Of a stretch of 64,000 bases of DNA, positions 1 through 64,000 are shown piece by piece. A program made the translations under genes and the position numbers. A model generated the notes under the pieces. That model searched no databases, had not been told where the DNA came from, and worked only from the letters and a program-made list of their open reading frames with translations. Position 1 is the stretch's first letter. Each line of letters begins with the position of its first letter. This DNA comes from Burkholderiales bacterium (GTDB taxonomy: Bacteria > Pseudomonadota > Gammaproteobacteria > Burkholderiales > UBA6910), in NCBI GenBank assembly GCA_026005015.1, contig BPKG01000001.1, forward strand, positions 1,245,501 through 1,309,500, in the 5' to 3' direction.

Positions 1-272
1 AAGAAAACGCCCGCGTAGCTCAGGAGGGCGGCGAGGGCCGCCAGGCGCAGGATCTCCACCCGACGGCCGGTGGCGTCGGCAAGCCAGCCCCACGCCGCGG
101 GGGCGAGCATGCGCATCACCTGGGGCAGGGCCATGAGCAGCCCGATCTCGGCCGCCACGTACCCGAGGGAGCGCAGGTACAGGCTCCAGTAGGGCGCGAA
201 CGCGCCCACGAAGGCGAAGTAGAAAAAGTAGAAGCCGGCGAGGGGCCCGTAGGGGAAGGAGCGGTCAGACAT
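1..272 (-). CDS. MFS transporter, N-terminal part (cut by window edge)
   Basis: The minus strand reads from an ATG at 272 through about 90 codons to the window edge without a stop. The translation starts MSDRSFPYGPLAGFYFFY and continues with alternating hydrophobic segments and a loop GWLADATGRR between putative helices 2 and 3. That loop is the usual position of the major facilitator signature. The N-terminal pattern resembles the HcaT/phenylpropionate-permease-like branch, in which a transporter is often found next to aroC. The substrate cannot be told. It lies downstream of aroC on the same strand with a gap of about 130 bp, so cotranscription is possible. Only the first two to three helices are present. 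Confidence 0.8.
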   Translation of the reverse strand, partial: MSDRSFPYGPLAGFYFFYFAFVGAFAPYWSLYLRSLGYVAAEIGLLMALPQVMRMLAPAAWGWLADATGRRVEILRLAALAALLSYAGVF

Positions 273-402
273 CGGGGCAGGCGAGGGGGTCCCGCGGGGG
301 GCGAAGGCCCGGGAGGAGGAAAAGCGCCTCACGGGGGGAAGGCTAGCCAAGCGCCTCGCCTTCCGGACCGGTTAGCCGGTGCGCCGGGGCGGGGCCGGCG
401 GC

Positions 403-1563
403 TCACGCCTCGTCGGGTTCCGGATCCTCCCGGTGCTCTACCGCCGGTTCCCGCGGGGGCGCCGCGGCGACCCGGCCGGGCACGGGGGGCGTGGCGCAGC
501 GCACGTCCGCGTTCTGCGCCCGGTGGCGCAGGGCGTGGTCGATGAGCACCAGGGCCAGCATCGCCTCGGCGATGGGCGTGGCGCGGATGCCCACGCAGGG
601 ATCGTGGCGGCCGGTGGTCTCGACGATCACCGGCCTGCCTTCCTTGTCGATGGAGCGCCGCGGCAGCCGGATACTGGAAGTGGGCTTGATGCCGATGGAG
701 ACCAGGATGTCCTGGCCGGTGGAAATCCCCCCCAATATGCCTCCGGCATTATTGCTGAGGAAGCCTTCGGGGGTGATCTCGTCGGAGTGCTCGGTGCCCT
801 TCTGCTCCACCGCGGAAAAGCCCGCCCCGATCTCCACCGCCTTGACCGCGTTGATGCTCATCATGGCGTGGGCAATGGCGGCGTCCAGCCGGTCGTACAC
901 CGGCTCGCCCCAGCCCACCGGAACGCCCTCGGCCACCACATTGATCCGTGCTCCCACCGAGTCGCCCGACTTGCGCAACCGGTCCATGAACGCTTCCAGC
1001 TCGGGCACCATATCCGGATCCGCGGCGAAGAACGGGTTCTCGTTGACCCCGTCCCAGGACCTGAACGGCACCCGGATAGGGCCGAGCTGGGCCAGGTAAC
1101 CCCGGATGAGAACGCCATAACGGCGACCCAGCCACTTCTTGGCGATGGCGCCAGCCGCGACTCGCACCGCCGTTTCCCGGGCCGAGGCCCGGCCGCCCCC
1201 GCGGTAGTCCCGGATGCCGTACTTCTGCCAGTAAGTGTAGTCGGCGTGCCCGGGGCGAAACACGTCCATGATCTTGCTGTAGTCCCGGCTGCGGGCGTCC
1301 ACGTTGCGGATCAGGAGCCCGATGGGCGTGCCCGTGGTCCGCCCCTCGAACACGCCGGAGAGGATCTCCACCGTGTCCGGTTCCCGCCGCTGGGTGACGT
1401 GGCGGGAGGTGCCGGGACGGCGGCGATCCAGCTCTGCCTGGATATCCGCCTCGGAGAGCTCGAGGCCGGGTGGGCAGCCGTCCACCACGCCGCCGATGGC
1501 CGGGCCGTGGGATTCGCCGAAAGAGGTGACGCGGAAGAGCTTGCCGAAGGTGTTGCCAGACAT
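403..1563 (-). CDS. aroC: Chorismate synthase
   Basis: Converts 5-enolpyruvylshikimate-3-phosphate to chorismate with reduced FMN, the last step of the shikimate pathway, in the cytosol. The 386-residue product begins [25 protein letters not shown] at residues 16-20 is the first family signature. [10 protein letters not shown] at about 122-131 is the second, in the FMN and substrate site. The usual length is about 360 residues. The excess is a proline- and glutamate-rich C-terminal tail after HRAQNADV that is not part of the conserved fold. An MFS transporter follows on the same strand. The start is clear because the family begins within a few residues of this Met. Confidence 0.97.
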
Positions 1564-1731
1564 CGAAAGGCTCGCAAAAACAAGGGCGCAAGTTTAACAT
1601 AGGTCTGGACCGCGGCTTGTCCCGAACGCGGAGACGCGCAAGGCCGCGGCGGCCCAAACCGGATAGAACCGGCCCCCCCGAGACACCCGGCAAACGGTTG
1701 GCGCCAGATCGACGATCCAAGGGAGGATGCC

Positions 1732-2739
1732 GTGAAAATCCTGCTGGTAGATGACTCGCGCACGGCGCGGGCCGCCCTCACCCGGATGCTCGCCGCCATG
1801 GGGCATGCCGTGACGGAAGCTTCGGATGGAGCGCAGGCGCTCGAATGCCTGCGGCGGGAGCCGGTGGACCTGGTCCTGCTGGACGTGCAGATGCCCCGCC
1901 TGGACGGATTCGCCGCGGTGCGGGAGATGCGCGAGATCCAGGGCAACCGCTGGGTACCCATCATCTTTTTGAGCGCCCGGGAAACGGACGCGGACCTGGA
2001 GAAAGGCATCCTGGCCGGGGGAGACGACTACCTGGTGAAGCCGGTGAGCCCAGTGGTGCTGGGAGCCAAGATTCGGGCGCTCCAGCGCATCCACGACATG
2101 CAGCGCCAGACGGTCGAACTGAGCGAGCGTCTCGCCGCCGCCAATCGGGAGCTCGCCCAGCTCGCCCGCCAGGACGGGCTTACCGGCCTGGCCAACCGCC
2201 ACCACTTCGACCAACGGCTGGCGGAGGAAATCGCCCGGGCGCGGCGCCACCGCAGTCCCTTGGGCTTGGTGCTGGGAGACGTGGACGATTTCAAGGCCTA
2301 CAACGACCACTACGGCCACCAGGCGGGGGATGCCTGCCTACAGCGCATCGCCGCGGCCCTTTCGAGCGTCTGCCGGCGGGCCACCGATCTGGTGGCCCGC
2401 TACGGTGGCGAGGAGTTCGCCCTGGTGCTGCCGGACACCGACATGACCGGCGTCGAGAAGGTGGGCAACGCGGCGCGGGAGCAGGTGGAGGCCCTGGCCA
2501 TTGCCCATGCTCGCTCCCGCGTTTCTCCCGTAGTCACCATGAGCCTAGGCGCCACCGCCCTCGTTCCCGACGGGTCCACCACCCCCACCCTGCTGATCCG
2601 CCGGGCCGACCAGGCCCTCTACCGGGCCAAGCTCCAAGGACGCAACCGTTGCGCCACCTGGGCGGGCGGCTGGGACGGCGCCGGTGGACCGGGCACGGAG
2701 GACCGCGCCCCCAGTCCGGGATTAGAAGCGCACCCGTGA
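1732..2739 (+). CDS. Response regulator with REC and GGDEF domains (diguanylate cyclase)
   Basis: A 335-residue two-domain regulator of the PleD/WspR kind that makes cyclic di-GMP when its receiver is phosphorylated. The REC domain covers about residues 1-120, with acidic D7/D8, phospho-acceptor D51 and conserved K103. A short helical linker (about 121-145) leads to the GGDEF domain with active-site GGEEF at 225-229. An RxxD inhibitory site (R216-D219) lies five residues before it, so product feedback inhibition is expected. The start is GTG with a strong GGGAGG Shine-Dalgarno. No partner histidine kinase is adjacent, so the input is unknown. A glycine/proline-rich tail of about 30 residues ends the protein. 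Confidence 0.93.
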   Translation: MKILLVDDSRTARAALTRMLAAMGHAVTEASDGAQALECLRREPVDLVLLDVQMPRLDGFAAVREMREIQGNRWVPIIFLSARETDADLEKGILAGGDDYLVKPVSPVVLGAKIRALQRIHDMQRQTVELSERLAAANRELAQLARQDGLTGLANRHHFDQRLAEEIARARRHRSPLGLVLGDVDDFKAYNDHYGHQAGDACLQRIAAALSSVCRRATDLVARYGGEEFALVLPDTDMTGVEKVGNAAREQVEALAIAHARSRVSPVVTMSLGATALVPDGSTTPTLLIRRADQALYRAKLQGRNRCATWAGGWDGAGGPGTEDRAPSPGLEAHP

Positions 2740-2795
2740 GCGAGCACTTCCGGGGAGAGTTTGCCGCCCCGAGGTTCCCCTCCCCGCGGTCAAGG

Positions 2796-3074
2796 CTAGC
2801 GCTCCGAGTGGCCCAGGTCTTTGCCGGGAGCCACCCGATCCCGCAGCCGCTGCTTGAGTTCCTTCGCTTCCGGAAAACGGCCTTCGTCCTTGCGGGACCA
2901 TAGCAGCTCTGCGTCCACGCGCACTTCGAAAATGCCCCCGCTTCCGGGGATCAGGGCCACCTCGCCCAATTCCGACTCGAAGGTGGTAAGAAGCTCCTGG
3001 GCAAGCCACGCCGCTCGCAGGAGCCAGCGGCACTGGGTGCAGTAGCGGATTTCAACCCGAGGTTTTGCCTTCAT
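2796..3074 (-). CDS. SelT/SelW/SelH-family thioredoxin-fold protein (Cys form)
   Basis: A 92-residue protein starting [17 protein letters not shown]. The early CxxC (C12, C15) following a beta strand, then a helical stretch and [11 protein letters not shown], is the layout of the Rdx/selenoprotein W family. The selenocysteine of animal homologues is cysteine here. Members are thought to act in thiol redox, but no bacterial role is established. I chose the ATG at 3074 over the GTG one codon earlier. It is convergent with the diguanylate cyclase gene, with a gap of about 56 bp and no obvious terminator. The family call is good; the function is open. Confidence 0.8.
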
Positions 3075-3129
3075 CACGGCAAGCCTGCGACGTCCGTGGA
3101 TTCCCGGGCCGGCCCTAGCCCGACCGAAT

Positions 3130-3135
3130 TATAAT
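3130..3135 (+). promoter_or_regulatory. Perfect TATAAT -10 box upstream of thyA
   Basis: TATAAT lies 66 bp upstream of the thyA ATG in the short divergent gap between the SelW-like gene and thyA. No convincing -35 hexamer sits 16-18 bp upstream, so this may need an activator or may be chance. Transcription from here would begin near 3142. Confidence 0.45.
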
Positions 3136-3201
3136 GGCGCCTGGGGCGGGGCTTGCACGAGCCTCGGTACCCCCGAAGCCTGTTTTATCGAGCCGACGCC
3201 T

Positions 3202-3996
3202 ATGCGCCAATACCTCGACCTGATGCGGCACGTCCTGGAGCACGGAGTGCGCAAGCCGGACCGCACCGGTACCGGCACCCTGTCCATCTTCGGCCACCAG
3301 ATGCGTTTCGACCTGAGCCGGGGCTTCCCCCTGGTCACCACCAAAAGGGTTCACTTGAAGTCGGTGATCCACGAGCTGCTGTGGTTCCTCAAGGGAGACA
3401 CCAACGTCCGCTACCTTCAGGAGCGGGGGGTGACCATCTGGGACGAATGGGCGGACGAGAACGGCGACTTGGGCCCCATCTACGGCTACCAGTGGCGCTC
3501 CTGGCCGGCCCCCGACGGCCGGCACATCGATCAGGTGAGCCGGGTGGTGAGAGAAATCAAGGAAAACCCCCACTCGCGCCGGCTCATCGTCTCCGCCTGG
3601 AACGTGGCGGAGCTGGACAAGATGGCCCTCACCCCGTGCCACGCCCTGTTCCAGTTCTACGTGGCCGAAGGCCGCCTTTCCTGCCAGCTTTACCAGAGAA
3701 GCTGCGACGTGTTTCTGGGGCTGCCGTTCAACATCGCCAGCTATTCCCTCCTCACCCACATGGTGGCCCAGCAGTGCGACCTGGCGGTGGGGGAATTCGT
3801 CTGGACCGGAGGCGACGTGCACCTCTACCTCAACCACCTGGAGCAGGCGCGCACCCAGCTCGCCCGGGAGCCCTATCCCCTGCCGCGGCTGCGGATCCTG
3901 CGCAAGCCGCCGTCCATCTTCGATTACGCCTTCGAGGACTTCGAGTTCGTGAACTACCGCCACCATCCGGCCATCCCGGCGCCCATCGCCGTATGA
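3202..3996 (+). CDS. thyA: Thymidylate synthase
   Basis: Methylates dUMP to dTMP with methylene-tetrahydrofolate, releasing dihydrofolate. The 264-residue length equals that of E. coli ThyA. The nucleophile C146 is in the [11 protein letters not shown] motif, RTGTGT is at 21-26, and the C-terminal APIAV matches the mobile catalytic tail. The stop overlaps the start of folA (ATGA), so the dihydrofolate made here can be recycled by the cotranslated DHFR. This is the classic thyA-folA pairing. Confidence 0.97.
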
Positions 3997-4481
3997 CGGG
4001 CCCCCGCATCGCCCTGGTGGTCGCCATGGCCCGCAACGGGGTCATCGGCGCCGGCAACGCCCTGCCCTGGCGCCTGCCGGAGGACCTCAAGCATTTCAAG
4101 GCCCTCACCATGGGCCACTGCGTGGTGATGGGGCGCAAGACCTTCGACTCCATCGGCAAGCTCTTGCCCGGGCGGCAGAACGTGATCGTCACGCGCCGGG
4201 CGGATTACGCGGTTTCCGGCGCCCGGGTGGTCCATTCGGTGGAAGAGGCGCTCGAAGCCTGCGAGCGCCAGGACGAGATCTTCGTGATCGGCGGCGCCGA
4301 GCTGTTCCGGGACCTCATCGACCGGGCCGACCGGATGTACGTCACCGAGCTCATGCAGGACTTCGAGGGGGACGTGTACTTTCCCGCGTACGACCGCAGC
4401 GCCTGGCGGGAGGTGAGCCGCGAGCGGCGCCGGGCCGGGGACCTGGAATACCATTTCGTGGTGTACGAGCGAGCGCGCTGA
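3993..4481 (+). CDS. folA: Dihydrofolate reductase
   Basis: Reduces dihydrofolate to tetrahydrofolate with NADPH. The product is 162 residues. [16 protein letters not shown] carries the Met20-loop equivalent, with W26 and catalytic D31 (E. coli D27 position). [10 protein letters not shown] is the NADPH-binding stretch and VIGGAELF the second cofactor loop. It starts at the ATG overlapping the thyA stop, so translational coupling is likely. It ends 12 bp before the stop of the convergent decarboxylase gene, with no visible terminator between them. Confidence 0.96.
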
Positions 4482-4493
4482 TCGCGCCCTCGC

Positions 4494-5654
4494 TCACAGC
4501 ACGATGACTTCCGGCAGGGGAAAGCCGTTGAACGTGCTGGCGTAGGCGGTGGTGTAGGCGCCCGCGTTGGGGATGTAGATGAAATCCCCCTCCTGCATGT
4601 CTTCGGGGAGCATCTCCTCCTGCAGGACGATATCCACCGAATCGCAGGTGGGACCCGCCACGCACCACGGCACCATCGGGCCGGTGCGGTCGGTGAGGAT
4701 CTGGTAGCGCAGGCCCTCGGAGGTCTCGATCATCCCGCCGAACAGGCCCGCGTCCCAGTACATCCAGCGGCGGCCGGCGCGGGTGGCGGTGCCCACCACC
4801 CGGCAGACGAAATACGCGGCGTCGGACACCAGGTAGCGTCCGGGCTCGGCCACCACTTCCACGTCCGCCGGGAACGCTTCGAGCGCCTCGTTGACCACCT
4901 CGCCGATCACCTCGATGGAAGGAATGGGCTTGACGTAGCGCACCGGGAAGCCGCCGCCGATGTTGAGCATGCGCGGCCGCATGCCGACCGCGAGGAGCTG
5001 GTCGAACACCGCCCGGGAGCGCTCGATGGCCACGCGCCAGTTCTGCGGGTTGCGGCACTGGGAGCCCACGTGGAAGGTAACCCCCGCCACGTCGGCTTTG
5101 AGCCGGGCGGCGGCGGCCACGATCTCGGGCACGTCCACCAGGTGAGCGCCGAACTTGCCGGCGAGGGGCCAGTCGGCCCCGATGTTGGGGGTGTCGATGC
5201 GCAAATAGAGCTTGGCGTCCGGCTTGATGGCCACCACCTTGGCCACTTCCTCCGCGCTGTCCACCACAAACCACTCCACGCCCTTGCCCGCCGCGTACTC
5301 GATGTAGGCGCGGGACTTCATGGGATTGCTGTAGAGCACTTCCCGCGCCGCCACCCCGAGGCCGAGCAGGAGGTCGAGCTCGGCGACCGAGGCGATCTCG
5401 AACCCGGTCCCCTCGTCCTTGAGCACCTGGACCACCCGCGGGTCCGGGTTGGCCTTGACCGCGTAGTAGGGCTTCACCCGCGGCATCGCCTGGGCGAAAC
5501 GGCGGGTCTTGAGCCGAATGATCTCGGGATCGATCAGGAGGAACGGCTTTTCGTAGCCGCGCTCCAGGGCTTTCTTGATGTGCCGGAAGTCGAGGCTGAC
5601 TTCCGGGTGGGTGTCGAAGATGGATTCGCTGGCTTGGACGGCGGCGCGGGGCAT
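4494..5654 (-). CDS. Ornithine/lysine-type PLP decarboxylase (alanine-racemase fold)
   Basis: A type III PLP decarboxylase of the eukaryotic-ODC fold that should decarboxylate ornithine and/or lysine to putrescine or cadaverine. The 386-residue product has PLP lysine 67 in PYYAVKANPDP, the phosphate-binding glycine run NIGGGFP, the EPGRYLV segment, and the second active-site motif GPTCDSVD from the partner subunit. Ornithine versus lysine preference cannot be decided by eye. I chose the ATG at 5654, which has AGGAG six bases upstream; a TTG sits one codon before it. It is preceded by a 21-codon leader ORF and a strong promoter, which suggests regulated expression. Confidence 0.9.
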   Translation of the reverse strand: MPRAAVQASESIFDTHPEVSLDFRHIKKALERGYEKPFLLIDPEIIRLKTRRFAQAMPRVKPYYAVKANPDPRVVQVLKDEGTGFEIASVAELDLLLGLGVAAREVLYSNPMKSRAYIEYAAGKGVEWFVVDSAEEVAKVVAIKPDAKLYLRIDTPNIGADWPLAGKFGAHLVDVPEIVAAAARLKADVAGVTFHVGSQCRNPQNWRVAIERSRAVFDQLLAVGMRPRMLNIGGGFPVRYVKPIPSIEVIGEVVNEALEAFPADVEVVAEPGRYLVSDAAYFVCRVVGTATRAGRRWMYWDAGLFGGMIETSEGLRYQILTDRTGPMVPWCVAGPTCDSVDIVLQEEMLPEDMQEGDFIYIPNAGAYTTAYASTFNGFPLPEVIVL

Positions 5655-5673
5655 CAATGTCTCCTCAAGGCAC

Positions 5674-5739
5674 CTAGGTTACCGGCGTATGGATATTTAC
5701 CAGGTCGACGGTGAGGGGAACGCTCCTCTTGCCTGTCAT
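5674..5739 (-). CDS. 21-codon leader ORF upstream of the decarboxylase
   Basis: A short ORF beginning MTGKRSVPLT and ending at TAG, with an excellent Shine-Dalgarno (AAGGAGGTCAGC before ATG). It lies inside the only plausible 5' leader of the decarboxylase mRNA, about 48 nt after the predicted transcription start and 19 nt before the decarboxylase ATG. The sequence is basic at the N-terminus and otherwise unremarkable. No homologue is recognised. In enterobacteria the ornithine decarboxylase speF has a regulatory leader peptide (speFL). A similar role here is inference from position only. Confidence 0.55.
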   Translation of the reverse strand: MTGKRSVPLTVDLVNIHTPVT

Positions 5740-5793
5740 GCTGACCTCCTTGGCGCGCTTGAATTTTCAAGGGCTTGGATCCAAAAAATGCGC

Positions 5794-5821
5794 ATTATAA
5801 AAAGCGGGGCCGCGGAATCAA
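5794..5821 (-). promoter_or_regulatory. Sigma-70-type promoter for the leader ORF and decarboxylase
   Basis: On the minus strand, TTGATT (5821-5816) and a perfect TATAAT (5799-5794) are spaced by 16 bp. Start of transcription is expected near 5787. Two inverted repeats follow in the leader: TTGGATCCAA at 5775-5784 and CTTGAA/TTCAAG at 5758-5771. These could be operator sites or a small hairpin just before the leader ORF Shine-Dalgarno. Confidence 0.65.
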
Positions 5822-5906
5822 GTGTAATTTGCGCCAGCAGGCCTGCGTCTAAAAAAAGGCGCCATCTCAATCCGTTAGCTGCCGGAATCGACCGAACGTC
5901 CTCTAC

Positions 5907-6473
5907 TCAGATCTTGGGCGGCGTGACGCCTTTCTGCCCCTGGTATTTGCCGCCCCGGTCCTTGTAGGAGATGTCGCACTCCTCGTCCGCCTCGAAGAAC
6001 ACCACCTGGGCGACCCCTTCGTTGGCGTAGATCTTGGCCGGCAGCGGCGTGGTGTTGGAAAACTCCAGCGTCACGTAACCCTCCCATTCCGGCTCGAACG
6101 GAGTCACGTTGACGATGATGCCGCAGCGGGCGTAGGTCGACTTGCCGAGGCAAATGGTAAGCACGTTGCGCGGGATGCGGAAGTACTCCACCGTGCGCGC
6201 CAGGGCGAAGGAGTTGGGCGGAATGATGCACACCTCGCCCTTGAAATCGACGAAGGACTTGGAATCGAAGTTCTTCGGGTCGACGATGGTGGTGTTGATG
6301 TTGGTGAAGATCTTGAATTCGTCCGAGCAGCGGATGTCGTAGCCGTAGCTGGAGGTACCGTAGGAGACCACCTTGCGCCCGTCCACTTCCTTGATCTGGT
6401 TGGGCTCGAACGGCTCGATCATGCCGTGTTCGAGCGCCATGCGGCGGATCCACTTGTCGGACTTGATGCTCAT
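5907..6473 (-). CDS. dcd: dCTP deaminase
   Basis: Deaminates dCTP to dUTP, feeding dUMP for thymidylate synthase (thyA is 3 kb away). The 188-residue product starts [19 protein letters not shown] and shows the trimeric dUTPase-fold motifs GYDIR and [21 protein letters not shown] around the active site. C-terminal [15 protein letters not shown] is the nucleotide-capping tail. Length and both ends match the family exactly. It is separated from mrp on the same strand by a repeat-containing gap. Confidence 0.96.
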
Positions 6474-6479
6474 GGGCTG

Positions 6480-6660
6480 TCCTCAACCACAGAGACACGA
6501 GACACAGGGCAAAAAGAAATTCTCAACGCGAAGGGCGCAAAGGGAGCGAAAGAAAAAACTTTATAAAAGGAAAAAAGCCGTCTTTTCCTTTGCGCTCTCT
6601 ACGCCCTTTGCGTTTTAAAAATCGTTTTCTCTCTGTGTCCCCGTGCCTCTGCGGTGAATT
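6480..6660. repeat. Dispersed intergenic repeat with long inverted arms
   Basis: The gap between dcd and mrp contains an imperfect inverted repeat. The left arm reads CACAGAGACACGAGACACAG then GCGAAGGGCGCAAAGGGAGC. The complement of the right arm reads CGCAGAGGCACGGGGACACA then CGCAAAGGGCGTAGAGAGCG. The centre is AT-rich (6556-6585). A diverged copy in opposite orientation lies at 28613-28735. It could fold into a long hairpin in the mRNA. No coding capacity is credible. Confidence 0.8.
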
Positions 6661-7748
6661 TACGTGTTCTGGATCACGATCTTGGGGAACGCCGCGGAAT
6701 GGTCCTGGGCGAGCTCGGCGATCTTGACCGCGACGCGGCGCGCGATCGCCCTGTAGATCTCGGCGATGCGTCCCTCGGGGTCGGCCACCACCGATGGCTT
6801 GCCGGAATCGGCCTGCTCGCGGATGCGGATGTCCAAGGGCAGCGCCCCCAGGAGCTCGACCCCGTAGTCCTGGCACATGCGCTGGGCTCCGCCCTCGCCG
6901 AAGATGGGCTCCTCGTGTCCGCACTTGGAACAGATGTGGATGCTCATGTTCTCCACCACGCCCAGGATCGGGATGCCCACCTTCTCGAACATCTTGAGCC
7001 CCTTGCGCGCGTCGATCAGGGCGATGTCCTGGGGCGTGGTGACGATGACGGCGCCGGTCACGGGCACCCGCTGGGCCAGGGTGAGCTGGATGTCGCCGGT
7101 TCCCGGCGGGAGATCCACCACCAGGTAATCCAGGTCGCGCCAGCGGGTCTCGTTGAGCAGTTGCTCCAGGGCCTGGGTGACCATGGGTCCCCGCCACACC
7201 ATGGGGGTATCGAGGTCGATCAGGAAACCGATGGACATGGCCTGCAGCCCGTGGCCTTCCATCGGCTCCAGGCTCTTGCCGTCCCGGGACTCGGGACGCC
7301 CCCGGATGCCCAGCATCATGGGCTGGGAGGGACCGTAGATGTCCGCGTCCAGCACCCCCACCTTGGCGCCCTCGGCGGCCAGGGCCAGGGCCAGGTTGAC
7401 GGCGGTGGTGGACTTGCCCACGCCGCCCTTGCCGGAGGCGACCGCGATGATGTTGCGGATGCCCGGTACCAGCTTCACCCCCCGCTGCACGGCGTGGGCG
7501 ACGATCTTGTAGGCGACGCTCACGTGGACCCCGCCCACCCCGGGCAGGCTTTTCAGCTTATCCGCCACCATGCGGCGGATCGAGTCGAGAACGCTCTTGG
7601 CGGGGTAGCCGAGGACGATGTCCACGGACACCCGGTCCCCGTCCACCTTCACGCCCTTGACGGACTTGCCCGTCACGAAATCCTTGTGGGTATTGGGGTC
7701 AATCAGCGCTCTGAGCGCCTCTTGAACCTGCTGCTCGGTGATCGCCAC
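6660..7748 (-). CDS. apbC: Mrp/ApbC-type iron-sulfur cluster carrier ATPase
   Basis: A cytosolic P-loop ATPase that binds and transfers Fe-S clusters. The 362-residue product has an N-terminal MIP18/DUF59 domain (about 1-85). The deviant Walker A GKGGVGKST follows at about 108-116, with switch motifs DADIYGPSQP and DLPPGTGD. The cluster-binding CxxC is in ICSKCGHEEPIFG. The start is GTG, with AGGAGG spaced well upstream. It is transcribed divergently from metG, an arrangement common in Beta- and Gammaproteobacteria. Fe-S enzymes in the window such as NirB and NasA are possible clients, but that is inference. Confidence 0.94.
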   Translation of the reverse strand: MAITEQQVQEALRALIDPNTHKDFVTGKSVKGVKVDGDRVSVDIVLGYPAKSVLDSIRRMVADKLKSLPGVGGVHVSVAYKIVAHAVQRGVKLVPGIRNIIAVASGKGGVGKSTTAVNLALALAAEGAKVGVLDADIYGPSQPMMLGIRGRPESRDGKSLEPMEGHGLQAMSIGFLIDLDTPMVWRGPMVTQALEQLLNETRWRDLDYLVVDLPPGTGDIQLTLAQRVPVTGAVIVTTPQDIALIDARKGLKMFEKVGIPILGVVENMSIHICSKCGHEEPIFGEGGAQRMCQDYGVELLGALPLDIRIREQADSGKPSVVADPEGRIAEIYRAIARRVAVKIAELAQDHSAAFPKIVIQNT

Positions 7749-7832
7749 AGAACCCTCCTACGGCCGATGCCGCTAAACGTATTATTGTAACGAAATCCAC
7801 CCGCCAGCCGCTCGTCGAGCCCAGCACTTTGT

Positions 7833-7838
7833 TAAAAT
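7833..7838 (+). promoter_or_regulatory. Candidate -10 box of metG
   Basis: TAAAAT lies 29 bp before the metG ATG in the 118-bp divergent gap with mrp. No good -35 is seen at the expected distance, so support is limited to position and AT content. On the opposite strand TACAAT (7789-7784) could serve mrp. Confidence 0.35.
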
Positions 7839-7866
7839 TCGGTTTTTCGAGGGCCTTGCCGACTCC

Positions 7867-9915
7867 ATGCAAAAACGCCGCCTCCTGGTCACCTCCGCCC
7901 TGCCCTACGCCAACGGCGCCATTCACCTGGGCCACCTGGTGGAGTACATCCAGACCGACATCTGGGTGCGTTTCCAGAAGATGCAGGGCCACGAGTGCCA
8001 TTACGTGTGCGCCGACGACCAGCACGGCACCCCCATCATGCTGCGGGCGGAGAAGGAAGGAATCTCCCCCGAGGCCCTGATCCGTCGCATGCTGGAGGAG
8101 CACAAGCGGGACTTCGCCGGCTTTCACGTCCAGTTCGACAACTATTACGAGACCAATTCTCCCGAGAACCGGGAGCTTTGCGAAGAGATCTTCCGCCGCC
8201 TGGACGAGGGCGGCTTCATCGCCCGTCGCTCGGTGGAGCAGTTCTACGACCCGGTCAAGCAGATGTTCCTGCCTGACCGCTACATCAAGGGCGAGTGCCC
8301 CCGCTGCGGGGCCAAGGACCAGTACGGGGACGCCTGCGAAGCGTGCGGCGCCACCTACTCCCCCACGGAACTCAAGAACCCCTATTCGGTGATTTCCGGC
8401 GCTTCTCCGGTGCGCAAGTCTTCGGAGCACTACTTCTTCCGCCTCTCGGATCCCCGCTGCCGGGCGTTCCTGGAGGCGTGGACCCGCTCGGGGACGCTGC
8501 AGCCGGAGGCGGTGAACAAGCTCCAGGAGTGGTTCGCCGCCGGGCTCCAGGACTGGGACATCTCCCGCGACCCCCCCTACTTCGGCTTCCCCATTCCCGG
8601 CACGAACAATCAGAAGTTCTTCTACGTGTGGCTCGACGCCCCGGTCGGCTACTTCGCCAGCTTCAAGAACCTGGCGGAGAAACGCCGCAGCAAAGGCGAG
8701 ACCATCGACGTGGACGCTTTCCTGCGCTCCGAGGACGAGACGGAGCTCGTCCATTTCATCGGCAAGGACATCCTGTACTTCCACGCCCTGTTCTGGCCAG
8801 CCATGCTCGAATACTCCGGCTACCGCACGCCGTCGAAGATCTATGCCCACGGCTTTCTCACGGTGAACGGGGAGAAAATGTCCAAGTCCCGCGGTACCTT
8901 CATCACCGCCGAAAGCTACCTCGCCCAGGGGCTCAATCCCGAGTGGCTGCGCTACTACTACGCGGCCAAGCTGGGCCCCACCATGGAGGACATCGATCTC
9001 TCCTTGGACGACTTTGTCGCCCGGGTCAACTCGGACCTGGTGGGCAAGTACGTGAACATCGCGAGCCGCTGCGCCGGTTTCATCACCAGGCGCTTCGAGG
9101 GAAGGCTGGCGCAGAGCCTGCCCCCCCACCCCTTGCTCGACGAACTCAAGCAATCCCGGCACGACATCGAGATGCTGTACGAAGGCCGGGAGTACGCCAA
9201 GGCGCTGCGCACCATCATGGGCCTGGCGGACCGGGCTAACCAGTACGTGGACGACCAAAAACCGTGGGAGGTGGCGAAATACGCAGAGCGCGCCAAAGAG
9301 CTGCAGCAGATCTGCAGCATCGGCCTCAATCTCTTCCGGCTGCTGACTGTCTACTTAAAGCCGGTGCTGCCCAAGCTGGCCGGGGACGTGGAAGCGTTCC
9401 TCGACGTGCCGCCGCTCACGTGGGCGGATTCCGGCAGGCTGCTGAACGACCACGTCATCAAGCCCTACCGGCACCTGATGACCCGCATCGATCCCCGGCA
9501 GATCGACGCCCTGATCGAGGCCAACCGGGAATCGATGGTAGGCGCGACCCCCGCCCCTCACGCTGAAGCCAGGGCGCGCTCCCAGGCGACGCCCCAGATC
9601 AGCATCGACGACTTCAACCGGGTGGACCTGCGGGTGGCCCGCATCCTGGCGGCCGAGGCGGTGCCGGGGGCGGACAAGCTCCTCAAGCTCACCCTGGACC
9701 TGGGGGAGGAACGGCGCACCGTGTTCGCCGGGATCAAGTCGGCTTACGCGCCGGAGGTCCTCGAGGGCCGGCTCACCGTGATGGTGGCGAACCTCGCTCC
9801 CCGCAAGATGAAGTTCGGCGTCTCCGAAGGGATGGTGCTCGCCGCCGGCGATGGCGAAAGCATCTTTCTCCTCTCCCCGGACGACGGAGCGCAACCCGGC
9901 ATGCGCATAAAATAG
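7867..9915 (+). CDS. metG: Methionyl-tRNA synthetase
   Basis: Charges tRNA-Met. The 682-residue product has the class I HIGH-type motif HLGH at 20-23 and a zinc knuckle of two CxxC pairs (CPRCG and CEACG). It has the KMSKS loop at about 337-341, the anticodon-binding helical domain, and a C-terminal EMAP/Trbp111-like tRNA-binding domain ([11 protein letters not shown] to the end). This is the full dimeric bacterial form, about the E. coli length. A cyclase-like gene follows 42 bp downstream on the same strand. Confidence 0.97.
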
Positions 9916-9957
9916 GCCCGAGGCCCCGCGCGGGCAGCCGCCCATCAGGAGCACCGA

Positions 9958-11184
9958 GTGCAGGCATCAGCGAACCGCACCTTCATCTGCAGCGTCCTGT
10001 TCCTGGAGATCCCGGGCTACGCCCAGAAGCCAGTGGCCGAGCAGGTGAGCCTCAAGGAAAGGTTCAACGCCCTGCTCGGGGAAGCGCTGAAGACCGTGCC
10101 GGCCAAGGACCGCATCGTCCTCGATACCGGAAGCGGCGCCGCGGTGAGCTTCATCGGCAATCCCGAGGACGCCCTAACCGTGGCGGCGCGGCTCGCGGCG
10201 CTGCTCGACCTCCACGGCCCGACCCTGGACGTGCGTTGCGGCATCAACCTGGGCCCGGTCAAGCTGATCAAGGACGTGAACGGCCAGCCCAACATCATCG
10301 GCGACGGCCTCAACGTGGCCCAGCGGATCATGGCCTTCGCCGAGGCCGGACAGGTGCTGGCCTCGCGCCCGTACTACGAGGTGCTATGCCGCCTGTCCGA
10401 CGCCCACGCCCGGCGCTTCGACTACCTGGGCTCCCGCACCGACGACCACGTGCGGGCCCACGAGGTCTATGCGCTGCGCTCGCCCGGGGGCGCGAACGAG
10501 GACGCGCCCACCGTCAAGCTGGCAGCGCTGGAAGCCCCCGAGCAGCCCGTCCCCCCCGCCGCCTCGGGCCGGCGGGCCTACCTTTTGGGCCGGTGGGCGC
10601 TTCTGGGCGCGCCGCTTGTGGCGGCGGCCGTCATCATCGTCCCGCTGGTCCTGCGGGAAGGCCCGCCTCCGCCGTCCCGGGACGTCTTCCCTTTGCCGCT
10701 GCCTCCCGGGACAGGGATGGACCCCTACGCCGCCCCGCCGGGGCCTGAGCCCGCCGCCGAGCAAAGCCCGCCGCCGCGCCCCGCAAGCTCCCGCCCGGTC
10801 GAAGCGCTACGCCTAGGCGAGCCCGTCCCGGTGGGCCCCGAGGGGGCGCCGAAGCCGTCGGCTCCCCCGGCAGCGCCGCAGTCCACGCCGGAAGCCGTGC
10901 GCAAACAGGCGGCAGCGGCGGCGCCCGCCGTCCCGCCGCCGGCCCCGGCACCTGGCGCAGTGCCAGCCGCGATCCCTAGCGCCCACTTGGAGTTCGCCAT
11001 CTCCCCATGGGGGGAAATCTACGTGGATGGAAAACTCGCCGGAGTGAGCCCGCCCCTGCACAAGCTGGACGTGGCCGCCGGCACCCACACCATCGAAGTG
11101 CGCAATTCGGACTTGCCGGCCCACCGGCAGACGGTCCACGTGGAACCCGGCGAACGGGTTAAAATCAAGCACAAGTTCCGCTGA
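9958..11184 (+). CDS. Class III cyclase-like domain, membrane anchor and PEGA-like tail (probably catalytically dead)
   Basis: A 408-residue protein starting at GTG, with AGGAG six bases upstream. Residues 8-175 resemble a class III nucleotidyl cyclase homology domain. The segments GDGLNVAQR (N119 and R123 transition-state positions) and FDYLGSRTDDHVRAHEVYAL are typical of this subfamily. The two positions where metal-binding Asp is expected appear as Glu (LFLEIPGY, E17) and Ser (LDTGSGAAVSF, S59), so activity is doubtful. A transmembrane helix (about 213-233) precedes a Pro/Ala-rich linker and a C-terminal PEGA-like beta domain (about 341-408) ending in KIKHKFR, likely outside the membrane. 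It is followed by a lipoprotein gene 12 bp downstream and then a Ser/Thr kinase, so an operon is likely. Confidence 0.75.
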   Translation: MQASANRTFICSVLFLEIPGYAQKPVAEQVSLKERFNALLGEALKTVPAKDRIVLDTGSGAAVSFIGNPEDALTVAARLAALLDLHGPTLDVRCGINLGPVKLIKDVNGQPNIIGDGLNVAQRIMAFAEAGQVLASRPYYEVLCRLSDAHARRFDYLGSRTDDHVRAHEVYALRSPGGANEDAPTVKLAALEAPEQPVPPAASGRRAYLLGRWALLGAPLVAAAVIIVPLVLREGPPPPSRDVFPLPLPPGTGMDPYAAPPGPEPAAEQSPPPRPASSRPVEALRLGEPVPVGPEGAPKPSAPPAAPQSTPEAVRKQAAAAAPAVPPPAPAPGAVPAAIPSAHLEFAISPWGEIYVDGKLAGVSPPLHKLDVAAGTHTIEVRNSDLPAHRQTVHVEPGERVKIKHKFR

Positions 11185-11196
11185 CCAGGGAAGGCC

Positions 11197-11601
11197 ATGA
11201 AGAGCGCAGGTGGGTGGGTTTTGGCGGCGCTGGGCGTCCTCGCCCTCGGGGGCTGCGAAACCCAGCCTGTCAAGGAGGTCCAGCGGGAGGTCCAGGCCCT
11301 GTGGCGCGGCCCGGGCGAAGCAGACCTCTCGACCGGCATCCAGCACTACGAGAACGGAAACCACGCCGAGGCCTACCGCAGGTTCCAGGCAAGCCTCGCC
11401 AAGGGGCTTTACTGGAAAAGCGATCAGGTGCAGGCCTATAAATACCTGGCGTTCATCGACTGCGCCTCCGGCCGGGAACGGGCCTGCCGGGACAATTTCG
11501 TGCGCGCCCTGACCCTCGATCCCGACCTGGAGTTGGCCCCGTCCGAGGCGGGACATCCCGTCTGGGGCCCGGTTTTTCGCAGCGTCAAGGCCGGCCGCTG
11601 A
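11197..11601 (+). CDS. TPR-like lipoprotein, resembles TssQ-family proteins
   Basis: A 134-residue protein with a type II signal peptide ending LALGGC (lipidated C20). The mature part has helical repeat character (GIQHYENGNHAEAYRRFQAS and KYLAFIDCASG...CRDNFVRALTLDP), that is, one to two TPR units. It ends with the motif EAGHPVWGPVFRSVK. This pattern matches what I recall of lipoproteins annotated as the TssQ family, associated with type VI secretion in some genomes. No other T6SS gene is in this window. It sits 12 bp after the cyclase-PEGA gene and 9 bp before the kinase gene. A role as an envelope partner of the kinase is inference. Confidence 0.75.
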   Translation: MKSAGGWVLAALGVLALGGCETQPVKEVQREVQALWRGPGEADLSTGIQHYENGNHAEAYRRFQASLAKGLYWKSDQVQAYKYLAFIDCASGRERACRDNFVRALTLDPDLELAPSEAGHPVWGPVFRSVKAGR

Positions 11602-11610
11602 GGAAAGCCC

Positions 11611-12912
11611 ATGGAGCTCCGGCGACTTGGCCGCTACGAGATCCTGGGCGAGCTCGGCAAGGGCGCCATGGGGGTCGTCTACCGGGCCATCGACCCCGTC
11701 CTCCAGCGCACGGTCGCCGTCAAGACCATTCCCATGTACCTGGACCCGTCCGAACAGGCGGAGTACGAGGCCCGCTTTTACCACGAGGCCAAGGCGGCCG
11801 GACGGCTGAGCCACCCCAACATCGTCACCATCTACGACGTGGGCAAGAGCGGCGACACCACCTACATGGCCATGGAGCTGCTGGAGGGCCAGGATCTCAA
11901 GAGCCTACTCGCGCCGAAGAAGCCCCTGCCCATTCCCCAGGCCCTGGACATCGCCGCCCAGGTGGCCGACGGGCTCGCCTACGCCCACGAGCACGAGGTG
12001 GTGCACCGGGACGTGAAGCCGGCCAACCTGATGATCACCCGGTCGGGGCTGGTGAAGATCATGGATTTCGGCATCGCCCGTATGCGCGCCTCCGAGATCC
12101 GCACCCAGACCGGTGTGCTGCTGGGCTCCCCGAGCTACCTCTCCCCCGAGCAGGTGCTGGGCAAGCGGGCCGACCACCGCTCCGACATCTTCAGCTTAGG
12201 CATCGTGCTCTACGAGATGCTGACCGGGGAGCGCCCGTTCACCGGCGCCGAGATCACCGCCATCATGTACCAGATCGTCCACTTGAGCCCGCGCGCCCCC
12301 AGCGTGCTCAATCCGGAGGTACCCGAGATCCTGAACTTCGTCGTGGCCAAGGCGCTGGCCAAGTCGCCCGAAGACCGCTACCAGGACGCCCGGGAGTTCG
12401 CCGCCGACCTGCGGGAATGCCGCAAACACGTGGAATCCCAGGTTCAACCCAAGATTTCCATCGACCTCGATGCGTTCCCCAAGCATTCGGCCAACCGGCT
12501 GGCCGACGGCGGCACCGGCGCCATCGTGGGCGGCAACTTCCCGGCGGGCCGCAAGATGGACGCGGCGCCCGAGCCGGCCGTGCCGCCCGAAACCCCGGTG
12601 GCGCTGGGCATCTCCACCCATTTTGACTCTTTCGATGCCACGCTGCGCCTGGTGACGGCCACCGGCGCCGCGGAGCAGTTCGGCGAGTACATCAAGACCC
12701 AGAAGATCGCCCGCGCCGGCACGCCCGCCGCCAGGTCCGCGCCGCCGCCCAAGCGAATCACGCCTCCCACAGGAACGGCCGCCGACAAGCCGGCGGCGCC
12801 GGTTCAGCGGGCGGAGGCGGCGCGGAACTCCCCCCTTTCGCGCAAGGCCTTGGTCGTGGGTCTCGCCCTTGCCATCGCCCTGGCGGTCGCGCTGGTTGCC
12901 GTCCTTTCCTGA
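11611..12912 (+). CDS. Membrane-anchored Ser/Thr protein kinase
   Basis: A Hanks-type (PknB-like) kinase of 433 residues. The glycine loop is at 14-22 (ELGKGAMGV), the ATP lysine at K38, catalytic HRDVKPAN at 132-139 (D134), DFG at 152-154, and the activation segment runs to SPEYLSPEQ-like SYLSPEQ. The kinase core ends near residue 275. A low-complexity Pro/Ala-rich linker follows, then a single C-terminal helix (about 410-432) with almost nothing after it, so the kinase faces the cytosol. It is the last gene of a likely three-gene operon with a cyclase-fold/PEGA protein and a lipoprotein. Substrates are unknown; no phosphatase is adjacent. Confidence 0.93.
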   Translation: MELRRLGRYEILGELGKGAMGVVYRAIDPVLQRTVAVKTIPMYLDPSEQAEYEARFYHEAKAAGRLSHPNIVTIYDVGKSGDTTYMAMELLEGQDLKSLLAPKKPLPIPQALDIAAQVADGLAYAHEHEVVHRDVKPANLMITRSGLVKIMDFGIARMRASEIRTQTGVLLGSPSYLSPEQVLGKRADHRSDIFSLGIVLYEMLTGERPFTGAEITAIMYQIVHLSPRAPSVLNPEVPEILNFVVAKALAKSPEDRYQDAREFAADLRECRKHVESQVQPKISIDLDAFPKHSANRLADGGTGAIVGGNFPAGRKMDAAPEPAVPPETPVALGISTHFDSFDATLRLVTATGAAEQFGEYIKTQKIARAGTPAARSAPPPKRITPPTGTAADKPAAPVQRAEAARNSPLSRKALVVGLALAIALAVALVAVLS

Positions 12913-12944
12913 ACTTTTCGCGCGTTTTGCCACACTACTTTTAT

Positions 12945-12968
12945 GCCTCTTTTGAATTTCGAATGGGT
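12945..12968 (+). repeat. Left terminal inverted repeat of the ISL3 element
   Basis: 24 bp starting GCCTCTTTTG, matching the complement of the right end at 21 of 24 positions. The GGCTCTT-like tip is typical of the family. Confidence 0.85.
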
Positions 12969-12982
12969 GCTACTGGCATAAC

Positions 12983-13063
12983 CGGCTTGAAGCCGGGGTC
13001 AAGGGCGGGCGGCGCGCCTTTTGCCGCCCGGCGCAGCGCACCCTTGACGCCGACTTCAAGCCG
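12983..13063 (+). repeat. Large hairpin inside the ISL3 leader
   Basis: CGGCTTGAAGCCGGGGTCAA (from 12983) pairs with the complement of the stretch ending CGACTTCAAGCCG (to 13063), with only a few mismatches over about 25 bp. A GC-rich centre (13007-13038) forms the loop. It lies between the left terminal repeat and the transposase start. It may bind transposase or block read-through transcription. Confidence 0.75.
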
Positions 13064-13073
13064 ATACGCTCGT

Positions 13074-13112
13074 CCAAGGCTGGATGCGGCAGAATGCGGC
13101 ATCCAGCCTTGG
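13074..13112 (+). promoter_or_regulatory. Perfect 14-bp hairpin overlapping the transposase Shine-Dalgarno
   Basis: CCAAGGCTGGATGC (13074-13087) is perfectly complementary to GCATCCAGCCTTGG (13099-13112), with an 11-nt loop. The 3' arm runs into the GGAG at 13111-13114, the only Shine-Dalgarno-like site before the transposase ATG. In a transcript entering from outside, this hairpin would mask it. Similar structures limit read-through expression in other insertion sequences. Confidence 0.7.
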
Positions 13113-13128
13113 AGACAACAACGCGATC

Positions 13129-14355
13129 ATGCACAACCAACTGTTTGAAGCCGCCCTCGGTGTTACCTCGCCCTGGTTCGTCCAGGGCGTCGATTTCGAT
13201 GCCGCCAAGAAGACCCTGACGATTGTGATCGACTTTGCCGCCGGCAGCCGCTTTGCCCATCCGGCGGCCGCCGGGCTGCACCCGGTGCACGACACCCAGG
13301 TCAAGCGTTACCGGCATCTGAACTTCTTCCAGCACGAGTGCTACCTGGAAGTGCGCACGCCCCGGGTGAAGCTGCCCGACGGGCGGGTGGTGCTGGTCGA
13401 GCCCGACTGGGCGGGCAAGCTCTCGGGCTTCACGCTGCTCTTCGAGGCCCTGGTGCTCGCCCTTGCGCGCGAGATGTCCTTTGCGGCGGTGGCCCGCACG
13501 GTGGGCGAATCCTGGCACCGGGTGCATGCAATTTGCGCCCGCTACGTGGAGCTGGCCGTGGCCGAGGCCGATCTGTCCGAGACGACGGCGCTGGCCATCG
13601 ACGAGACCTCCTACCGGCGCGGCCACAACGACCTCACCGTTGCCGCCGATGCCGACGAGCGCAAGGTGGTGTTCGTGACCGAGGGCCGGGACGCCGAAAC
13701 CATCGAGCGGCTGGCCGAGCACCTGACGGAGCATCAGGCCAGTCCCGAACAAATCGCTTCGGTGAGCATCGACATGTCGCCCGCCTTCATCAAGGGCGTG
13801 ACCGACCACTTGCCCAACGCGCGCATCACCTTCGACAAGTTCCACGTCGTCGCCCATGCCTCTGCCGCCGTCGACAAAACGCGCCGCCTGGAGCAGAAGA
13901 CCGACCCGAGTCTCAAGGGCCTGCGCTGGGCGCTGCTCAAGGATCGCGACCGCCTGCCCGCCGCCCAGCGGGCCGATCTTGATGCCCTGATCGCCCAGGT
14001 GACCACCAAGCGCACGGCGCGCGCCTGGGCTTACCGCGAACAGCTGCGCGAGATCCTCGAGCGCAGGCAGATCAACGTGGTGCGCACCCTGCTCGCCCAA
14101 TGGTGCACGAACGTCATGCGCTCCAAGGTCGAGCCGATGAAGGAAGTCGCCCGGCTGATCCGCAACCACTTCGAGGGCATCGTCGCCTGGACCCAGACCC
14201 GCCAGACCAATGGCTTCCTGGAAGCCCTAAATGGGCTGTTCCAGGCGGCCAAGCGCAAGGCGCGCGGCTACACCCGCTTCGCCACGATGCGCACCGTGCT
14301 CTTCCTCATCGCCGGAAAGCTCGATTTCGCTCGGATCAACCCGCATGCCGCGTAA
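13129..14355 (+). CDS. ISL3-family transposase
   Basis: A 408-residue DDE transposase. The N-terminus MHNQLFEAALGVTSPWFV matches the usual beginning of the family. The catalytic core includes ALAIDETSYRRGH (first Asp), SIDMSPAFIKGV (second Asp), FDKFHVV, and the distal NGFLEALNGLFQAAKRKARGY carrying the Glu. I chose the ATG at 13129. An in-frame ATG at 13084 would lie inside the leader hairpin and add 15 residues unlike the family. The reading frame is intact from end to end, so the element could still be mobile. Confidence 0.9.
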   Translation: MHNQLFEAALGVTSPWFVQGVDFDAAKKTLTIVIDFAAGSRFAHPAAAGLHPVHDTQVKRYRHLNFFQHECYLEVRTPRVKLPDGRVVLVEPDWAGKLSGFTLLFEALVLALAREMSFAAVARTVGESWHRVHAICARYVELAVAEADLSETTALAIDETSYRRGHNDLTVAADADERKVVFVTEGRDAETIERLAEHLTEHQASPEQIASVSIDMSPAFIKGVTDHLPNARITFDKFHVVAHASAAVDKTRRLEQKTDPSLKGLRWALLKDRDRLPAAQRADLDALIAQVTTKRTARAWAYREQLREILERRQINVVRTLLAQWCTNVMRSKVEPMKEVARLIRNHFEGIVAWTQTRQTNGFLEALNGLFQAAKRKARGYTRFATMRTVLFLIAGKLDFARINPHAA

Positions 14356-14378
14356 CCCACTCAAAATTCAAAAGAGCC

Positions 14379-14700
14379 GTGCAGTTGAGCTTCGACTTCT
14401 ACATGATCGAAGCAAAGCCCGAGAATCTTGATTGGTGATCGCGCCTACGACAGCGACACCCTGGACCAGGAGCTGAAGAAGGAGGGCGTGGAGCTCATTG
14501 CGCCGCATCGCTCCAACCGCAAGCTCAAGACCCAGGACGGGCGACGGCTGCGGCGCTACGAGCGGCGTTGGATCGTGGAGAGGTTCTTTGCCTGGTTGCA
14601 ATGGAAGCGCCGCCTCTTGGTTCGCTGGGAATACTACGCCGCAAACTTCCTGGGTTTCGTGCAGTTAGCGTGTATCACCATGCTGCTAAGGCAATTTTGA
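14379..14700 (+). pseudogene. IS5-family transposase remnant (3' part, frameshifted)
   Basis: Immediately after the ISL3 right end the sequence encodes [17 protein letters not shown] in one frame, then [17 protein letters not shown] in another. One extra base near 14429 separates them. The remainder ([53 protein letters not shown]) is the C-terminal third of an IS5-family transposase, including the last catalytic Glu region. The stop is followed by GAGATAGGTTCTA, which looks like the element's right terminal repeat. The 5' two thirds are missing and are not found left of the ISL3 copy, so a deletion accompanied or followed the insertion. Confidence 0.85.
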
Positions 14701-14708
14701 GATAGGTT

Positions 14709-15675
14709 CTATCCACGGCCATTCACATTCCTTTGCAGATCCGCCTCAGGCCCCGGCATGTCGGGCAGCGGGATGAACCCGGTCTCTCCGGGCACCGGGT
14801 CGAAGCGGCCGGCGCGCCAGTCGGCCTTCGCCCGCTCGATGCGCTCCCTGCGCGAGGAGACGAAGTTCCACCAGATGGAGCGCGGCCCGTCCGTGGGCTC
14901 CACGCCCAGCAGCATGATCCGGCTGGGCTTGACCGCTCTGGCGATCACGGCATGGTCCGGCCGTAGCACCAGGAGCCGGCCCGCCCCATGGACCTGGCCG
15001 GCCAGCTCGACCTCGCCCTCGGCCACATAGAAGCCCGCGCTCCTCGTAGGCGTCGTCGACGGAGAGGGCGGCGCCCGAAGCCATTTGTACATCGACGTAC
15101 AGCGTTTCGGAAAAAGTCTCGATGGGTGAGCGCGCGCCCAGGAACGATCCGGCTATGAGGCGCGCCGTCGATCCCGCCTCCTCGATCGACGGCAAGCTCG
15201 CCTGGTCATGATGGGTAAAGGCGGGCTCGGTCTCCTCCGCCGCGCTCGGGCAGGGCCACCCAGGCCTGGATGCCGAAGAGTTCCGTCCCTTTAGCCCGGT
15301 GCTCGGGCGGGGTACGCTCGGAATGGACGATGCCGCGCCCCGCGGTCATCCAGTTCACCTCCCCCGGGCGGATCGGTTGGACCGTACCCAGGCTGTCCCG
15401 GTGCAGGATCTCGCCGCGGAAGAGGTAGGTCACCGTGGCGAGCCCGATGTGGGGGTGGGGTCGCACGTCGAGCCCTGCGCCCGGGGGCAAGTCGCTCGGA
15501 CCCATCTGATCGAGGAAGACGAACGGGCCCACCATCCGCCGCTGGCGGGATGGGAGCGCCCGCCGCACTTCGAACCCGCCGAGATCCCCGTGCGCGGCAC
15601 GATCACCATTTCGACGGGATCGACCTCGGCTGCCGCGAAACGGCATTGGGCCTCGGGACAGTCGTGCCAGCTCAT
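14709..15675 (-). pseudogene. Pirin family protein, broken by at least three frameshifts
   Basis: The conserved pirin sequence can be read only by changing frame. [13 protein letters not shown] starts at 15675. [20 protein letters not shown] and the bicupin core [18 protein letters not shown] with the metal-site [10 protein letters not shown] follow after a shift near 15600. [20 protein letters not shown] comes after a shift near 15215, and [14 protein letters not shown] to [19 protein letters not shown] after one near 15040. Each segment is well conserved and free of stops, which argues for recent decay or consensus error. Intact pirins are cupin-fold proteins, some with quercetinase activity. 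The 3' end abuts the IS5 remnant. Confidence 0.85.
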
Positions 15676-15764
15676 GAACGCTCCTTATCGTCGAGCTTGC
15701 GGAAACTGGTTGACGAACTTACTCCTGCGCGCTTGATAAGGCCGATCGGCGGCTGCGCACTTTC

Positions 15765-16757
15765 TCAATGCATCACCCTGAGCAGCAGCTTCCCCCGCGT
15801 GCCGCGGCCTTCCAGGTGGCGGTGGGCCTCGGCGGCCTCGGCCAGGGAATATTCCCGGTCGATGGCGACCGTGAGTTTCCCTTCCAGGTACCAGCGGAAC
15901 AGGTCGCCGGTGCGCCATTCGATCTCTTCGGCCGTGGCAGTGTAGTCGGCGAGGTGGGGCCGGGTGAAGTACACCGAGCCCGCCTCCCCCAGCTCCAGCG
16001 GCTCGATGCTGTTCACCAGCCCCGAGGCGCCGCCGTAGTTGACGCACAGGCCCCGGCGACGGAGGCTACGGATGCTGCGGGCGATGGTGTCCTTGCCCAC
16101 CGCGTCGTAGACCACGTCCACGCCCTTGCCGCCGGTGATTTCCATCACCGCCTCGCGGAAGTCGCGTTCCCGGTAGAGGATCGCGTGGTCCGCGCCCCGG
16201 GCCTTCGCGATCTCGGCCTTGTCGGCGCTGCCCACCGTGGCGAGCACCGTCGCCCCGCGCAGCTTGGCGAGCTGGACCAAAAGCTGTCCCACGCCGCCCG
16301 CGCCGGCGTGCACGAGACAGGTGCTGCCGGGCTTGAGCTCGTAGCAGGAATGGGTCAGGTAATGGGCGGTGCAGCCCTGGAGCATGAGGGTGGTCGCGAC
16401 GGGATCGGGCACGCCTTCGGGGATCTTCGCCAGGCGCCAGGCCGGCACCGCCGCGTACTCGGCGTAGCTTCCGCGCACCAGGCAATAGCCCACCCGGTCA
16501 CCCGCGCGGACCCGGTCCACCCCCGGTCCCACCTCCACCACCTCGCCCACGCCTTCCATGCCCAGCGTCATGGGCAGGGGCGTCTGGTAGGTCTGGGAGC
16601 GGACGTAGCTTCCGTTTCGCATGTACACGTCGATGAAGTTCACGCCGGCGCAGGCGAGCTTGACCAGCGCCTCGCCCTCCTTCGGCCGGGGTACTTCCGT
16701 TTCCGCCAGCCGAAGCTGCTCCGGTCCGCCGAACTCGAACACGCGTATCGCTTTCAT
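15765..16757 (-). CDS. NADPH:quinone oxidoreductase (zeta-crystallin type)
   Basis: A 330-residue medium-chain dehydrogenase of the Qor family that reduces quinones with NADPH and lacks the zinc ligands of alcohol dehydrogenases. Seen in sequence: MKAIRVFEFGGPEQL, the substrate-domain stretch GVNFIDVYMRNGSY, and the nucleotide-binding HAGAGGVGQLLVQLAK at about 150-165. LGMEGVGEV and GDRVGY are also present. It lies 16 bp downstream of a YdcZ-like transporter and 89 bp from a pirin gene on the same strand, a redox-stress grouping. The quinone substrate is not predictable. Confidence 0.92.
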   Translation of the reverse strand: MKAIRVFEFGGPEQLRLAETEVPRPKEGEALVKLACAGVNFIDVYMRNGSYVRSQTYQTPLPMTLGMEGVGEVVEVGPGVDRVRAGDRVGYCLVRGSYAEYAAVPAWRLAKIPEGVPDPVATTLMLQGCTAHYLTHSCYELKPGSTCLVHAGAGGVGQLLVQLAKLRGATVLATVGSADKAEIAKARGADHAILYRERDFREAVMEITGGKGVDVVYDAVGKDTIARSIRSLRRRGLCVNYGGASGLVNSIEPLELGEAGSVYFTRPHLADYTATAEEIEWRTGDLFRWYLEGKLTVAIDREYSLAEAAEAHRHLEGRGTRGKLLLRVMH

Positions 16758-16773
16758 CGTCTCTCCTCCTGGT

Positions 16774-17217
16774 CTAGTTTTTCACGATCAGCACCACGCC
16801 GGCGATCAGCATCAGGGCGCCGGCGACCCGCAGCCCGCTCATGGGCCGCACGGGATAGCCCAGCACGCCGAAGTGGTCGAGCAGCATCGAGGCCGCGATC
16901 TGGCCGGTCACCACCAGCACGAACAGGGTCGCCGCACCCAGCGCCGGACCGGCCACCAGCGTCACCACCACGACGGCGGCGCCGATGGCTCCACCTAGCC
17001 AGGCCCACGCCGGCACCGAGGCCATCGCCGCGGCCGAAGGCCACGGCACCCGCAGCACCGCCAGCACCAGCAACACGCACAGGAGCCCCACCACCATGTT
17101 GGCGAGCCCGGCGAGGAGCGGTTCCCCGAGCAGGGCGCGCAGGGAGGCGTTGATGCCGACCTGCACCGGCATCAGCGCGCCGATCAGCAGGGCGAGCGCG
17201 GAGAGCACGAGCTTCAT
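16774..17217 (-). CDS. Small DMT-superfamily membrane protein (YdcZ/DUF606)
   Basis: A 147-residue protein with five hydrophobic helices and the pattern MPVQVGINASLRALLGEP in helix 1, typical of the YdcZ half-size drug/metabolite transporter family. GAALGAATLFVLVVTGQIAAS-like sequence in the middle and a C-terminal LMLIAGVVLIVKN helix complete the fold. No substrate is known for most members. It is probably cotranscribed with the quinone reductase gene 16 bp downstream. Confidence 0.85.
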   Translation of the reverse strand: MKLVLSALALLIGALMPVQVGINASLRALLGEPLLAGLANMVVGLLCVLLVLAVLRVPWPSAAAMASVPAWAWLGGAIGAAVVVVTLVAGPALGAATLFVLVVTGQIAASMLLDHFGVLGYPVRPMSGLRVAGALMLIAGVVLIVKN

Positions 17218-17296
17218 GGGCGTCCTTTCTTGTTTCTCGTGGCAAACGGGTCACGCGGGCAAGACCGGCAACGGCCCGCGCCAAGGATACCGCAAG

Positions 17297-17794
17297 CTAT
17301 GCCCGAGCGCCGCGACGGGCCTGGCGCGCGATGGCGACGGCAAGCCCGGCCAGGAGCAGGTAAAACACCAGGGACCAGCCGGGAATCGTGAGGCCGAGAA
17401 AGCTCCACTGGGTGTCGCTGCACTCGCCGCTGCCGCGGAACACCAGCGCCAGCGTCTCGGAAAGCGGCAGGGTATCCAGCATAAAATACAGATCCGCGCC
17501 GCAGTCGGCCACCTGGGGCGGCGCGCCGAACTGCACCCAGAGATGGCGCACCGCGATGACCGCACCCACCGCCGCGACTATCGTCAGGACGCCGGCATAG
17601 AGCGCCGCGCCGCGGGGCCCCGGCCCATGGGCCGCCGCCAGCAGAAACAAGGCGCCCAGCACGATGAAGATCACCCGCTGGAAGATGCAAAGGGGGCAGG
17701 GTTCGAGCCCCTGGCCGTGTTGGAGGTAGAGGGCGTAGCCCAGCACGCCCAGGCACAGGAGGAAACCCGCAAAGAAGCCTGCTCGCGTCCGCAT
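17297..17794 (-). CDS. dsbB: Disulfide bond formation protein DsbB
   Basis: An inner-membrane thiol oxidase that reoxidises DsbA and passes electrons to quinone. The 165-residue product has four hydrophobic helices. The first periplasmic redox pair is in EPCPLCIFQR. The second pair is in the loop containing VADCGADLYF and GECSDTQWSF. Length and spacing match the family. No dsbA is in the window. It lies 3 bp downstream of the dioxygenase gene end, on the same strand. Confidence 0.92.
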   Translation of the reverse strand: MRTRAGFFAGFLLCLGVLGYALYLQHGQGLEPCPLCIFQRVIFIVLGALFLLAAAHGPGPRGAALYAGVLTIVAAVGAVIAVRHLWVQFGAPPQVADCGADLYFMLDTLPLSETLALVFRGSGECSDTQWSFLGLTIPGWSLVFYLLLAGLAVAIARQARRGARA

Positions 17795-17805
17795 CCGTCA
17801 TCGCC

Positions 17806-18580
17806 TTAATGGAACCGGTACACGTCCATGGCGAGAATACCGTGGGCGAAGCTCCGATGCACCCGCTCGCCCCGGCCCCCCCGCCCCCAAGGCCACGAAG
17901 AGGGGCAGCAAGTGCTCCTCGGTGGGGTGGTTGTGGGCCGCCTGGGGTCCCTGCCGGCGATAGGCGAGCAAGGTTTCCGTGTCTCCCGCCTCCACGTGCC
18001 GCGCCAGCCAGTCGCTGAACTCGGCCACCCAGGCGGGCGGCGCAGCGTCCAGGGCATAACGGCCGAACTCGTACAGATTGTGAGTGGCGGAGCCGCTCGC
18101 CAGCACCAGGATCCCCTCCTCCCGCAGGGGTGCCAGCGCCTCGCCCAGGTGCAAATGATGGCGCGGCCCCAAGTGGGGCTGGATCGAGAGCTGCACGACC
18201 GGCACGTCGGCCTGGGGGAACATGATGAGCAGCGGGACCCACGCGCCGTGGTCGAGGCCGCGCTCGGCGTCGATCGCGGCCTCGAAGCCTTCGGCCTCCA
18301 GCGCCTCGACGGCCCGCTGTGCCAGCTCGGGAGCGCCGGGAGCAGGGTACTTGAAGGCGTAAAGCTCGTGGGGGAAGCCCCAGAAATCGTGGATCGTGGA
18401 AGGGTTGTACGCCCCGGTCACGTGGGGTATCACCGTCGCCCAGTGGGCGGAGACCGCCAGCACCGCCCGCGGCCGCTCCAGTTCACGTCCGAGGGTGCGC
18501 AGGAAATCCCGCGCCGCGGTGGGCTCCAGGGGCAGGGTGGGCGCCCCGTGGGAGACGAACAGGACCGGCTGCCGCTTCAT
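17806..18580 (-). CDS. LigB/DODA-type extradiol dioxygenase (YgiD-like), C-terminal frameshift
   Basis: A class III extradiol ring-cleavage dioxygenase-like protein. It begins MKRQPVLFVSHGAPTLPLEP with metal-site His in SHGAP. The motif AVSAHWAT, GLDHGAWVPL, ASGSATHNL and HNHPTEEHLLPLFVALGAGG follow. The expected ending GERVHRSFAHGILAMDVYRFH is present but in the next frame, ending with TAA at 17806-17808. The shift falls in a G-rich run near 17868-17882. The uncorrected frame instead ends in a nonsense tail at 17798. I therefore give the corrected extent. The true substrate is unknown. Confidence 0.85.
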
Positions 18581-18598
18581 TCGCCGCTCACCCGCGGA

Positions 18599-19372
18599 TC
18601 ATTCCATGTGCCAGCCGTGGCTCACGATAAGGGACTGCCCCGTGAGGGCGTTAGTGGAGAAAGCCGCCAGGAATAGGGCCGCCTCCGCGACCTCTTCCTC
18701 CGTGGTGAACTCACCGTCCACCGTGTCCTTGAGGAAGATCTTCCTGGCCACCTCCTCTTCGCTGATGCCCTGCTCCTTCGCGAGCTGGGGGATCTGCTGC
18801 CTGACCAGGGGCGTCAGCACGAAGCCGGGGCAGATCACGTTCACCCGGATGCCGTGCTCGGCCCCCTCCTTGGCCGCCGTCCGGGCGAGCCCCAAGATGC
18901 CGTGCTTGGCGGCGGTATAGGGCGCCTTGAGGGGCGAAGCCACCTTGGAATGCACCGAGCCCATGTACAGAAGGACGCCGCCGCGCCCCTGGCGGATCAT
19001 CCGGCGCATGGCCGCCCGCGTCACGAGAAAAGCCGCGTCCAGATGCACCGCCACCACTTTGCGCCAGTTCTCGTAGGAGAGGTCCACGATCCTGTCCAGG
19101 TGCTGGATGCCGGCGTTGGACACCGCGATGTCCAGCCCGCCGAAGCGCTCCACCGTCTTCGCGAAGCCCTCCTCCACGTGGGCCTCGTTGGTCACGTCCA
19201 TGCCCACGGCGAGGGCGTTCGGGCCCAGCTCCGCCGCCACGGCCTGGGCCTGCTTGAGGTTCAGATCGGCCACGGCCACCCGGGCGCCCTCGCGCAGGAA
19301 GATCGTGGCGATGGCCTTGCCCAGGCCGCTCGCCGCGCCGGTTACCAGCGCCACCTTGTCTTTGAGCTTCAT
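18599..19372 (-). CDS. bdhA: 3-hydroxybutyrate dehydrogenase
   Basis: A short-chain dehydrogenase of 257 residues that interconverts 3-hydroxybutyrate and acetoacetate with NAD, in PHB turnover. It has TGAASGLGKAIA at 11-22, NAG, catalytic MGSVHSK serine, and the YTAAKHG Tyr-Lys pair. The stretch LVRQQIPQLAKEQGISEEEV and the C-terminal HGWHME ending are typical of bacterial BDH. The ATG at 19372 overlaps the stop of the patatin gene by four bases (ATGA). The frame is open further upstream, but that part only antisenses or overlaps the neighbour. Confidence 0.9.
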   Translation of the reverse strand: MKLKDKVALVTGAASGLGKAIATIFLREGARVAVADLNLKQAQAVAAELGPNALAVGMDVTNEAHVEEGFAKTVERFGGLDIAVSNAGIQHLDRIVDLSYENWRKVVAVHLDAAFLVTRAAMRRMIRQGRGGVLLYMGSVHSKVASPLKAPYTAAKHGILGLARTAAKEGAEHGIRVNVICPGFVLTPLVRQQIPQLAKEQGISEEEVARKIFLKDTVDGEFTTEEEVAEAALFLAAFSTNALTGQSLIVSHGWHME

Positions 19373-20541
19373 GGCTTCCCCTCGCCTTCCGTAATCTCGT
19401 GCACCACCGCTCCCGTGCCGGGCGGCACCGGCTCGAGCCAGGGCTTGCGCTCGAGGACCCGGCACGCGTCCCGGTACCCCTTGGTCCAGCGCGCGTCGAT
19501 GGCGCAGCGGGAAAAATCGATGTCCTTGGTCTCCAGCTCCCACGGTCGGTCGGCGTAACCGAGGTGCACCACCTCCATGGTGGTCTGGCAACCGAGCCCC
19601 GCCAGCTTGCGCACCAGCGGGTCCTGCTGCAACTCCGGGCTCAGGCGCGTGTACAGCGCCTGCACCGCCCGGCGCAGATTGTGCACTCTTGCGTAGTCTT
19701 CCAGGTGCTGGCGCGAGCGGCTGGCGTAGGCGATGCTCTTGCGCCGGGACAGCACCTCCGCGATCGTCGCCGGCTCCGCTCCCGCGGGATCGAAAAGGTC
19801 CACCATGAAACAAAGGGTCGACACCCGCGGATAATCGTCCAGGACGATCTCCAGCGGCGTGTTGGAGTAGATGCCCCCGTCCCAGTACAGTTCCCCGTCC
19901 ACCCGCACCGGCGGGAAGCCCGGCGGGAGCGCGCCGCTCGCCATGATATGCTCGGGGCCGATGCGCTGAAAGCGGGTGTCAAAATAGCGCAGCTTTCCCG
20001 TCCTCACGTGGACGGCCCCGACGGAGAGCCGGGTTCGTCCGTCGTTCAGCCGGTCGAAGTCCACCAGCTCGAGCAGCGTCTCCTTGAGCGGCGCCGTATC
20101 GTAGAAACCCAGGGATTCGGGCGCCTCGGAATTGAACATCCATGGCAGGCGCGGGGTAAAGAATCCGGGACGGCCGGCAAGGATGGCGTTGCACGCCGCG
20201 AGCCAGCCGGACCATTGCCGCATGGCCGGCGGCGCGCCATCGCTTTCGACGCAGTCGCGGTCGGCCACCTTCTGCCAGAACGCCCGCAGTCTTTCGGTCC
20301 GGGCGCCGGGAGGAGTGCCGGCGATCAAGGCGCCGTTGATGGCGCCGATGGACGTGCCCGCGACCCAATCGGGTGCGAAGCCGTGCTCCTCCAGCGCCTG
20401 ATAGACGCCCGCCTGGTACGCACCCAGCGCCCCGCCCCCCTGGAGAGTGAGCGCGAGCCGCCTGATCTGCGGCCGGGCCGCGAACAAGCCCCGAGCTTCG
20501 GCGTTGGCACGCTCCTCATTCCCGTCAGGCGTCGGCCCCAT
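19369..20541 (-). CDS. Patatin-like phospholipase (with DUF3734-like C-terminus)
   Basis: A serine-aspartate hydrolase of about 390 residues. It has the oxyanion motif QGGGALGAYQAGV, nucleophile GTSIG, and the DGGIYSNTPL Asp motif. The second half (YARVHNLRRAVQALYTRL, MEVVHLGYADRPWELETKDIDFS) matches the extension found in patatins next to bdhA in PHB-storing proteobacteria. A role in granule or lipid turnover is inferred from that pairing. I prefer the ATG at 20541. A TTG at 20562 overlapping the upstream rhodanese stop is an alternative. Confidence 0.88.
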   Translation of the reverse strand: MGPTPDGNEERANAEARGLFAARPQIRRLALTLQGGGALGAYQAGVYQALEEHGFAPDWVAGTSIGAINGALIAGTPPGARTERLRAFWQKVADRDCVESDGAPPAMRQWSGWLAACNAILAGRPGFFTPRLPWMFNSEAPESLGFYDTAPLKETLLELVDFDRLNDGRTRLSVGAVHVRTGKLRYFDTRFQRIGPEHIMASGALPPGFPPVRVDGELYWDGGIYSNTPLEIVLDDYPRVSTLCFMVDLFDPAGAEPATIAEVLSRRKSIAYASRSRQHLEDYARVHNLRRAVQALYTRLSPELQQDPLVRKLAGLGCQTTMEVVHLGYADRPWELETKDIDFSRCAIDARWTKGYRDACRVLERKPWLEPVPPGTGAVVHEITEGEGKP

Positions 20542-20558
20542 CTCCGCGATCCGTCCCT

Positions 20559-21032
20559 TCAAGCGGCATCCCCCAGATTATCCCCGCTTAAGGTCTCCAG
20601 GGCGAACCCCGCTGCCACCCACGCGTCGATGCCCCCGGCGAGGGGACGCACCCGGCGGAATCCCCGCGCCGCCAGTAGTCGCGCCACCTTGACTGCGGTC
20701 GCTTCGTTCGGGCAGGCGCACTAGACAATCATATCCTGTCCGGGCGGGATGTCGTCGACGGCGCGTTCCAGGTCGTCCAGGTCTACGGGCCGCGCGCCAG
20801 GAATGCGCCGTCCGTCCCAATACCAGGCGTAATCCCCGAGGGTCGAGGCGACGATGGCGGCACCCAGCGCCAGCACGCCGAAGGCGGGGTGCCCCGCGGC
20901 CATCGCCCCCGCCAGGAGCAGCACCGGCAGCGCGGGAAGCGGCGCGCCCACCTGCTCCAGGAACACCGCGATAAACACGGCGACGAGACCGTGCTGCTCG
21001 AAAAAGGCGAGGACCTGTTCCACGGCGGTCAC
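20559..21032 (-). pseudogene. DedA-rhodanese fusion gene with internal deletion and amber codon
   Basis: The reading frame begins with a DedA/SNARE-associated N-terminus (MTAVEQVLAFFEQHGLVAVF ... GDYAWYW) and jumps without a shift to the middle of a rhodanese domain (RRIPGARPVDLDDLERAVDD). A TAG follows DMIV, where the family has Tyr before the active-site Cys. Beyond the TAG the same frame continues CACPNEATAVKVARLLAARG to a TGA at 20559. About 130 residues of DedA membrane domain are absent. The 3' end touches the patatin gene, and the start overlaps the glutathionyl-hydroquinone reductase stop. Confidence 0.85.
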
Positions 21033-21991
21033 GCCGGGCCGAAACGGCCGCGGTCATGGGGCTTGACGAGATCGACCAGGGGCCCTTTGGGCACGATGCG
21101 CGTGGGATTGACGTGCGGATGGCTCATGTAATAGTGGCGCTTGATATGGTCCATCTTCACGGTTTCCGCGATTCCCGGCACCTGGTACAGATCGCGCAGG
21201 TAGTTGGAGAGGTTGGGATAGTCCTCGATGCGCCGCAGGTTGCACTTGAAGTGACCATGGTACACCGCGTCGAAGCGCACGAGGGTCGTGAACAGGCGCC
21301 AGTCCGCCTCGGTCGGCACGCCGCCGACGAGATAGCGGGCGTCCGCGAGCCGCCGCTCCAGGGTGTCCAGGGCGTCGAACAGCCGGTCGAAAGCCGCCTC
21401 GTAGGCCTTTTGCGTCGTGGCGAAGCCGCAGCGATAGACCCCGTTGTTCACGTGGGCGTACACGTAGTCGTTGACCGCGTCGATCTCCTTACGCAGCCGC
21501 ACCGGGTAGTAGTCGGCCCGGACCTCGGTGAAAGCGTCGAAGGCCGAGTTCAACATGCGGATGATGTCGGCGGACTCGTTGCTCACGATGGTATGCGTCT
21601 TCGTGTCCCACAGCACGGGAACCGTCACCCGGCCGGTGTAATCGGGCTTCGCGGCGGTGTAGACCTGGTGCAGGTGCCCGAAGCCGTTGACGCGATCTGG
21701 AAGGCTGGGGCTGAAAGCCCATCCTTCGTCCGACATGATCGGCTCCACCACGGATACCGGCACCGCCGCTTCCAGCCTCTTGAGGCTGCGGAAGATGAGG
21801 GCACGGTGGGCCCAGGGGCAGGCATAGGAGACGTAGAGGTGGTACCGCCCGGGCTCGGTCTCGAATCCCGACGAGCCGTCCGCCGTCACCCAGCGGCGAA
21901 ACCGGGCTTCGGCGCGGACGAACTCGCCTTCGGTCCGGCCGGTGTCGTACCACCCCGGCGTCCATTTGCCTTGGATCAATGCCCCCGTCAT
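21029..21991 (-). CDS. Glutathionyl-hydroquinone reductase (xi-class GST, YqjG-like)
   Basis: Reduces glutathionyl-hydroquinones using glutathione. The 320-residue product has the N-terminal thioredoxin-fold active site SYACPWAHR (C58). It also has PVLWDTKTHTIVSNESADII around the glutathione site and the family-specific C-terminal helical part (GVYRCGFATTQKAYE, EADWRLFTTLVRFD, VYHGHFKCNLRRIEDYPNL). Length matches YqjG/EcmB. It sits in a cluster of quinone-handling enzymes (Qor, WrbA), so quinone detoxification is a fair inference. Confidence 0.94.
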   Translation of the reverse strand: MTGALIQGKWTPGWYDTGRTEGEFVRAEARFRRWVTADGSSGFETEPGRYHLYVSYACPWAHRALIFRSLKRLEAAVPVSVVEPIMSDEGWAFSPSLPDRVNGFGHLHQVYTAAKPDYTGRVTVPVLWDTKTHTIVSNESADIIRMLNSAFDAFTEVRADYYPVRLRKEIDAVNDYVYAHVNNGVYRCGFATTQKAYEAAFDRLFDALDTLERRLADARYLVGGVPTEADWRLFTTLVRFDAVYHGHFKCNLRRIEDYPNLSNYLRDLYQVPGIAETVKMDHIKRHYYMSHPHVNPTRIVPKGPLVDLVKPHDRGRFGPA

Positions 21992-22011
21992 GAAGAGAAG
22001 ACGATCCCTGC

Positions 22012-22046
22012 TTTATCCGTGAAAATCCGTGCCCATCCGTGGCTCA
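22012..22046. repeat. Short intergenic repeat with three ATCCGTG units
   Basis: TTATCCGTGAAAATCCGTGC followed by CCATCCGTGGCT contains ATCCGTG three times at 10-bp spacing. I have met similar sequence between genes in many proteobacteria. It has no coding potential, and its role is unknown. Confidence 0.6.
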
Positions 22047-22120
22047 TAGATCCCGGTGAGCGGTGCGCCAAGGCGCACGTTCAGCGCACCGGGGAAGCCC
22101 TACGCAATCGACGGGCCGCC

Positions 22121-22746
22121 TCACGCGCTGCCGCTCTTGAGCCGCTTGGCGATCTGGGCCACGTGGCGCCCTTGGAAGCGGGCGATGGCCAGCTCGTTCT
22201 CGCTGGGCTGGCGCGAGCCGTCGGCATCGGTGATGGTGGTCGCGCCGTAAGGCGTGCCGCCCGTGATCTCCTTCATGGTGAGCAGCCGCTGCTCGGAGTA
22301 CGGCACGCCCACGATCACCATGCCCTGGTGCAGCAGGGTCGAGTGGAAGCTGGTGAGGGTGGTCTCCTGGCCCCCGTGCTGGCTGGCGGTGGAAGTGAAG
22401 ACGCTGCCCACCTTGCCGATCAGGGCGCCCTTCATCCACAAGCCGCCGGTCTGGTCGAGGAAGTTGCGCATCTGGGCCGCCATGTTGCCGAACCGAGTGG
22501 GCGTGCCGAAGAGGATGGCGTCGGCCTCCGCGAGCTGCTCGGGCCGGATGACCGGCACGTGGGCGAAAGCCTCCCGGGCCTTCTTGGCGCCGCTTTTCTC
22601 CAGGACGTCGTCCGGCACCAGCTCGGGCACCTGGTACAGGGTCACCTCGGTCCCTCCACCTCCCGGGCGCCGGCGGCGACCGCCTCCGCCATCTTGTAGA
22701 CATGGCCGTACATGCTGTAGAACACGACTTGAATCTTGGTCGTCAT
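22121..22746 (-). CDS. wrbA: WrbA-type NAD(P)H:quinone oxidoreductase, one frameshift near 22652
   Basis: A flavodoxin-like FMN quinone reductase. The first segment [20 protein letters not shown] (from ATG 22746) holds the flavin phosphate loop and runs to EVEG. One missing G in a short G-run near 22652 moves the rest into another frame. That rest reads [54 protein letters not shown] and [12 protein letters not shown], all strong WrbA motifs. With one base restored the protein would be about 208 residues with normal ends. I read this as a sequencing or consensus artefact, or a very recent mutation. Confidence 0.85.
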
Positions 22747-22873
22747 GCAAGCCTCCATGAATGTCGTTCAATGACTTCCCGTCCCCGGCGATTCCGTAGC
22801 GCGGCAATCCGTTGCCGCGAACACCTCCGGGCCCGGCAATGCCGGCAAGGGATCGCCGGCCTACGAAATCGGG

Positions 22874-23593
22874 TCATGGCAGATCGAACACGAGCACCTC
22901 GGCCCCTTCGCCCTGGTCGAGAACGATCTCGTCCACGTCCCTTGGCCTTGAGGGCATCGCCTCGCTTCAGCAGCTCGACCGTTCACCGTCACCTGCCCCC
23001 GCGCCACGTGCACGTAGGCCCGCCGTCCCGGCGCCGAGGCGATGCACGGCCCGCTTCGGCCCATCGAGCAACGCGGCGTAAAGACGGGCGTCCTGGTGGA
23101 TCGTGACGGAGCCGTCCCGGCCGTCGGGGGAGGCGACCAGGCGCAGCCGCCCCCGCTTTTCGGCCTCCGGGAAGTGCCTCTGTTCGTAGCCGGGCGCGAG
23201 CCCCCGGCGCTCGGGCACGATCCAGATCTGGAGCAGGTGCACCGGGCTCTCGCCTCGAGGCGTTGTACTCGCTGTGGATCGATCCCCGTGCCCGGCGCTC
23301 ATGCGCTGCACGTCGCCGCGGATGGATGACGGAGCTGTTCCCCATGCTGTCCCGGTGGGCGAGCGCCCCCTCCAGCACGTAGGTGATGATCTCCATGTCC
23401 CGGTGCCCGTGGGGATCGAAGCCCCGGCCCGGCTGCACCCAGTCTTCGTTGATGACCCGCAGCGCCCCGAACCCCATGTGCCGGGGGTCGTAGTACTCGG
23501 CGAACGAAAAGCTGTGATAGCTGTCCAGCCAGCCGTGGTGGGCATGACCGCGCTCTCCGCTCCTGCGCGAACCTCGAGCATCGGCGACTCCAT
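22874..23593 (-). pseudogene. Second pirin-like (YhhW type) gene, several frameshifts
   Basis: Conserved cupin sequence is scattered over frames. [13 protein letters not shown] is at the start. [20 protein letters not shown] and [20 protein letters not shown] (metal ligands) follow. After a shift come HSEYNAS and [20 protein letters not shown] with [20 protein letters not shown]. After further shifts come [18 protein letters not shown] and the terminal EVLVFDLP before TGA at 22874. At least four indels are needed. The intact protein would be about 235 residues and nickel- or iron-binding. Confidence 0.8.
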
Positions 23594-23733
23594 ATGATCA
23601 GTCAATAGAATTGAACGCTAATTAACGCACTACCTGTCGCTCATGGTATTGTGCGCATGTTTGACGATTCATAGCGGAACATTCTGATAAAAGCATTCAA
23701 AATAAATGACTGCTCTAGAATCGACGATTTCTT

Positions 23734-24753
23734 ATGAAATTCATAGGCATGAACAAAAAGCGGAGGGCGGGCTCGAGCCTCTGGAGGGGTCTGGGCTATC
23801 GCCTGGCCCTTGTCTTCTTGGCGATGGAATGGGCGGGCGGGCGGGCCTTGGCCATGCCGCCATTGAGCCTGGGGTTAGACCACCCCCTCACCGGCCGGAT
23901 CTGGTCGCCCGGCGCCCAGCGGTTCCTCTCCTCCGGTGGCGCTCCTGGCCCGGCTCAGGGCAAGCCCACTTCGTGCTCCTCGGCGAGGTCCACGACAACG
24001 GCGACCACCACCGGATCCAGGCCTGGCTCGTGGAGCGCCTCGGGGAGGGCCGGGCACACCCCGCTGAGCCGGGGCGCCGTCGCCTTCGAGATGATCACCG
24101 CCGACGAAGCGGCCGCCCTGGAAGTCCACGCCCGAGACGATCCCGTCGATGCGGCGCGGCTGGGGGCGGCGCTGCGCTGGGAGGAACGGGGCTGGCCGGC
24201 CTGGTCCCTGTATCAGCCCATCGCGGAGGCGGCGATCAAGGCCCGCATGGCCCTCATCGCTGCCGGAGCTCCCCGGGCGCTGGAGCGGGAAGTGCGCAGC
24301 CGCGGCCTCGCGGCCCTGGACGACGAGCGGCTGCGACGGCTCGCCCTGGAAGCCTTGCCGGAAGCCGAGCGGTCAAGGCTGGAAGAGGAATTGTACGAAT
24401 CCCACTGCCGGCAGCTTCCCCGGGAAGCGCTTCCCGGCATGGTGGCGGTCCAGCAGTTGCGCGACGCCTGGATGGCGGACCGCCTGCTGGAAGGCTGGAC
24501 CCGAACGGGCGGGCCCGTGGTGGCCATCGCCGGCCGCGGCCATACCCGGCCCGATTGGGGGATCCCCCGCTATCTGGCCATCCGCGCGCCGGGGGCGCGC
24601 ATCGCGAGCGTGGCCATGGTGGAAGTGGACCCTCGCAAGCGGGCGCCGTCGGACTATGGCGACGCTCGGCAGGGCGACTACCTGGTGTTCACAGGCGCCG
24701 CACCCCGCGCCGATCCTTGCGAGGCGCTGAGGCGCCCGCGCGCTTCCGGCTAG
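23734..24753 (+). CDS. ChaN-family heme-binding-like lipoprotein/exported protein with two compensating frameshifts
   Basis: The N-terminus (MKFIGMNKKRRAGSSLWRGL, then a hydrophobic segment ending ALAM) is a signal sequence. The ChaN domain begins HPLTGRIWSPGAQRFLS. The next conserved part, AHFVLLGEVHDNGDHHRIQA, lies in a different frame between roughly 23950 and 24060. The original frame resumes at AVAFEMITADEAAALEV and runs through MVAVQQLRDAWMADRL and AGRGHTRPDWGIPRYL to the end. Two indels therefore scramble about 40 residues, including the key GEVHDN motif, if the sequence is correct. Its 3' end overlaps the convergent hypothetical gene by four bases. Confidence 0.8.
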   Translation: MKFIGMNKKRRAGSSLWRGLGYRLALVFLAMEWAGGRALAMPPLSLGLDHPLTGRIWSPGAQRFLSSGGAPGPAQGKPTSCSSARSTTTATTTGSRPGSWSASGRAGHTPLSRGAVAFEMITADEAAALEVHARDDPVDAARLGAALRWEERGWPAWSLYQPIAEAAIKARMALIAAGAPRALEREVRSRGLAALDDERLRRLALEALPEAERSRLEEELYESHCRQLPREALPGMVAVQQLRDAWMADRLLEGWTRTGGPVVAIAGRGHTRPDWGIPRYLAIRAPGARIASVAMVEVDPRKRAPSDYGDARQGDYLVFTGAAPRADPCEALRRPRASG

Positions 24754-25242
24754 AAAACGGGACGGCCGCGGCGCCCGGCGCTCTCTTCCCAGACGTCCGT
24801 GGGCTTGCCGGGCCGAGCCGGAAGCCGGGCCATGGCGTTGCGAAAGCGCAGGAGCTCGGACAGGAACAAGAGCTCGTCCATCGCGTCCACGGAGAAACCC
24901 CGGCGACAGCCCCGCTCGTCCACCACCAGGCGGGCGAGATAGGCTTCGCACTCGGGATGCCCCCACGTCAGCGCCAGGGTTTGCATCACGTGGGGGAACG
25001 CCTCGAGGGCCGCGCCCACCGGCCACCGGGCCGCCCGGCGCGGACGCCGCGCCTCGCCGAACCGGAGCCGGCGCCCGGGGCCCCGTGACCCCGTGCCCGC
25101 CGCCGTTGGACGGCCGCTGCGAACCGGACGCCCTGGAGGTCTCCGCCCATCGCTCCCCCACCAGAGTCTCCAGGCGCCGCACCCTTGTCTCCAGCGCCTC
25201 CAGCCTGTGCTCCAGCGCGCCTTGCCTTCGTCCATCCCGCAC
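24750..25242 (-). CDS. Hypothetical protein with N-terminal coiled coil, probably frameshifted
   Basis: From a GTG at 25242 one frame reads RDGRRQGALEHRLEALETRV then RRLETLVGERW, a coiled-coil heptad pattern. Near 25040-25080 the plausible frame changes and continues PVGAALEAFPHVMQTLALTW, ECEAYLARLVVDERGCRRGF and VDAMDELLFLSELLRFRNAM to a TAG at 24750. No domain is recognised. The combined product would be about 165 residues. The call rests on coding character only. Confidence 0.5.
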
Positions 25243-25439
25243 CTCGCCGCTTCTCCACCCGGGGATGGAAATACTATAGCAACCGAGCGCATGACAAGTT
25301 GTTAAAAGTTCTGTAGCTGGATTCCCGAGGGCCGCCGGAGGAAACGCGGCGCCGGGCGCAGACCCGCCGATGGAAGGCAACGCGCCGGCCGGCTTCTGCG
25401 GTCACACGGGCCGTTTCTTGCGTTAAAGTACGCCCTGGA

Positions 25440-25664
25440 ATGAAGCGATTCTCGCTACGCACCGCCCGCCCCAAGCGGCTCCGGCTCCCGCGCCCCTCGT
25501 CGCTTCGATGGGAGCTGGGCGTGGCGCTGGCGGTCAAGTTCGTCCTCCTGTTCCTGATCTGGTGGCTGTGGTTCTCCGACCGCATCGACGCCCGGCTCAC
25601 CCCCGAGGAGGTGGGCCAGGCGGTGGCCGGCATGGCACCCGAACCCGCAGGGCTCTCTCGTTAG
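25440..25664 (+). CDS. cydP: CydP, putative small subunit of cytochrome bd oxidase
   Basis: A 74-residue protein with a basic N-terminus (many Arg/Lys in the first 25 residues) and one transmembrane helix (ELGVALAVKFVLLFLIWWLW), then FSDRIDARLTPEEV. This layout directly upstream of cydA matches the small protein called CydP in betaproteobacteria. The gap to cydA is 18 bp, so cotranscription is near certain. The function is presumed assembly or stability of the bd oxidase. Confidence 0.85.
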   Translation: MKRFSLRTARPKRLRLPRPSSLRWELGVALAVKFVLLFLIWWLWFSDRIDARLTPEEVGQAVAGMAPEPAGLSR

Positions 25665-25682
25665 GCCGAAAGGAGCGCTCCA

Positions 25683-27242
25683 GTGGATGTCGTCGACCTC
25701 TCCCGGCTGCAGTTCGCCATCACTGCCATGTACCACTTCCTGTTCGTGCCCCTCACCCTGGGGCTCGCCTGGATCCTGGTGATCATGGAGTCGGTGTACG
25801 TGATGACCGGCAAGCAGGTGTACAAGGACATGACCCAGTTCTGGGGCAAGCTGTTCGGCATCAACTTCGTAATGGGGGTCACCACCGGCATCACCCTGGA
25901 GTTCCAGTTCGGCACCAACTGGGCGTATTTTTCCCACTACGTGGGCGACATTTTCGGGGTGCCGCTCGCCATCGAAGGGCTCATGGCTTTCTTCCTGGAG
26001 GCGACTTTCGTCGGGCTGTTCTTTTTCGGCTGGGACCGGCTCACCAAGGTCCAGCACCTCATGGTGACCTTCCTCGTCGCCCTGGGATCCAACCTCTCGG
26101 CGCTGTGGATCCTGATCGCCAACGGCTGGATGAACTACCCGGTGGGGGCCGAGTTCAACGACCAGACCATGCGCATGGAGCTCACGGACCTGGGGGCGCT
26201 CCTGTTTAACCCGGTCGCCCAGGTGAAGTTCGTCCATACGGTGGCCGCCGGCTACGTCACGGCGGCCATGTTCGTGCTGGGCGTGTCCTCCTGGTACCTG
26301 CTCAAAGGCCGCGACGTGGGCTTTGCGCTCCGCTCCTTCGCCGTGGCGGCCGGCTTCGGCCTGGCCTCCGCCCTTTCCGTCATCGTGCTGGGCGACGAGT
26401 CGGGCTACACCGTGGGGGAGGTACAGAAGGTGAAGCTCGCCGCCATCGAGGCCGAATGGGACACCCACGACCCCCCCGCGGCCTTCACCCTGTTCGGGTT
26501 CCCCGACGAGGAGGCCGAGCGCACCGACTACGCCGTGCGCATCCCCTGGGTGCTGGGGATCATCGCCACCCGTTCCGTGGACGAACCGGTGATCGGCATC
26601 AAGGAGCTCAAGGAGCGGGCGAAGAGGCGCATCGAGATCGGCATGCAGGCGTACGGCGCCCTCCAGAAGCTGCGCTCCGGGGACGCGAGCGAAACCACCC
26701 GGGCCCTGTTCGAAGCGACCCGCGGGCACCTGGGCTACGCGCTGCTCTTGAAGCGCTACACGCCCAACGTGGTGGACGCCACGCCCCAGATGATCGCAGC
26801 GGCGGCGGACGACGCCATCCCGCGGATCGCGCCCTTGTTCTGGACCTTCCGCCTCATGGTGGGCCTGGGATTCCTGTTCCTCTTCATCTTTATCTTCGCC
26901 TTCTGGTATTGCGCTCGGCGCACCGTGCAGCAGAGGCGCTGGCTGCTCAAGCTCGCTTTGTGGTCGATTCCGCTCCCCTGGATCGCCGCGGAGGCGGGCT
27001 GGTTCGTGGCCGAGTACGGCCGCCAGCCGTGGACCATCGCCGAGGTCCTGCCCACGTTTCTTTCCGCCACGCCGCTGGAGCCGAGGCAAGTCTGGTTCAG
27101 CCTGGCGGGGTTCGTGTTCTTCTACACGCTGCTGCTGGTGATCGAGCTGTACCTGATGTTCAAGTACGCGCGGCTCGGGCCATCGTCGCTGCACACGGGG
27201 CGGTACTACTGGGAACGCCAGCCCCAGGCAGGAGGGGCGTAA
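25683..27242 (+). CDS. cydA: Cytochrome bd ubiquinol oxidase subunit I
   Basis: Carries hemes b558, b595 and d, and oxidises quinol while reducing oxygen to water. The 519-residue product starts at GTG (AGGAG eight bases upstream) with DVVDLSRLQFAITAMYHFLF, placing the b595 ligand at H18. The b558 ligand is H185 (KFVHTVAAGY), and the axial Met is in TFRLMVGLGFL. The quinol loop (KLAAIEAEWDTHDPPAAF through KRRIEIGMQAYGAL) is long, as in the E. coli-type L subfamily. It is the second gene of cydPABX. Confidence 0.96.
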   Translation: MDVVDLSRLQFAITAMYHFLFVPLTLGLAWILVIMESVYVMTGKQVYKDMTQFWGKLFGINFVMGVTTGITLEFQFGTNWAYFSHYVGDIFGVPLAIEGLMAFFLEATFVGLFFFGWDRLTKVQHLMVTFLVALGSNLSALWILIANGWMNYPVGAEFNDQTMRMELTDLGALLFNPVAQVKFVHTVAAGYVTAAMFVLGVSSWYLLKGRDVGFALRSFAVAAGFGLASALSVIVLGDESGYTVGEVQKVKLAAIEAEWDTHDPPAAFTLFGFPDEEAERTDYAVRIPWVLGIIATRSVDEPVIGIKELKERAKRRIEIGMQAYGALQKLRSGDASETTRALFEATRGHLGYALLLKRYTPNVVDATPQMIAAAADDAIPRIAPLFWTFRLMVGLGFLFLFIFIFAFWYCARRTVQQRRWLLKLALWSIPLPWIAAEAGWFVAEYGRQPWTIAEVLPTFLSATPLEPRQVWFSLAGFVFFYTLLLVIELYLMFKYARLGPSSLHTGRYYWERQPQAGGA

Positions 27243-27291
27243 AGGAAACGCCGGGTCCGCGAAAGCGGAAACACCTTCTCTGGAGGTCGGC

Positions 27292-28434
27292 ATGATCTTC
27301 GACTACGAGACGCTCAAGCTCATCTGGTGGCTGTTCGTCGCGGTGCTGATCATCGGCTTCGCGGTGACCGACGGCTTCGACCTGGGGATCGGCACATTGC
27401 TCCCCTTCATCGGCAAGGACGACTACGAGCGGCGCGTGGTGGTCAACGCCATCGCCCCCACCTGGGAGGGCAACCAGGTGTGGTTCATCACCGCGGGCGG
27501 AGCGCTTTTCGCCGCCTGGCCCCTGGCCTACGCCGCGGCGTTCTCTGGCTTTTACATCGCCCTGCTGCTCGCTCTCTACGCCCTGTTCTTCCGCCCGGTG
27601 GGCTTCAAGTACCGCAGCCTGATCCAGGACCTGCGCTGGCGCTACGCCTGGGACTGGGCGCTCTTTGCCGGCGCCGTGGTGCCGGCCTTCATCTTCGGGG
27701 CAGCCTTCGGCAACCTGCTCCAGGGGGTGCCGTTCCACTTCGACCGGGATCTGCGGGTGTTCTACACCGGCAGCTTTTTCGCCCAGCTCAACCCTTTCGG
27801 CCTGTTCTGCGGCCTCCTGAGCGTGGCCCTGCTGGTGATGCACGGGGCCCATTACCTGCAGATCAAGACCGCGGGTGCGATCTACGAACGAGCGCGCCGC
27901 GCCGGCTGGATCGCCGCCGTCCTCATGATGGCCTTGTTCGCGGCGGGCGGATTCTGGATCACCTACGGTGTCGAGGGCTACCGCATCGTGTCCATGCCGC
28001 CCCTCGACGCGGTGCCCAATCCGACCGCCAAGGTGGTGGAAAAGGCGACCGGCGCGTGGCTGGACAACTACCAGCGTTATCCGTGGACGATGCTGGCCCC
28101 CGCCCTCGGCTTCGCCGGCGCAGCGATGGCGATGCTGTTCGCCGCCGTGAACCGCTCCGGAATCGCCTTCGTCGCCTCCAGCGCTTCGGTCACCGGGGTG
28201 ATCCTGACGGCCGGGCTTTCCATGTTCCCCTTCGTCATGCCTTCCTCGTCGGATCCCAACAGCAGCTTGACCGCCTGGGACGTGACCTCCAGCCACAAGA
28301 CGCTGGAAATCATGTTCTGGGCCGTGGTGCTGTTCCTGCCCCTCATCGTCGCCTACACGGGCTGGGTATACCGGGTGCTGGGCGGCAAGGTCACGGTGGA
28401 AAAGATCAAGTCCGAGGAGCACACGTCCTACTGA
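27292..28434 (+). CDS. cydB: Cytochrome bd ubiquinol oxidase subunit II
   Basis: A 380-residue polytopic subunit starting MIFDYETLKLIWWLFVAVLI, with GFAVTDGFDLGIGTLLPFIG in helix 1. APTWEGNQVWFITAGGALFA and SSSDPNSSLTAWDVTSSHKTL near the C-terminus are diagnostic of long-form CydB. It forms a pseudo-symmetric dimer with CydA. It lies 49 bp after cydA and 9 bp before cydX in one operon. Its natural role is respiration at low oxygen and tolerance of oxidants. Confidence 0.97.
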   Translation: MIFDYETLKLIWWLFVAVLIIGFAVTDGFDLGIGTLLPFIGKDDYERRVVVNAIAPTWEGNQVWFITAGGALFAAWPLAYAAAFSGFYIALLLALYALFFRPVGFKYRSLIQDLRWRYAWDWALFAGAVVPAFIFGAAFGNLLQGVPFHFDRDLRVFYTGSFFAQLNPFGLFCGLLSVALLVMHGAHYLQIKTAGAIYERARRAGWIAAVLMMALFAAGGFWITYGVEGYRIVSMPPLDAVPNPTAKVVEKATGAWLDNYQRYPWTMLAPALGFAGAAMAMLFAAVNRSGIAFVASSASVTGVILTAGLSMFPFVMPSSSDPNSSLTAWDVTSSHKTLEIMFWAVVLFLPLIVAYTGWVYRVLGGKVTVEKIKSEEHTSY

Positions 28435-28443
28435 GGAGCGATC

Positions 28444-28587
28444 ATGTGGTATTTCGCCTGGATTCTGGGGATCGGCTGCGCGCTGGCCTTCGGCATCATC
28501 AACGTCATGTGGCTGGAGGCGGAAGGCTTCGCCGACGAGGCAGCCGAGGGAACCCAGGCCCTCGAAGCCGCCGGTGAGCGGCCATAG
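28444..28587 (+). CDS. cydX: CydX, single-helix subunit of cytochrome bd oxidase
   Basis: A 47-residue protein, MWYFAWILGIGCALAFGIIN followed by VMWLEAEGFADEA. The WYFAWILG start, one helix and an acidic tail are the CydX/CbdX signature. The small subunit is needed for stable heme d binding. It starts 9 bp after the cydB stop and ends the operon. Confidence 0.95.
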   Translation: MWYFAWILGIGCALAFGIINVMWLEAEGFADEAAEGTQALEAAGERP

Positions 28588-28612
28588 GGCGCCGCAGGAC
28601 GCCGCGGTCAGC

Positions 28613-28735
28613 TACAAAGGCGCAGAGCACGCAAAGGAAGAGACAGCTCTTTTCTTTTTATGAAGTTTTTTTTGTGCCCTTTGCGCTGAAAATTTCTTTT
28701 TCTTCTTTCCTCTGTGTCTTGTGGTGAAACTGCCT
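28613..28735. repeat. Second copy of the dispersed intergenic repeat
   Basis: The sequence between cydX and the RND gene carries AAAGGCGCAGAGCACGCAAA, an AT-rich centre (TTTTCTTTTTATGAAGTTTT), then GTGCCCTTTGCGCTGAAAAT and CCTCTGTGTCTTGTGGTGAA. The order of elements matches the complement of the repeat at 6480-6660, in shortened form. It fills the whole gap and has no ORF. Confidence 0.75.
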
Positions 28736-31700
28736 AGCCGCCCTCGGCCCGGCCGGCGGGCGCATGGGCCGGGGGTGCTTCGGCTCCGCCGCGAGCGGCG
28801 GCCACCTGGGCTTCCAGCTCCTCGGTGGTGAGGATCTCACGCTTGCCGACGATGAAGGTGTACATGGTGGGGATCACGTACAGGGTGAAGAAGGTGCCCA
28901 CCGACACGCCTCCCACGATGACCCAGCCGATTGCCTGGCGAGACTCCGCGCCGGCGCCGGTGGCGAGCGCGATCGGGACGGCGCCGAACGTGGTGGCCAG
29001 GCTGGTCATGAGGATGGGGCGCAGGCGCAGGGACGCGGCCTCGATCACCGCCTCCAGCTTCTCCCGCCCGCGGTCCCGCAACTGGTTGGCGAATTCCACG
29101 ATCAGGATGCCGTTCTTGGTGATCAGGCCGATCAGCATCACCAGCCCGATCTGGGTATAGACGTTGAGCGTGCCGTAGCGCGGGTTGATCAGCGACTGCA
29201 CGTACATGGCGAGCACCGCCCCGGTGATGGCCAGCGGCACGGTGAGCATGATCACGAAGGGGCTCCGGAAGCTTTCGAACTGGGCCGCCAGCACCAGGTA
29301 GATGAAAGCCAGCGCCAGCACGAACACGAAGTAGAGCTGCCTTCCGGACTCCCGGAACTCCCGGGACTGGCCGTCCAGATCCGTGGTGAAGCGATCGCCC
29401 AGCTCCTCGGCCGCCGCCTGGTCCAGAAAGTCGAGGGCTTGGCCCAGGGTGTAGCCGGGCGCGAGCCGCGCCGAAAGGGTGGCGGCACGGAAGCGGTTGA
29501 AGTGGTTGAGCTCCCGCGGCGCCACCCCTTCCTTGACCGTCACCAGGTTGGAGAGCTGGATCAGTTGGCCGTTACGGTTGCGCACGTAGATCTGGGTGAG
29601 GTCGGAGGGCTCGACCCGGTCTTTGTCCTCCAGCTTGACCACCACGTCGTACTGCTCGCCCTGGCGCTTGAAGCGGGTAACGTCGCGGCCGCCGAGGAGC
29701 GTCTCCAGGGTGCGCCCGATGGTTTCGATCTCCACCCCCACCGCCGCCGCCTTGTCCCGGTCGATCTCCACGGCCAGTTGGGGCTTGCTGAGCTTCAAGT
29801 CCGTGTCCACGTTGATCAAGCCCGGGAATTGCTGGGCGCGCTCCATCATCCGCTCCGCCGCCCGCTCCAGCTCTTCCCAGGAGGTGCCCTGGATCACGTA
29901 CTGCACCGGCGCGCTGCGGAAGCTCTGGCCGAGGGACGGCGGATTGATGGGAAACGCCAGCACCCCGGGCAGCTCCTTCATCAAACGGGGGGTCAGCTCG
30001 TCGGTGATGTCCAACTGGTTGCGCCGCCGTGCGCTCCAGTCGTGGAGGTTCACGAAGGCGAGGGCATTGTTCACCGGGTTGGGCTTCTCCAGCCCCGGTG
30101 CCACCACGGTGAAGAAGGAACGGACCTCCGGAATCTCCTTGAGGATGCGCTCCAGATCCCGGGTGTAGCGGTCCGTGTACTCCAGCGTCGCCCCTTCCGG
30201 CGCAGTCAGCACCACGATGAAGATGCCCCGGTCCTCCAGCGGCGCCAGCTCCGAGCGCAACTGCATGAACAGGGCCGCGCCGATGCCGGAGACCCCGAGG
30301 AAGACGGCCACCACCAGCCCCCGGTGCCGCAGGCTCCTCTCCAGGGAGGAGCGGTAGGCCCGGGCGAGCCAGTGGAAGAACCCCTCCAGGGCGTTGTACA
30401 GCCGGCCGTGCCGCGCCTGGTGGCGCAGGAGCTTGGAGCACATCATGGGGGTCAGGGTGAGCGCCACGAATCCGGACACCAGCACCGCCGCCGCCACCGT
30501 GAGGGCGAACTCGGTGAACAGGCGCCCGGTGTTGCCCGTGGCGAAGGCGAGCGGCGCGAACACCGCCGCCAAGGTGATGGTCATGGCCACCACCGCAAAG
30601 GCGATCTCCCTCGCCCCCTGGAACGCGGCGGCGAGCCGGTTCATCCCTTCCTCGATGTGGCGGTGGATGTTCTCCAGCACCACGATGGCGTCGTCCACTA
30701 CCAGGCCCACCGCCAGCACGATGCCGAGCAGCGTCAGCACGTTGATGGAAAAGCCCAGCGCCCAGATGACGAAGAACGCGCCGATCAGGGACACGGGGAT
30801 GGTCACGAACGGGATCAGGGTCGCCCGCAGGCTCCTCAGGAAGAAGAAGATGACCAGCACCACCAGCACCAGCGCCTCGGCGAGAACCCTGTACACCGCG
30901 TCGATGGAGGCCTCCACGAACACCGAGCGGTCGAAGGACACGTTGAGCCGCATCCCGTCGGGAAGCGTCTGCTGCAGGCGCGGGATCATGGCCTTCACGC
31001 CGTTGGCCACGTCCAGCAGGTTGGCGGTGGACTGCTTGACGATGCCCAGCCCCACCGCCTCCCGGCCATCGACCCGCACGATGTTGCGGTCGTCGTAGGC
31101 CCCCAGCTCCGCCCGTCCCACGTCCTTGAGCCGCACCGGGTAATTGTTGACCTCCCGGATGATCAGGTTGTTGAACTGTGCGGGGGTCTGCAGGTCGGTG
31201 GCGGAGAGCACCGTGAATTCCCGGTTGCGGCTCTCGATGCGCCCGGCGGGGACCTCCACGTTCTGCCGCCGCAGGGCGTCTTCCACGTCCTGCACGGTGA
31301 CGCCGTAGGCGGCGAGCCGTTCCCGGTCGAGCCAGATGCGCATGGCGTAGCGCCGCTCGCCGCCGATGATCACGCTGGCGACGCCGGGGATGGTCTTCAA
31401 CGCGTCGGCCACGTAGCGGTCGGCGTAATCGGTGATCTCCAGGGGATTGTGGCGGTCGCTGGAGAGCCGCAGCCACATGATGGCCTGGGCGTCCGCCTCC
31501 ACCTTGGCCACCACCGGGTCGTCGGCGGCCTCGGGCAGGAGACTCCGGCTGCGGGCCACCCGGTCGCGCACGTCGTTGGCCGCCGCGTCCACATCCCGCT
31601 CGGTCACGAACTCGATGGTGATCGAGCTCACTTCCTCCCGGGAGACGGACTTCAAGGTCTTGATGCCCTCGATGCCCGAGAGGGCGTCCTCCAGGGGATT

Positions 31701-31892
31701 GGTGATCTGGCTCTCCACCACCTCGGCGCTCGCCCCCTTGTACACGGTGCGCACCGACACCACCGGGGCGTCGATGTTGGGATACTCGCGCACCGTCAGC
31801 CGCAGGAACGAAATCGCGCCGAGGAGCACGATGACGAGGCTCATCACCGTGGCGAGCACCGGGCGGCGGACCGATATTTCGGGAAGAAACAT
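28734..31892 (-). CDS. RND-type multidrug efflux permease (HAE-1/MexB-like)
   Basis: A 1052-residue inner-membrane antiporter. The N-terminus MFLPEISVRRPVLATVMSLV is followed by the first periplasmic region. Helices 4-6 have GIVLAVGLVVDDAIVVLENI, whose Asp pair is the proton relay. The second half repeats the layout (GLITKNGILIVEFANQLRDRG). No heavy-metal-type signature is seen, so organic compounds are the likely substrates. The adaptor gene lies 30 bp upstream on the same strand. No outer-membrane factor is present, so it must be supplied elsewhere. The very long open frame on the opposite strand is a codon-bias shadow. Confidence 0.95.
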   Translation of the reverse strand: MFLPEISVRRPVLATVMSLVIVLLGAISFLRLTVREYPNIDAPVVSVRTVYKGASAEVVESQITNPLEDALSGIEGIKTLKSVSREEVSSITIEFVTERDVDAAANDVRDRVARSRSLLPEAADDPVVAKVEADAQAIMWLRLSSDRHNPLEITDYADRYVADALKTIPGVASVIIGGERRYAMRIWLDRERLAAYGVTVQDVEDALRRQNVEVPAGRIESRNREFTVLSATDLQTPAQFNNLIIREVNNYPVRLKDVGRAELGAYDDRNIVRVDGREAVGLGIVKQSTANLLDVANGVKAMIPRLQQTLPDGMRLNVSFDRSVFVEASIDAVYRVLAEALVLVVLVIFFFLRSLRATLIPFVTIPVSLIGAFFVIWALGFSINVLTLLGIVLAVGLVVDDAIVVLENIHRHIEEGMNRLAAAFQGAREIAFAVVAMTITLAAVFAPLAFATGNTGRLFTEFALTVAAAVLVSGFVALTLTPMMCSKLLRHQARHGRLYNALEGFFHWLARAYRSSLERSLRHRGLVVAVFLGVSGIGAALFMQLRSELAPLEDRGIFIVVLTAPEGATLEYTDRYTRDLERILKEIPEVRSFFTVVAPGLEKPNPVNNALAFVNLHDWSARRRNQLDITDELTPRLMKELPGVLAFPINPPSLGQSFRSAPVQYVIQGTSWEELERAAERMMERAQQFPGLINVDTDLKLSKPQLAVEIDRDKAAAVGVEIETIGRTLETLLGGRDVTRFKRQGEQYDVVVKLEDKDRVEPSDLTQIYVRNRNGQLIQLSNLVTVKEGVAPRELNHFNRFRAATLSARLAPGYTLGQALDFLDQAAAEELGDRFTTDLDGQSREFRESGRQLYFVFVLALAFIYLVLAAQFESFRSPFVIMLTVPLAITGAVLAMYVQSLINPRYGTLNVYTQIGLVMLIGLITKNGILIVEFANQLRDRGREKLEAVIEAASLRLRPILMTSLATTFGAVPIALATGAGAESRQAIGWVIVGGVSVGTFFTLYVIPTMYTFIVGKREILTTEELEAQVAAARGGAEAPPAHAPAGRAEGG

Positions 31893-31922
31893 GGGACGCT
31901 ATCGTGAAATGTCCGGGCAGGC

Positions 31923-33032
31923 CTACCCGCTGCCGAGCTTCGCGGCCGTCGCCGACGCCGACCCGAGGAGGGCGACCGGAGCCCCGTCCCGGATGCGCTG
32001 GTGACCGTCGGTCACCACCAGCTCGCCCGAGGCGAGCCCGCTCAAGATCTCTACCTGCCCTGGTTGGCGCAAGCCCAGGGTCACCCGGGCGAGCACGGCG
32101 CGGCCCTCCACCACCTTGAAGACGAAGAAGTCCTGGCCCCGGGGCATGATGGCCTCTTCGGGGACCACCAGAGTGTTCTCCCGCGTTCCGAGGGTGAGGC
32201 TCACCCGGGCAAACATGCCTGGCTTGAGCCTCACACCCGGGTTAGGAATTAGGGCACGCAGCAGTACGGTGCGGGTCTGCTCGTCCACCGCCGGCTCGAT
32301 GGCGTAGATCCGCCCCTTGAACTGCTCGTTCGGATAGGCGTCCACGGCGACCGCCACCTCCTGGCCGACCCGCAGGCGGCTCAGGAACACCTCCGGAACG
32401 CGGAAATCGAGCTTGAGGGTGCCGATGCCCTCCAGGCGGGCGATGTCCTGCCCCTTGTTCACATAGGCACCGGGGCTCACCTGCCGCAAGCCCACGACAC
32501 CATCGAAGGGGGCGCGGATCACCATCTTGTCCAGGCGCGCCTTGATCTCGGCCTGGCGCGCCAGGGACTGGTTCAGGTTTTCCCGCGCCTCGTCCAGGGC
32601 CTGGGCGCTGATGAAGTTCTTTTCCCTGAGCTCTTGGGCCCGCTTGAAGCGGTTGCGGTTAAGGGTGACCTCGGCTTCCACCGCCGCGAGCTGGGCCTCG
32701 ATTTCGGACGCATCCAGGGACACCAGCCTGGCGCCCCGCTTCACGGACTGGCCTTCGCTGAAGTGGATCTCGCTGATGCGGCCGTCCACCTCCGGCCGGA
32801 TGATCACCGACTCGTTGGCGAGAAGGGTGCCCACGGCGCCCACCTCCTCCCGCAAGGTGGCGCGCTTGACTTCCACCGCCCTCACCGTCACCGGCGTGGG
32901 GCTTTGATCGCCCGAAGAGGCGGGTTTCGCCGCCACGGGAGGGGGGTGGGAATTGCGCCACCATAGGCCCGCGCCCCCCAGCACCCCCAGGGCGAGAACT
33001 GCGATCAGCGCTGTCTTTGCTGCCTGCTTCAA
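31923..33032 (-). CDS. RND efflux periplasmic adaptor (HlyD/AcrA family)
   Basis: A 369-residue membrane-fusion protein. The hydrophobic N-terminus (LIAVLALGVLGGAGLWW) is a signal anchor. The lipoyl-like halves are GTLLANESVIIRPEVDGRIS and VIRAPFDGVVGLRQVSPGAY, flanking a helical hairpin (about 110-170). A beta-barrel domain follows (RVGQEVAVAVDAYPNEQFKG). The only start fitting the N-terminus is TTG at 33032, with no clear Shine-Dalgarno. It forms an operon with the permease and is divergent from a LysR gene that probably regulates it. Confidence 0.92.
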   Translation of the reverse strand: MKQAAKTALIAVLALGVLGGAGLWWRNSHPPPVAAKPASSGDQSPTPVTVRAVEVKRATLREEVGAVGTLLANESVIIRPEVDGRISEIHFSEGQSVKRGARLVSLDASEIEAQLAAVEAEVTLNRNRFKRAQELREKNFISAQALDEARENLNQSLARQAEIKARLDKMVIRAPFDGVVGLRQVSPGAYVNKGQDIARLEGIGTLKLDFRVPEVFLSRLRVGQEVAVAVDAYPNEQFKGRIYAIEPAVDEQTRTVLLRALIPNPGVRLKPGMFARVSLTLGTRENTLVVPEEAIMPRGQDFFVFKVVEGRAVLARVTLGLRQPGQVEILSGLASGELVVTDGHQRIRDGAPVALLGSASATAAKLGSG

Positions 33033-33133
33033 GGAAAATTGAGAAAAAGTTTCTAAAAATATCTTAGTCTAACGTTGCACCGGCGGTGCTGCCAGCGAAA
33101 TAATTCCGGGAAATCATTCAGAGCCTCTGAACC

Positions 33134-34045
33134 ATGCGTTTGACCCTCGAGGCGCTCCACGTCCTGGACGCCATCGACCGCAAGGGCAGCTTCGCGGCCG
33201 CCGCCGGAGAGCTCCACCGGGTGCCCTCCGCCATCACCTACACCGTGCAGAAGCTGGAAGAGGACCTGGGCGTTAGACTGTTCGACCGGAGCGGCCACCG
33301 GGCCGTTCTCACCGAGGCGGGGAGAGAACTGCTCGAGGAAGGCCGCCGGATTCTGCGGGCCGCCGACGCCCTGGAAGCCCGGGTCAAGCGGGTCGCCACC
33401 GGCTGGGAGGCGGAGCTGCGCATCGCCTACGACGACATCCTGCCGGTAGATCCCGTCCTGGCGCTGATCGGCGAGTTCTACCGGGCCGAGTGCGGCTCCC
33501 GCATCCGGCTCCAGGCCGAAGTGCTGGGGGGCTGCTGGGACGCCCTGCTCACCGACCGGGCCGACCTGGCGATCGGCGCCCCCGGCGAAGGTCCCCCGGG
33601 GGGCGGCTACACCGTCCGTCCCCTGGGCCGGGTGGAGTTCGTCTTCGCCGTGGCCCCGGGCCATCCCCTCGCCTCGGCGGAGGAACCCCTTTCGAGCGAG
33701 CAGATCCTGCAGCACCGGTCGGTGGCCGCCGCGGACAGCTCCCGCCAGTTGCCCGCGCGCACCACCGGCCTGCTCTCGGGCCAGGACGTGCTCACCGTCC
33801 ACAACCTGGGCACCAAGGCCCGTGCCCAGGCGCTGAACCTGGGCGTGGGCTACCTGCCCCGGCACGTGGCGGAGCCCTACCTGGCCGACGGGCGGCTGAT
33901 CGCGAAGCGGACCGGGGAAGAGAAGGCGCCGGCGCCCTTGTTCCTCGCCTGGCGCACGGCCCACCGGGGCAAGGCGCTCGCCTGGTTCGTCGAGCGGATC
34001 ACCGGGGACGCCTCGTTCCGGGGGCGGCTGAAGCTTCTGCCTTAA
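33134..34045 (+). CDS. LysR-type transcriptional regulator
   Basis: A 303-residue regulator with an N-terminal winged HTH (MRLTLEALHVLDAIDRKGSF, AAGELHRVPSAITYTVQKLE, LFDRSGHRAVLTEAGRELL; residues 1-62). A periplasmic-binding-type effector domain follows. It is divergent from the adaptor-permease operon across a 101-bp AT-rich gap (TTTCTAAAAATATCTTAGTC), the usual place for LysR binding. Control of that pump is an inference from the arrangement. The 3' end overlaps the convergent thioredoxin gene by four bases. Confidence 0.92.
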   Translation: MRLTLEALHVLDAIDRKGSFAAAAGELHRVPSAITYTVQKLEEDLGVRLFDRSGHRAVLTEAGRELLEEGRRILRAADALEARVKRVATGWEAELRIAYDDILPVDPVLALIGEFYRAECGSRIRLQAEVLGGCWDALLTDRADLAIGAPGEGPPGGGYTVRPLGRVEFVFAVAPGHPLASAEEPLSSEQILQHRSVAAADSSRQLPARTTGLLSGQDVLTVHNLGTKARAQALNLGVGYLPRHVAEPYLADGRLIAKRTGEEKAPAPLFLAWRTAHRGKALAWFVERITGDASFRGRLKLLP

Positions 34046-34416
34046 TCCTGGTCCGCGGCCTGCTCCCGCTCGATCTCCCGGCGCACCTGGTCCATGTCCA
34101 GGGCCTTGGCCTGTTCGATCACGCTCTCCAGGGCGGAGGCCGGCAGGGCCCCCGGCTGGGCGTAGAGGATCACCTGCTCGCGGAACACCATCAGGGTGGG
34201 GATCGAGCGGATGCCGAAGTGGGCCGCCAGGGCCTGCTCCTCGTCCGTGTTCACCTTGCCGAAGACGATGCCCGGATGCCTCTCCGCGGTCGCCTCGAAT
34301 ATGGGGGCGAAGCCCCGGCAGGGACCGCACCAGGGCGCCCAGAAGTCGATCACCACGAAGTCGTTCTGGGTGACGACTTCCTCGAAGTTGTCCTTGGTCA
34401 GCTCCACGACGGCCAT
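34042..34416 (-). CDS. Thioredoxin-like protein
   Basis: A 124-residue thioredoxin-fold protein, MAVVELTKDNFEEVVTQNDF, with redox site FWAPWCGPCR (C30, C33) and cis-Pro IRSIPTLMVF. The C-terminal extension (LESVIEQAKALDMDQVRREI) is longer than canonical TrxA (about 108), as in a group of cytosolic thioredoxins of betaproteobacteria. I used the ATG at 34416, which has a purine-rich AGGGGGAT upstream, rather than one 45 bp earlier. It is convergent with LysR. Confidence 0.9.
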   Translation of the reverse strand: MAVVELTKDNFEEVVTQNDFVVIDFWAPWCGPCRGFAPIFEATAERHPGIVFGKVNTDEEQALAAHFGIRSIPTLMVFREQVILYAQPGALPASALESVIEQAKALDMDQVRREIEREQAADQD

Positions 34417-34477
34417 CGCGATCCCCCTGGGAGGTGAAAATAAAAGTGCTGTTGTGACCATCGGGAAAACCGGGAGT

Positions 34478-35491
34478 TCACGGGACTGCCACGACGATCT
34501 TGCCGAAATGCCCGCGGCTTTGCTGGTAGCGGTAGGCTTCGGCGGCCTGCTCGAACGGGAACACCCGGTCGATCACGGGCGTCAAGCGCCTTTCGGCGAT
34601 GAACCGGTTCATGGCCTCGAAATGGGCCCGGGACCCCACGTAGATGCCGTTCATGCGGGCGTTCTTCGCCACCAGGGGAAAGAGGCTGCCCGTGGGCGCG
34701 CCGAAGCCCGTCAGCACCCCGATCAGGGCCACGTGGCCGCCGGCGGCCAGGCTCGCCAGGGACTTTTCCAGGGTGCCGGGGCCGCCCACTTCCACCACGT
34801 GGTCCACGCCCCGCTTATCGGTCAGGCGCCACACTTCCTTGTCCCAGTCCGCTACAGCCTTGTAATTGACGGTCTGCCACGCGCCGAGTCCCCGGGCGCG
34901 CTCCAGCTTGGCGTCGCTCGACGAGGTCACGATCACCCGCGCGCCCAGGGCGACGGCGAACTGCAGCGCGAAGACGGATACGCCCCCCGTGCCGAGGGCG
35001 AGCACCGTCTCGCCCGCCTCGAGCCCGCCCCGTACCACTAGGGCCTGCCAGGCGGTCACCGCCGCGCACGGCAAGCAGGCCGCTTCCTCGAAGGATAGAT
35101 GCTCGGGGAACCGGACCAGCCCCTGCTCGGAAAGCGCTACGTATTCGGCCAGCATCCCCGGCGCGTCCCCGCCCAGGGCGGAAGCGTGGTAGCGCATCTC
35201 GAAGGGGCCGTCGATCCAGTCCTGGAAGAAACAGCCCGCCACCCGGTCCCCGGGCTCGAAGCGGGTGACGCCTTCCCCCACCGCCTCCACTTCCCCCGCG
35301 CCGTCGGAAAGGGGCACGAGCCCCTGGGTCTTGTCGCCGAAGCGGCCTCCCGCCACGATCAGGTCCCGGTAATTGAGGGAGCAGGCGCGCACCCTCACCA
35401 GGACCTGCCCCGGACCGGGGACGGGTTTCGCCTGCTCGGTGATGACCGGAACGTAGGCTTCGCCCTGCTTCTGGAGCTGATACTGTCTCAT
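34478..35491 (-). CDS. Zinc-type alcohol dehydrogenase family protein (MDR, probably without zinc)
   Basis: A 337-residue medium-chain dehydrogenase/reductase: MRQYQLQKQGEAYVPVITEQ, ACSLNYRDLIVAGGRFG, GAGEVEAVGEGVTRFEPGDR. The nucleotide fold is GETVLALGTGGVSVFALQFA. The catalytic zinc Cys-His set is replaced (SLNYRDL), pointing to the quinone/enone reductase-like branch. The start is ATG 35491. The frame extends 19 codons upstream, but that stretch is unlike the family. The substrate is unknown. Confidence 0.88.
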   Translation of the reverse strand: MRQYQLQKQGEAYVPVITEQAKPVPGPGQVLVRVRACSLNYRDLIVAGGRFGDKTQGLVPLSDGAGEVEAVGEGVTRFEPGDRVAGCFFQDWIDGPFEMRYHASALGGDAPGMLAEYVALSEQGLVRFPEHLSFEEAACLPCAAVTAWQALVVRGGLEAGETVLALGTGGVSVFALQFAVALGARVIVTSSSDAKLERARGLGAWQTVNYKAVADWDKEVWRLTDKRGVDHVVEVGGPGTLEKSLASLAAGGHVALIGVLTGFGAPTGSLFPLVAKNARMNGIYVGSRAHFEAMNRFIAERRLTPVIDRVFPFEQAAEAYRYQQSRGHFGKIVVAVP

Positions 35492-35579
35492 GGCATTCCT
35501 CGATCGCTTGAGAACCCTCTTGCTTCCGTGGCGCGCTGAAGCGCCCATGCGCCCTGCTCGGCTCCGAGACGGATTTGAA

Positions 35580-35972
35580 TCAAATCATCCGTATGTCGAT
35601 CCCAACGAGGGATTTCGCCCGTTTGGCCAGCTTGCCGTCGAAGGTGGCGAAGCGCAGCGCAGCCGCGGCGCTCGATGACAAATGCAGCGCATCGGCAAAA
35701 TCAAGTCCCGCCTCGTACCTCTTGAGCGCCTCGGTCACCTCGACGCTGTCCTCGGCCGAAACATTGGGCAAACCGAGGAGGTCCTCCATGGCCTTAAGGA
35801 TCGCCTGGCGATCGTACTTGTAGCCTCCCCGCAACACCCACTCCAACTCCAGGAGAACCGTCTTCGGGATAAAGATTCCCCCGCGCTTCATCAACTTGAG
35901 CGCCCGGGCGGCTTGAGCCGGGTCGTCGTTCGTCAGGAAACGGGCAAGGACGTTGGTATCGACGGCGATCAT
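35580..35972 (-). CDS. vapC: PIN-domain toxin, VapC family
   Basis: A 130-residue PIN ribonuclease. The conserved acidic residues are visible: D5 (MIAVDTNVLAR), E42 (LLELEWVL), D91 and D94 (GLDFADALHL) and D112 (ATFDGKL). It should cleave RNA when free of its antitoxin. The start overlaps the stop of the upstream AbrB-like gene (ATGA), the normal antitoxin-toxin order. It lies between a dehydrogenase and NDH-2 with no mobile-element sequence around it. Confidence 0.93.
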   Translation of the reverse strand: MIAVDTNVLARFLTNDDPAQAARALKLMKRGGIFIPKTVLLELEWVLRGGYKYDRQAILKAMEDLLGLPNVSAEDSVEVTEALKRYEAGLDFADALHLSSSAAAALRFATFDGKLAKRAKSLVGIDIRMI

Positions 35973-36220
35973 TTGCGCTTCTTCGCCTCTTTGAGTATGG
36001 CCCGCTCCATGTCTTCGATGGAGAGAGCCGGTCCCTTGCGCTGGAGGCAGCCGAAGACCTCTTCATGGCGCTTGGGCTCGAATGGCTTCAAGGGCTTGAG
36101 CAGCACACCCTCCGCCACCGCCTCCACGGCAAAGCGCATCCCTGGCTTCCAGTTATAGGCGTCCCGCACCGGCTTAGGCAGGATCACCTGCCCCTTCGAC
36201 GAAAGCTTGGTCGTTTCCAT
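35969..36220 (-). CDS. vapB: AbrB/SpoVT-type antitoxin, VapB family
   Basis: An 83-residue protein, METTKLSSKGQVILPKPVRD, with the swapped-hairpin AbrB DNA-binding domain (residues 1-48). The C-terminal part (HEEVFGCLQRKGPALSIEDM) should wrap the VapC toxin. The motif SSKGQVILPKPVRDA is diagnostic. I took the ATG at 36220; an in-frame ATG 14 codons upstream is possible. Such antitoxins usually repress their own operon. Confidence 0.9.
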   Translation of the reverse strand: METTKLSSKGQVILPKPVRDAYNWKPGMRFAVEAVAEGVLLKPLKPFEPKRHEEVFGCLQRKGPALSIEDMERAILKEAKKRK

Positions 36221-36302
36221 CCCGTTTCTCGGCGTCACCTTAGTAAGATTTAAGTAAGACATGATACGCGCGTCCAAGGGCTCGAGCAACGCCTATGGAA
36301 CC

Positions 36303-37617
36303 TCAATGCAGCTTCACCCGCGGCTCGATGCGTCTGAGGATGAGCCGCGCCAGGGTATCGAAAAAAGTCTTCACGAATCCATGCAGTGCATAGAGGTGCA
36401 TGGTGTACAGGGAACGGTACATCAGGCGCGCAAACATGCCTTCCACCCAGAGGGCGCCTCCCACCAGGGCGCCCATGAGGCTGCCCACGGTGCTGTATTC
36501 TCCCAGGGAGACGAGGGAACCGAAGTCCCGGTAGCGGAAAGGGAGCGCAGGCTTTCCCTGGAGCCGCCGCTCCAGGGTCTTGGCGAGCACCGAGGCTTGC
36601 TGGTGGGCGGCCTGGGCCCGGGGCGGAACGCAGCCTTCGTGTCCCGGCCAGGGACAGCAGGCGCAATCGCCCAGGGCGAAGACGTCCGGGTCCCGGGTGG
36701 TTTCCAGCGTCTGCCGCACCACGAGCTGGTTGAGCCGATTCACTTCCAGCCCGTCCAGGCGGGCCAGGACTTCGGGCGCCTTAATGCCGGCGGCCCACAC
36801 CGTGAGCTCGGCGGGCACGAAGGCGCCGCTCGCGGTGCGCACGCCCTTCGGAGTTACTTCCGTCACCCGCTCGCCGGTGAGCACCCGCACGCCCAGGTCG
36901 CCCAGCAGCTTTTCCGCCGATTTCGCCAGCCGCTCAGGAAGGGCCGGCAGGATGCGAGGAGCCGCCTCGATCAGGGCGAGGCGAATGTCCCGCTCCGGGT
37001 CGATGCGCTCGAAGCCATAGGCCACCAGCTCCCGGGTGCTGTTGTGCAGCTCCGCCGCCAGCTCCACCCCGGTGGCGCCCGCGCCCACGATGGCCACGTG
37101 AAGCTGCTCCTCGGAAAGGGGCTCCCGCTGGAAATTGGCCCGCAGGCAGGCCCGGATGAGCCGCCGACGGAACAGTTCGGCGTCCCGGGCGTCGTCCAGG
37201 CTGATGGCGTACTCCGCGGCCCCCGGCGTGCCGAAGTCGTTGGTGTGGCTGCCGATGGCGATCACCAGCAAATCGTAGCCGAGGGCGCGGGCGGGGATGA
37301 GCTCGGCCCCGTCGTCGTCCACTACGGGGGCCAGCTTCACCTCCTTCGCCCTGGCGGTCCAGGCCGGCGAGCTCCCCCAACTGGAAGCGGAAATGGTGCC
37401 AGCGGGCCTGGGCCAGGTACTCCAGGGCGTGATCGTCCAGGTCCATGGTGCCTGCCGCCACCTCATGCAGCAGGGGCTTCCACAGATGGGTGGTGGACTT
37501 GTCCACCAGCACCACCTCGGCACGCCGGTGCCGTCCCAGGCGGTCTCCCAGGCGGGTGGCCAGCTCCAGGCCGCCAGCGCCTCCGCCCACGATCACGATG
37601 CGGGGCGGACGCGTCAT
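36303..37617 (-). CDS. ndh: Type II NADH dehydrogenase (NDH-2), one frameshift near 37360
   Basis: A membrane-associated FAD enzyme that oxidises NADH and reduces quinone without pumping. The N-terminus [20 protein letters not shown] (FAD fold) and [20 protein letters not shown] start from ATG 37617. After GELAGLD the frame shifts by one base and continues [20 protein letters not shown], the NADH site [20 protein letters not shown], and [14 protein letters not shown]-terminal amphipathic/membrane segment ([20 protein letters not shown]) follows. It would be about 437 residues if corrected. The start overlaps the pabB stop. Confidence 0.87.
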
Positions 37618-39020
37618 GCCGGCGGCTCCCGTTCCAGGGCGGTGAAAAAAGCCGCCGCCTTGTCCAGGGTTTCCTGGTACTCCGAGCGCCAGTCGGAATC
37701 GGCCACGATGCCGCCGCCCGCCCAGAAGCGGGCCCGGCCGCCGGAAATCACCAGGGTGCGGATGGCGATGTTCGTGTCCATCGCCCCGTCGAAGCCGATG
37801 TAGCCGATGGAGCCGCAATAGATGCCGCGCCGGTGGGGCTCCAGCTCCTCGATGATCTCCATCGCCCGCAGCTTGGGGGCGCCGGTGATGGAGCCGCCCG
37901 GGAAGCAGCCGCGCAGGAGATCGAGGGCGTCCTTGCCCGGCGCGAGGGTCCCGGTGACCGTGCTCACCAGGTGGTGCACCGTGGCGAAGCTCTCCACCTC
38001 GCACAGCTTGGGCACCCGTACCGAGCCGATGGCGCAGCTCTTGCCGAGGTCGTTGCGCAGTAGGTCCACGATCATCACGTTCTCGGCCCGATCCTTGGGG
38101 CTCGTCCGTAGGGCCTCCCGCAGGGCCGCGTCCTCGCCGGGCTCGGGGGAGCGGGGCCGGGTCCCCTTGACGGGCTTGGTCTGCACCCGCCGTCCCCGCA
38201 CCTCCAGGAACTGCTCGGGGGAGCAGGACAGCACCTGGCCCCAGGGGGTGGCGAGGTAGGCCGAGAAGGGCGCCGGGTTGACGGCCCGCAGCCGCCAGTA
38301 CAGGAGCCAGGGGTCCCCGTCCACGGCGACGCTGAAGCGCTGGGCCAGGTTCACTTGGTAGCAGTCTCCGGCGCGGATGTAGTCCAGGATGCGCTGAACG
38401 GCCTCGGCATAGCGGCGGCGGGTGAAATTGGAGGCGACCGGACCGAGCACTCGGAAGGGCTCCCGGGCCCGGGGCGGCTCCGGACGGAAACAGTGGGCGA
38501 GGAGCGACTCCCACCGGTCCCGGGTCCTCTCGTCCCGCCCCGCGGAGACGAGCCACGCCCGGCTCTCCCGGTGATCCACCACGATCGCCCAGTCATAGAT
38601 TCCCACCGCCATGTCAGGAAACCCCTCCTCGTCCCGGGCGATGGCGGGCAGGGTCTCGATGCGCCGGCCCAGGTCGTAGGCGAAATAGCCCAGGGCACCG
38701 CCGGCGAAGGGCAACGAGGGCGCCCGGGCGGGCGGCCCTTCCTGCCCTTTGCCGCAAGAGGCGAGGAGCCGCCGCACCAGAACAAAGGGGTCGTCCCGGG
38801 AAACCTCCCGGCCGCTATCCCGGACGATCTCGGTTTCCAGCCCCCGGGTAATGAGCAGCGCGACGGGCTCGGCAACTACGATGTCATAGCGCCCGGCGCC
38901 AGCGCTGTCCAGAAACGCGGACCAGGGCCGGTCCGCGAAGGGCTCGAACAGGACCGCAGCGTCCGGGCGATAGGGGATCTCGGCGAGGGTAGGGGCCGTT
39001 TTCGCGAGGGAAGAAAACAT
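37614..39020 (-). CDS. pabB: Aminodeoxychorismate synthase component I
   Basis: A 468-residue chorismate-utilising enzyme that aminates chorismate to 4-amino-4-deoxychorismate for folate. It has [13 protein letters not shown] early, [12 protein letters not shown], and the PabB-type PVKGTRPR with its lysine. Also present are [38 protein letters not shown] and [18 protein letters not shown] chose the ATG at 39020, since the upstream open frame lacks family sequence. Its chorismate comes from aroC (0.4-1.6 kb), and the folate path continues with thyA/folA. The stop overlaps the ndh start (ATGA). Confidence 0.94.
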
Positions 39021-39116
39021 CAGGCAGCACGATCGAAAGGGCTCCCATGATACCACCCGCCGGTCCTGCCCTTGGGCCATAATGGCCGCCACCGGTTCTT
39101 CCTCCAGGCGCGATCG

Positions 39117-40085
39117 ATGGCATGGCGGCAAAGTGCGGGGTTGTGGACCCTAAACGGCTTCACCGGCCTGCGGCTCGACCGGGACGCCCGCTCGCGCCGA
39201 GACGAGGCGGAGCTCGCCCGCCTGCTCGGCCGGTCCGACACCCGCATCCTGCCGGTGTGGCGCGGCCTGCACTGGATGGCGGAAGGCGCGCCGCGGCCGC
39301 TCACGCTTTCGGCCTCAGAGGCCGGGGCCTTGCTCGGGGCCGCCGATTCCCTGGTGTATCTGGGGCGGGCGGAGGGCGCTCCCGTATTTGCCGCAGGCTT
39401 GGAGGACGAAGGGCCGGCGGCCCGGCTTACCCAGCAGGGAAACTGGCGTGAGCTGCGCCAGGTAGCCTCGGCCCTCCCCGCGGACCAGGCGGCGCTCCTC
39501 GCCTACGCCCGGGCCCTGGTTCTGTGGCACCAAGCGAGCCGCTTCTGCGGGCGCTGCGGGCGGCCCACGGTGAGCGCCGAAGGCGGCCACGTGCGCCGCT
39601 GCACCGGCTGCGGCCAGGCGCTTTTCCCCCGCACCGATCCGGCGGTCATCGGCCTGGTCCACGGCCCGCGGCGCTGCCTCCTCGGCCGCCACGGGGCCTG
39701 GGCCCAGGGCATGTACTCCACCCTCGCCGGGTTCGTCGAACCGGGCGAGGCGCTGGAGCAGGCCTTCGCCCGGGAGGTGGAGGAAGAGACCGGCGTGCAG
39801 GTGCTGGAATGCCGCTACCACAGCTCCCAGCCCTGGCCGTTTCCGGGCTCCCTCATGGTGGGTTTCCTCGCCCGGGCGCAAGAGGCGCCCCTCGCCGTGG
39901 ATCCGGAGGAGCTGGAGGACGCCCGCTGGTTCTCCCGGGACGAGCTGGCGGCGGGCTTGAGGGCTGGCGCGCTCCGGCTTCCGCCGCCCGTTTCCATCGC
40001 CTTTCGCCTGATCGAGGACTGGTTCGATCAGGAGGCGACTACTCCCTTGAGCGCCATCGTTTCCAATCAGGAGGCCAAGCCATGA
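39117..40085 (+). CDS. nudC: NADH pyrophosphatase / NAD-RNA decapping enzyme NudC
   Basis: A 322-residue Nudix hydrolase that cleaves NAD(H) and can decap NAD-RNA. It has a zinc ribbon of two CxxC pairs (FCGRCG and CTGCG), then FPRTDPAVIGLV. The Nudix box is GFVEPGEALEQAFAREVEEE with TGV. The hallmark SQPWPFPGSLM loop binds NAD. The start is ATG 39117, divergent from pabB with a gap of about 96 bp. The stop overlaps the DUF1330 start (ATGA). Confidence 0.94.
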   Translation: MAWRQSAGLWTLNGFTGLRLDRDARSRRDEAELARLLGRSDTRILPVWRGLHWMAEGAPRPLTLSASEAGALLGAADSLVYLGRAEGAPVFAAGLEDEGPAARLTQQGNWRELRQVASALPADQAALLAYARALVLWHQASRFCGRCGRPTVSAEGGHVRRCTGCGQALFPRTDPAVIGLVHGPRRCLLGRHGAWAQGMYSTLAGFVEPGEALEQAFAREVEEETGVQVLECRYHSSQPWPFPGSLMVGFLARAQEAPLAVDPEELEDARWFSRDELAAGLRAGALRLPPPVSIAFRLIEDWFDQEATTPLSAIVSNQEAKP

Positions 40086-40372
40086 CCGCCTACATCATCG
40101 TCGACGTGGAGGTGATCGATGCCGAGGGTTACGCCGAGTACGCGAAACGGGTTCCGGAGACGCTCGAACCCTTCGGCGGAAGATTTCTCGTGCGCGGCGG
40201 CCGTCGCGAGACGCTGGAGGGCGGCTGGCAGCCGAAGCGAGTCGTGATGCTGGCGTTTCCGTCCATGGAGAAAGCGAAAGCCTGGCGGGCTTCCGAGATC
40301 TACGCGGAGCCGAAGGCCCTGCGCCAGCGCACGGCCAGCGCTCGTATGATCGCCGTGCAGGGGGTGGCATGA
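40082..40372 (+). CDS. DUF1330 family protein (dimeric alpha-beta barrel)
   Basis: A 96-residue protein, MTAYIIVDVEVIDAEGYAEY, with FGGRFLVRGGRRETLEG and RVVMLAFPSMEKAKAWRASE. It is a typical DUF1330 ferredoxin-like fold related to antibiotic-biosynthesis monooxygenases. No reaction is established. Translation is probably coupled to nudC by the ATGA overlap. Confidence 0.9.
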   Translation: MTAYIIVDVEVIDAEGYAEYAKRVPETLEPFGGRFLVRGGRRETLEGGWQPKRVVMLAFPSMEKAKAWRASEIYAEPKALRQRTASARMIAVQGVA

Positions 40373-40447
40373 GGGTGAGCTCACCCGCCAGGTTGCCCCT
40401 CCCCCGGGAGCGGTGCTAGCATCCCGGCGCGCCGTCGGCTCGCTTCC

Positions 40448-40816
40448 ATGCTCCCGCGTTTCCTACGACCCGCGCGCCGGCTGTTCCCCGGCCTGGCCGC
40501 CCTCGCCCTTGCCTCCCTGATCGGGTCGCCCCTAGCCCATGGGCCCTGGACGCAACCCGTCATCTGGGCCGGGACCGACGTCTGCACGTCCGGGGATCGG
40601 GGAGGCGCGCCGCAAAAACCGGCCTCCCTGCCCCATTCCCAGTGCCTGGTGTGCCTCGCCTTTCATCAGGCGTGTTGTGACCCGCCCCTTGCCCCTTCCG
40701 CCCTCCGGCCGCTTGCCGCGGCCGACCTCCGGGCAATCCCGTCCGATGCGGATGCACCCGCAGAAACCCGCCGCGGCCTGGTGCCTCCTTCCCAGGGGCC
40801 GCCAGCGTTTTCCTGA
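40448..40816 (+). CDS. DUF2946-like exported protein with Cys/His motifs
   Basis: A 122-residue protein with a signal peptide (MLPRFLRPARRLFPGLAALA ... LAHG). It then has DVCTS and HSQCLVCLAFHQACC, a Cys/His cluster like that of DUF2946 proteins found next to copper genes. The C-terminal third is low in motifs. A PCu(A)C copper chaperone gene lies 184 bp downstream, so copper binding is a reasonable but unproven guess. Confidence 0.7.
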   Translation: MLPRFLRPARRLFPGLAALALASLIGSPLAHGPWTQPVIWAGTDVCTSGDRGGAPQKPASLPHSQCLVCLAFHQACCDPPLAPSALRPLAAADLRAIPSDADAPAETRRGLVPPSQGPPAFS

Positions 40817-41000
40817 TCGGCTTTCCCGAGACGGGTTCGTGATCGTTCCGTGAACTCTCCCGCGGCCGCCGCCCGCGCCGCGGCCAGGATGCGATGTTCC
40901 AGGCGTCACGGCCTGACCGAAGACAAGCGCGCCTTGACCGCCGATAGAAGGCTCTACCGGATCGCGCTTCTCTAACGTACTCGACAAGAAGGAGAAACCC

Positions 41001-41468
41001 ATGAAGATTTTTCTCAAGCTGGTCCTGTTCGGGACAAGCCTGATGGGGGCCCTGGCCCTCGCCCAAGGCTCAAGCGTGGCGGTGGAAAAAGCCTGGTCCC
41101 GAGCGACCGCCGAAGGCGCCTCCACGGGCGCCGTGTATCTCGTCCTGAAAAACGATGGCCCCGCCGACCGGCTGGTGGCCGCCAGCGCCCCGGTCGCCGA
41201 ACGGGTCGAGCTCCACATCATGTCCATGGAGGGCGGCGTGATGAGGATGCGGGAGCTTCCCGCCATCGAGGTGCCGGCCCAAGGGACGGTGGAGTTCAAG
41301 CCGGGCGGCCTCCACCTCATGCTGGTCGGGCTCAAGCAGCCCCTCAAGGAAGGAGACCGCTACACCCTCACCCTGAAGTTCGAAAAGGCGGGCACCGTCC
41401 AGGCCCCGGTCACCGTCGCTCCCCTGGGCGCGACGGGCCATCCGGACACCCACCACAAGGGTCATTGA
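41001..41468 (+). CDS. Periplasmic copper chaperone PCu(A)C
   Basis: A 155-residue exported protein: signal peptide 1-21 (ALALA), then a cupredoxin-like beta barrel. The copper motif H(M)x10Mx21HxM is complete: H72, M83, H105, M107. The His-rich tail (HPDTHHKGH) may be a second metal site. It delivers Cu(I) to cytochrome oxidase CuA or CuB sites. A clear AGAAGGAGAAA Shine-Dalgarno precedes the ATG. Confidence 0.93.
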   Translation: MKIFLKLVLFGTSLMGALALAQGSSVAVEKAWSRATAEGASTGAVYLVLKNDGPADRLVAASAPVAERVELHIMSMEGGVMRMRELPAIEVPAQGTVEFKPGGLHLMLVGLKQPLKEGDRYTLTLKFEKAGTVQAPVTVAPLGATGHPDTHHKGH

Positions 41469-41623
41469 GGATGTCGGCGGCGCCGAGCGGCCCGGACAAG
41501 GCCCCTCGGCACCCACCTGATCGTCAACCTGGCTGAACAGCGGCGACGGACGGAACCGGATTGATGAGTCGGCACCACCCCATGGCCGGCCCGCGGAAAG
41601 TGAGGAAAATCGCCCCTCTCCGT

Positions 41624-42553
41624 TCAACGGACGGACGTCGCCGCCGCCACGGCGGTCTGCGGTTGCAAGCCGAACATGCGGATGGTTTTCTCGATGAAGG
41701 GCTTATACTGGTCTGGCGCGTTCCGGTACCAGTTGGCGAGATACTGCTCGAAAGAGCCGGTCGCGTCCTCTTCCTCCAGGTTGAGATAACCGATGGCGCC
41801 CCAGTACTCGGGATTCTCTTCGAACAAAGGCAGCAGGATATTGGCTACCAGCTCGTTCTTTTCCCTCAAATAAGGATCCCGGCGCAGCCGGAGCTGGTGC
41901 TCCCGGTACCAGGCGGCTAGGGTCACGCCGGCAGGCAACCGGCGATGGGCCTCTTCCAGGAAATGCTCGGCGTAGCGTTCGAACGCCGGGGCGTATTCCT
42001 TCCAGTGGAGGTAAGGCGGCGCTTCTTCGGAGAGCTGCCAGGACTCGGCCAGCCGCCGCAGGGTGAACAGGGACGCCGCCTCGCACACGGCTTCGTCGAA
42101 CCACTGATTGTGAGCCGCCGTCTTGTCCCCGTGCCGGTCGTAGTTCGACAGGATGTGGGCGAATTCGTGGGCGAACTGGTAGGCGTACTGGGACCAGCGC
42201 CGGTCCTTGGCGCTCAGATGCACGATGTACTCGCCGTGGGGCCCTTTTTCGTATTGCGTCAGCGGATTGCCCGCCGCGGGCACCACGAGGATGGGCTTGA
42301 GGCTGCGCTTCGGGAAATAAGCCCAGAGCTCCTGGGCCACCGAATAAAGCAGCTTTTCGATGTCCCGGGGATCCGCGTTGCCCCAATCCCCCTTCACCAC
42401 GTGAATGGCGAGCCGCCGGGTCTTTGCGGCGGGGTGGCTCTTCGATTCGACTTTTTTCCCGGGATAGATCTTGGCGTAAGGACCCGTGGCATGGGCCGGC
42501 AAGTTCGTGAGCAGGACGAGCCCGATGTAGGCGAGAACAAAAGGCAATCGCAT
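41624..42553 (-). CDS. Exported putative zinc metallopeptidase (HEFAH motif), uncharacterised
   Basis: A 309-residue protein from ATG 42553 with a signal peptide (MRLPFVLAYIGLVLLTNLPA, cleavage after AHA). The motif AHEFAHILSNYD (HExxH at 129-133) is followed 20 residues later by NQWFDEAVCEAAS, where E154 could be the third zinc ligand, as in gluzincins. The rest has no motif I recognise. It is monocistronic, flanked by gaps. The protease role is inference from the motif; the target is unknown. Confidence 0.75.
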   Translation of the reverse strand: MRLPFVLAYIGLVLLTNLPAHATGPYAKIYPGKKVESKSHPAAKTRRLAIHVVKGDWGNADPRDIEKLLYSVAQELWAYFPKRSLKPILVVPAAGNPLTQYEKGPHGEYIVHLSAKDRRWSQYAYQFAHEFAHILSNYDRHGDKTAAHNQWFDEAVCEAASLFTLRRLAESWQLSEEAPPYLHWKEYAPAFERYAEHFLEEAHRRLPAGVTLAAWYREHQLRLRRDPYLREKNELVANILLPLFEENPEYWGAIGYLNLEEEDATGSFEQYLANWYRNAPDQYKPFIEKTIRMFGLQPQTAVAAATSVR

Positions 42554-42926
42554 CGGGGCCCTCTCTCCCGGCAAGCCAACCCCGCGACACGGAAATCGAA
42601 ATTATTTTAATCGGGAAGCGTCCGCCCAGGTAGCCGTTTGCAGGCACCGGTTTGCGCTGCAGACTTGGCTCGTCGAAGCCGTCGTCGCCATTCCCTCGGC
42701 TCGCCGATCAGGCGATTGAAGCCCGCTGAGCGGTCTGATCGACGTCGTGGTCGACTGGTTCGGAGCGAGCAATTACGCCAAGGGGGCTTGATCAGCAAAG
42801 ATGCCGAAAATGGACACGGGGATGGATTCAACGCGTCCGCGATCGACGCCTGACCCGGGTCCATCGGCGGCATGTCAGTCCGCCGCGGGAAAGGCCCAAG
42901 CCCGCAGCCACTTGGTGGGAGGCACC
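42554..42926. other. 373-bp gap without a supportable gene
   Basis: Contains short open frames in several directions but none with a Shine-Dalgarno, a known motif or coding character. GGGAGGCACC at the end is the ribosome site of the DUF1059 gene. I see no terminator or repeat. Confidence 0.6.
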
Positions 42927-43121
42927 ATGAGCCGCAAATACGTCGATTGTCGCGAATACCCCAGCGAGATGAACTGCACGCTCGCGTTGTGCGCAGACAC
43001 CGAGGAGGAGCTTCTGGAGGCTGCCGTGCGGCATGCAGTCGCCGTTCACCACCACCAGACCTCTCCCGAGTTCCGCCAGCAACTGCGGCAACTGTTCAAG
43101 AACGGTACGCCACCCGAATAA
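42927..43121 (+). CDS. DUF1059 family small protein
   Basis: A 64-residue protein, MSRKYVDCREYPSEMNCTLA, then ADTEEELLEAAVRHAVAVHH. DCREYPSE-NC and EEELLEAAVRHA are the two conserved blocks of DUF1059, which is widespread and of unknown function. A good GGGAGG ribosome site precedes it. It lies 56 bp before gluQ on the same strand. Confidence 0.9.
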   Translation: MSRKYVDCREYPSEMNCTLALCADTEEELLEAAVRHAVAVHHHQTSPEFRQQLRQLFKNGTPPE

Positions 43122-43177
43122 CTCGCCCCTGAACCGTGCGCCGGAGCGTCTTATACTCGCCGGCAGGAAGAACGGTC

Positions 43178-44110
43178 ATGGGCAAACCCGGTTCATTGAG
43201 CGAGACGATCTACCGCGGCCGCTTCGCTCCCTCTCCCACGGGGGCGCTCCATTTCGGCTCCCTGGTGGCGGCGGTGGGCAGTTACCTGGAGGCGAAAACC
43301 CGGGGCGGCCAATGGTTGCTGCGCATGGAGGACCTGGACCGGCCGCGGGTGGCGCCGAAGGCGGCGGAAGCGATCCTGCGCACGCTGGAAGCCTGCGGCT
43401 TCGAATGGGACGGGGAAGTGACCTACCAGGCGCGCCGGGAAAGCGCCTACCACGCGGCGCTTCATGCCCTGCGGGCGGGCGGCGTTCTCTACCCTTGCGC
43501 CTGCTCCCGCCGGGAGGTTGCGGATTCGGGGCTCTCCGGCGTGGAAGGGCCGGTTTACCCCGGCACCTGCCGTGGGGGCACTGTCCGCCGCCCCCGGTCC
43601 CTGCGGGTGCGCACCGGCTCGGAACCCGTGGGATTCCAGGACGCCGTTCAAGGCTGGGTGCAGCAACGCCTGGCTTTGGAGGTGGGCGACTTCGTGGTCT
43701 ACCGGTCCGACCGGATCTACGCCTACCAACTGGCCGTGGTGGTGGACGACGCCCTGCAGGGCATCACCCACGTGGTGCGCGGCGCCGACCTGCTCGCCTC
43801 GACCCCCCGACAGATCTACCTGCAGCGGCTGTTGGGGTTGCCCACGCCCCGCTACGCCCACCTGCCGGTCGCGGTAAACGAGGCGGGGGAAAAGCTCTCT
43901 AAGCAGACTCGCGCCCGGCCCATCGAGCCAGCGCGGGCCGCGGCCCACTTGACGGCAAGCCTGGCCTTCCTGGGCCAGCGCCCGCCGTCGGCGCTGGCGC
44001 GGGCGGACGTGGCGACCGTATGGCAATGGGCCCGCGGCCATTGGCGCTTGGAGCGGGTGCCGCGAAAGCCGGCGGCACCCGCCTACATGGGGACCGGCTC
44101 CCCGTTGTGA
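43178..44110 (+). CDS. gluQ: Glutamyl-Q tRNA(Asp) synthetase
   Basis: A GluRS paralogue without anticodon domain that attaches glutamate to queuosine of tRNA-Asp. The 310-residue product has YRGRFAPSPTGALHFGSLVA (HIGH-type site), the zinc site with CACSR and YPGTCRG, and the KLSKQ loop (KMSKS-type). Length fits the family. Its last 28 bp overlap the 3' end of the convergent glutamine amidotransferase gene. TATACT at 43152-43157 may be its -10 box. Confidence 0.94.
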   Translation: MGKPGSLSETIYRGRFAPSPTGALHFGSLVAAVGSYLEAKTRGGQWLLRMEDLDRPRVAPKAAEAILRTLEACGFEWDGEVTYQARRESAYHAALHALRAGGVLYPCACSRREVADSGLSGVEGPVYPGTCRGGTVRRPRSLRVRTGSEPVGFQDAVQGWVQQRLALEVGDFVVYRSDRIYAYQLAVVVDDALQGITHVVRGADLLASTPRQIYLQRLLGLPTPRYAHLPVAVNEAGEKLSKQTRARPIEPARAAAHLTASLAFLGQRPPSALARADVATVWQWARGHWRLERVPRKPAAPAYMGTGSPL

Positions 44111-44853
44111 AACACCTTGAGCTCTCCCGCCTGGAGAGGCGTCCAGATCTCGTTGTCGGTGAGGGGCTGGGTGGCGATGACCGAGACCCGGTCGTCGGGG
44201 CCGGCTAGGGCGCTGAAGTCCACGGTCAGATCCTCGTCCACCAGGTGGGCCTGGCCGAAAGGGGCCTTGCGCACGATGTAGGACAGATGGTCCGAGCAGT
44301 GGGCGAAGAGGTAGTCACCGTTGGAAAGGAGGAAGTTGAACACCCCGAACACGGACAATTCCCGGGCGGCGTCCCACAGGGCCTCGTAAAGGGCGGACAA
44401 CTCCGGCTGGCCCTTGGGGAACAGCCGCCGTAGGTTTTCCAGCATCCAGCAGAAGGCCAGCTCCGAGTCGGTCTGGCCCACCGGGCGGTAGCGGCCCTCC
44501 AGCGTGGGCTCGAAGTCCTTGAGGGTGCCGTTGTGGGCGAACACCCAGTAGCGCCCCCACAGCTCCCGCTGGAAAGGATGGGTGTTCACCAGCGCCACCG
44601 GACCACGGGTGGCCCGGCGGATGTGGGCGATCACGTTGAGGGAGTGGATCGGATACTTGCGTACGAAATCGGCGATGGGCGACTCGATGGTGGCGCGAGA
44701 GTCGATGAACAGGCGCACCCCCGGCCCTTCGAAAAAGGCCACCCCCCAGCCGTCCCGGTGGTGGTCGGTGCGCCCGCCCCGATGATGGAAGCCCTCGAAC
44801 GAGAAACAGATATCCGTGGGGACATTGGCGTTCATCCCCAGTAATTGGCACAT
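44083..44853 (-). CDS. Class II glutamine amidotransferase (YafJ type)
   Basis: A 256-residue Ntn-type glutaminase domain without a fused synthetase. The nucleophile is C2 (MCQLLGMNANVPTDICFSFE). HHRDGWGVAFFEG, HIRRATRGPVALVNTHPF, FAHNGTL and GQTDSELAF form the glutamine site. Stand-alone proteins of this type are common, but their acceptor reaction is unknown; gamma-glutamyl hydrolysis is suggested for some. It overlaps the end of gluQ tail to tail. Confidence 0.93.
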   Translation of the reverse strand: MCQLLGMNANVPTDICFSFEGFHHRGGRTDHHRDGWGVAFFEGPGVRLFIDSRATIESPIADFVRKYPIHSLNVIAHIRRATRGPVALVNTHPFQRELWGRYWVFAHNGTLKDFEPTLEGRYRPVGQTDSELAFCWMLENLRRLFPKGQPELSALYEALWDAARELSVFGVFNFLLSNGDYLFAHCSDHLSYIVRKAPFGQAHLVDEDLTVDFSALAGPDDRVSVIATQPLTDNEIWTPLQAGELKVFHNGEPVPM

Positions 44854-44914
44854 GGACGATTCCTTAAACGCCGCCCATCGCCCGCTCGGATGGGAGTGGC
44901 CGTAACGGCAAGTT

Positions 44915-44920
44915 TATAAT
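44915..44920 (+). promoter_or_regulatory. TATAAT eight bases before the methyltransferase start
   Basis: A perfect TATAAT ends seven bases before the ATG at 44928, so transcription would begin at or next to the start codon. No Shine-Dalgarno is present between them, which would mean a leaderless mRNA. No clear -35 is seen. Confidence 0.45.
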
Positions 44921-44927
44921 CCTAGCC

Positions 44928-45590
44928 ATGTCCAATAAAACGTTTACCCTGGACGACCGGCTGTACGACTACCTGCTGGCCGTCTCCCTGCGGGAGCCGC
45001 CCATCCTCGCGGAGCTGCGCCGGGAGACTCGGGCGGATCCCCTGGCGCGCATGCAGATCGCCCCCGAGCAGGGCCAGTTCATGGCCTTGCTCGCCCGGCT
45101 CATGGAGGCGAAGCGCTACCTGGAAATCGGCGTCTACACCGGCTACAGCAGCCTATGGGTTGCCCTGGCGCTTCCCGAAGACGGTCGTGTGGTCGCCTGC
45201 GATACGAGCGAAGAGTGGACCCGCGTCGCCCGCCGCTACTGGGAACGGGCCGGCGTCGCCCACAAGGTCGAGCTGCGGCTCGCTCCGGCCCTCGCCACCC
45301 TTGACGCCCTGATCGCCGCCGGCGAGACGGAGTGCTTCGATCTTGCCTTCATCGACGCCGACAAGGAAAACTACTGGGGCTATTTCGAGCGCTGCCTGGC
45401 GCTGGTGCGGCCCGGCGGGTTGATCGCCGTCGACAACACCCTCTGGAGCGGCAAGGTGGCCGATCCCGACAACCATGAGCCCACCACGGAAGCGGTGCGT
45501 GCCTTCAACCGGCGGCTCTCGGGAGAGCGTCGGGTGGAGCTCGCCCTGGTGCCCATCGGGGACGGGCTCACCTTGGCGCTCAAGCAGTAA
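44928..45590 (+). CDS. SAM-dependent O-methyltransferase (caffeoyl-CoA/COMT-like)
   Basis: A 220-residue class I methyltransferase: YLLAVSLREPPILAELRRET, ARLMEAKRYLEIGVYTGYSS (SAM motif I), RVVACDTSEEW (motif II), DLAFIDADKENYWGYFERCL and GGLIAVDNTLWSGKVAD. The Asp and Asn residues of the last two motifs bind the divalent cation in this family. The acceptor is probably a catechol-like small molecule but cannot be predicted. It is divergent from the amidotransferase. Confidence 0.93.
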   Translation: MSNKTFTLDDRLYDYLLAVSLREPPILAELRRETRADPLARMQIAPEQGQFMALLARLMEAKRYLEIGVYTGYSSLWVALALPEDGRVVACDTSEEWTRVARRYWERAGVAHKVELRLAPALATLDALIAAGETECFDLAFIDADKENYWGYFERCLALVRPGGLIAVDNTLWSGKVADPDNHEPTTEAVRAFNRRLSGERRVELALVPIGDGLTLALKQ

Positions 45591-45967
45591 AAAGCCCTCT
45601 TCCGGCAACCCCCGCCGGCCGCCAAAAAATATCATATTGATTCCTATACATTTCGTTCCCAGGCCGGCGCCCTGCTGCCCTATCCCAGCCTAAGCCGCTG
45701 ATTGTTGGCTGTTTCAAATTTTGATTTAGCAATGGGGTCTTTTGGACGAAGCCCCGGCTACGCCAGGAAATCCTGCTAAGCAAACTTGATGCCACGTACT
45801 AAGTTATTCTAAATACGGCGGTTTCATGAAGTTCCCCGCATGGACAAAAAATTCTCCGCGTCGGATGAGGGAGGGGGCTGGTAAAATGTACTCGTCGTTC
45901 GACCGGTAACACGTGTCCCCCGTCCGGGGGGCCGCCGGGAGGACCCCCTGACTTTCCGGAGTAGTTC
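45591..45967. other. 377-bp gap, locally AT-rich, no gene seen
   Basis: 45625-45850 is richer in A+T than its surroundings. No ORF with a ribosome site is present. TAAAAT near 45891 may be a -10 for the proteasome homologue, and CCGGAGTAGTTC just before 45968 is its ribosome site. GTCCGGGGGGCCGCCGGGAG before that may form a weak hairpin. Confidence 0.55.
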
Positions 45968-46597
45968 ATGACCACGATCGCTGTCGTCAAGAAGAACGGC
46001 TATGCCGCCATCGCCGCCGACACCTTGACCACGTTCGGGAGCACTCGGCTCCCGGCGCACTACGACGCCTCCCACGACAAGATCCTTAAGTACGGGGATT
46101 CGTACATCGGCATCTGCGGCAGCGCGGCGCACCATCTGGTCCTGGAAAGCGTGTTTCGCGGGACTCCGAACTTGAAGCTGCACAGCAAAAGCGAGATTTT
46201 CGAGTCGTTCCGGCGCATCCATCCGATCCTCAAGGAGGAGCACTTCCTCAACCCGAACGAGGACGAGGACGACCCCTACGAATCGAGCCAGATCACCGCG
46301 CTGATCGCTAATCCCTCGGGCATCTACGCCGTGTACTCGATGCGGGAGGTGTTCGAATACCACAAGTTCTGGGCCATCGGATCGGGCAACGAATACGCGC
46401 TGGGGGCCATGCATCAAGCCTATAACCGCTTCGACAATCCGGCCGATATCGCCCGGGTGGGGGTGGAGGCGGGGGCGGAGTTCGACAAGAGCTCGGCCCT
46501 GCCGCTTACCCTCTACACGGTCAAGCTCAAAAACGAAGCCGACAACCAGTGGAGGCTGTTCCAGCACCCAGCCTTGGAGACTCTGAAAACGGCTTGA
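45968..46597 (+). CDS. Beta-proteobacterial proteasome homologue (BPH)
   Basis: A 209-residue Ntn-hydrolase-fold protein, MTTIAVVKKNGYAAIAADTL. After loss of Met, Thr becomes residue 1, the proteasome-type nucleophile. DKILKYGDSYIGICGSAAHH carries the conserved Lys region and FWAIGSGNEYALGAMHQAYN the Ser/Gly loop. This matches BPH, a self-compartmentalising ring protein described in Betaproteobacteria and distinct from HslV and Anbu. No ATPase partner gene is nearby. Substrates are unknown. A perfect intrinsic terminator lies 76 bp downstream. Confidence 0.88.
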   Translation: MTTIAVVKKNGYAAIAADTLTTFGSTRLPAHYDASHDKILKYGDSYIGICGSAAHHLVLESVFRGTPNLKLHSKSEIFESFRRIHPILKEEHFLNPNEDEDDPYESSQITALIANPSGIYAVYSMREVFEYHKFWAIGSGNEYALGAMHQAYNRFDNPADIARVGVEAGAEFDKSSALPLTLYTVKLKNEADNQWRLFQHPALETLKTA

Positions 46598-46672
46598 CCG
46601 ACCGGTTCACCGGCACCTGGCGAATAGCCTCCCCCAGCCTCAACCTCCCTGGGGGCGCGTGCCGACCCACTC

Positions 46673-46707
46673 GCGGGAACGAGACCCCCATCTCGTTCCC
46701 GCTTTTT
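46673..46707 (+). terminator. Intrinsic terminator after the proteasome homologue
   Basis: GCGGGAACGAGA and TCTCGTTCCCGC form a perfect 12-bp stem with a 6-nt loop, followed by TTTTT. It lies between the proteasome homologue and the lipase-like gene. It should isolate BPH as a single transcription unit. Confidence 0.95.
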
Positions 46708-46725
46708 CTTGCTTGAGTTCCTGGG

Positions 46726-47406
46726 ATGCCCGGCCTCGGAACCGGCCATACGCCCAGCGGCCCCTCCTCCGTGGTGGTGGTCCACGGCCTGTACATGAAC
46801 GGCTGGCTGCTGAAACCCCTGGCCCGCCGCATCGAGCGCTGCGGCTTCCGGGCCCACCCTTTCACCTACCACGACCTGCGCTGGCCTCTCAAGCGCAACG
46901 CCGAGTTGCTCGCGCGCTTCGCGGAAACCCTGCCCGGGCTCCTGCACTTCGTCGCCCACAGCCTGGGAGGGCTGGTGGTGCTTAAGGCCTTGGAGCACTT
47001 GCCACCAGGACGCGCTGGGCGCCTCGTCTTCCTAGGCACGCCCTATCAAGGGAGCCGGGTGGCCGAGCAGCTCGCGAGCCTCCCCCTCACCCGCTGGCTG
47101 CTGGGCCGCTCGGTGCGGGAAGGCCTGCTCACGGCGCGCCCCCGCTGGAGCGGCGCGGGGGAGCTGGGCGTCATCGCCGGCGACCGGCCCCTGGGGCTGG
47201 GCATGATTTTCGGCCGCCCTCCCCGGCCCCACGACGGCACCGTGGGCGTGGAAGAGACCCGGATCCCCGGAGCCGCGGACACTCTGGTGCTGCCTGTGAC
47301 CCACACCGAGATGCTGTTTTCCGCCGAGGTGGCGCACCAGGTGTGCGCCTTCCTGCGGCAAGGCCGCTTCGCCCGGCCCGTTGTGGCGGGTGCCCCGGCG
47401 GCGTAG
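46726..47406 (+). CDS. Alpha/beta hydrolase (lipase/esterase-like)
   Basis: A 226-residue alpha/beta-hydrolase: VVVVHGLYMNGWLLKPLARR (oxyanion), HFVAHSLGGLVVLKAL (Ser in SLGG), DGTVGVEETRIPGA (Asp region) and VTHTEMLFSAEV (His). Short members of this kind are called lipase class 2-like or PGAP1-like esterases. No signal peptide is present, so it is probably cytosolic. It begins just after the terminator of the preceding gene, and the substrate is unknown. Confidence 0.87.
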   Translation: MPGLGTGHTPSGPSSVVVVHGLYMNGWLLKPLARRIERCGFRAHPFTYHDLRWPLKRNAELLARFAETLPGLLHFVAHSLGGLVVLKALEHLPPGRAGRLVFLGTPYQGSRVAEQLASLPLTRWLLGRSVREGLLTARPRWSGAGELGVIAGDRPLGLGMIFGRPPRPHDGTVGVEETRIPGAADTLVLPVTHTEMLFSAEVAHQVCAFLRQGRFARPVVAGAPAA

Positions 47407-47488
47407 GATAGGCTCACAACCTCTAACACGTGGACCGCGCGGGGAGAAGAGGGCGGGCGAGGTTTTCGACCGATGAAGGAGGCCTGCC

Positions 47489-47653
47489 ATGTGCTACGAA
47501 GACTGGTACGAATGGAAGATGGCCCGGGAACGGGAAGCGCTTAAAAAAGCGCGGGAAGAAATGCAGCGCTTGAAGGAGCAAGCCCAGGCGTCCGGCAAGC
47601 GGGCGCCCAGGCAAGAAACCGAGGAAACCAAGCCCGAAACCGCCACTGCCTGA
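47489..47653 (+). CDS. 54-residue charged coiled-coil protein, unknown function
   Basis: MCYEDWYEWKMAREREALKK then AREEMQRLKEQ is a continuous charged helix with heptad-like spacing. It is followed by a polar, disordered tail rich in Glu, Thr, Pro and Ala. A strong GAAGGAGG ribosome site stands seven bases before the ATG, and a terminator follows 29 bp after the stop. That makes it a real small gene. No family is recognised. Confidence 0.75.
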   Translation: MCYEDWYEWKMAREREALKKAREEMQRLKEQAQASGKRAPRQETEETKPETATA

Positions 47654-47681
47654 GGGCAGCGCCGGTTCGGACCGGGACAAG

Positions 47682-47706
47682 CCCCGCCGTTTCGGCGGGG
47701 TTTTTT
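47682..47706 (+). terminator. Intrinsic terminator after the 54-residue protein gene
   Basis: CCCCGCCG and CGGCGGGG form a perfect 8-bp stem around TTT, followed by TTTTTT. It also abuts the stop codon (TAA, 47707-47705) of the convergent amidohydrolase gene, but the U-run serves only the plus strand. Confidence 0.95.
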
Positions 47707-48517
47707 ATTCCGGGAAGAGCGCCGCTCCGTTCCGGTGGGCGATGCGCTCCGCCACCTCCGAAGGAAGTTGCTGGAGCCACTGGCGCGCCGCCTCGGCCAT
47801 CGCTGGGACCTGGGGCCAGCGAGCGGGAGAATAAGTGTCGGTGCCGTACATGAACCGGTCCGGATGCCGGAGGAACAGGGCCCGCCATCGGGGATCCAGG
47901 GTGCCGCCCGGCGCCACATCGCTGCGGATGGACAGTTCCACCCAGAGGGAGCGGTAGCGGTTCAGCAAGCGCCCGACCGTGTCGGGATCCGCCGTCATCC
48001 CCGCATGGGCCCACAACACCTTAGCGCCCGGATCTAGCTCGAACAGGATCTCCACCGCCCGGTCGTCGGCGTGGGCATGAAGAAAGAGTCCCTCGCGTCC
48101 CGCCAGCCGCACCACTTCCCGGACCACCTCCGAGCGGGCTTCTTCCCCATGGAGATGGAATTCGCCGATGCCCCGGTAGATGCCGCGGCGCAGCCGTTCC
48201 TCAAGATAAGGGACGACCGATGCGTCCCGGTGCCAAGTGGCCACGTCCGCCGGGCTCCTGTAGGGCCGGAGCACCGGAATGACCCGCTTGGGCGCCGCCT
48301 CGTAGAGGCGCACCGTGCCTTCGTCGGGGGTGCTGGAAACCAGGGCCCGGGTAATGCCGGCCTGGTCCAGAATCTCCAGGGCCTTGTTCGGGGGATAAAG
48401 CTTCCAGGCGTCGTGGTTGTAATGGATGTGGGCGTCGAACAGGGGCAGGCGCTGGGCCTCGGCTTGCCCTGCCGCGACGAAAAGCAGCGCCGCACAGAAA
48501 AAGCGGCCGAACCTCAT
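47705..48517 (-). CDS. Exported amidohydrolase (amidohydrolase-2 / TIM-barrel metal hydrolase)
   Basis: A 270-residue protein with a signal peptide (MRFGRFFCAALLFVAAGQAE). A metal-dependent TIM barrel follows: LFDAHIHYN (HxH), IGEFHLHGEEARSE, GLFLHAHADDRAVEI (third His), VLWAHAGM (fourth) and YGTDTYSPARW (Asp). All ligands are present, so it should be active in the periplasm. The substrate is unknown. The start overlaps the stop of the PLP enzyme gene upstream (ATGA), so the two may act together. Confidence 0.85.
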   Translation of the reverse strand: MRFGRFFCAALLFVAAGQAEAQRLPLFDAHIHYNHDAWKLYPPNKALEILDQAGITRALVSSTPDEGTVRLYEAAPKRVIPVLRPYRSPADVATWHRDASVVPYLEERLRRGIYRGIGEFHLHGEEARSEVVREVVRLAGREGLFLHAHADDRAVEILFELDPGAKVLWAHAGMTADPDTVGRLLNRYRSLWVELSIRSDVAPGGTLDPRWRALFLRHPDRFMYGTDTYSPARWPQVPAMAEAARQWLQQLPSEVAERIAHRNGAALFPE

Positions 48518-49650
48518 GCGAGCGACTGCTCCAGGTCGGCGATGAGGTCTTCCTTGGCCTCGATGCCCACCGACAGGCGCAACAGGTGGTCGTCGATGCC
48601 GACTTCCCGCCGGTATTCGGGCGGCATGGCCGCATGGCTCATGGTGGCCGGGTGGCCGATCAGGGATTCCACACCTCCCAGCGATTCCGCTAGCGTGAAG
48701 ACGCGTGCGCGCTTCAGCACCTTCTGCGCCCCAGCCAGACCTCCCCGCACGGTGAAGGATACTATGCCGCCGAACCCGCGCTGCTGGCGCTTCGCCAGGC
48801 CGTGGCCGGGATGGGTTTCCAGGCCCGGATAGTGGACCTGCTCCACCTTGGGATGCCGCGCCAGGAATTCCGCCACGGCGCGGGCGTTCTCCTCGTGGGC
48901 GGCCATGCGCAGATGCAGGGTCTTCATCCCCCGCAGCACCAGCCAGGCGTCGAAGGGCGCCTGCACCGCGCCCCCCGTCTTGGCGGCGAACTGGATCGCC
49001 CGGTGGAGCTCTTCGGTGCGAGCGACCACCGCTCCCCCCACCACGTCGGCGTGGCCGTTGAGATACTTGGTGGTGGAATGCACCACCAAGTCCACGCCGA
49101 AATCCATGGGCCGCTGCAGGAGCGGCGAGAGAAAAGTGTTGTCGGCGATCACCAGGAGGCCCCGGGCGTGGGCGAAAGCCGTGAGCTCCGCCAGGTCCGT
49201 GATCCGCAGCAGGGGATTGGACGGCGTCTCCACCCAGATCGCCCGGGTGGCGGGCTTGAGCGCCTGCTCCCGGGCGGCGGGGTCGCCCAAGTCCAGGAAG
49301 GTAACCTCCAGCTTTCCCTGGCGCTCAAGGTGTTGCAGCAGCCGATAGGTGCCGCCGTAGCAGTCCTGTGTACACAGAAGATGGGCGCCGGCCTCCAACA
49401 CCGCCAGGGCGATGGAGATGGCCCCCATCCCGCTGGCTGCCGCCACGGCGCCCGCACCCCCCTCCAGCTCCGCCAGCAGCGCCTCCAAGGCATGACGGGT
49501 GGGATTGCCGAGCCGGGTGTATTCGAAGCCGCTCGTCGCGCCCACGTCCTCGAAGCGGAACGTGGACGTCTGGTAAATGGGTAGGGTGACGCTGCGGTAC
49601 GCCCGGTCGATTTCCTGGCCGGCGTGTACCAGGCGGGTGACAGGATCCAT
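48514..49650 (-). CDS. Cystathionine gamma-synthase/lyase family PLP enzyme
   Basis: A 378-residue Cys/Met-metabolism PLP enzyme: VTRLVHAGQEIDRAYRSVTL, YTRLGNPTRHALEALLAELE, ASGMGAISIALAVLEAG, DCYGGTYRLL. The PLP lysine is in DLVVHSTTKYLNGHADVVGG, and the C-terminal HPATMSHAAMPPEYR is present. Synthase and lyase activities cannot be separated by eye. The start is ATG 49650, with GAGGA spaced eight bases. The stop overlaps the amidohydrolase start, and a CinA-like gene lies just upstream. Confidence 0.92.
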   Translation of the reverse strand: MDPVTRLVHAGQEIDRAYRSVTLPIYQTSTFRFEDVGATSGFEYTRLGNPTRHALEALLAELEGGAGAVAAASGMGAISIALAVLEAGAHLLCTQDCYGGTYRLLQHLERQGKLEVTFLDLGDPAAREQALKPATRAIWVETPSNPLLRITDLAELTAFAHARGLLVIADNTFLSPLLQRPMDFGVDLVVHSTTKYLNGHADVVGGAVVARTEELHRAIQFAAKTGGAVQAPFDAWLVLRGMKTLHLRMAAHEENARAVAEFLARHPKVEQVHYPGLETHPGHGLAKRQQRGFGGIVSFTVRGGLAGAQKVLKRARVFTLAESLGGVESLIGHPATMSHAAMPPEYRREVGIDDHLLRLSVGIEAKEDLIADLEQSLA

Positions 49651-49684
49651 GGCGTTTTCCTCGAACGGCATTCTACCTGGGGCG

Positions 49685-50467
49685 TCACGGCGCGTTCTTC
49701 CAGCGGAAGCCCAGAGCGTCCACGCCCCGGCGCAGGGCCTCGATGGCCTGGGCGACCTCCTCCGCGTGGCCCCGCACCCCCAGCTCCACCCGCCGTCCCT
49801 CGGCGGTGAAGCCGGGGAGGCTATAGACCTTGACCCGGGGATACTTCGCGCCCACCTCCTGCATGAGGTCGATGAGCCGGCTTTCCGGTGCGTCATCGAC
49901 AAGAAGCGACCCATCGGCCTGGGGCTCGGGGGGGAACAGGTGCCGGTATTTGGTGTCGAGCACCCACTCCATCATCGGCCAGGCCATTTCCGGGAATCCG
50001 GGGAGGAAGTAGTGGTGGCCCAGGCTGAACCCGGGAATCCGGTTGTAGGGGTTCGGCACGACCTCGGCGCCGGCCGGGAAGTCGGCCATGAGCACCCGCT
50101 TCGGGTACGCCTCTTCGCCAAACTTCTCCAGGAGGATGGCCAGGGCCTCCGGATGCCGGACCAAGGGTCGTCCTGCGGCGGCGGCCGCGCACTGGCGGGT
50201 GACGTCGTCTGGGGTGGCGCCGATGCCGCCGAAGCTGAAGACCACATCGTTCGTGGCGAAGGAAGCTTTGAGCGTGCAGGTGAGTCGCTCGGGATCGTCC
50301 CCCACATAATGACACCAGGCCAGCGCTAGGCCCCGGGCGGCCAGGACCTCGATCAGTCTGGCCATGTGCTTGTCCCGGCGCTTACCGCGGAGGATTTCGT
50401 CCCCGATAATCAGGGCGCCAAACCCATGGGCGGCATCCGATACAGTGCCATGGGGTTCATTTTGCAT
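49685..50467 (-). CDS. Molybdopterin-binding (MoaB/CinA-like) domain protein
   Basis: A 260-residue protein with the MoCF-biosynthesis fold: GALIIGDEILRGKRRDKHMA, VVFSFGGIGATPDDVTRQCA (the GGxGxTPDD motif), and PNPYNRIPGFSLGHHYFLPG, then a C-terminal region. It resembles the stand-alone N-terminal domain of CinA or competence/damage-inducible proteins. The natural ligand is unknown. A link to the molybdenum enzyme NasA 8 kb away is not supported by context. Confidence 0.88.
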   Translation of the reverse strand: MQNEPHGTVSDAAHGFGALIIGDEILRGKRRDKHMARLIEVLAARGLALAWCHYVGDDPERLTCTLKASFATNDVVFSFGGIGATPDDVTRQCAAAAAGRPLVRHPEALAILLEKFGEEAYPKRVLMADFPAGAEVVPNPYNRIPGFSLGHHYFLPGFPEMAWPMMEWVLDTKYRHLFPPEPQADGSLLVDDAPESRLIDLMQEVGAKYPRVKVYSLPGFTAEGRRVELGVRGHAEEVAQAIEALRRGVDALGFRWKNAP

Positions 50468-50569
50468 TGCAATACAGATGACTCTAGTTCGCTCGTCAGC
50501 GATTACTTACTTACAATTATATATTGATTCAAAAAAAGAATTTTCTTAAAGCAGCAAATCCTCCCGGAC

Positions 50570-50597
50570 TAGACATTTTGCTGCGATGCAGTATAAT
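50570..50597 (+). promoter_or_regulatory. Strong sigma-70-type promoter before the 107-residue membrane protein
   Basis: TAGACA (50570-50575) and a perfect TATAAT (50592-50597) with a 16-bp spacer lie at the edge of an AT-rich stretch (50470-50560). Transcription should start near 50604. The first good ATG after it, with a GGAGG site, is at 50635. It is among the best matches to consensus in the window. Confidence 0.75.
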
Positions 50598-50634
50598 GAG
50601 TGCAAGCGTTTTTATCGTCCTGGAGGATTTCGTC

Positions 50635-50958
50635 ATGATCACCGCATTGTTCGGTATTGGGCAACTGGTCGCCCTGGCGGCGATCATTTACGGCGCCCTA
50701 CTCACTCTGAGAAACCGCCCCGAATTCTGGGCCGAGATGGCCCGCGCTCTACAGCGAAGCAAGGTATTCCTTGAGACCTTCGACGAAGCGGTGCGCCTTG
50801 CAGAACTGGCCCGCCGGGATCCCTACCGGGCTGCCCGGGTCGGCCGAGCACGGCTTCTGAAAGCACCGGCCGAAATCGGCGAGGCGGAGCCTCCTGCGGG
50901 AGCTCGAGGTCCGGCCACGGCACGCAAGGGCTTTGTGCGGGTCAAGGAAGCCGTCTAA
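50635..50958 (+). CDS. Small single-span membrane protein, unknown
   Basis: A 107-residue protein from ATG 50635 (GGAGG upstream): one N-terminal helix (ITALFGIGQLVALAAIIYGA) then a soluble, basic, helix-forming region (ALQRSKVFLETFDEAVRLAE). The frame is open upstream, but the promoter and ribosome site fix this start. No family is recognised. It stands alone between the CinA-like gene and the sulfur cluster, divergent from the former. Confidence 0.7.
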   Translation: MITALFGIGQLVALAAIIYGALLTLRNRPEFWAEMARALQRSKVFLETFDEAVRLAELARRDPYRAARVGRARLLKAPAEIGEAEPPAGARGPATARKGFVRVKEAV

Positions 50959-51082
50959 AAAGCGCTTGTGCCGCGGCGCCCTGAGATTGTCCCTCGCCTT
51001 CACCCGGGAAAAACGGAGCGTGGATCGCGCACGAGAAACGGCTCCGGTCCATGAAAATCCGAGGCAGTCCACCCTCCCTTCT

Positions 51083-51721
51083 TTAAGGTCCGGCCCGCAG
51101 GGGCGACGATCTAGGTCCGGGGCAGGCCGCGGTGGTTCCCTTCCGGTACCACGCCGCTAAGGCCGCCTGTTCGGCGGGGCTAAAGGGATTACGGTGCCCC
51201 TCCGCGGCCATGCCTTTCACCCCCAACAGAATCCGCGCTTCGAGCATGGGCGGCGGCTCCTCGCAGGCGAGGCGAAACAGGTTCTCCGCTGGGAGGAAGG
51301 CATCCGTGGCCTGCGCATCGTGGCAGCCGGCGCAGGCCTCTCGGTGGATGGCTTGCCCGAGGACTAAGGCCCGAGGGAGCGGGACCGCTAGCGGCGGGGA
51401 ATGGAAAGGGCGGGCCTGCATGAGATGACGCAGCACGGTCGCCGCCCGAGAGCGGTCATTCTCTTGGATGAGATCGTAAAGCCTGCGGGCGGCGGCAACC
51501 TCCTCTTGGGCGGCGCCCACCGCCCGCAACATCACCGGCAATATCGAAGCGTTCTCCAGCAGGCGCGCCTTGCGCCCCGGGGTCGCCGGCCGTACCAGAT
51601 CGCCCCGCATCACCGCCAGGAGCGCCGCCAGCCGGATTTCGGCCTCCTCGCCCATGGAAAAAGCCGCCGGGCCCGTGACGACCGCGGCGAGGAAAGCAAA
51701 CAGAAGAAAGAAGCGCTTCAA
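51083..51721 (-). CDS. Exported c-type cytochrome (monoheme)
   Basis: A 212-residue protein starting at TTG 51721, which overlaps the sulfurtransferase stop (TTGA). It has a signal peptide (FFLLFAFLAAVVTGPAAFS), a helical region, then the heme motif CAGCH at 130-134. A downstream Met-containing stretch GVKGMAAEGHRNPFSPAEQA could give the sixth ligand. The C-terminus (EQAALAAWYRKG) is typical of cytochrome c. Coupling to the sulfurtransferase suggests it takes electrons from sulfur chemistry in the periplasm; this is inference. Confidence 0.85.
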   Translation of the reverse strand: MKRFFLLFAFLAAVVTGPAAFSMGEEAEIRLAALLAVMRGDLVRPATPGRKARLLENASILPVMLRAVGAAQEEVAAARRLYDLIQENDRSRAATVLRHLMQARPFHSPPLAVPLPRALVLGQAIHREACAGCHDAQATDAFLPAENLFRLACEEPPPMLEARILLGVKGMAAEGHRNPFSPAEQAALAAWYRKGTTAACPGPRSSPLRAGP

Positions 51722-52656
51722 GGAAGTTTCACTTTCTGCTCGACTGGACCCGCCTTGGTAATGGTCCATTCCACCATGGAGCCGTCGTAGAGCCTAGCGT
51801 CCTTGTTTCCCAGGAGCTCGTGGGAAACGAACCAGCCGTTGGCGGCGAAGTGGCCGGTGTTGCAGAAACTGATTTGCGGGCCCTTAATGGGCACGCCGGC
51901 CAGCTTGTACAGGGCCTCGAGTTGCTCCTTGCTGCGGAAGCTGCCGCCGCCGTTTTCCGTCAGCCAGATAGAGGAAACGTTTTTCGCCCCGGGCAGCGTG
52001 CCGTTAGCGGTCGCCTTGGGATTGCGGTTGATGCCCATGTACTGGTCCTCGGGCCGGTGGTCCACCAGGACCGCATTCTTGTTCTGCAGCGCGGCCTTCA
52101 CGTCATCGGCGGTGGCGATCATCTCCTTGCGCAGGCTCACCGTGAAGGTCTTGGGCGTCACGTTCACCGGGCCGGCCTGCAACGGATTGCTCTTGTCCGC
52201 GGTGTAGGCTTTCATGCCGCCGTTGAGGATGGAGACCTTGTCATGGCCCAGCACCTTGAAGGTCCAGTAGATGCGGGTGGCCCAGCCCATATCGATGTTG
52301 CTGGCCCCCGGCGGCACAAGCACCACGTGGGTCTTGTTGTCGATGCCCATCTTCTCGCCGATGTAGCGGGCAAGCTTGCTAGTGTCCTCCGGCAGCATGT
52401 CGGGTACCTTGTCCCGGGCGCGCTCCTCGCGCCAGCCGTCCTTGTCGAAAATGCTATTCACCGCACCCGGAATGTGGCCGCGCAGATAATCCGCGGCGGG
52501 CTGCAAGTCGATGAAGGCGACGCCGGGCTTGCCGATGTTGGCCTTGACCCATTCCACGTCCACCAGGGGCGTGGTGGCCATGGCCGCGGCGGACCAGGCG
52601 AGGAGTAGCAGCAGGAATGCGTGCAGCAGATTGCGGGGGGATGAAAGGGTTTTCAT
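51718..52656 (-). CDS. Exported sulfurtransferase with two rhodanese domains
   Basis: A 312-residue protein with a signal peptide (MKTLSSPRNLLHAFLLLLLA, cleavage near AMA). It has an N-terminal rhodanese-like domain (FIDLQPAADYLRGHIPGAVN) and a C-terminal one with the active Cys in ISFCNTGHFAANGWFVSHEL. The CNTGH loop differs from CGSGVTA of mercaptopyruvate sulfurtransferases and CRKGVT of thiosulfate ones. It is probably a periplasmic thiosulfate or polysulfide transferase. It is followed by a coupled cytochrome c gene. Confidence 0.9.
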   Translation of the reverse strand: MKTLSSPRNLLHAFLLLLLAWSAAAMATTPLVDVEWVKANIGKPGVAFIDLQPAADYLRGHIPGAVNSIFDKDGWREERARDKVPDMLPEDTSKLARYIGEKMGIDNKTHVVLVPPGASNIDMGWATRIYWTFKVLGHDKVSILNGGMKAYTADKSNPLQAGPVNVTPKTFTVSLRKEMIATADDVKAALQNKNAVLVDHRPEDQYMGINRNPKATANGTLPGAKNVSSIWLTENGGGSFRSKEQLEALYKLAGVPIKGPQISFCNTGHFAANGWFVSHELLGNKDARLYDGSMVEWTITKAGPVEQKVKLP

Positions 52657-52672
52657 GGTCTGCTCCTTGTGG

Positions 52673-52855
52673 TTAGAGAGTAAGCACACGTTCGGCGGAC
52701 AGGAGCGCGTCCAGCACCCGCTCCCAGTCCGTCTCCTCCATGTCAGCGCGCCGCAGGTCGAAACGTTGCAGCGCCGGTCCAAAGGCCGGCGCCAGCGCCG
52801 CTTCCACCGTGGCGGCGTCCGGAAACAGATCGGTTTCCAGCACGACGATGGTCAT
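52673..52855 (-). CDS. Small DsrH/TusB-like or unknown sulfur-relay protein
   Basis: A 60-residue protein, MTIVVLETDLFPDAATVEAA, ending WERVLDALLSAERVLTL. The start overlaps the stop of the DsrE-like gene (ATGA). Its length, beta-alpha pattern and position as third in a row of small proteins recall TusDCB/DsrEFH trios, but I see no decisive motif or Cys. The call is tentative. Confidence 0.5.
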   Translation of the reverse strand: MTIVVLETDLFPDAATVEAALAPAFGPALQRFDLRRADMEETDWERVLDALLSAERVLTL

Positions 52856-53132
52856 AGGGAAAGCACCACGTCCGCCTGGGTGAGGGCCGCCGCCAGGCCC
52901 GCGGCATCCAGCCGCGGCAGAGCTCCTGATCGCCCACCGTCGTCTCCGGCGCGATGTCGGAAAGTTCCAGCAGCTCAGCCATGGCCGCGTTCTCCGGGGT
53001 CTCCTCCACCACCCGGTCCATGAACACTAGCCGCAGCCGGTGCCCGAAAATGGTGAGGCCCGCGGCCACCCGCATGGCCTCGGCGTGATCGCGACGGGCC
53101 AGTACCAGAATGGTCTTCCTGTCCGCGCTCAT
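52852..53132 (-). CDS. DsrE-family protein with one frameshift near 52925
   Basis: The first part, MSADRKTILVLARRDHAEAM then RVAAGLTIFGHRLRLVFMDR, is a DsrE-like beta-alpha-beta start. After TVGDQE one base is missing, and the natural ending LPRLDAAGLAAALTQADVVL (SL, TGA) is in the next frame. That TGA overlaps the ATG of the following small gene, which supports the corrected frame. The product would be about 93 residues and lacks an obvious active Cys. Confidence 0.65.
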
Positions 53133-53413
53133 AGGCTCACTACCCGTTTCGCTTCCGCCATGAGGGCGCTGTTGACGGTCTGGCTGCCGGCCTCCACCGG
53201 GCAGGGCTCACCGGGGCGGAGGCGACGCCAAGATTCGTCGCACGCCACCGCACGGCCCTCCCCCAGGACTTCCTTCAAGCGCGGGTCGGCGGCCACCAGC
53301 ACACCGTCGAAGGTGAAAAAGCAGGCCACGGTGGCCCCGCCGCGCCGCCGCGCCGCGGCCACCAGGGGGAACAGGTAGCGGCCCGCGCCCCGGTGGCTGA
53401 CGTGGAACAGCAC
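53129..53413 (-). CDS. DsrE-like small protein (start uncertain)
   Basis: The frame from a GTG at 53413 reads LFHVSHRGAGRYLFPLVAAA, GATVACFFTFDGVLVAADPR, LGEGRAVACDESWRRLRPGE, CPVEAGSQTVNSALMAEAKR. The FF-TFDGV beta strand with a nearby Cys is DsrE-like. An ATG at 53422 (TGATG overlap with an upstream frame) would be the better start if one base were removed (MIDVLFHV). It ends with ATGA into the next gene. Confidence 0.6.
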   Translation of the reverse strand: MLFHVSHRGAGRYLFPLVAAARRRGGATVACFFTFDGVLVAADPRLKEVLGEGRAVACDESWRRLRPGEPCPVEAGSQTVNSALMAEAKRVVSL

Positions 53414-54765
53414 GTCGATGCATCAGGTCCTCCCCGGTAGCTCCAGCAGAGCGATTCGGCGCGGCTTTCCGCAAGCAGCCAGCGCGCCCAGCGGATCCAC
53501 CGCAGCGATCGGCTCAGGGCATGCGCACTACCGGCCTGTTTGTGCTTCGGCATGGGTGCGGCCACCGTCGTGAGACGCGCGCCTGCTTTCGCTTATCGAA
53601 TTCGTGGGGACAGACCACGCATTTCGCCTTCCCGCATGCGCCGCCGTGTAGGCCACCTGGCGCGCGAGGTCCCGGGGGCGTGCCCGGCGCCGCAGGCCCG
53701 CGGGCGGCAACCCGCCGCCCATTCAGCGCGGCCCGCCGAGTCGCTTCGTCAGCTCGACGCGGCGCTGTCCGGCCAGTTCCAGCAGAGCCGGCCACCGATA
53801 GCGGCGGTCGCTCGGCCTCGCTCCCCCACCACCATGCACGGTTTCCGCCCCCGGTCAGGCCCGCCGTGCTGAACAAGCCACAGCACTCTCCCGCCAGGGG
53901 GCGAGCCGTCCCACGGGCTGTCCACGAAGTCGCCGGCGGGCAGGCAGCGGGCGTTCGCCTGCGACGGACCGAGCCGTGGCAGGCGGCCAGCGGCCGCGCG
54001 TCGAGCACCGCCGCCCGCGCGCGCTGGGCGGAACTGCCGACGCTGAGTGGCGGGCGTGCTCGGCCCGCGCCGGCAGGCGCAGCAGGCAGCATCATCAGCA
54101 GCAGCAGCAGGGGATCAGCGCACGCCTGCAGTTCACTAGCAGCCTCCGAAGCGCTTCACCGAGGCCGGCGCGGCATCGCCTCCGCGCCCTGGCCCGCCGG
54201 CGGATGCTCCATCCAGTAGGCCACCAGGTCGATGCCGGAGACCCGCCCGAAGCTGCCCAAGATCCAATTCCGGCAGCCGCTCCGGCGTGACCGGGGTCCT
54301 GGGCCCGGGCCACGGCTTCCGGCGGCATGCGCCGCGTAGCGGAAGCCCACGGCACAGACCAACGAGCCGCTGCAACGCGGCCAGGGCGACGGCTGCAGAA
54401 AGATCAGGCTTTCCCGGTTCATGGTGTCCTCCCAAGGCCATCACAGCGTGTCGTCGAGCAGGGCGAGATACATCACCCCGAACGCCACGCCAGAACATCA
54501 CGAGCTGCAGCCTGGTCTCGCAGATCCACGTTCATGGTTCCGCCCCCTTTGTAGTGGCGCACCAGTGACCTCCACCGTCACTCGGCTTGCCCGTGCTCGG
54601 GGTCGATCACCGGCGGCGTGAAATGGGGCACGCCGTCCCGGGTCACCTTCATGCTCGCGGGCGGATGGACGTACACCTTGCCACAGCCCCCAGCCGCAGA
54701 TCGCCATGCGCCAGCACAACAGGTACGCACGCATCAGCAGCCGCGCCATGTCACTGCTTCCTCAG
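53414..54765 (-). pseudogene. Degraded coding region, several small genes without intact frames
   Basis: No open frame of credible length spans this 1.35 kb, yet fragments look coding on the minus strand. Going downstream from 54765: MARLLMRAYLLCWRMAICGW, then (shifted) KVYVHPPASMKVTRDGVPHF to a TGA. MNVDLRDQ and AFGVMYLALLDDTL follow. Then come SFGRVSGIDLVAYWMEHPPA, a signal-peptide-like LLLLMMLPAAPAGA, an LAACHG stretch, and PEPIAAVDPLGALAAC ending at a TGA by 53423. They could be remains of exported redox proteins of the sulfur cluster. Indel density is the highest in the window. Confidence 0.6.
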
Positions 54766-55728
54766 TTAGACGTGCCAGGCCCGCCCGGCGTTGACCGTGC
54801 CCAGGTGCTCGCAGCGCAGCTCCGCGCACATGGGCGGCAGGGCTTCCATGGAGGTGGGATTGTCCACCAGCACCTCCAGCTACCCTCGCCGGGGCTTCAG
54901 CTCGCCCACCGCCTTCTTGGTCATGAGCTGGGGGCGCGGACAGGAATCGCCGATGGCGTCCACCCGGCGGGTGATGTTAATGGTACGTCCGTCGGGCAGG
55001 GTGGCCTGACCGCCTACGGCCGGGGTGACGGATTTTTTGCTGCCAAACAGTCCCATGATGCGCTCCTCAAGCGGATTGGGTTTCGTCATTGGAAAATCCC
55101 ACCGGGCAGCCGGCACCTGCTCCATAGTGGAAGGCACCACCTGGGCCGCTTCCCGGGCCTGTTCCTTGCGGCGGATGGCCCTGTAGATGGCGGCCAAGAC
55201 GGCGAACTGCACCAAGCTGAACGCGACGGCGGGCACACCGGTTTTTTCTTGCAGCGTCCGGGCATTGGCGAAGCCCACCTGCAGGGCTTCTGGGTTGGTG
55301 TCCCCGGTCATAGAAGCGGGGGCCGGCGGCCAGTAGTTGTAAGACCACAGGAGGGAAAATAGAAACATGCCCATGAAAGTGAAGAGCAGCGCCCACATGG
55401 CGCCCACGTTACCCTCCGCTGCCTTCACCCAGGTGGAGACGGTGCAGGCCCCCGCCAGCACCATGCCGATGCCGAACAGAAACATGCCGAGGAAGGTATT
55501 GAGACCCACATCAAATTCCAAGGGGTGGCCCGCGCCCACGGTCATGAAGGCGGTGAAGCCCAAGGTCAAGATCATCATGGCCATCAGGAGCGCCTTGGTG
55601 TTGCGGTAGGTCTTGAACATCATGGCGTCCCGCAGCGCCGCAGTGTTGCAGAAGCGGGAGCGCTGCACCAGCAATCCCACGGCGGTGCCGAAAACGAAAG
55701 CGATCATGCATTCCGCGATGGTGGACAT
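54766..55728 (-). CDS. YeeE/YedE transporter half fused to a TusA-like sulfur carrier, with an in-frame TAG
   Basis: From ATG 55728 the protein has a YeeE/YedE (DUF395) membrane part: FGTAVGLLVQRSRFCNTAAL, FGIGMVLAGACTVSTWVKAA. A linker follows, and then a TusA domain with active Cys (DAIGDSCPRPQLMTKKAVGE). A TAG at 54882-54880 interrupts it after LKPRRG. The same frame continues LEVLVDNPTSMEALPPMCAE to TAA at 54768. Three nearby single-base insertions (CCCCGG, GAGGG, TAG) would explain the stop. It should import thiosulfate or another sulfur compound and hand sulfur to the carrier domain. Confidence 0.8.
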
Positions 55729-55730
55729 CT

Positions 55731-56222
55731 TCAACCCTCCAGCATTTTCTTGTAGACCAAGGAGCCCACCCAAGCGCCGGCGACGATGCCGGAGATCGCA
55801 AGATAGCCGCCCAGGTTCATCTCCGGCGTGAGGCCGAAGAAGGTGGAAACGTTGCACACAAAGGCGAGGCGAATGCCGATGCCCATGAGCAGACCGCCCA
55901 GGGTGATCATCACCCACTCGGACAGCCGGCGGGGCACCCGCAGATAGAATTCCTTGCTTAACACCGCGCCGATCAGAGCTCCGAAGAACATGCCGAAACT
56001 GATGTACATCTTCCAGTAGTCCCAGTGGGGCTGGAACACCAGATTCCAGAACGGCAGGCGCTCGAGGTCTTCCCCGAGGATGCCTCGGGCGATAAGCCCG
56101 GTCATCATGGTCTCGCCTCCGCCCACGGTCCAGGCACCGATGGTAAAGAACAGGAAAATGTCCAGGACCGCGATCACCGCTAGGGCGAACACCGGGTCCA
56201 GGGTTTTGCGGAAGAACTCCAT
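55731..56222 (-). CDS. YeeE/YedE family membrane protein (first half-transporter)
   Basis: A 163-residue protein with four to five helices: MEFFRKTLDPVFALAVIAVL, SFGMFFGALIGAVLSKEFYL, TLGGLLMGIGIRLAFVCNVS. The last contains the Cys-in-helix motif of YeeE proteins. It lies two bases before the YeeE-TusA gene. Paired half-size DUF395 proteins of this kind together resemble one full YeeE thiosulfate importer. It is divergent from a ribbon-helix-helix gene. Confidence 0.88.
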   Translation of the reverse strand: MEFFRKTLDPVFALAVIAVLDIFLFFTIGAWTVGGGETMMTGLIARGILGEDLERLPFWNLVFQPHWDYWKMYISFGMFFGALIGAVLSKEFYLRVPRRLSEWVMITLGGLLMGIGIRLAFVCNVSTFFGLTPEMNLGGYLAISGIVAGAWVGSLVYKKMLEG

Positions 56223-56239
56223 TGGGCCGTCTCCTCGTT

Positions 56240-56301
56240 CTGTTGGCGAACGAATTCTAGATGACGGGCCCAGGGGGGGTGGTAGTAATCTTTGCCAACA
56301 G
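56240..56301. promoter_or_regulatory. Inverted repeat CTGTTGGC/GCCAACAG in the divergent gap
   Basis: CTGTTGGC (56240-56247) and GCCAACAG (56294-56301) are exact inverse copies in the 154-bp gap between yeeE and the ribbon-helix-helix gene. They could be operator half-sites for that protein. Direct copies of GAACGAA also occur nearby (56247-, 56344-). Confidence 0.4.
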
Positions 56302-56376
56302 ATTGCAAAAGCCCGGGATACTGGTTTGTAATTGCCGAAGAAACGAACGGGGAACGAACCCGGAAGGAGGGGGACG

Positions 56377-56709
56377 ATGCGGATTTTCGTCGAGGAGCAG
56401 GATGCGTTGGACCACATGTTCAACGCCTGCACCACATCCCAGATCACCGAATTCATCCCCGAGAGGCGAGGTTTTCGCATCCACGGCCACAGCACTACCA
56501 TCGCCCTGGAACGGGCGTTCTGGAACGTGCTGGAGGACATGGCGCGAGAGCTCGATCTCACCCTGCCCAAGCTGATTGAGCGGGTGCACGACGGGTGTCT
56601 CATCGCCAACGACAAGAACATCGCCTCGTGCCTGAGGGTGATCTGCGTCAAGTGGCTGATGATCTACTCCCAGGGCGGCGCCGCGGACGCCGCGGCGGTG
56701 CTGGGTTGA
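56377..56709 (+). CDS. Ribbon-helix-helix domain protein
   Basis: A 110-residue protein with an excellent ribosome site (GGAAGGAGG). GHSTTIALERAFWNVLEDMA forms the ribbon and first helix, and LIERVHDGCLIANDKNIASC, LRVICVKWLMIYSQ the rest, matching the RHH_4 family. Such proteins bind DNA as dimers. Divergent placement makes it the likely regulator of the YeeE sulfur genes (inference). Confidence 0.82.
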   Translation: MRIFVEEQDALDHMFNACTTSQITEFIPERRGFRIHGHSTTIALERAFWNVLEDMARELDLTLPKLIERVHDGCLIANDKNIASCLRVICVKWLMIYSQGGAADAAAVLG

Positions 56710-56758
56710 AGCGCCGATCCGGCATTTCTATGCTTTTCGCATGGGCCGGTCGATTACT

Positions 56759-57520
56759 TCAGGCCACCGCCTGGAGCAGTGGAGCGTCCGCCGGAAGCCT
56801 CGCCAGCGCCGCCACCCGCCCGATCACCACGATGGCCGGCGCGGCGATGCCCGCCGCCCGCGCGTCGGCGGCGATGCGGGAGAGGGTGCTCGCCACCGCC
56901 CGCTCTCCGGGAAGGGTGGCCGACTGGATCGCCGCGGCCGGAGTCTCCGGCGCGAGCCCCCCTTCCAGCAACGCCTGGGTGATCGAGGCAAGCCGCGCCA
57001 CGCCCATGTAGATCACCAGGGTGGTGCCGCAGCGCGCGAGGGCCTCCCAATCGGGCTCCGCCCCGTCCCGGGCGTGTCCCGTGACCAGGGTGACGCCGTG
57101 GGCGAAATCCCGGTGAGTCACCGGGATGCCCAGCGCCGCGGGGGCGGCGATGCCGGCGGTGACGCCGTTCACCACCTCCACCTCGACGCCCGCCCGGGCC
57201 AGGGTTTCGAGCTCCTCGCCGCCGCGGCCGAAGACGAAGGGGTCGCCTCCCTTGAGCCGGGCCACCACCCAGCCGCGCCGGGCGTAGCGCACCATCAGCC
57301 GTTCGATGAGCGCCTGCGGGGTAGAGCGGCAACCGCCCCGCTTGCCGACGGGGATGACCCGGGCGTCTCGCTTGGCGAACCGGAGCGCTTCGGGATTCAC
57401 CAGCTTGTCCATCAGGATGACCTGGGCTTCGCCCAGCGCCCGGACCGCCTTGAGGGTCAGGAGCTCCACGTCGCCGGGGCCTGCGCCGATGAGGTACACC
57501 TTGCCACGTTTTGCGTTCAT
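56759..57520 (-). CDS. cobA: Uroporphyrinogen-III C-methyltransferase
   Basis: Makes precorrin-2 with two SAM, the first step to siroheme needed by NirB. The 253-residue product has KVYLIGAGPGDVELLTLKAV (SAM site), LKGGDPFVFGRGGEE, EVVNGVTAGIAAPAALGIPV THR, and VVIGRVAAL. It has no CysG-type dehydrogenase domain, so the later siroheme steps are encoded elsewhere. It lies 51 bp downstream of nasA on the same strand, as the last gene of the nitrate block. Confidence 0.94.
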   Translation of the reverse strand: MNAKRGKVYLIGAGPGDVELLTLKAVRALGEAQVILMDKLVNPEALRFAKRDARVIPVGKRGGCRSTPQALIERLMVRYARRGWVVARLKGGDPFVFGRGGEELETLARAGVEVEVVNGVTAGIAAPAALGIPVTHRDFAHGVTLVTGHARDGAEPDWEALARCGTTLVIYMGVARLASITQALLEGGLAPETPAAAIQSATLPGERAVASTLSRIAADARAAGIAAPAIVVIGRVAALARLPADAPLLQAVA

Positions 57521-57571
57521 GGCCGCTCGCCTGACACCGCCCGTTATCGGATAGCGTTCGATTCTTCCGTG

Positions 57572-60285
57572 CTACGCCGCCTGCCGGCGAGAAGCCAGCA
57601 TGCGCCTCAACTCCGGCACGCAGGAGCCGCACTGGGTGCCGCACTGAAGCGTCTGCTGCAACGTTTGCAGGTTGGCGCCGGCGTCGATGGCGGCGGCGAT
57701 CTCCCGCTCCGAAACGTTCAGGCAGTTGCACACCACGCGCCCGCGCGGGCGAGAAGCCCGCCGGCGCTGCCGGCACCGGAGCCAGCAGCCAGCGGCGCAG
57801 CTCATCCACCGGCATGCCCCCGGGTCATCCAGTCCTTGAGCCAGGCCTGGGCGGCCGTCTCGCCGGTGAAGCGCGCCGCCGCCAGGCGCCCGCCAGCGAT
57901 TCGCACCCGCTTGGCGACCCCCCGCCGGGCGTCCACGTAGCTCATCACGCCGGCCTCGGATTCGAGGCCGAAGATGCGATCGATCTCGGCGACCAGTCTC
58001 CCCGTCCGCGGCCGAGGCGCTGGCAGCCCGCAGGATGACGCAATCGACGCTCATGCCCGAACAGCCCACAGCTCGCGTAGTCGAAGCGCTCGAGGAGGGG
58101 CTGGAGACTGGACAAGCGCGCTTGGATATCGCCCACTGCCATGGCCACGAGCTGCCAGGGCAGTGCCGCCTTCTCGACGCGCACCGCGGCGTGCTTCAGT
58201 TCCGGCTGCTTGGACGTGGGATCGAAAACGCTCACGGTGAGGGCGTTGGTGCCGTGGCCCGCCATAAAGCGGGAACCCCAGTGCATGGGCAGGAACACCT
58301 GGCCCGGACGCTGCTCCTCGGAAGCCTTGACGCGCACCACGATCGCCCCGCGACGGCTCGCCACCCGCGCGAGATCGCCGTCGCGCAGCCCGCGCCGCGC
58401 CATGTCTTCCGGGTTCATCGCCAGCAGCGGTTCCTCTTCGTGATTGAACAGCCTCGCCACCCGCCCCGTGCGGCTCATCCCGTGCCACTGGTCCCGCAGC
58501 CGGCCGGTGTTGAGGCGGAACGGGTAGCGCGCGTCAGGCGATTCCGCGGGGGTCCGATAGCGCGTCGCCACGAACCGGGCGCGACCGTCGGCGGTGGGAA
58601 ACACGCCATCGGCGTAGAGCCGCTCGGCGCCGCGGGCTGCTCCGGCAGGAAACGGCCACTGCTGGGGCCCCAGGGCGTCGAGCAGCGCGTAGCTCAAGCC
58701 CGTGATGTCCAGATCCCGGCCGCGCGTGGTCTCCCGGTGCTCGTTGAACACCTCTTCCGGCGCGCGGTAAGGAAAGAGGGTGGAAAAGCGCTCTCCCCGG
58801 TTGCCGAAGCGCAAGCGCCACTCCAGGCGACGGGCGAAATCTACCGCGATCACCCAATCGGGACGCGCCTCGCCGGGCGGCGGCACGGCGGCCCGTACCC
58901 GGGAGATGCGCCGCTCCGAATTGGTGACGGTGCCTTCCTTCTCGCCCCAGGTGGCGGCCGGCAGCAGCACATCGGCATAGGCGGCGGTCTCGGTGTCCCG
59001 GTACGCTTCCTGCACCACCACCAGCTCCGCCGTCTCCAGGGCAGCGCGCACTAGCGCCTGGTCGGGCATGGATTGGGCCGGATTCGTGCACGCGATCCAC
59101 AACACTTTGATCTCGCCCGCGCGAGCCGCTTCGAACATCTCCACCGCCGTCTTGCCCGGTGTGGCAGGCACCTCGGCGACGCCCCACAGCCGCGCCACTT
59201 CCGCGCGATGCGCCGGGTTGGCCAGGTCCCGGTGGCCGGAGAGGAGATTCGCCATGCCGCCCACCTCCCGCCCGCCCATGGCGTTGGGCTGCCCGGTGAG
59301 GGAAAAGGGACCGGCACCCGGCCGGCCGATCTGTCCGGTGGCAAGGTGCAGGTTGATGAGGGCTGCGTTCTTATCGGTGCCGTGGCTCGACTGGTTCAGG
59401 CCCTGGCAATAAAGCGAGAGCGTGGCGGGTGAGTCTGCGAACCAGCGCGCCGCTTGCACGATGTCCTCCGCCGGCACGCCGCAGAGGCTCGCCACCGTCT
59501 TGGGCGTATATTCCCGCACCGCGTCTTTGAGGGCGTCGAAACCCGTGGTATGGGCTTCGATGAAGCCGGTGTCGAGCCGCCCTTCCCACACCATGACGTG
59601 CAACATACCGTTGAACAGCGCCACGTCGGTACCCGGCAGGATGGGAAGGTGCAGATCCGCCGCCGCCGCGGTGTCGGTGCGCGGGGATCTACCACGATCA
59701 TTTTCACCGCGGGGTTCGCGCGGCGCGCCTCCTCGATGCGCCGGAACAGGACCGGGTGGGCGTAAGCGGTATTGGAGCCGGCGATGAAAAAGCAGTGGGC
59801 GTGTTCGATGTCGGCGTAGCAGGTGGGCACGCTGTCGGCGCCGAGGGTCGCCTTGTACCCGGCCACGGCCGAGGACATGCACAGGCGCGAGTTGGTATCG
59901 ATGTTGTTGGTGCCGATCAGCCCCTTCGCCAGCTTGTTGAAGACATAGTAGTCCTCGGTGAGGAGCTGGCCCGAGATGTATAAGCCCACGCGTCCGGCCC
60001 GTGCTCCAGCACGATGCGGGCAAAGCGCTCGGCCAGGTAGTCCAGGGCCTCGTCCCATCCCGCGCGGCGGCGCGGCTCATCGCGGTTTCGCCGCAGCTCC
60101 GGGTACAGGGCCCGGCCGTCTGCTCCGGCGGTCGAGTGCAACGTCGAGCCCTTGCTGCACAGGCGGCCGAAGTTGGCCGGATGATCCGGATCGCCGGCGA
60201 CGCCCATGATGCGCCCGCCCTCCGTTTCGATCACGACCCCGCAGCCGACGCCGCAGTAGCAGCAGGTGGATTTGACGTGGGGCAT
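57572..60285 (-). CDS. nasA: Assimilatory nitrate reductase catalytic subunit, several frameshifts
   Basis: A molybdopterin enzyme reducing nitrate to nitrite in the cytosol. The N-terminus MPHVKSTCCYCGVGCGVVIE with RLCSKG holds the [4Fe-4S] site. The middle includes GLYISGQLLTEDYYVFNKLA, GTNNIDTNSRLCMSSAVAGY, YCQGLNQSSHGTDKNAALIN and WGEKEGTVTNSERRISRVRA. The C-terminus has a BFD-like [2Fe-2S] segment (VCNCLNVSEREI, CGTQCGSCVPELRRML). These are in order but in different frames: shifts near 60000, near 59690, and at least three between 58050 and 57730. Corrected length would be about 900 residues. As given, it would not be functional. Confidence 0.85.
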
Positions 60286-60311
60286 GGACGTTCACCCGGG
60301 GCGATCGGCGC

Positions 60312-60683
60312 TCATCGCGGAGCCGCGGAATCGCAAAGCTGGAGAAAAATCACCCCCTCTTCCACCTTCACCGGGTAGACCGGCGCGCAACCCTCGTCCG
60401 GAGCCGCCGCCTCCCCCGTGTCCAGGCAGACGTTCCAGCCGTGGAGGGGGCAGGCCACCTTGCGGCCGAACACGATCCCTTGGGACAGGGGGCCGCCCTT
60501 GTGGGGGCAGCGGTCCAGGAGGGCGAAGACCTCGTCGGCGGCGGTGCGGAACACGGCGATGTTCCCCTCCGAGGTTTCCACCACCCGGGCGCCCAGGCGC
60601 GGTACGTCGTCCAAGGCACAAACCGGTATCCACCGATCCGCCTTCGCCGCGGCCTCTTCCATTTCCATCGCTGCTGCATCCAT
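60312..60683 (-). CDS. nirD: Nitrite reductase small subunit, Rieske type
   Basis: A 123-residue protein from ATG 60683 with a Rieske [2Fe-2S] motif CPHKGGPLSQG and CPLHGWNVCLDTGE. The N-terminus (RWIPVCALDDVPRLGARVVE) and ending (VEEGVIFLQL) are typical of NirD. It partners NirB in the NADH-dependent reduction of nitrite to ammonia. It lies 35 bp after nirB and 26 bp before nasA. Confidence 0.93.
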   Translation of the reverse strand: MDAAAMEMEEAAAKADRWIPVCALDDVPRLGARVVETSEGNIAVFRTAADEVFALLDRCPHKGGPLSQGIVFGRKVACPLHGWNVCLDTGEAAAPDEGCAPVYPVKVEEGVIFLQLCDSAAPR

Positions 60684-60718
60684 TCCCACGCATCCCCCGC
60701 TCGATCGACAAGACCCGC

Positions 60719-63199
60719 TTACGCTTCCGCTGCTTCGCGCCGCGGCACGATGCGCACCGGCTGGAACTCCTGGGCGGCGGCCCCTTGCACGCACGCTTGC
60801 CAGGGATCTTTCTCGCCCTGCAGCGCGTAGAGCAGCCGCTCGTAGAGGGCGCGCCGCCCCTGGGGGTCGTCCACGATGCGGGACTTCACGTAATCGAGCC
60901 CCACTCGGCTCACCCAGTGCACCGTGCGGTCCAGATAGCGGGCTTCCTCCCGGTAGAGCTGGAGAAAGGCGCCGCAGTACTCGAGCACTTCCTCGTGGGT
61001 TTTCACCTTCACCAGGAACTGGGCCACCTCGGCCTTGATGCCCCCGTTGCCCGCCACATAGATCTCCCAGCCGGAGTCCACGCCGATCACGCCCACGTCC
61101 TTGATGGTGGACTCGGCGCAGTTGCGCGGACAGCCGGAGACCGCCATCTTCACCTTATGGGGCGCCCACATGCGCTCGAACGCCTTCTCCAGCTCGATGC
61201 CCATGCGGGTGGAATCCTGCACGCCGAAGCGGCACCATTCGCTCCCGACGCAAGTCTTCACCGTGCGCAGCGCCTTCCCGTAGGCGTAGCCGGAGGGCAT
61301 ACCCAGGTCCGCCCATACCTTGGGCAGGTCCTCCTTCTTCACCCCCAGGAGGTCGATGCGCTGGCCGCCGGTGATCTTGACCGTGGGGATCCGGTACTTC
61401 TCGGCCACGTCGGCGATGCGGCGCAACTGCTGAGGCGAAGTCACCCCCCCGTAGATGCGCGGCACGACCGAATACGTGCCGTCCTTCTGGATGTTGGCGT
61501 GGGCCCGCTCGTTGATGAAACGGGACTGGGGATCGTCCCGGGCTTCGTGGGGCCAGGTGGAGATCAAATAATAGTTGAGCGCCGGACGGCAGGTGGCGCA
61601 ACCGTTGGGGGTACGCCAATTGAGGAACTCCATGGTCTCGGGGATGGAGAGCAGCTTCTCCTCCCGGATGGCCTTGCGCACTTCCTCGTGGGTGAGATCG
61701 GTGCAGCCGCACAGGGGCTTCGCCGTGGGCTGGGGCGCGTAGGCGCCGCCGATGGTGGAGGCGAGGATCTGTTCCACCAGCCCGGTGCACGAGCCGCAGG
61801 AGGAGGAGGCCTTGGTGTGCTTGCGCACGTCCTCCAGGGTGAACAGCCCTTTCTCTTTGATGGCCTTCACGATGGCGCCCTTGCACACGCCGTTGCAGCC
61901 GCAGACCTCCATGTCGTCGGCCATGGCGGCGGCCTTGTTCTGGCCTAGGTGGCCAGCGTTGCCCAGGTGGGTCTGGCCGAACATCAGGTGATCGCGGATT
62001 TCGGCGATGTTCTGGCGGTCGCGCAGCAACTGGAAATACCAGGCGCCGTCCACCGTGTCGCCGTAGAGCACGCTGCCCACCAGCACGTTGTCCCGAATCA
62101 CCAGCTTCTTGTACACGCCTCCCACCGGGTCGGAGAGCACGATCTCCTCCGAGCCCTCATCGCCCATGAAATCGCCCGCGGAGAACACGTCGATGCCGGT
62201 CACCTTGAGCTTGGTGGAGGTGACCGAGCCCTCGTAGCGGCCGATGCCCATCATGGCCAGGTGGTTGGCGCACACCCGCGCCTGCTCGAACAGGGGCGCC
62301 ACCAGTCCATAGGTGACGCCCCGGTGGCTCACGCACTCGCCCACCGCGTAGATGCGCGGATCGAACGTTTGCATGGTATCGTTCACCACAATCCCCCGGT
62401 GGCAATGCAGCCCCGCCGCCTCAGCCAGCGCCGTGTTGGGGCGGATACCCACCGCCATCACCACCAGCTCCGCCGGAAGCTCGGTGCCGTCGGCGAAACG
62501 CACCGCTTTCACCCGCCCGTCTTCGCCGCCGACGATTTCCTTGGTCTGGGTCTTCAGCCGGAACTTGAGGCCCCGTGCCTCCAGCGATTTCTGCAACAGT
62601 CCCGCCGCCGTGGGGTCGAGCTGCCGTTCCATCAGCCACTCCATGAGATGGACCACGGTCACGTCCATGCCCCGGAGCTTGAGCCCGTTGGCCGCCTCCA
62701 GTCCCAGCAGCCCCCCGCCGATCACGACCGCATGGCGATGTCTGGCCGCTGCCTCGATCATGGCGTGGGTGTCCTCCACGTCCCGGTAGGTGATGACCCC
62801 GTCCAGGTCGTTGCCGGGAATGGGCAGGATCACCGGGTTGGAGCCGGTGGCGAGCAGTAGCCGGTCGTAGTGCGCCTGGGTGCCATCCTCGGCCTCCACC
62901 ACCCGTTTCACCCGGTCGATCTTCACGACCCTTTTGCCGAGGTGGAGATGGATCCCGTGCTGGGCGTACCAATCCAGATCGTTTAGGATGATGTCCTGGA
63001 GGGTCTGCTCCCCCGCCAGCACCGGCGAGAGCAGAATGCGATTGTAGTTGGGATAGGCTTCCGCGCCGAATACGGTGATGTCGTACAAATCGGGGGCGAG
63101 CTTGAGCAGCTCTTCCAGGGTTCGTACCCCGGCCATGCCGTTGCCCACCACCACGAGTCTCGGTCTGATCACCGCACCCTCCTTCTTCAGGCGATTCAT
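60719..63199 (-). CDS. nirB: NADH-dependent nitrite reductase large subunit
   Basis: An 826-residue siroheme/FAD enzyme that reduces nitrite to ammonium. The FAD/NADH part is RLVVVGNGMAGVRTLEELLK and HAVVIGGGLLGLEAANGLKL. The BFD-like [2Fe-2S] sites are CGCNGVCKG, CGSCTG and CATCRPALNYY. The siroheme/[4Fe-4S] half has WCRFGVQDSTRMGIELEKAF and SGCPRNCAESTIKDVGVIGV. All domains are in one clean frame, in contrast to nasA. It is first in the nirB-nirD-nasA-cobA run, with a sigma-54 promoter about 180 bp upstream. Confidence 0.96.
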   Translation of the reverse strand: MNRLKKEGAVIRPRLVVVGNGMAGVRTLEELLKLAPDLYDITVFGAEAYPNYNRILLSPVLAGEQTLQDIILNDLDWYAQHGIHLHLGKRVVKIDRVKRVVEAEDGTQAHYDRLLLATGSNPVILPIPGNDLDGVITYRDVEDTHAMIEAAARHRHAVVIGGGLLGLEAANGLKLRGMDVTVVHLMEWLMERQLDPTAAGLLQKSLEARGLKFRLKTQTKEIVGGEDGRVKAVRFADGTELPAELVVMAVGIRPNTALAEAAGLHCHRGIVVNDTMQTFDPRIYAVGECVSHRGVTYGLVAPLFEQARVCANHLAMMGIGRYEGSVTSTKLKVTGIDVFSAGDFMGDEGSEEIVLSDPVGGVYKKLVIRDNVLVGSVLYGDTVDGAWYFQLLRDRQNIAEIRDHLMFGQTHLGNAGHLGQNKAAAMADDMEVCGCNGVCKGAIVKAIKEKGLFTLEDVRKHTKASSSCGSCTGLVEQILASTIGGAYAPQPTAKPLCGCTDLTHEEVRKAIREEKLLSIPETMEFLNWRTPNGCATCRPALNYYLISTWPHEARDDPQSRFINERAHANIQKDGTYSVVPRIYGGVTSPQQLRRIADVAEKYRIPTVKITGGQRIDLLGVKKEDLPKVWADLGMPSGYAYGKALRTVKTCVGSEWCRFGVQDSTRMGIELEKAFERMWAPHKVKMAVSGCPRNCAESTIKDVGVIGVDSGWEIYVAGNGGIKAEVAQFLVKVKTHEEVLEYCGAFLQLYREEARYLDRTVHWVSRVGLDYVKSRIVDDPQGRRALYERLLYALQGEKDPWQACVQGAAAQEFQPVRIVPRREAAEA

Positions 63200-63535
63200 C
63201 TCATGCCGGCCATGAACGAAAAAGCGCCCAAGACCTCGGAAACCGCCCGTCCGACGGTCGTGGACGCCTTTGTCCTCGAGAACTTCCGTCCCTTAGCCGA
63301 TCGGGCTGGGGTCTGATCGCTCGGCCGCCGTTGGCCGGAAGCCCGTGGGGGAGCCCTTCGCGCTCCCCCGCTTCACTCCCTGTTTAGCAACTGCTGTGCC
63401 AGGCGCCGGGAAAGGGCCGGAGACGGTTTTTCTCCCACGGGGATCGGATCTTGCGCCTCCGCACCCCTGGGGCCGCTCCGGCTCAGTGCACCGGAGCGGT
63501 GCGCTCCGGCCGGCGATGCACGCCTATGGTGCCGC
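63200..63535 (-). other. nirB upstream region: leader with two hairpins
   Basis: The 336-bp gap carries the sigma-54 promoter and a leader of about 178 nt. In that leader, GGGGGAGC/GCTCCCCC (63369-63347) forms a perfect 8-bp stem with a 7-nt loop. CGGCC/GGCCG (63337-63322) forms a 5-bp stem with hexaloop AACGGC. No ORF is credible. Hexaloops with A first and G fourth are what ANTAR-type antiterminators such as NasT or NasR bind, but only one such loop is clear and no terminator U-run follows. Confidence 0.5.
63386..63401 (-). promoter_or_regulatory. Sigma-54 (-24/-12) promoter of the nirB operon
   Basis: On the minus strand TGGCAC (63401-63396), five bases, then TTGCT (63390-63386) matches the consensus TGGCAC-N5-TTGCW exactly, including the GG and GC dinucleotides at correct spacing. 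Transcription should begin near 63375. This predicts NtrC-type nitrogen control of nirB-nirD-nasA-cobA. No NtrC site was searched for in detail. Confidence 0.85.
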
Positions 63536-64000
63536 TCAAGCCCCCGCCATGAGCAAGTAGATCAGGATCAGGTTCACCGCCAAAGAAGCGAGGGCCACCC
63601 ATTGCCACAGCACCAGGGGATCGCGTTCCACCAGGGAGCTCGCGCGCCGCACCCCGATTGGCCGCTGGTCTCCCCGTTCCAGGGCCAGCACCATCTCCTC
63701 CGCCGTCTCGAACCTGTGCCGCGGGTCCCGAGCCACCGCTTTCAGGATCACGTCCTCGAACCAGGTGGGGATATCCGGCCGGTAGCGGGACGGGGGAACC
63801 GGATCGCCGAAGCGCGGGCGTTGGAACGGCTCGATCTCGCCGTAGGGATAACGACGGGTGAGTAGGTGGTAAAGGCTCACCCCGGCGGCATAGAGATCCG
63901 ATTGCACGCTGGCGGGTTCTCCGGCGACGCGCTCCGGCGCCATGTAGCTGGGGGTGCCGGGGTTTGCCGGGGAAGCCCCGGCCGTTTCCCCGGCGTGGAG
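63536..64000 (-). CDS. Protein Ser/Thr kinase, C-terminal part (cut by window edge)
   Basis: The frame is open from the window edge to a stop at 63536. It contains GTPSYMAPERVAGEPASVQS and LYAAGVSLYHLLTRRYPYGE (activation loop and following helices of a Hanks kinase), VARDPRHRFETAEEM, and a single C-terminal helix (WQWVALASLAVNLILIYLLM). Next to nirB such genes usually encode a fused PP2C phosphatase-kinase with a nitrate transporter upstream. The N-terminal part is outside the window, so the fusion cannot be confirmed. Confidence 0.85.
   Translation of the reverse strand, partial: LHAGETAGASPANPGTPSYMAPERVAGEPASVQSDLYAAGVSLYHLLTRRYPYGEIEPFQRPRFGDPVPPSRYRPDIPTWFEDVILKAVARDPRHRFETAEEMVLALERGDQRPIGVRRASSLVERDPLVLWQWVALASLAVNLILIYLLMAGA

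Follow-up and report, generated by a model that had tools for sequence, protein, structure and literature searches.

Three closely spaced genes in a 64,000-nucleotide stretch of a Burkholderiales genome (the window, meaning the whole stretch analysed) encode a cyclase-like membrane protein, a lipoprotein and a Ser/Thr kinase. Do these proteins act together, and if so, in what? The genes and their recognizable parts are:

9958..11184, + strand: gene 1 (408 aa, GTG start), a cyclase homology domain, transmembrane segment, Pro/Ala linker and PEGA domain
9979..10476, + strand: class III cyclase-fold domain of gene 1 (residues 8-173), with E17, S59, N119 and R123, and L55/N112 at the base-selecting positions
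10594..10653, + strand: single transmembrane helix of gene 1 (residues 213-232), preceded by Arg residues
10978..11175, + strand: PEGA domain of gene 1 (residues 341-406, a beta domain), periplasmic by predicted topology
11197..11601, + strand: gene 2 (134 aa), a TssQ_fam TPR-like lipoprotein
11611..12912, + strand: gene 3 (433 aa), a tail-anchored Hanks-type Ser/Thr kinase
11635..12381, + strand: kinase domain of gene 3 (residues 9-257)
12850..12909, + strand: C-terminal tail-anchor helix of gene 3 (residues 414-433, from hydropathy), with no periplasmic domain after it

Composition of the three-gene operon

A sequence-only reading had described three open reading frames with gaps of 9-12 bp, and these were borne out, all on the + strand, with 12 bp between genes 1 and 2 (11185-11196) and 9 bp between genes 2 and 3 (11602-11610). 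The architecture it gave for gene 1, a cyclase fold coupled by a single helix and a Pro/Ala linker to a PEGA domain, also holds. The PEGA domain matches PF08308 at 22.7 bits, above the Pfam cut-off of 20.8, and a structure model gives residues 8-173 a class III cyclase fold (Z 21.3 to Ma1120 5d0e, with an rmsd of 2.0 over 159 residues), followed by one transmembrane helix. Matches to the cyclase domain filled the list of this fold search, which therefore says little about the PEGA fold. Arg residues N-terminal to the helix suggest that the N-terminus of gene 1 lies inside the cell. The cyclase profile PF00211 scores 14.8 bits against the window copy, below its cut-off of 21.9, and is matched at E<=0.01 by 15 of 17 aligned gene 1 homologues.

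The cyclase had been called degenerate, which is correct for the window copy and incorrect for its family. The window copy has E17 and S59 in place of the metal-binding Asp pair and retains N119 and R123. Among 79 cyclase domains, a set that includes one distant outlier from a class-level genome (L032), D17 is present in 74 and D59 in 71, and the catalytic quartet D17, D59, N119 and R123 is complete in 70. The window's genus and members of f211 and f201 lack catalytic residues and have nevertheless retained the operon. A dN/dS of ~0.26 between the window cyclase domain and a same-genus copy points to a domain still constrained here despite its missing metal ligands.

Base selection in class III cyclases is made by a residue pair, Lys/Asp in adenylyl and Glu/Cys in guanylyl cyclases, and the L55/N112 of the window copy is neither. 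These positions were assigned by alignment to known structures: L55 aligns with a Lys of 3mr7, whose Asp residues correspond to D17 and D59, and N112 falls at the Cys/Asp position of the rhodopsin-guanylyl cyclases in 5oyh/6sir. Leu is found at the first position in 73/79 family members and Asn at the second in 72/79, and a single signature with Leu/Asn is common to 64/79. One structure title names E497 and C566 for the guanylyl pair.

Gene 2 matches NCBIfam NF038027 (TssQ_fam) over residues 41-132 with 95.9 bits (cut-off 65). Its description as a lipoprotein with a TPR is supported by an invariant lipobox Cys20 (12/12 aligned TssQ members) and a TPR-like structure model (pLDDT ~97 over the domain), though its sole TPR match, PF07719 at 23.5 bits, falls below the Pfam cut-off of 27. 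The matches that Foldseek gave for gene 2 were to generic TPR proteins, with E-values all above 0.001. A strict lipobox pattern was matched in 26 of the 31 loci measured, and some of the misses are non-standard lipoboxes or miscalled starts. A TssQ family lipoprotein is also named in the available part of a description of a bufferin gene cluster.

Gene 3 is, as proposed, a kinase (PF00069, 185 bits) with a C-terminal anchor in its hydrophobic last ~20 residues. Catalytic residues K38, D134 and D152 (the K, HRD and DFG residues) are present, and the kinase catalytic residues are found in 49/49 cyclase-type rows (48 loci and the window). In the 31 cyclase-type kinases measured, a hydrophobic stretch occupies the extreme C-terminus, the same place as in the window.

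Split and fused forms in related bacteria

The sample comprised 399 order-level genomes, 117 of which carry TssQ, and 120 TssQ places were fetched; this count excludes 4 sub-threshold matches (one of them inside L078), the window copy, and 9 second TssQ domains of one ORF. A lack of linkage beyond close relatives had been set beforehand as a point that would overturn the sequence-only reading, and it is excluded. The cyclase~PEGA gene and TssQ were found together, in what we call the split form, in 52/120 places from 12 families, with the kinase too in 49. This arrangement is not due to chance, and the trio is a conserved operon common to many related bacteria. The gap between cyclase and TssQ genes has a median of 8.5 bp (31/34 within -20..100) and that between TssQ and kinase genes a median of 7 (29/31 within the same range). 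These medians rest on 34 and 31 of the 52 loci, respectively, since the simple gene caller lost the others. There are exceptions: the kinase is non-adjacent in three split-form places (L084, L086, and L182 at a short contig's end), was not found in L009, L015-L017, L025 and L024 (six related loci, the last only 3.9 kb long), and in L003 joins the cyclase with no detectable TssQ between them.

A fused form, in which a kinase~PEGA gene precedes TssQ, occupies 53/120 places, spread over 51 genomes and 15 families, and in most of them is accompanied by PP2C and FHA genes. The remaining places are three divergent kinase~PEGA loci and 12 'other' TssQ places; one of the latter, L075, has a contig end at its start and is possibly a truncated cyclase-type operon. 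The split and fused forms were never observed in one fetched genome, where 7.2 cases are expected if they are independent (kinship ignored). Both often lie near radA, a gene identified here by its domains (20 loci of the cyclase type, 27 of the kinase~PEGA type), and near alr (16 and 22 loci, respectively). As hints of function, shared neighbours were set aside: those that recur widely, radA, alr and dnaB, have housekeeping roles and so indicate position.

In a careful kinase tree, built without 10 long or T6SS-linked rows, the cyclase-type kinases form one clade (99/96) that is sister to the fused type, and the two together stand apart from outgroup kinases (100/100). A quick tree with the long rows kept has two changes between forms, not one. 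The PEGA and TssQ trees have 5 and 3 label changes, respectively, with too few columns to fix domain transfer. Sister kinases, with PEGA on either kinase or cyclase, suggest that the PEGA input moved between them, in either direction, and that TssQ stayed. The attachment of PEGA to the kinase in the sister form thus lends gene-fusion support to one trans-envelope sensing unit. That the three genes make one transmembrane unit, as the sequence-only reading inferred, is partly supported: it gains from the conserved linkage, the 53 kinase~PEGA places, the sister kinases and the single natural TssQ~PEGA fusion (L078), and loses from a kinase that is not always adjacent.

Proposed signalling and alternative explanations

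We lean towards the view that the trio is the split version of a Ser/Thr-kinase sensing unit that spans the envelope. Its periplasmic input would consist of the TPR-like lipoprotein and the PEGA domain of gene 1, joined by a putative PEGA-TssQ contact, and the signal may be the state of the envelope. Whether these two are bound or released, dimeric or monomeric, near or away from the membrane would be relayed by the one transmembrane helix of gene 1 to the cytosolic cyclase-fold domain. That domain would then act in trans on the tail-anchored kinase by a predicted contact, most simply by gathering or separating kinases in the membrane, and the kinase would phosphorylate cytosolic targets.

As reader and eraser, the candidates are, respectively, a protein with two FHA domains and a phosphatase of the PP2C type, whose genes lie elsewhere in the window's genome (contig C1, 1066810-1068309). 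Among the 56 fused loci (including the 3 divergent ones), a PP2C cluster occurs in 40 and an FHA cluster in 33, and neither occurs in any of the 52 cyclase-type loci. The FHA protein is encoded by 51/53 cyclase-type genomes versus 116/282 TssQ-negative genomes (odds ratio 36, p 2e-15, kinship ignored). Its frequency in the latter, and the position of its gene beside a different kinase in 16/20 loci looked at, mean that it may serve that kinase instead, and as a dedicated partner of the trio it is left as a candidate.

The sequence-only reading knew of no function for this combination, and none was found in the literature, as covered by titles and abstract starts with most subscription journals outside the search. 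The same search found nothing combining adenylate cyclase with a PEGA domain, or joining PEGA domain, kinase and type VI secretion. If our reading is right, 117/399 order-level genomes carry an envelope lipoprotein family that is labelled type VI secretion and lies mostly away from such systems, and 52/120 places have the sensor partner on a cyclase-fold protein beside the kinase, not on the kinase. Split and fused forms, which often share a chromosomal position, would then be a natural experiment on one-helix sensor-kinase signalling, and lineages without the catalytic residues would show where cyclase activity is dispensable.

The unusual cyclase allows for a second messenger, an explanation that we find possible, if on balance unlikely. 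On this view, most members would have a working class III cyclase of unusual base preference, PEGA/TssQ would switch its activity, the kinase would control the product or be controlled by it, and the window copy would have lost catalysis. The widespread catalytic quartet speaks for this, and the uniformity of the Leu/Asn signature suits kept activity. However, the operon outlives the catalytic residues in several lineages, and no linked receptor gene was seen among the neighbour clusters of the loci. A Pycsar pyrimidine cyclase was rejected: neither the window's cyclase protein nor that of L010 matched a PADLOC family at E<=0.1, and, as compared by description, pyrimidine cyclases carry other base residues (PMC11224242, available part). 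Also speculative, and on balance unlikely, is a combined view of the family as a hub of two signalling languages. PEGA/TssQ input would reach a class III cyclase whose base preference is as yet undescribed and then, through it, a Ser/Thr kinase; some lineages, including the window's, would have lost catalysis and kept the cyclase as a pure allosteric adaptor, and PEGA would have been handed over, in either direction, in a single event.

Mere co-transcription after metG with no joint function would account for the absence of a sigma-70-like promoter between 7700 and 13100 (a weak scan, with 0.5 expected by chance) and for the upstream position of metG in the window and in L003, L004, L005, L007 and L011. 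This explanation is very improbable: the genes stay linked whether they sit next to metG, next to radA/alr or at other sites, and the sister form has two of the parts in a single protein.

Comparison with known systems

The NCBI name of gene 2, 'TssQ family T6SS-associated lipoprotein', would place the trio in a threonine phosphorylation pathway controlling type VI secretion. TssC (TssC/VipB) has no match in the window's genome, which is 95% complete, so the name does not fit here, and this reading was set aside for that genome. TssC is present in 2/52 cyclase-type genomes (neither within 30 kb), 19/51 kinase~PEGA genomes, 3/3 divergent and 9/11 'other' genomes, and 11/120 TssQ places are within 30 kb of it. 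TssQ and TssC show no association across the 399 genomes (31 with both, 86 with TssQ only, 63 with TssC only, 219 with neither; odds ratio 1.25, p 0.37). Despite the places near TssC and a logic like that of TagQRST-PpkA-Fha-PppA, which senses outer-membrane damage according to the available part of PMC11881912, we give control of type VI secretion the least credence of all, and the database name is misleading.

The Pseudomonas aeruginosa pathway resembles the trio in its envelope lipoprotein and membrane Ser/Thr kinase, and in the PP2C and FHA genes found at most fused sister loci. The trio differs, when set against descriptions of that pathway rather than sequences, in its input of PEGA and TPR-like lipoprotein, with PEGA on the cyclase-fold protein. 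The Bacteroidota T6SS TssQ is described with one N-terminal transmembrane helix, and TssR is the lipoprotein of that complex (PMC10781749, available part). As compared by description, this TssQ has only the name in common with the gene 2 family, whose aligned members carry the lipobox Cys.

A defence reading was also rejected: neither cyclase nor lipoprotein matched a PADLOC model, and where the kinase matched PD-T4-6, as it did many times, the matches cover its generic catalytic domain. PASTA-type kinases (PknB, Stk1, StkP) share the Hanks domain, with gene 3 scoring 355 bits against NF033483 over residues 7-275, below the cut-off of 450. Unlike them, gene 3 has no PASTA match in Pfam and ends at its anchor, with the extracytoplasmic domain on another protein. 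Class III cyclases (Rv1900c, Ma1120, RhGC) share the fold (Z 20-21) and the active-site N and R, whereas most of the family has Leu/Asn at the base-selecting positions and the window copy also lacks the metal-binding Asp pair. The kinase~PEGA/TssQ/PP2C/FHA loci, which come from the same bacterial order, share the sister kinase clade, the lipoprotein family, the PEGA profile and often the radA/alr position; unlike the trio, they carry PEGA on the kinase and have no cyclase.

Gene organization and domain content of the trio

The trio is tightly packed, with intergenic gaps of 12 bp (gene 1/gene 2) and 9 bp (gene 2/gene 3), which bears out the three closely spaced genes at 9958-12912 described in the sequence-only reading.

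7867-9915, metG, ending 42 bp upstream of gene 1
9958-11184, + strand, gene 1, cyclase-fold/PEGA protein, GTG start
11197-11601, + strand, gene 2, TssQ_fam lipoprotein
11611-12912, + strand, gene 3, Ser/Thr kinase
12947-14376, ISL3-family element downstream of the trio (transposase match and 22-bp end repeats)

The ISL3 end repeats (12947-12968 and 14355-14376, 22 bp each) are 91% complementary. The left end of the element lies 34 bp past the kinase stop codon and contains two short palindromes (12983-13063 and 13073-13113). The source genome (3.38 Mb, 7 contigs, 95% complete) encodes one match each to gene 1 and gene 2, and five kinase matches. A 584-aa ORF on the - strand (G000:C1:1309210-1310640; window ~63710 onward), which crosses the window's right edge ~51 kb from the trio, matches both kinase and PP2C and is a phosphatase-kinase fusion.

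Gene 1 residues 8-173 are predicted to form a class III cyclase domain. Foldseek matched the model best to Rv1900c (1ybt, E 2.6e-11), and a second structural comparison aligned 159 residues with Ma1120 (5d0e, Z 21.3, rmsd 2.0). A profile from 17 gene 1 homologues also retrieves cyclase structures by sequence (5oyh, 2e-10; 3mr7, 3e-9, 11-157). A helix at 213-232 follows an Arg-rich stretch, and a disordered Pro/Ala linker separates it from a C-terminal beta domain (341-406) with a PEGA match over the Pfam cut-off. The gene 2 lipoprotein scores 95.9 bits against NCBIfam TssQ_fam, has Cys20 invariant in 12/12 aligned members, and is predicted to be compact, helical, and TPR-like. Gene 3 encodes a Hanks kinase in which K38/D134/D152 are present; these residues are conserved in 49/49 rows of its type. 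The C-terminal anchor helix proposed earlier agrees with the hydrophobic stretch at the extreme C-terminus of all 31 homologues measured (mean hydropathy 1.68-3.19); because this stretch is at the very end, the kinase is predicted to have no periplasmic part of its own.

Catalytic residues of the cyclase-fold domain

Residues were counted over 79 domains of the family, comprising the window copy and 78 drawn from loci. By alignment, D17/D59 correspond to the metal Asp residues of 3mr7 and L55 to its Lys, while N112 corresponds to Asp/Cys of 5oyh and 6sir. D17 is kept in 74/79 domains, D59 in 71/79, N119 in 75/79, and R123 in 78/79, with all four together in 70/79 domains and in 45/52 order-level loci pairing cyclase~PEGA with TssQ (cyclase type). 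Position 55 is Leu in 73/79 and position 112 is Asn in 72/79. The window copy has E17 and S59 in place of the Asp pair, so the earlier label of degenerate cyclase fits this copy and fails for the family, in which the quartet is largely intact. The same-genus copy, L160, likewise lacks the second Asp, and departures also occur in families f211 (L163, L175, L178) and f201 (L128, L148, L182). These loci retain cyclase~PEGA, TssQ, and kinase, save L182, which is cut by a contig end.

The main rival explanation is that intact members produce a cyclic nucleotide, as the uniform Leu/Asn signature and the retained quartet would suggest; repeated loss of catalytic residues while the operon is kept argues that such a product is not essential. 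The window and L160 cyclase domains share 77% identity with dN/dS about 0.26 (PEGA 0.19, TssQ 0.135, kinase domain 0.09, metG 0.17), and by this comparison the window-lineage domain is still under constraint. Retention of a cyclase fold that has lost its metal ligands suggests that the domain serves for binding or as an adaptor in this lineage.

Distribution and proposed rearrangement of the operon

TssQ_fam was found in 4/274 class-level genomes (2 over cut-off) and 117/399 order-level genomes (116 over cut-off). Profiles built in this analysis were used to search 120 TssQ places. Cyclase~PEGA with TssQ occupies 52: a kinase is present in 40, a kinase together with a doubled TssQ in 9, and no adjacent kinase in 3. 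Kinase~PEGA with TssQ accounts for 53, divergent kinase~PEGA for 3, and other arrangements for 12. The cyclase type spans 52 genomes and 12 families, confirming the conserved synteny that the sequence-only reading had proposed to look for; the kinase~PEGA type spans 51 genomes and 15 families. No genome of the 120 places carries both types.

The named genome collection (27 loci, mostly betaproteobacterial records) resembles the order-level picture. The full trio occurs in L004-L008, L010-L013, and L019, and kinase~PEGA with TssQ in L018, L020, and L023. L003 has cyclase and kinase with TssQ not detectable; L009, L015-L017, L024, and L025 have cyclase~PEGA (or its PEGA end) and two TssQ matches with no kinase match. 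TssQ is duplicated, as two matches in one protein or adjacent, in these six and in L139, L153, L154, L159, and five more loci of f194. L026-L029, from Bacteroidetes, WOR-3, and another distant record, hold ORFs with a kinase end and a PEGA-like end; near each lies a gene of a single cluster, and the L013 member of that cluster resembles, by inspection, a sigma-54-type activator.

In a kinase tree of 102 rows (10 long rows excluded), cyclase-type kinases form a single clade (support 99/96), and jointly with kinase~PEGA kinases separate (100/100) from a further kinase that these genomes encode; with the long rows included, a quick tree requires two changes. radA, named from domain make-up, lies near 20 cyclase-type and 27 kinase~PEGA loci, and alr near 16 and 22. 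The kinase tree and the often shared radA/alr position argue that the PEGA sensor domain changed host between kinase and cyclase, often at the same chromosomal site, while TssQ remained alongside. TssQ and PEGA lie within a single ORF in one genome (L078). The gene fusions suggest that the PEGA protein and the lipoprotein act jointly with the kinase.

Putative signaling partners and relation to type VI secretion

Among 56 kinase~PEGA loci (divergent included), the main gene clusters with Pfam matches to PP2C and to two FHA domains are represented in 40 and 33, respectively; neither of these clusters occurs in the 52 cyclase-type loci. The source genome has an FHA/PP2C pair away from the trio (C1:1066810-1068309). 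In 20 loci chosen for an FHA match (the source genome and 19 other cyclase-type genomes), PP2C adjoins the FHA gene in 20/20, and another, longer kinase is present in 16 (one a partial match). The FHA protein occurs in 51/53 cyclase-type genomes vs 116/282 TssQ-negative genomes; these counts ignore kinship and make it a lead only as a candidate partner. L192-L210, except L201, L202, and L207, have a second conserved Ser/Thr system, comprising a long kinase ORF (~860 codons where whole) whose kinase domain lies toward the C-terminus, followed by PP2C and two-FHA genes; L195, L197, L206, and L208 add an ORF weakly matching the cyclase profile.

Most likely, PEGA and TssQ would provide periplasmic input, which the single helix of gene 1 would carry to the cyclase-fold domain; this domain would then work on the tail-anchored kinase, whose marks may be read by FHA and erased by PP2C proteins.

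TssC, used as a T6SS marker, had no match in the source genome (95% complete), which argues against a T6SS reading there. Over the set of 399 genomes, the occurrence of TssQ shows no association with that of TssC (31 with both, 86 with TssQ only, 63 with TssC only, 219 with neither; p 0.37), and TssC occurs in 2/52 cyclase-type genomes. A minority of TssQ loci does lie in or near T6SS clusters, as TssC in 19/51 kinase~PEGA, 3/3 divergent, and 9/11 "other" genomes indicates; 11/120 places are within 30 kb of TssC, although broken contigs may conceal some. We conclude that the NCBI T6SS name for TssQ_fam over-reaches outside this minority. Bacteroidota TssQ, described as a membrane protein with one helix (PMC10781749), is by that description a different protein from the gene 2 lipoprotein. 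The nearest functional parallel to the trio would be TagQRST-PpkA of P. aeruginosa, reported to react to outer-membrane damage (PMC11881912), a likeness in logic but not necessarily in kinship.
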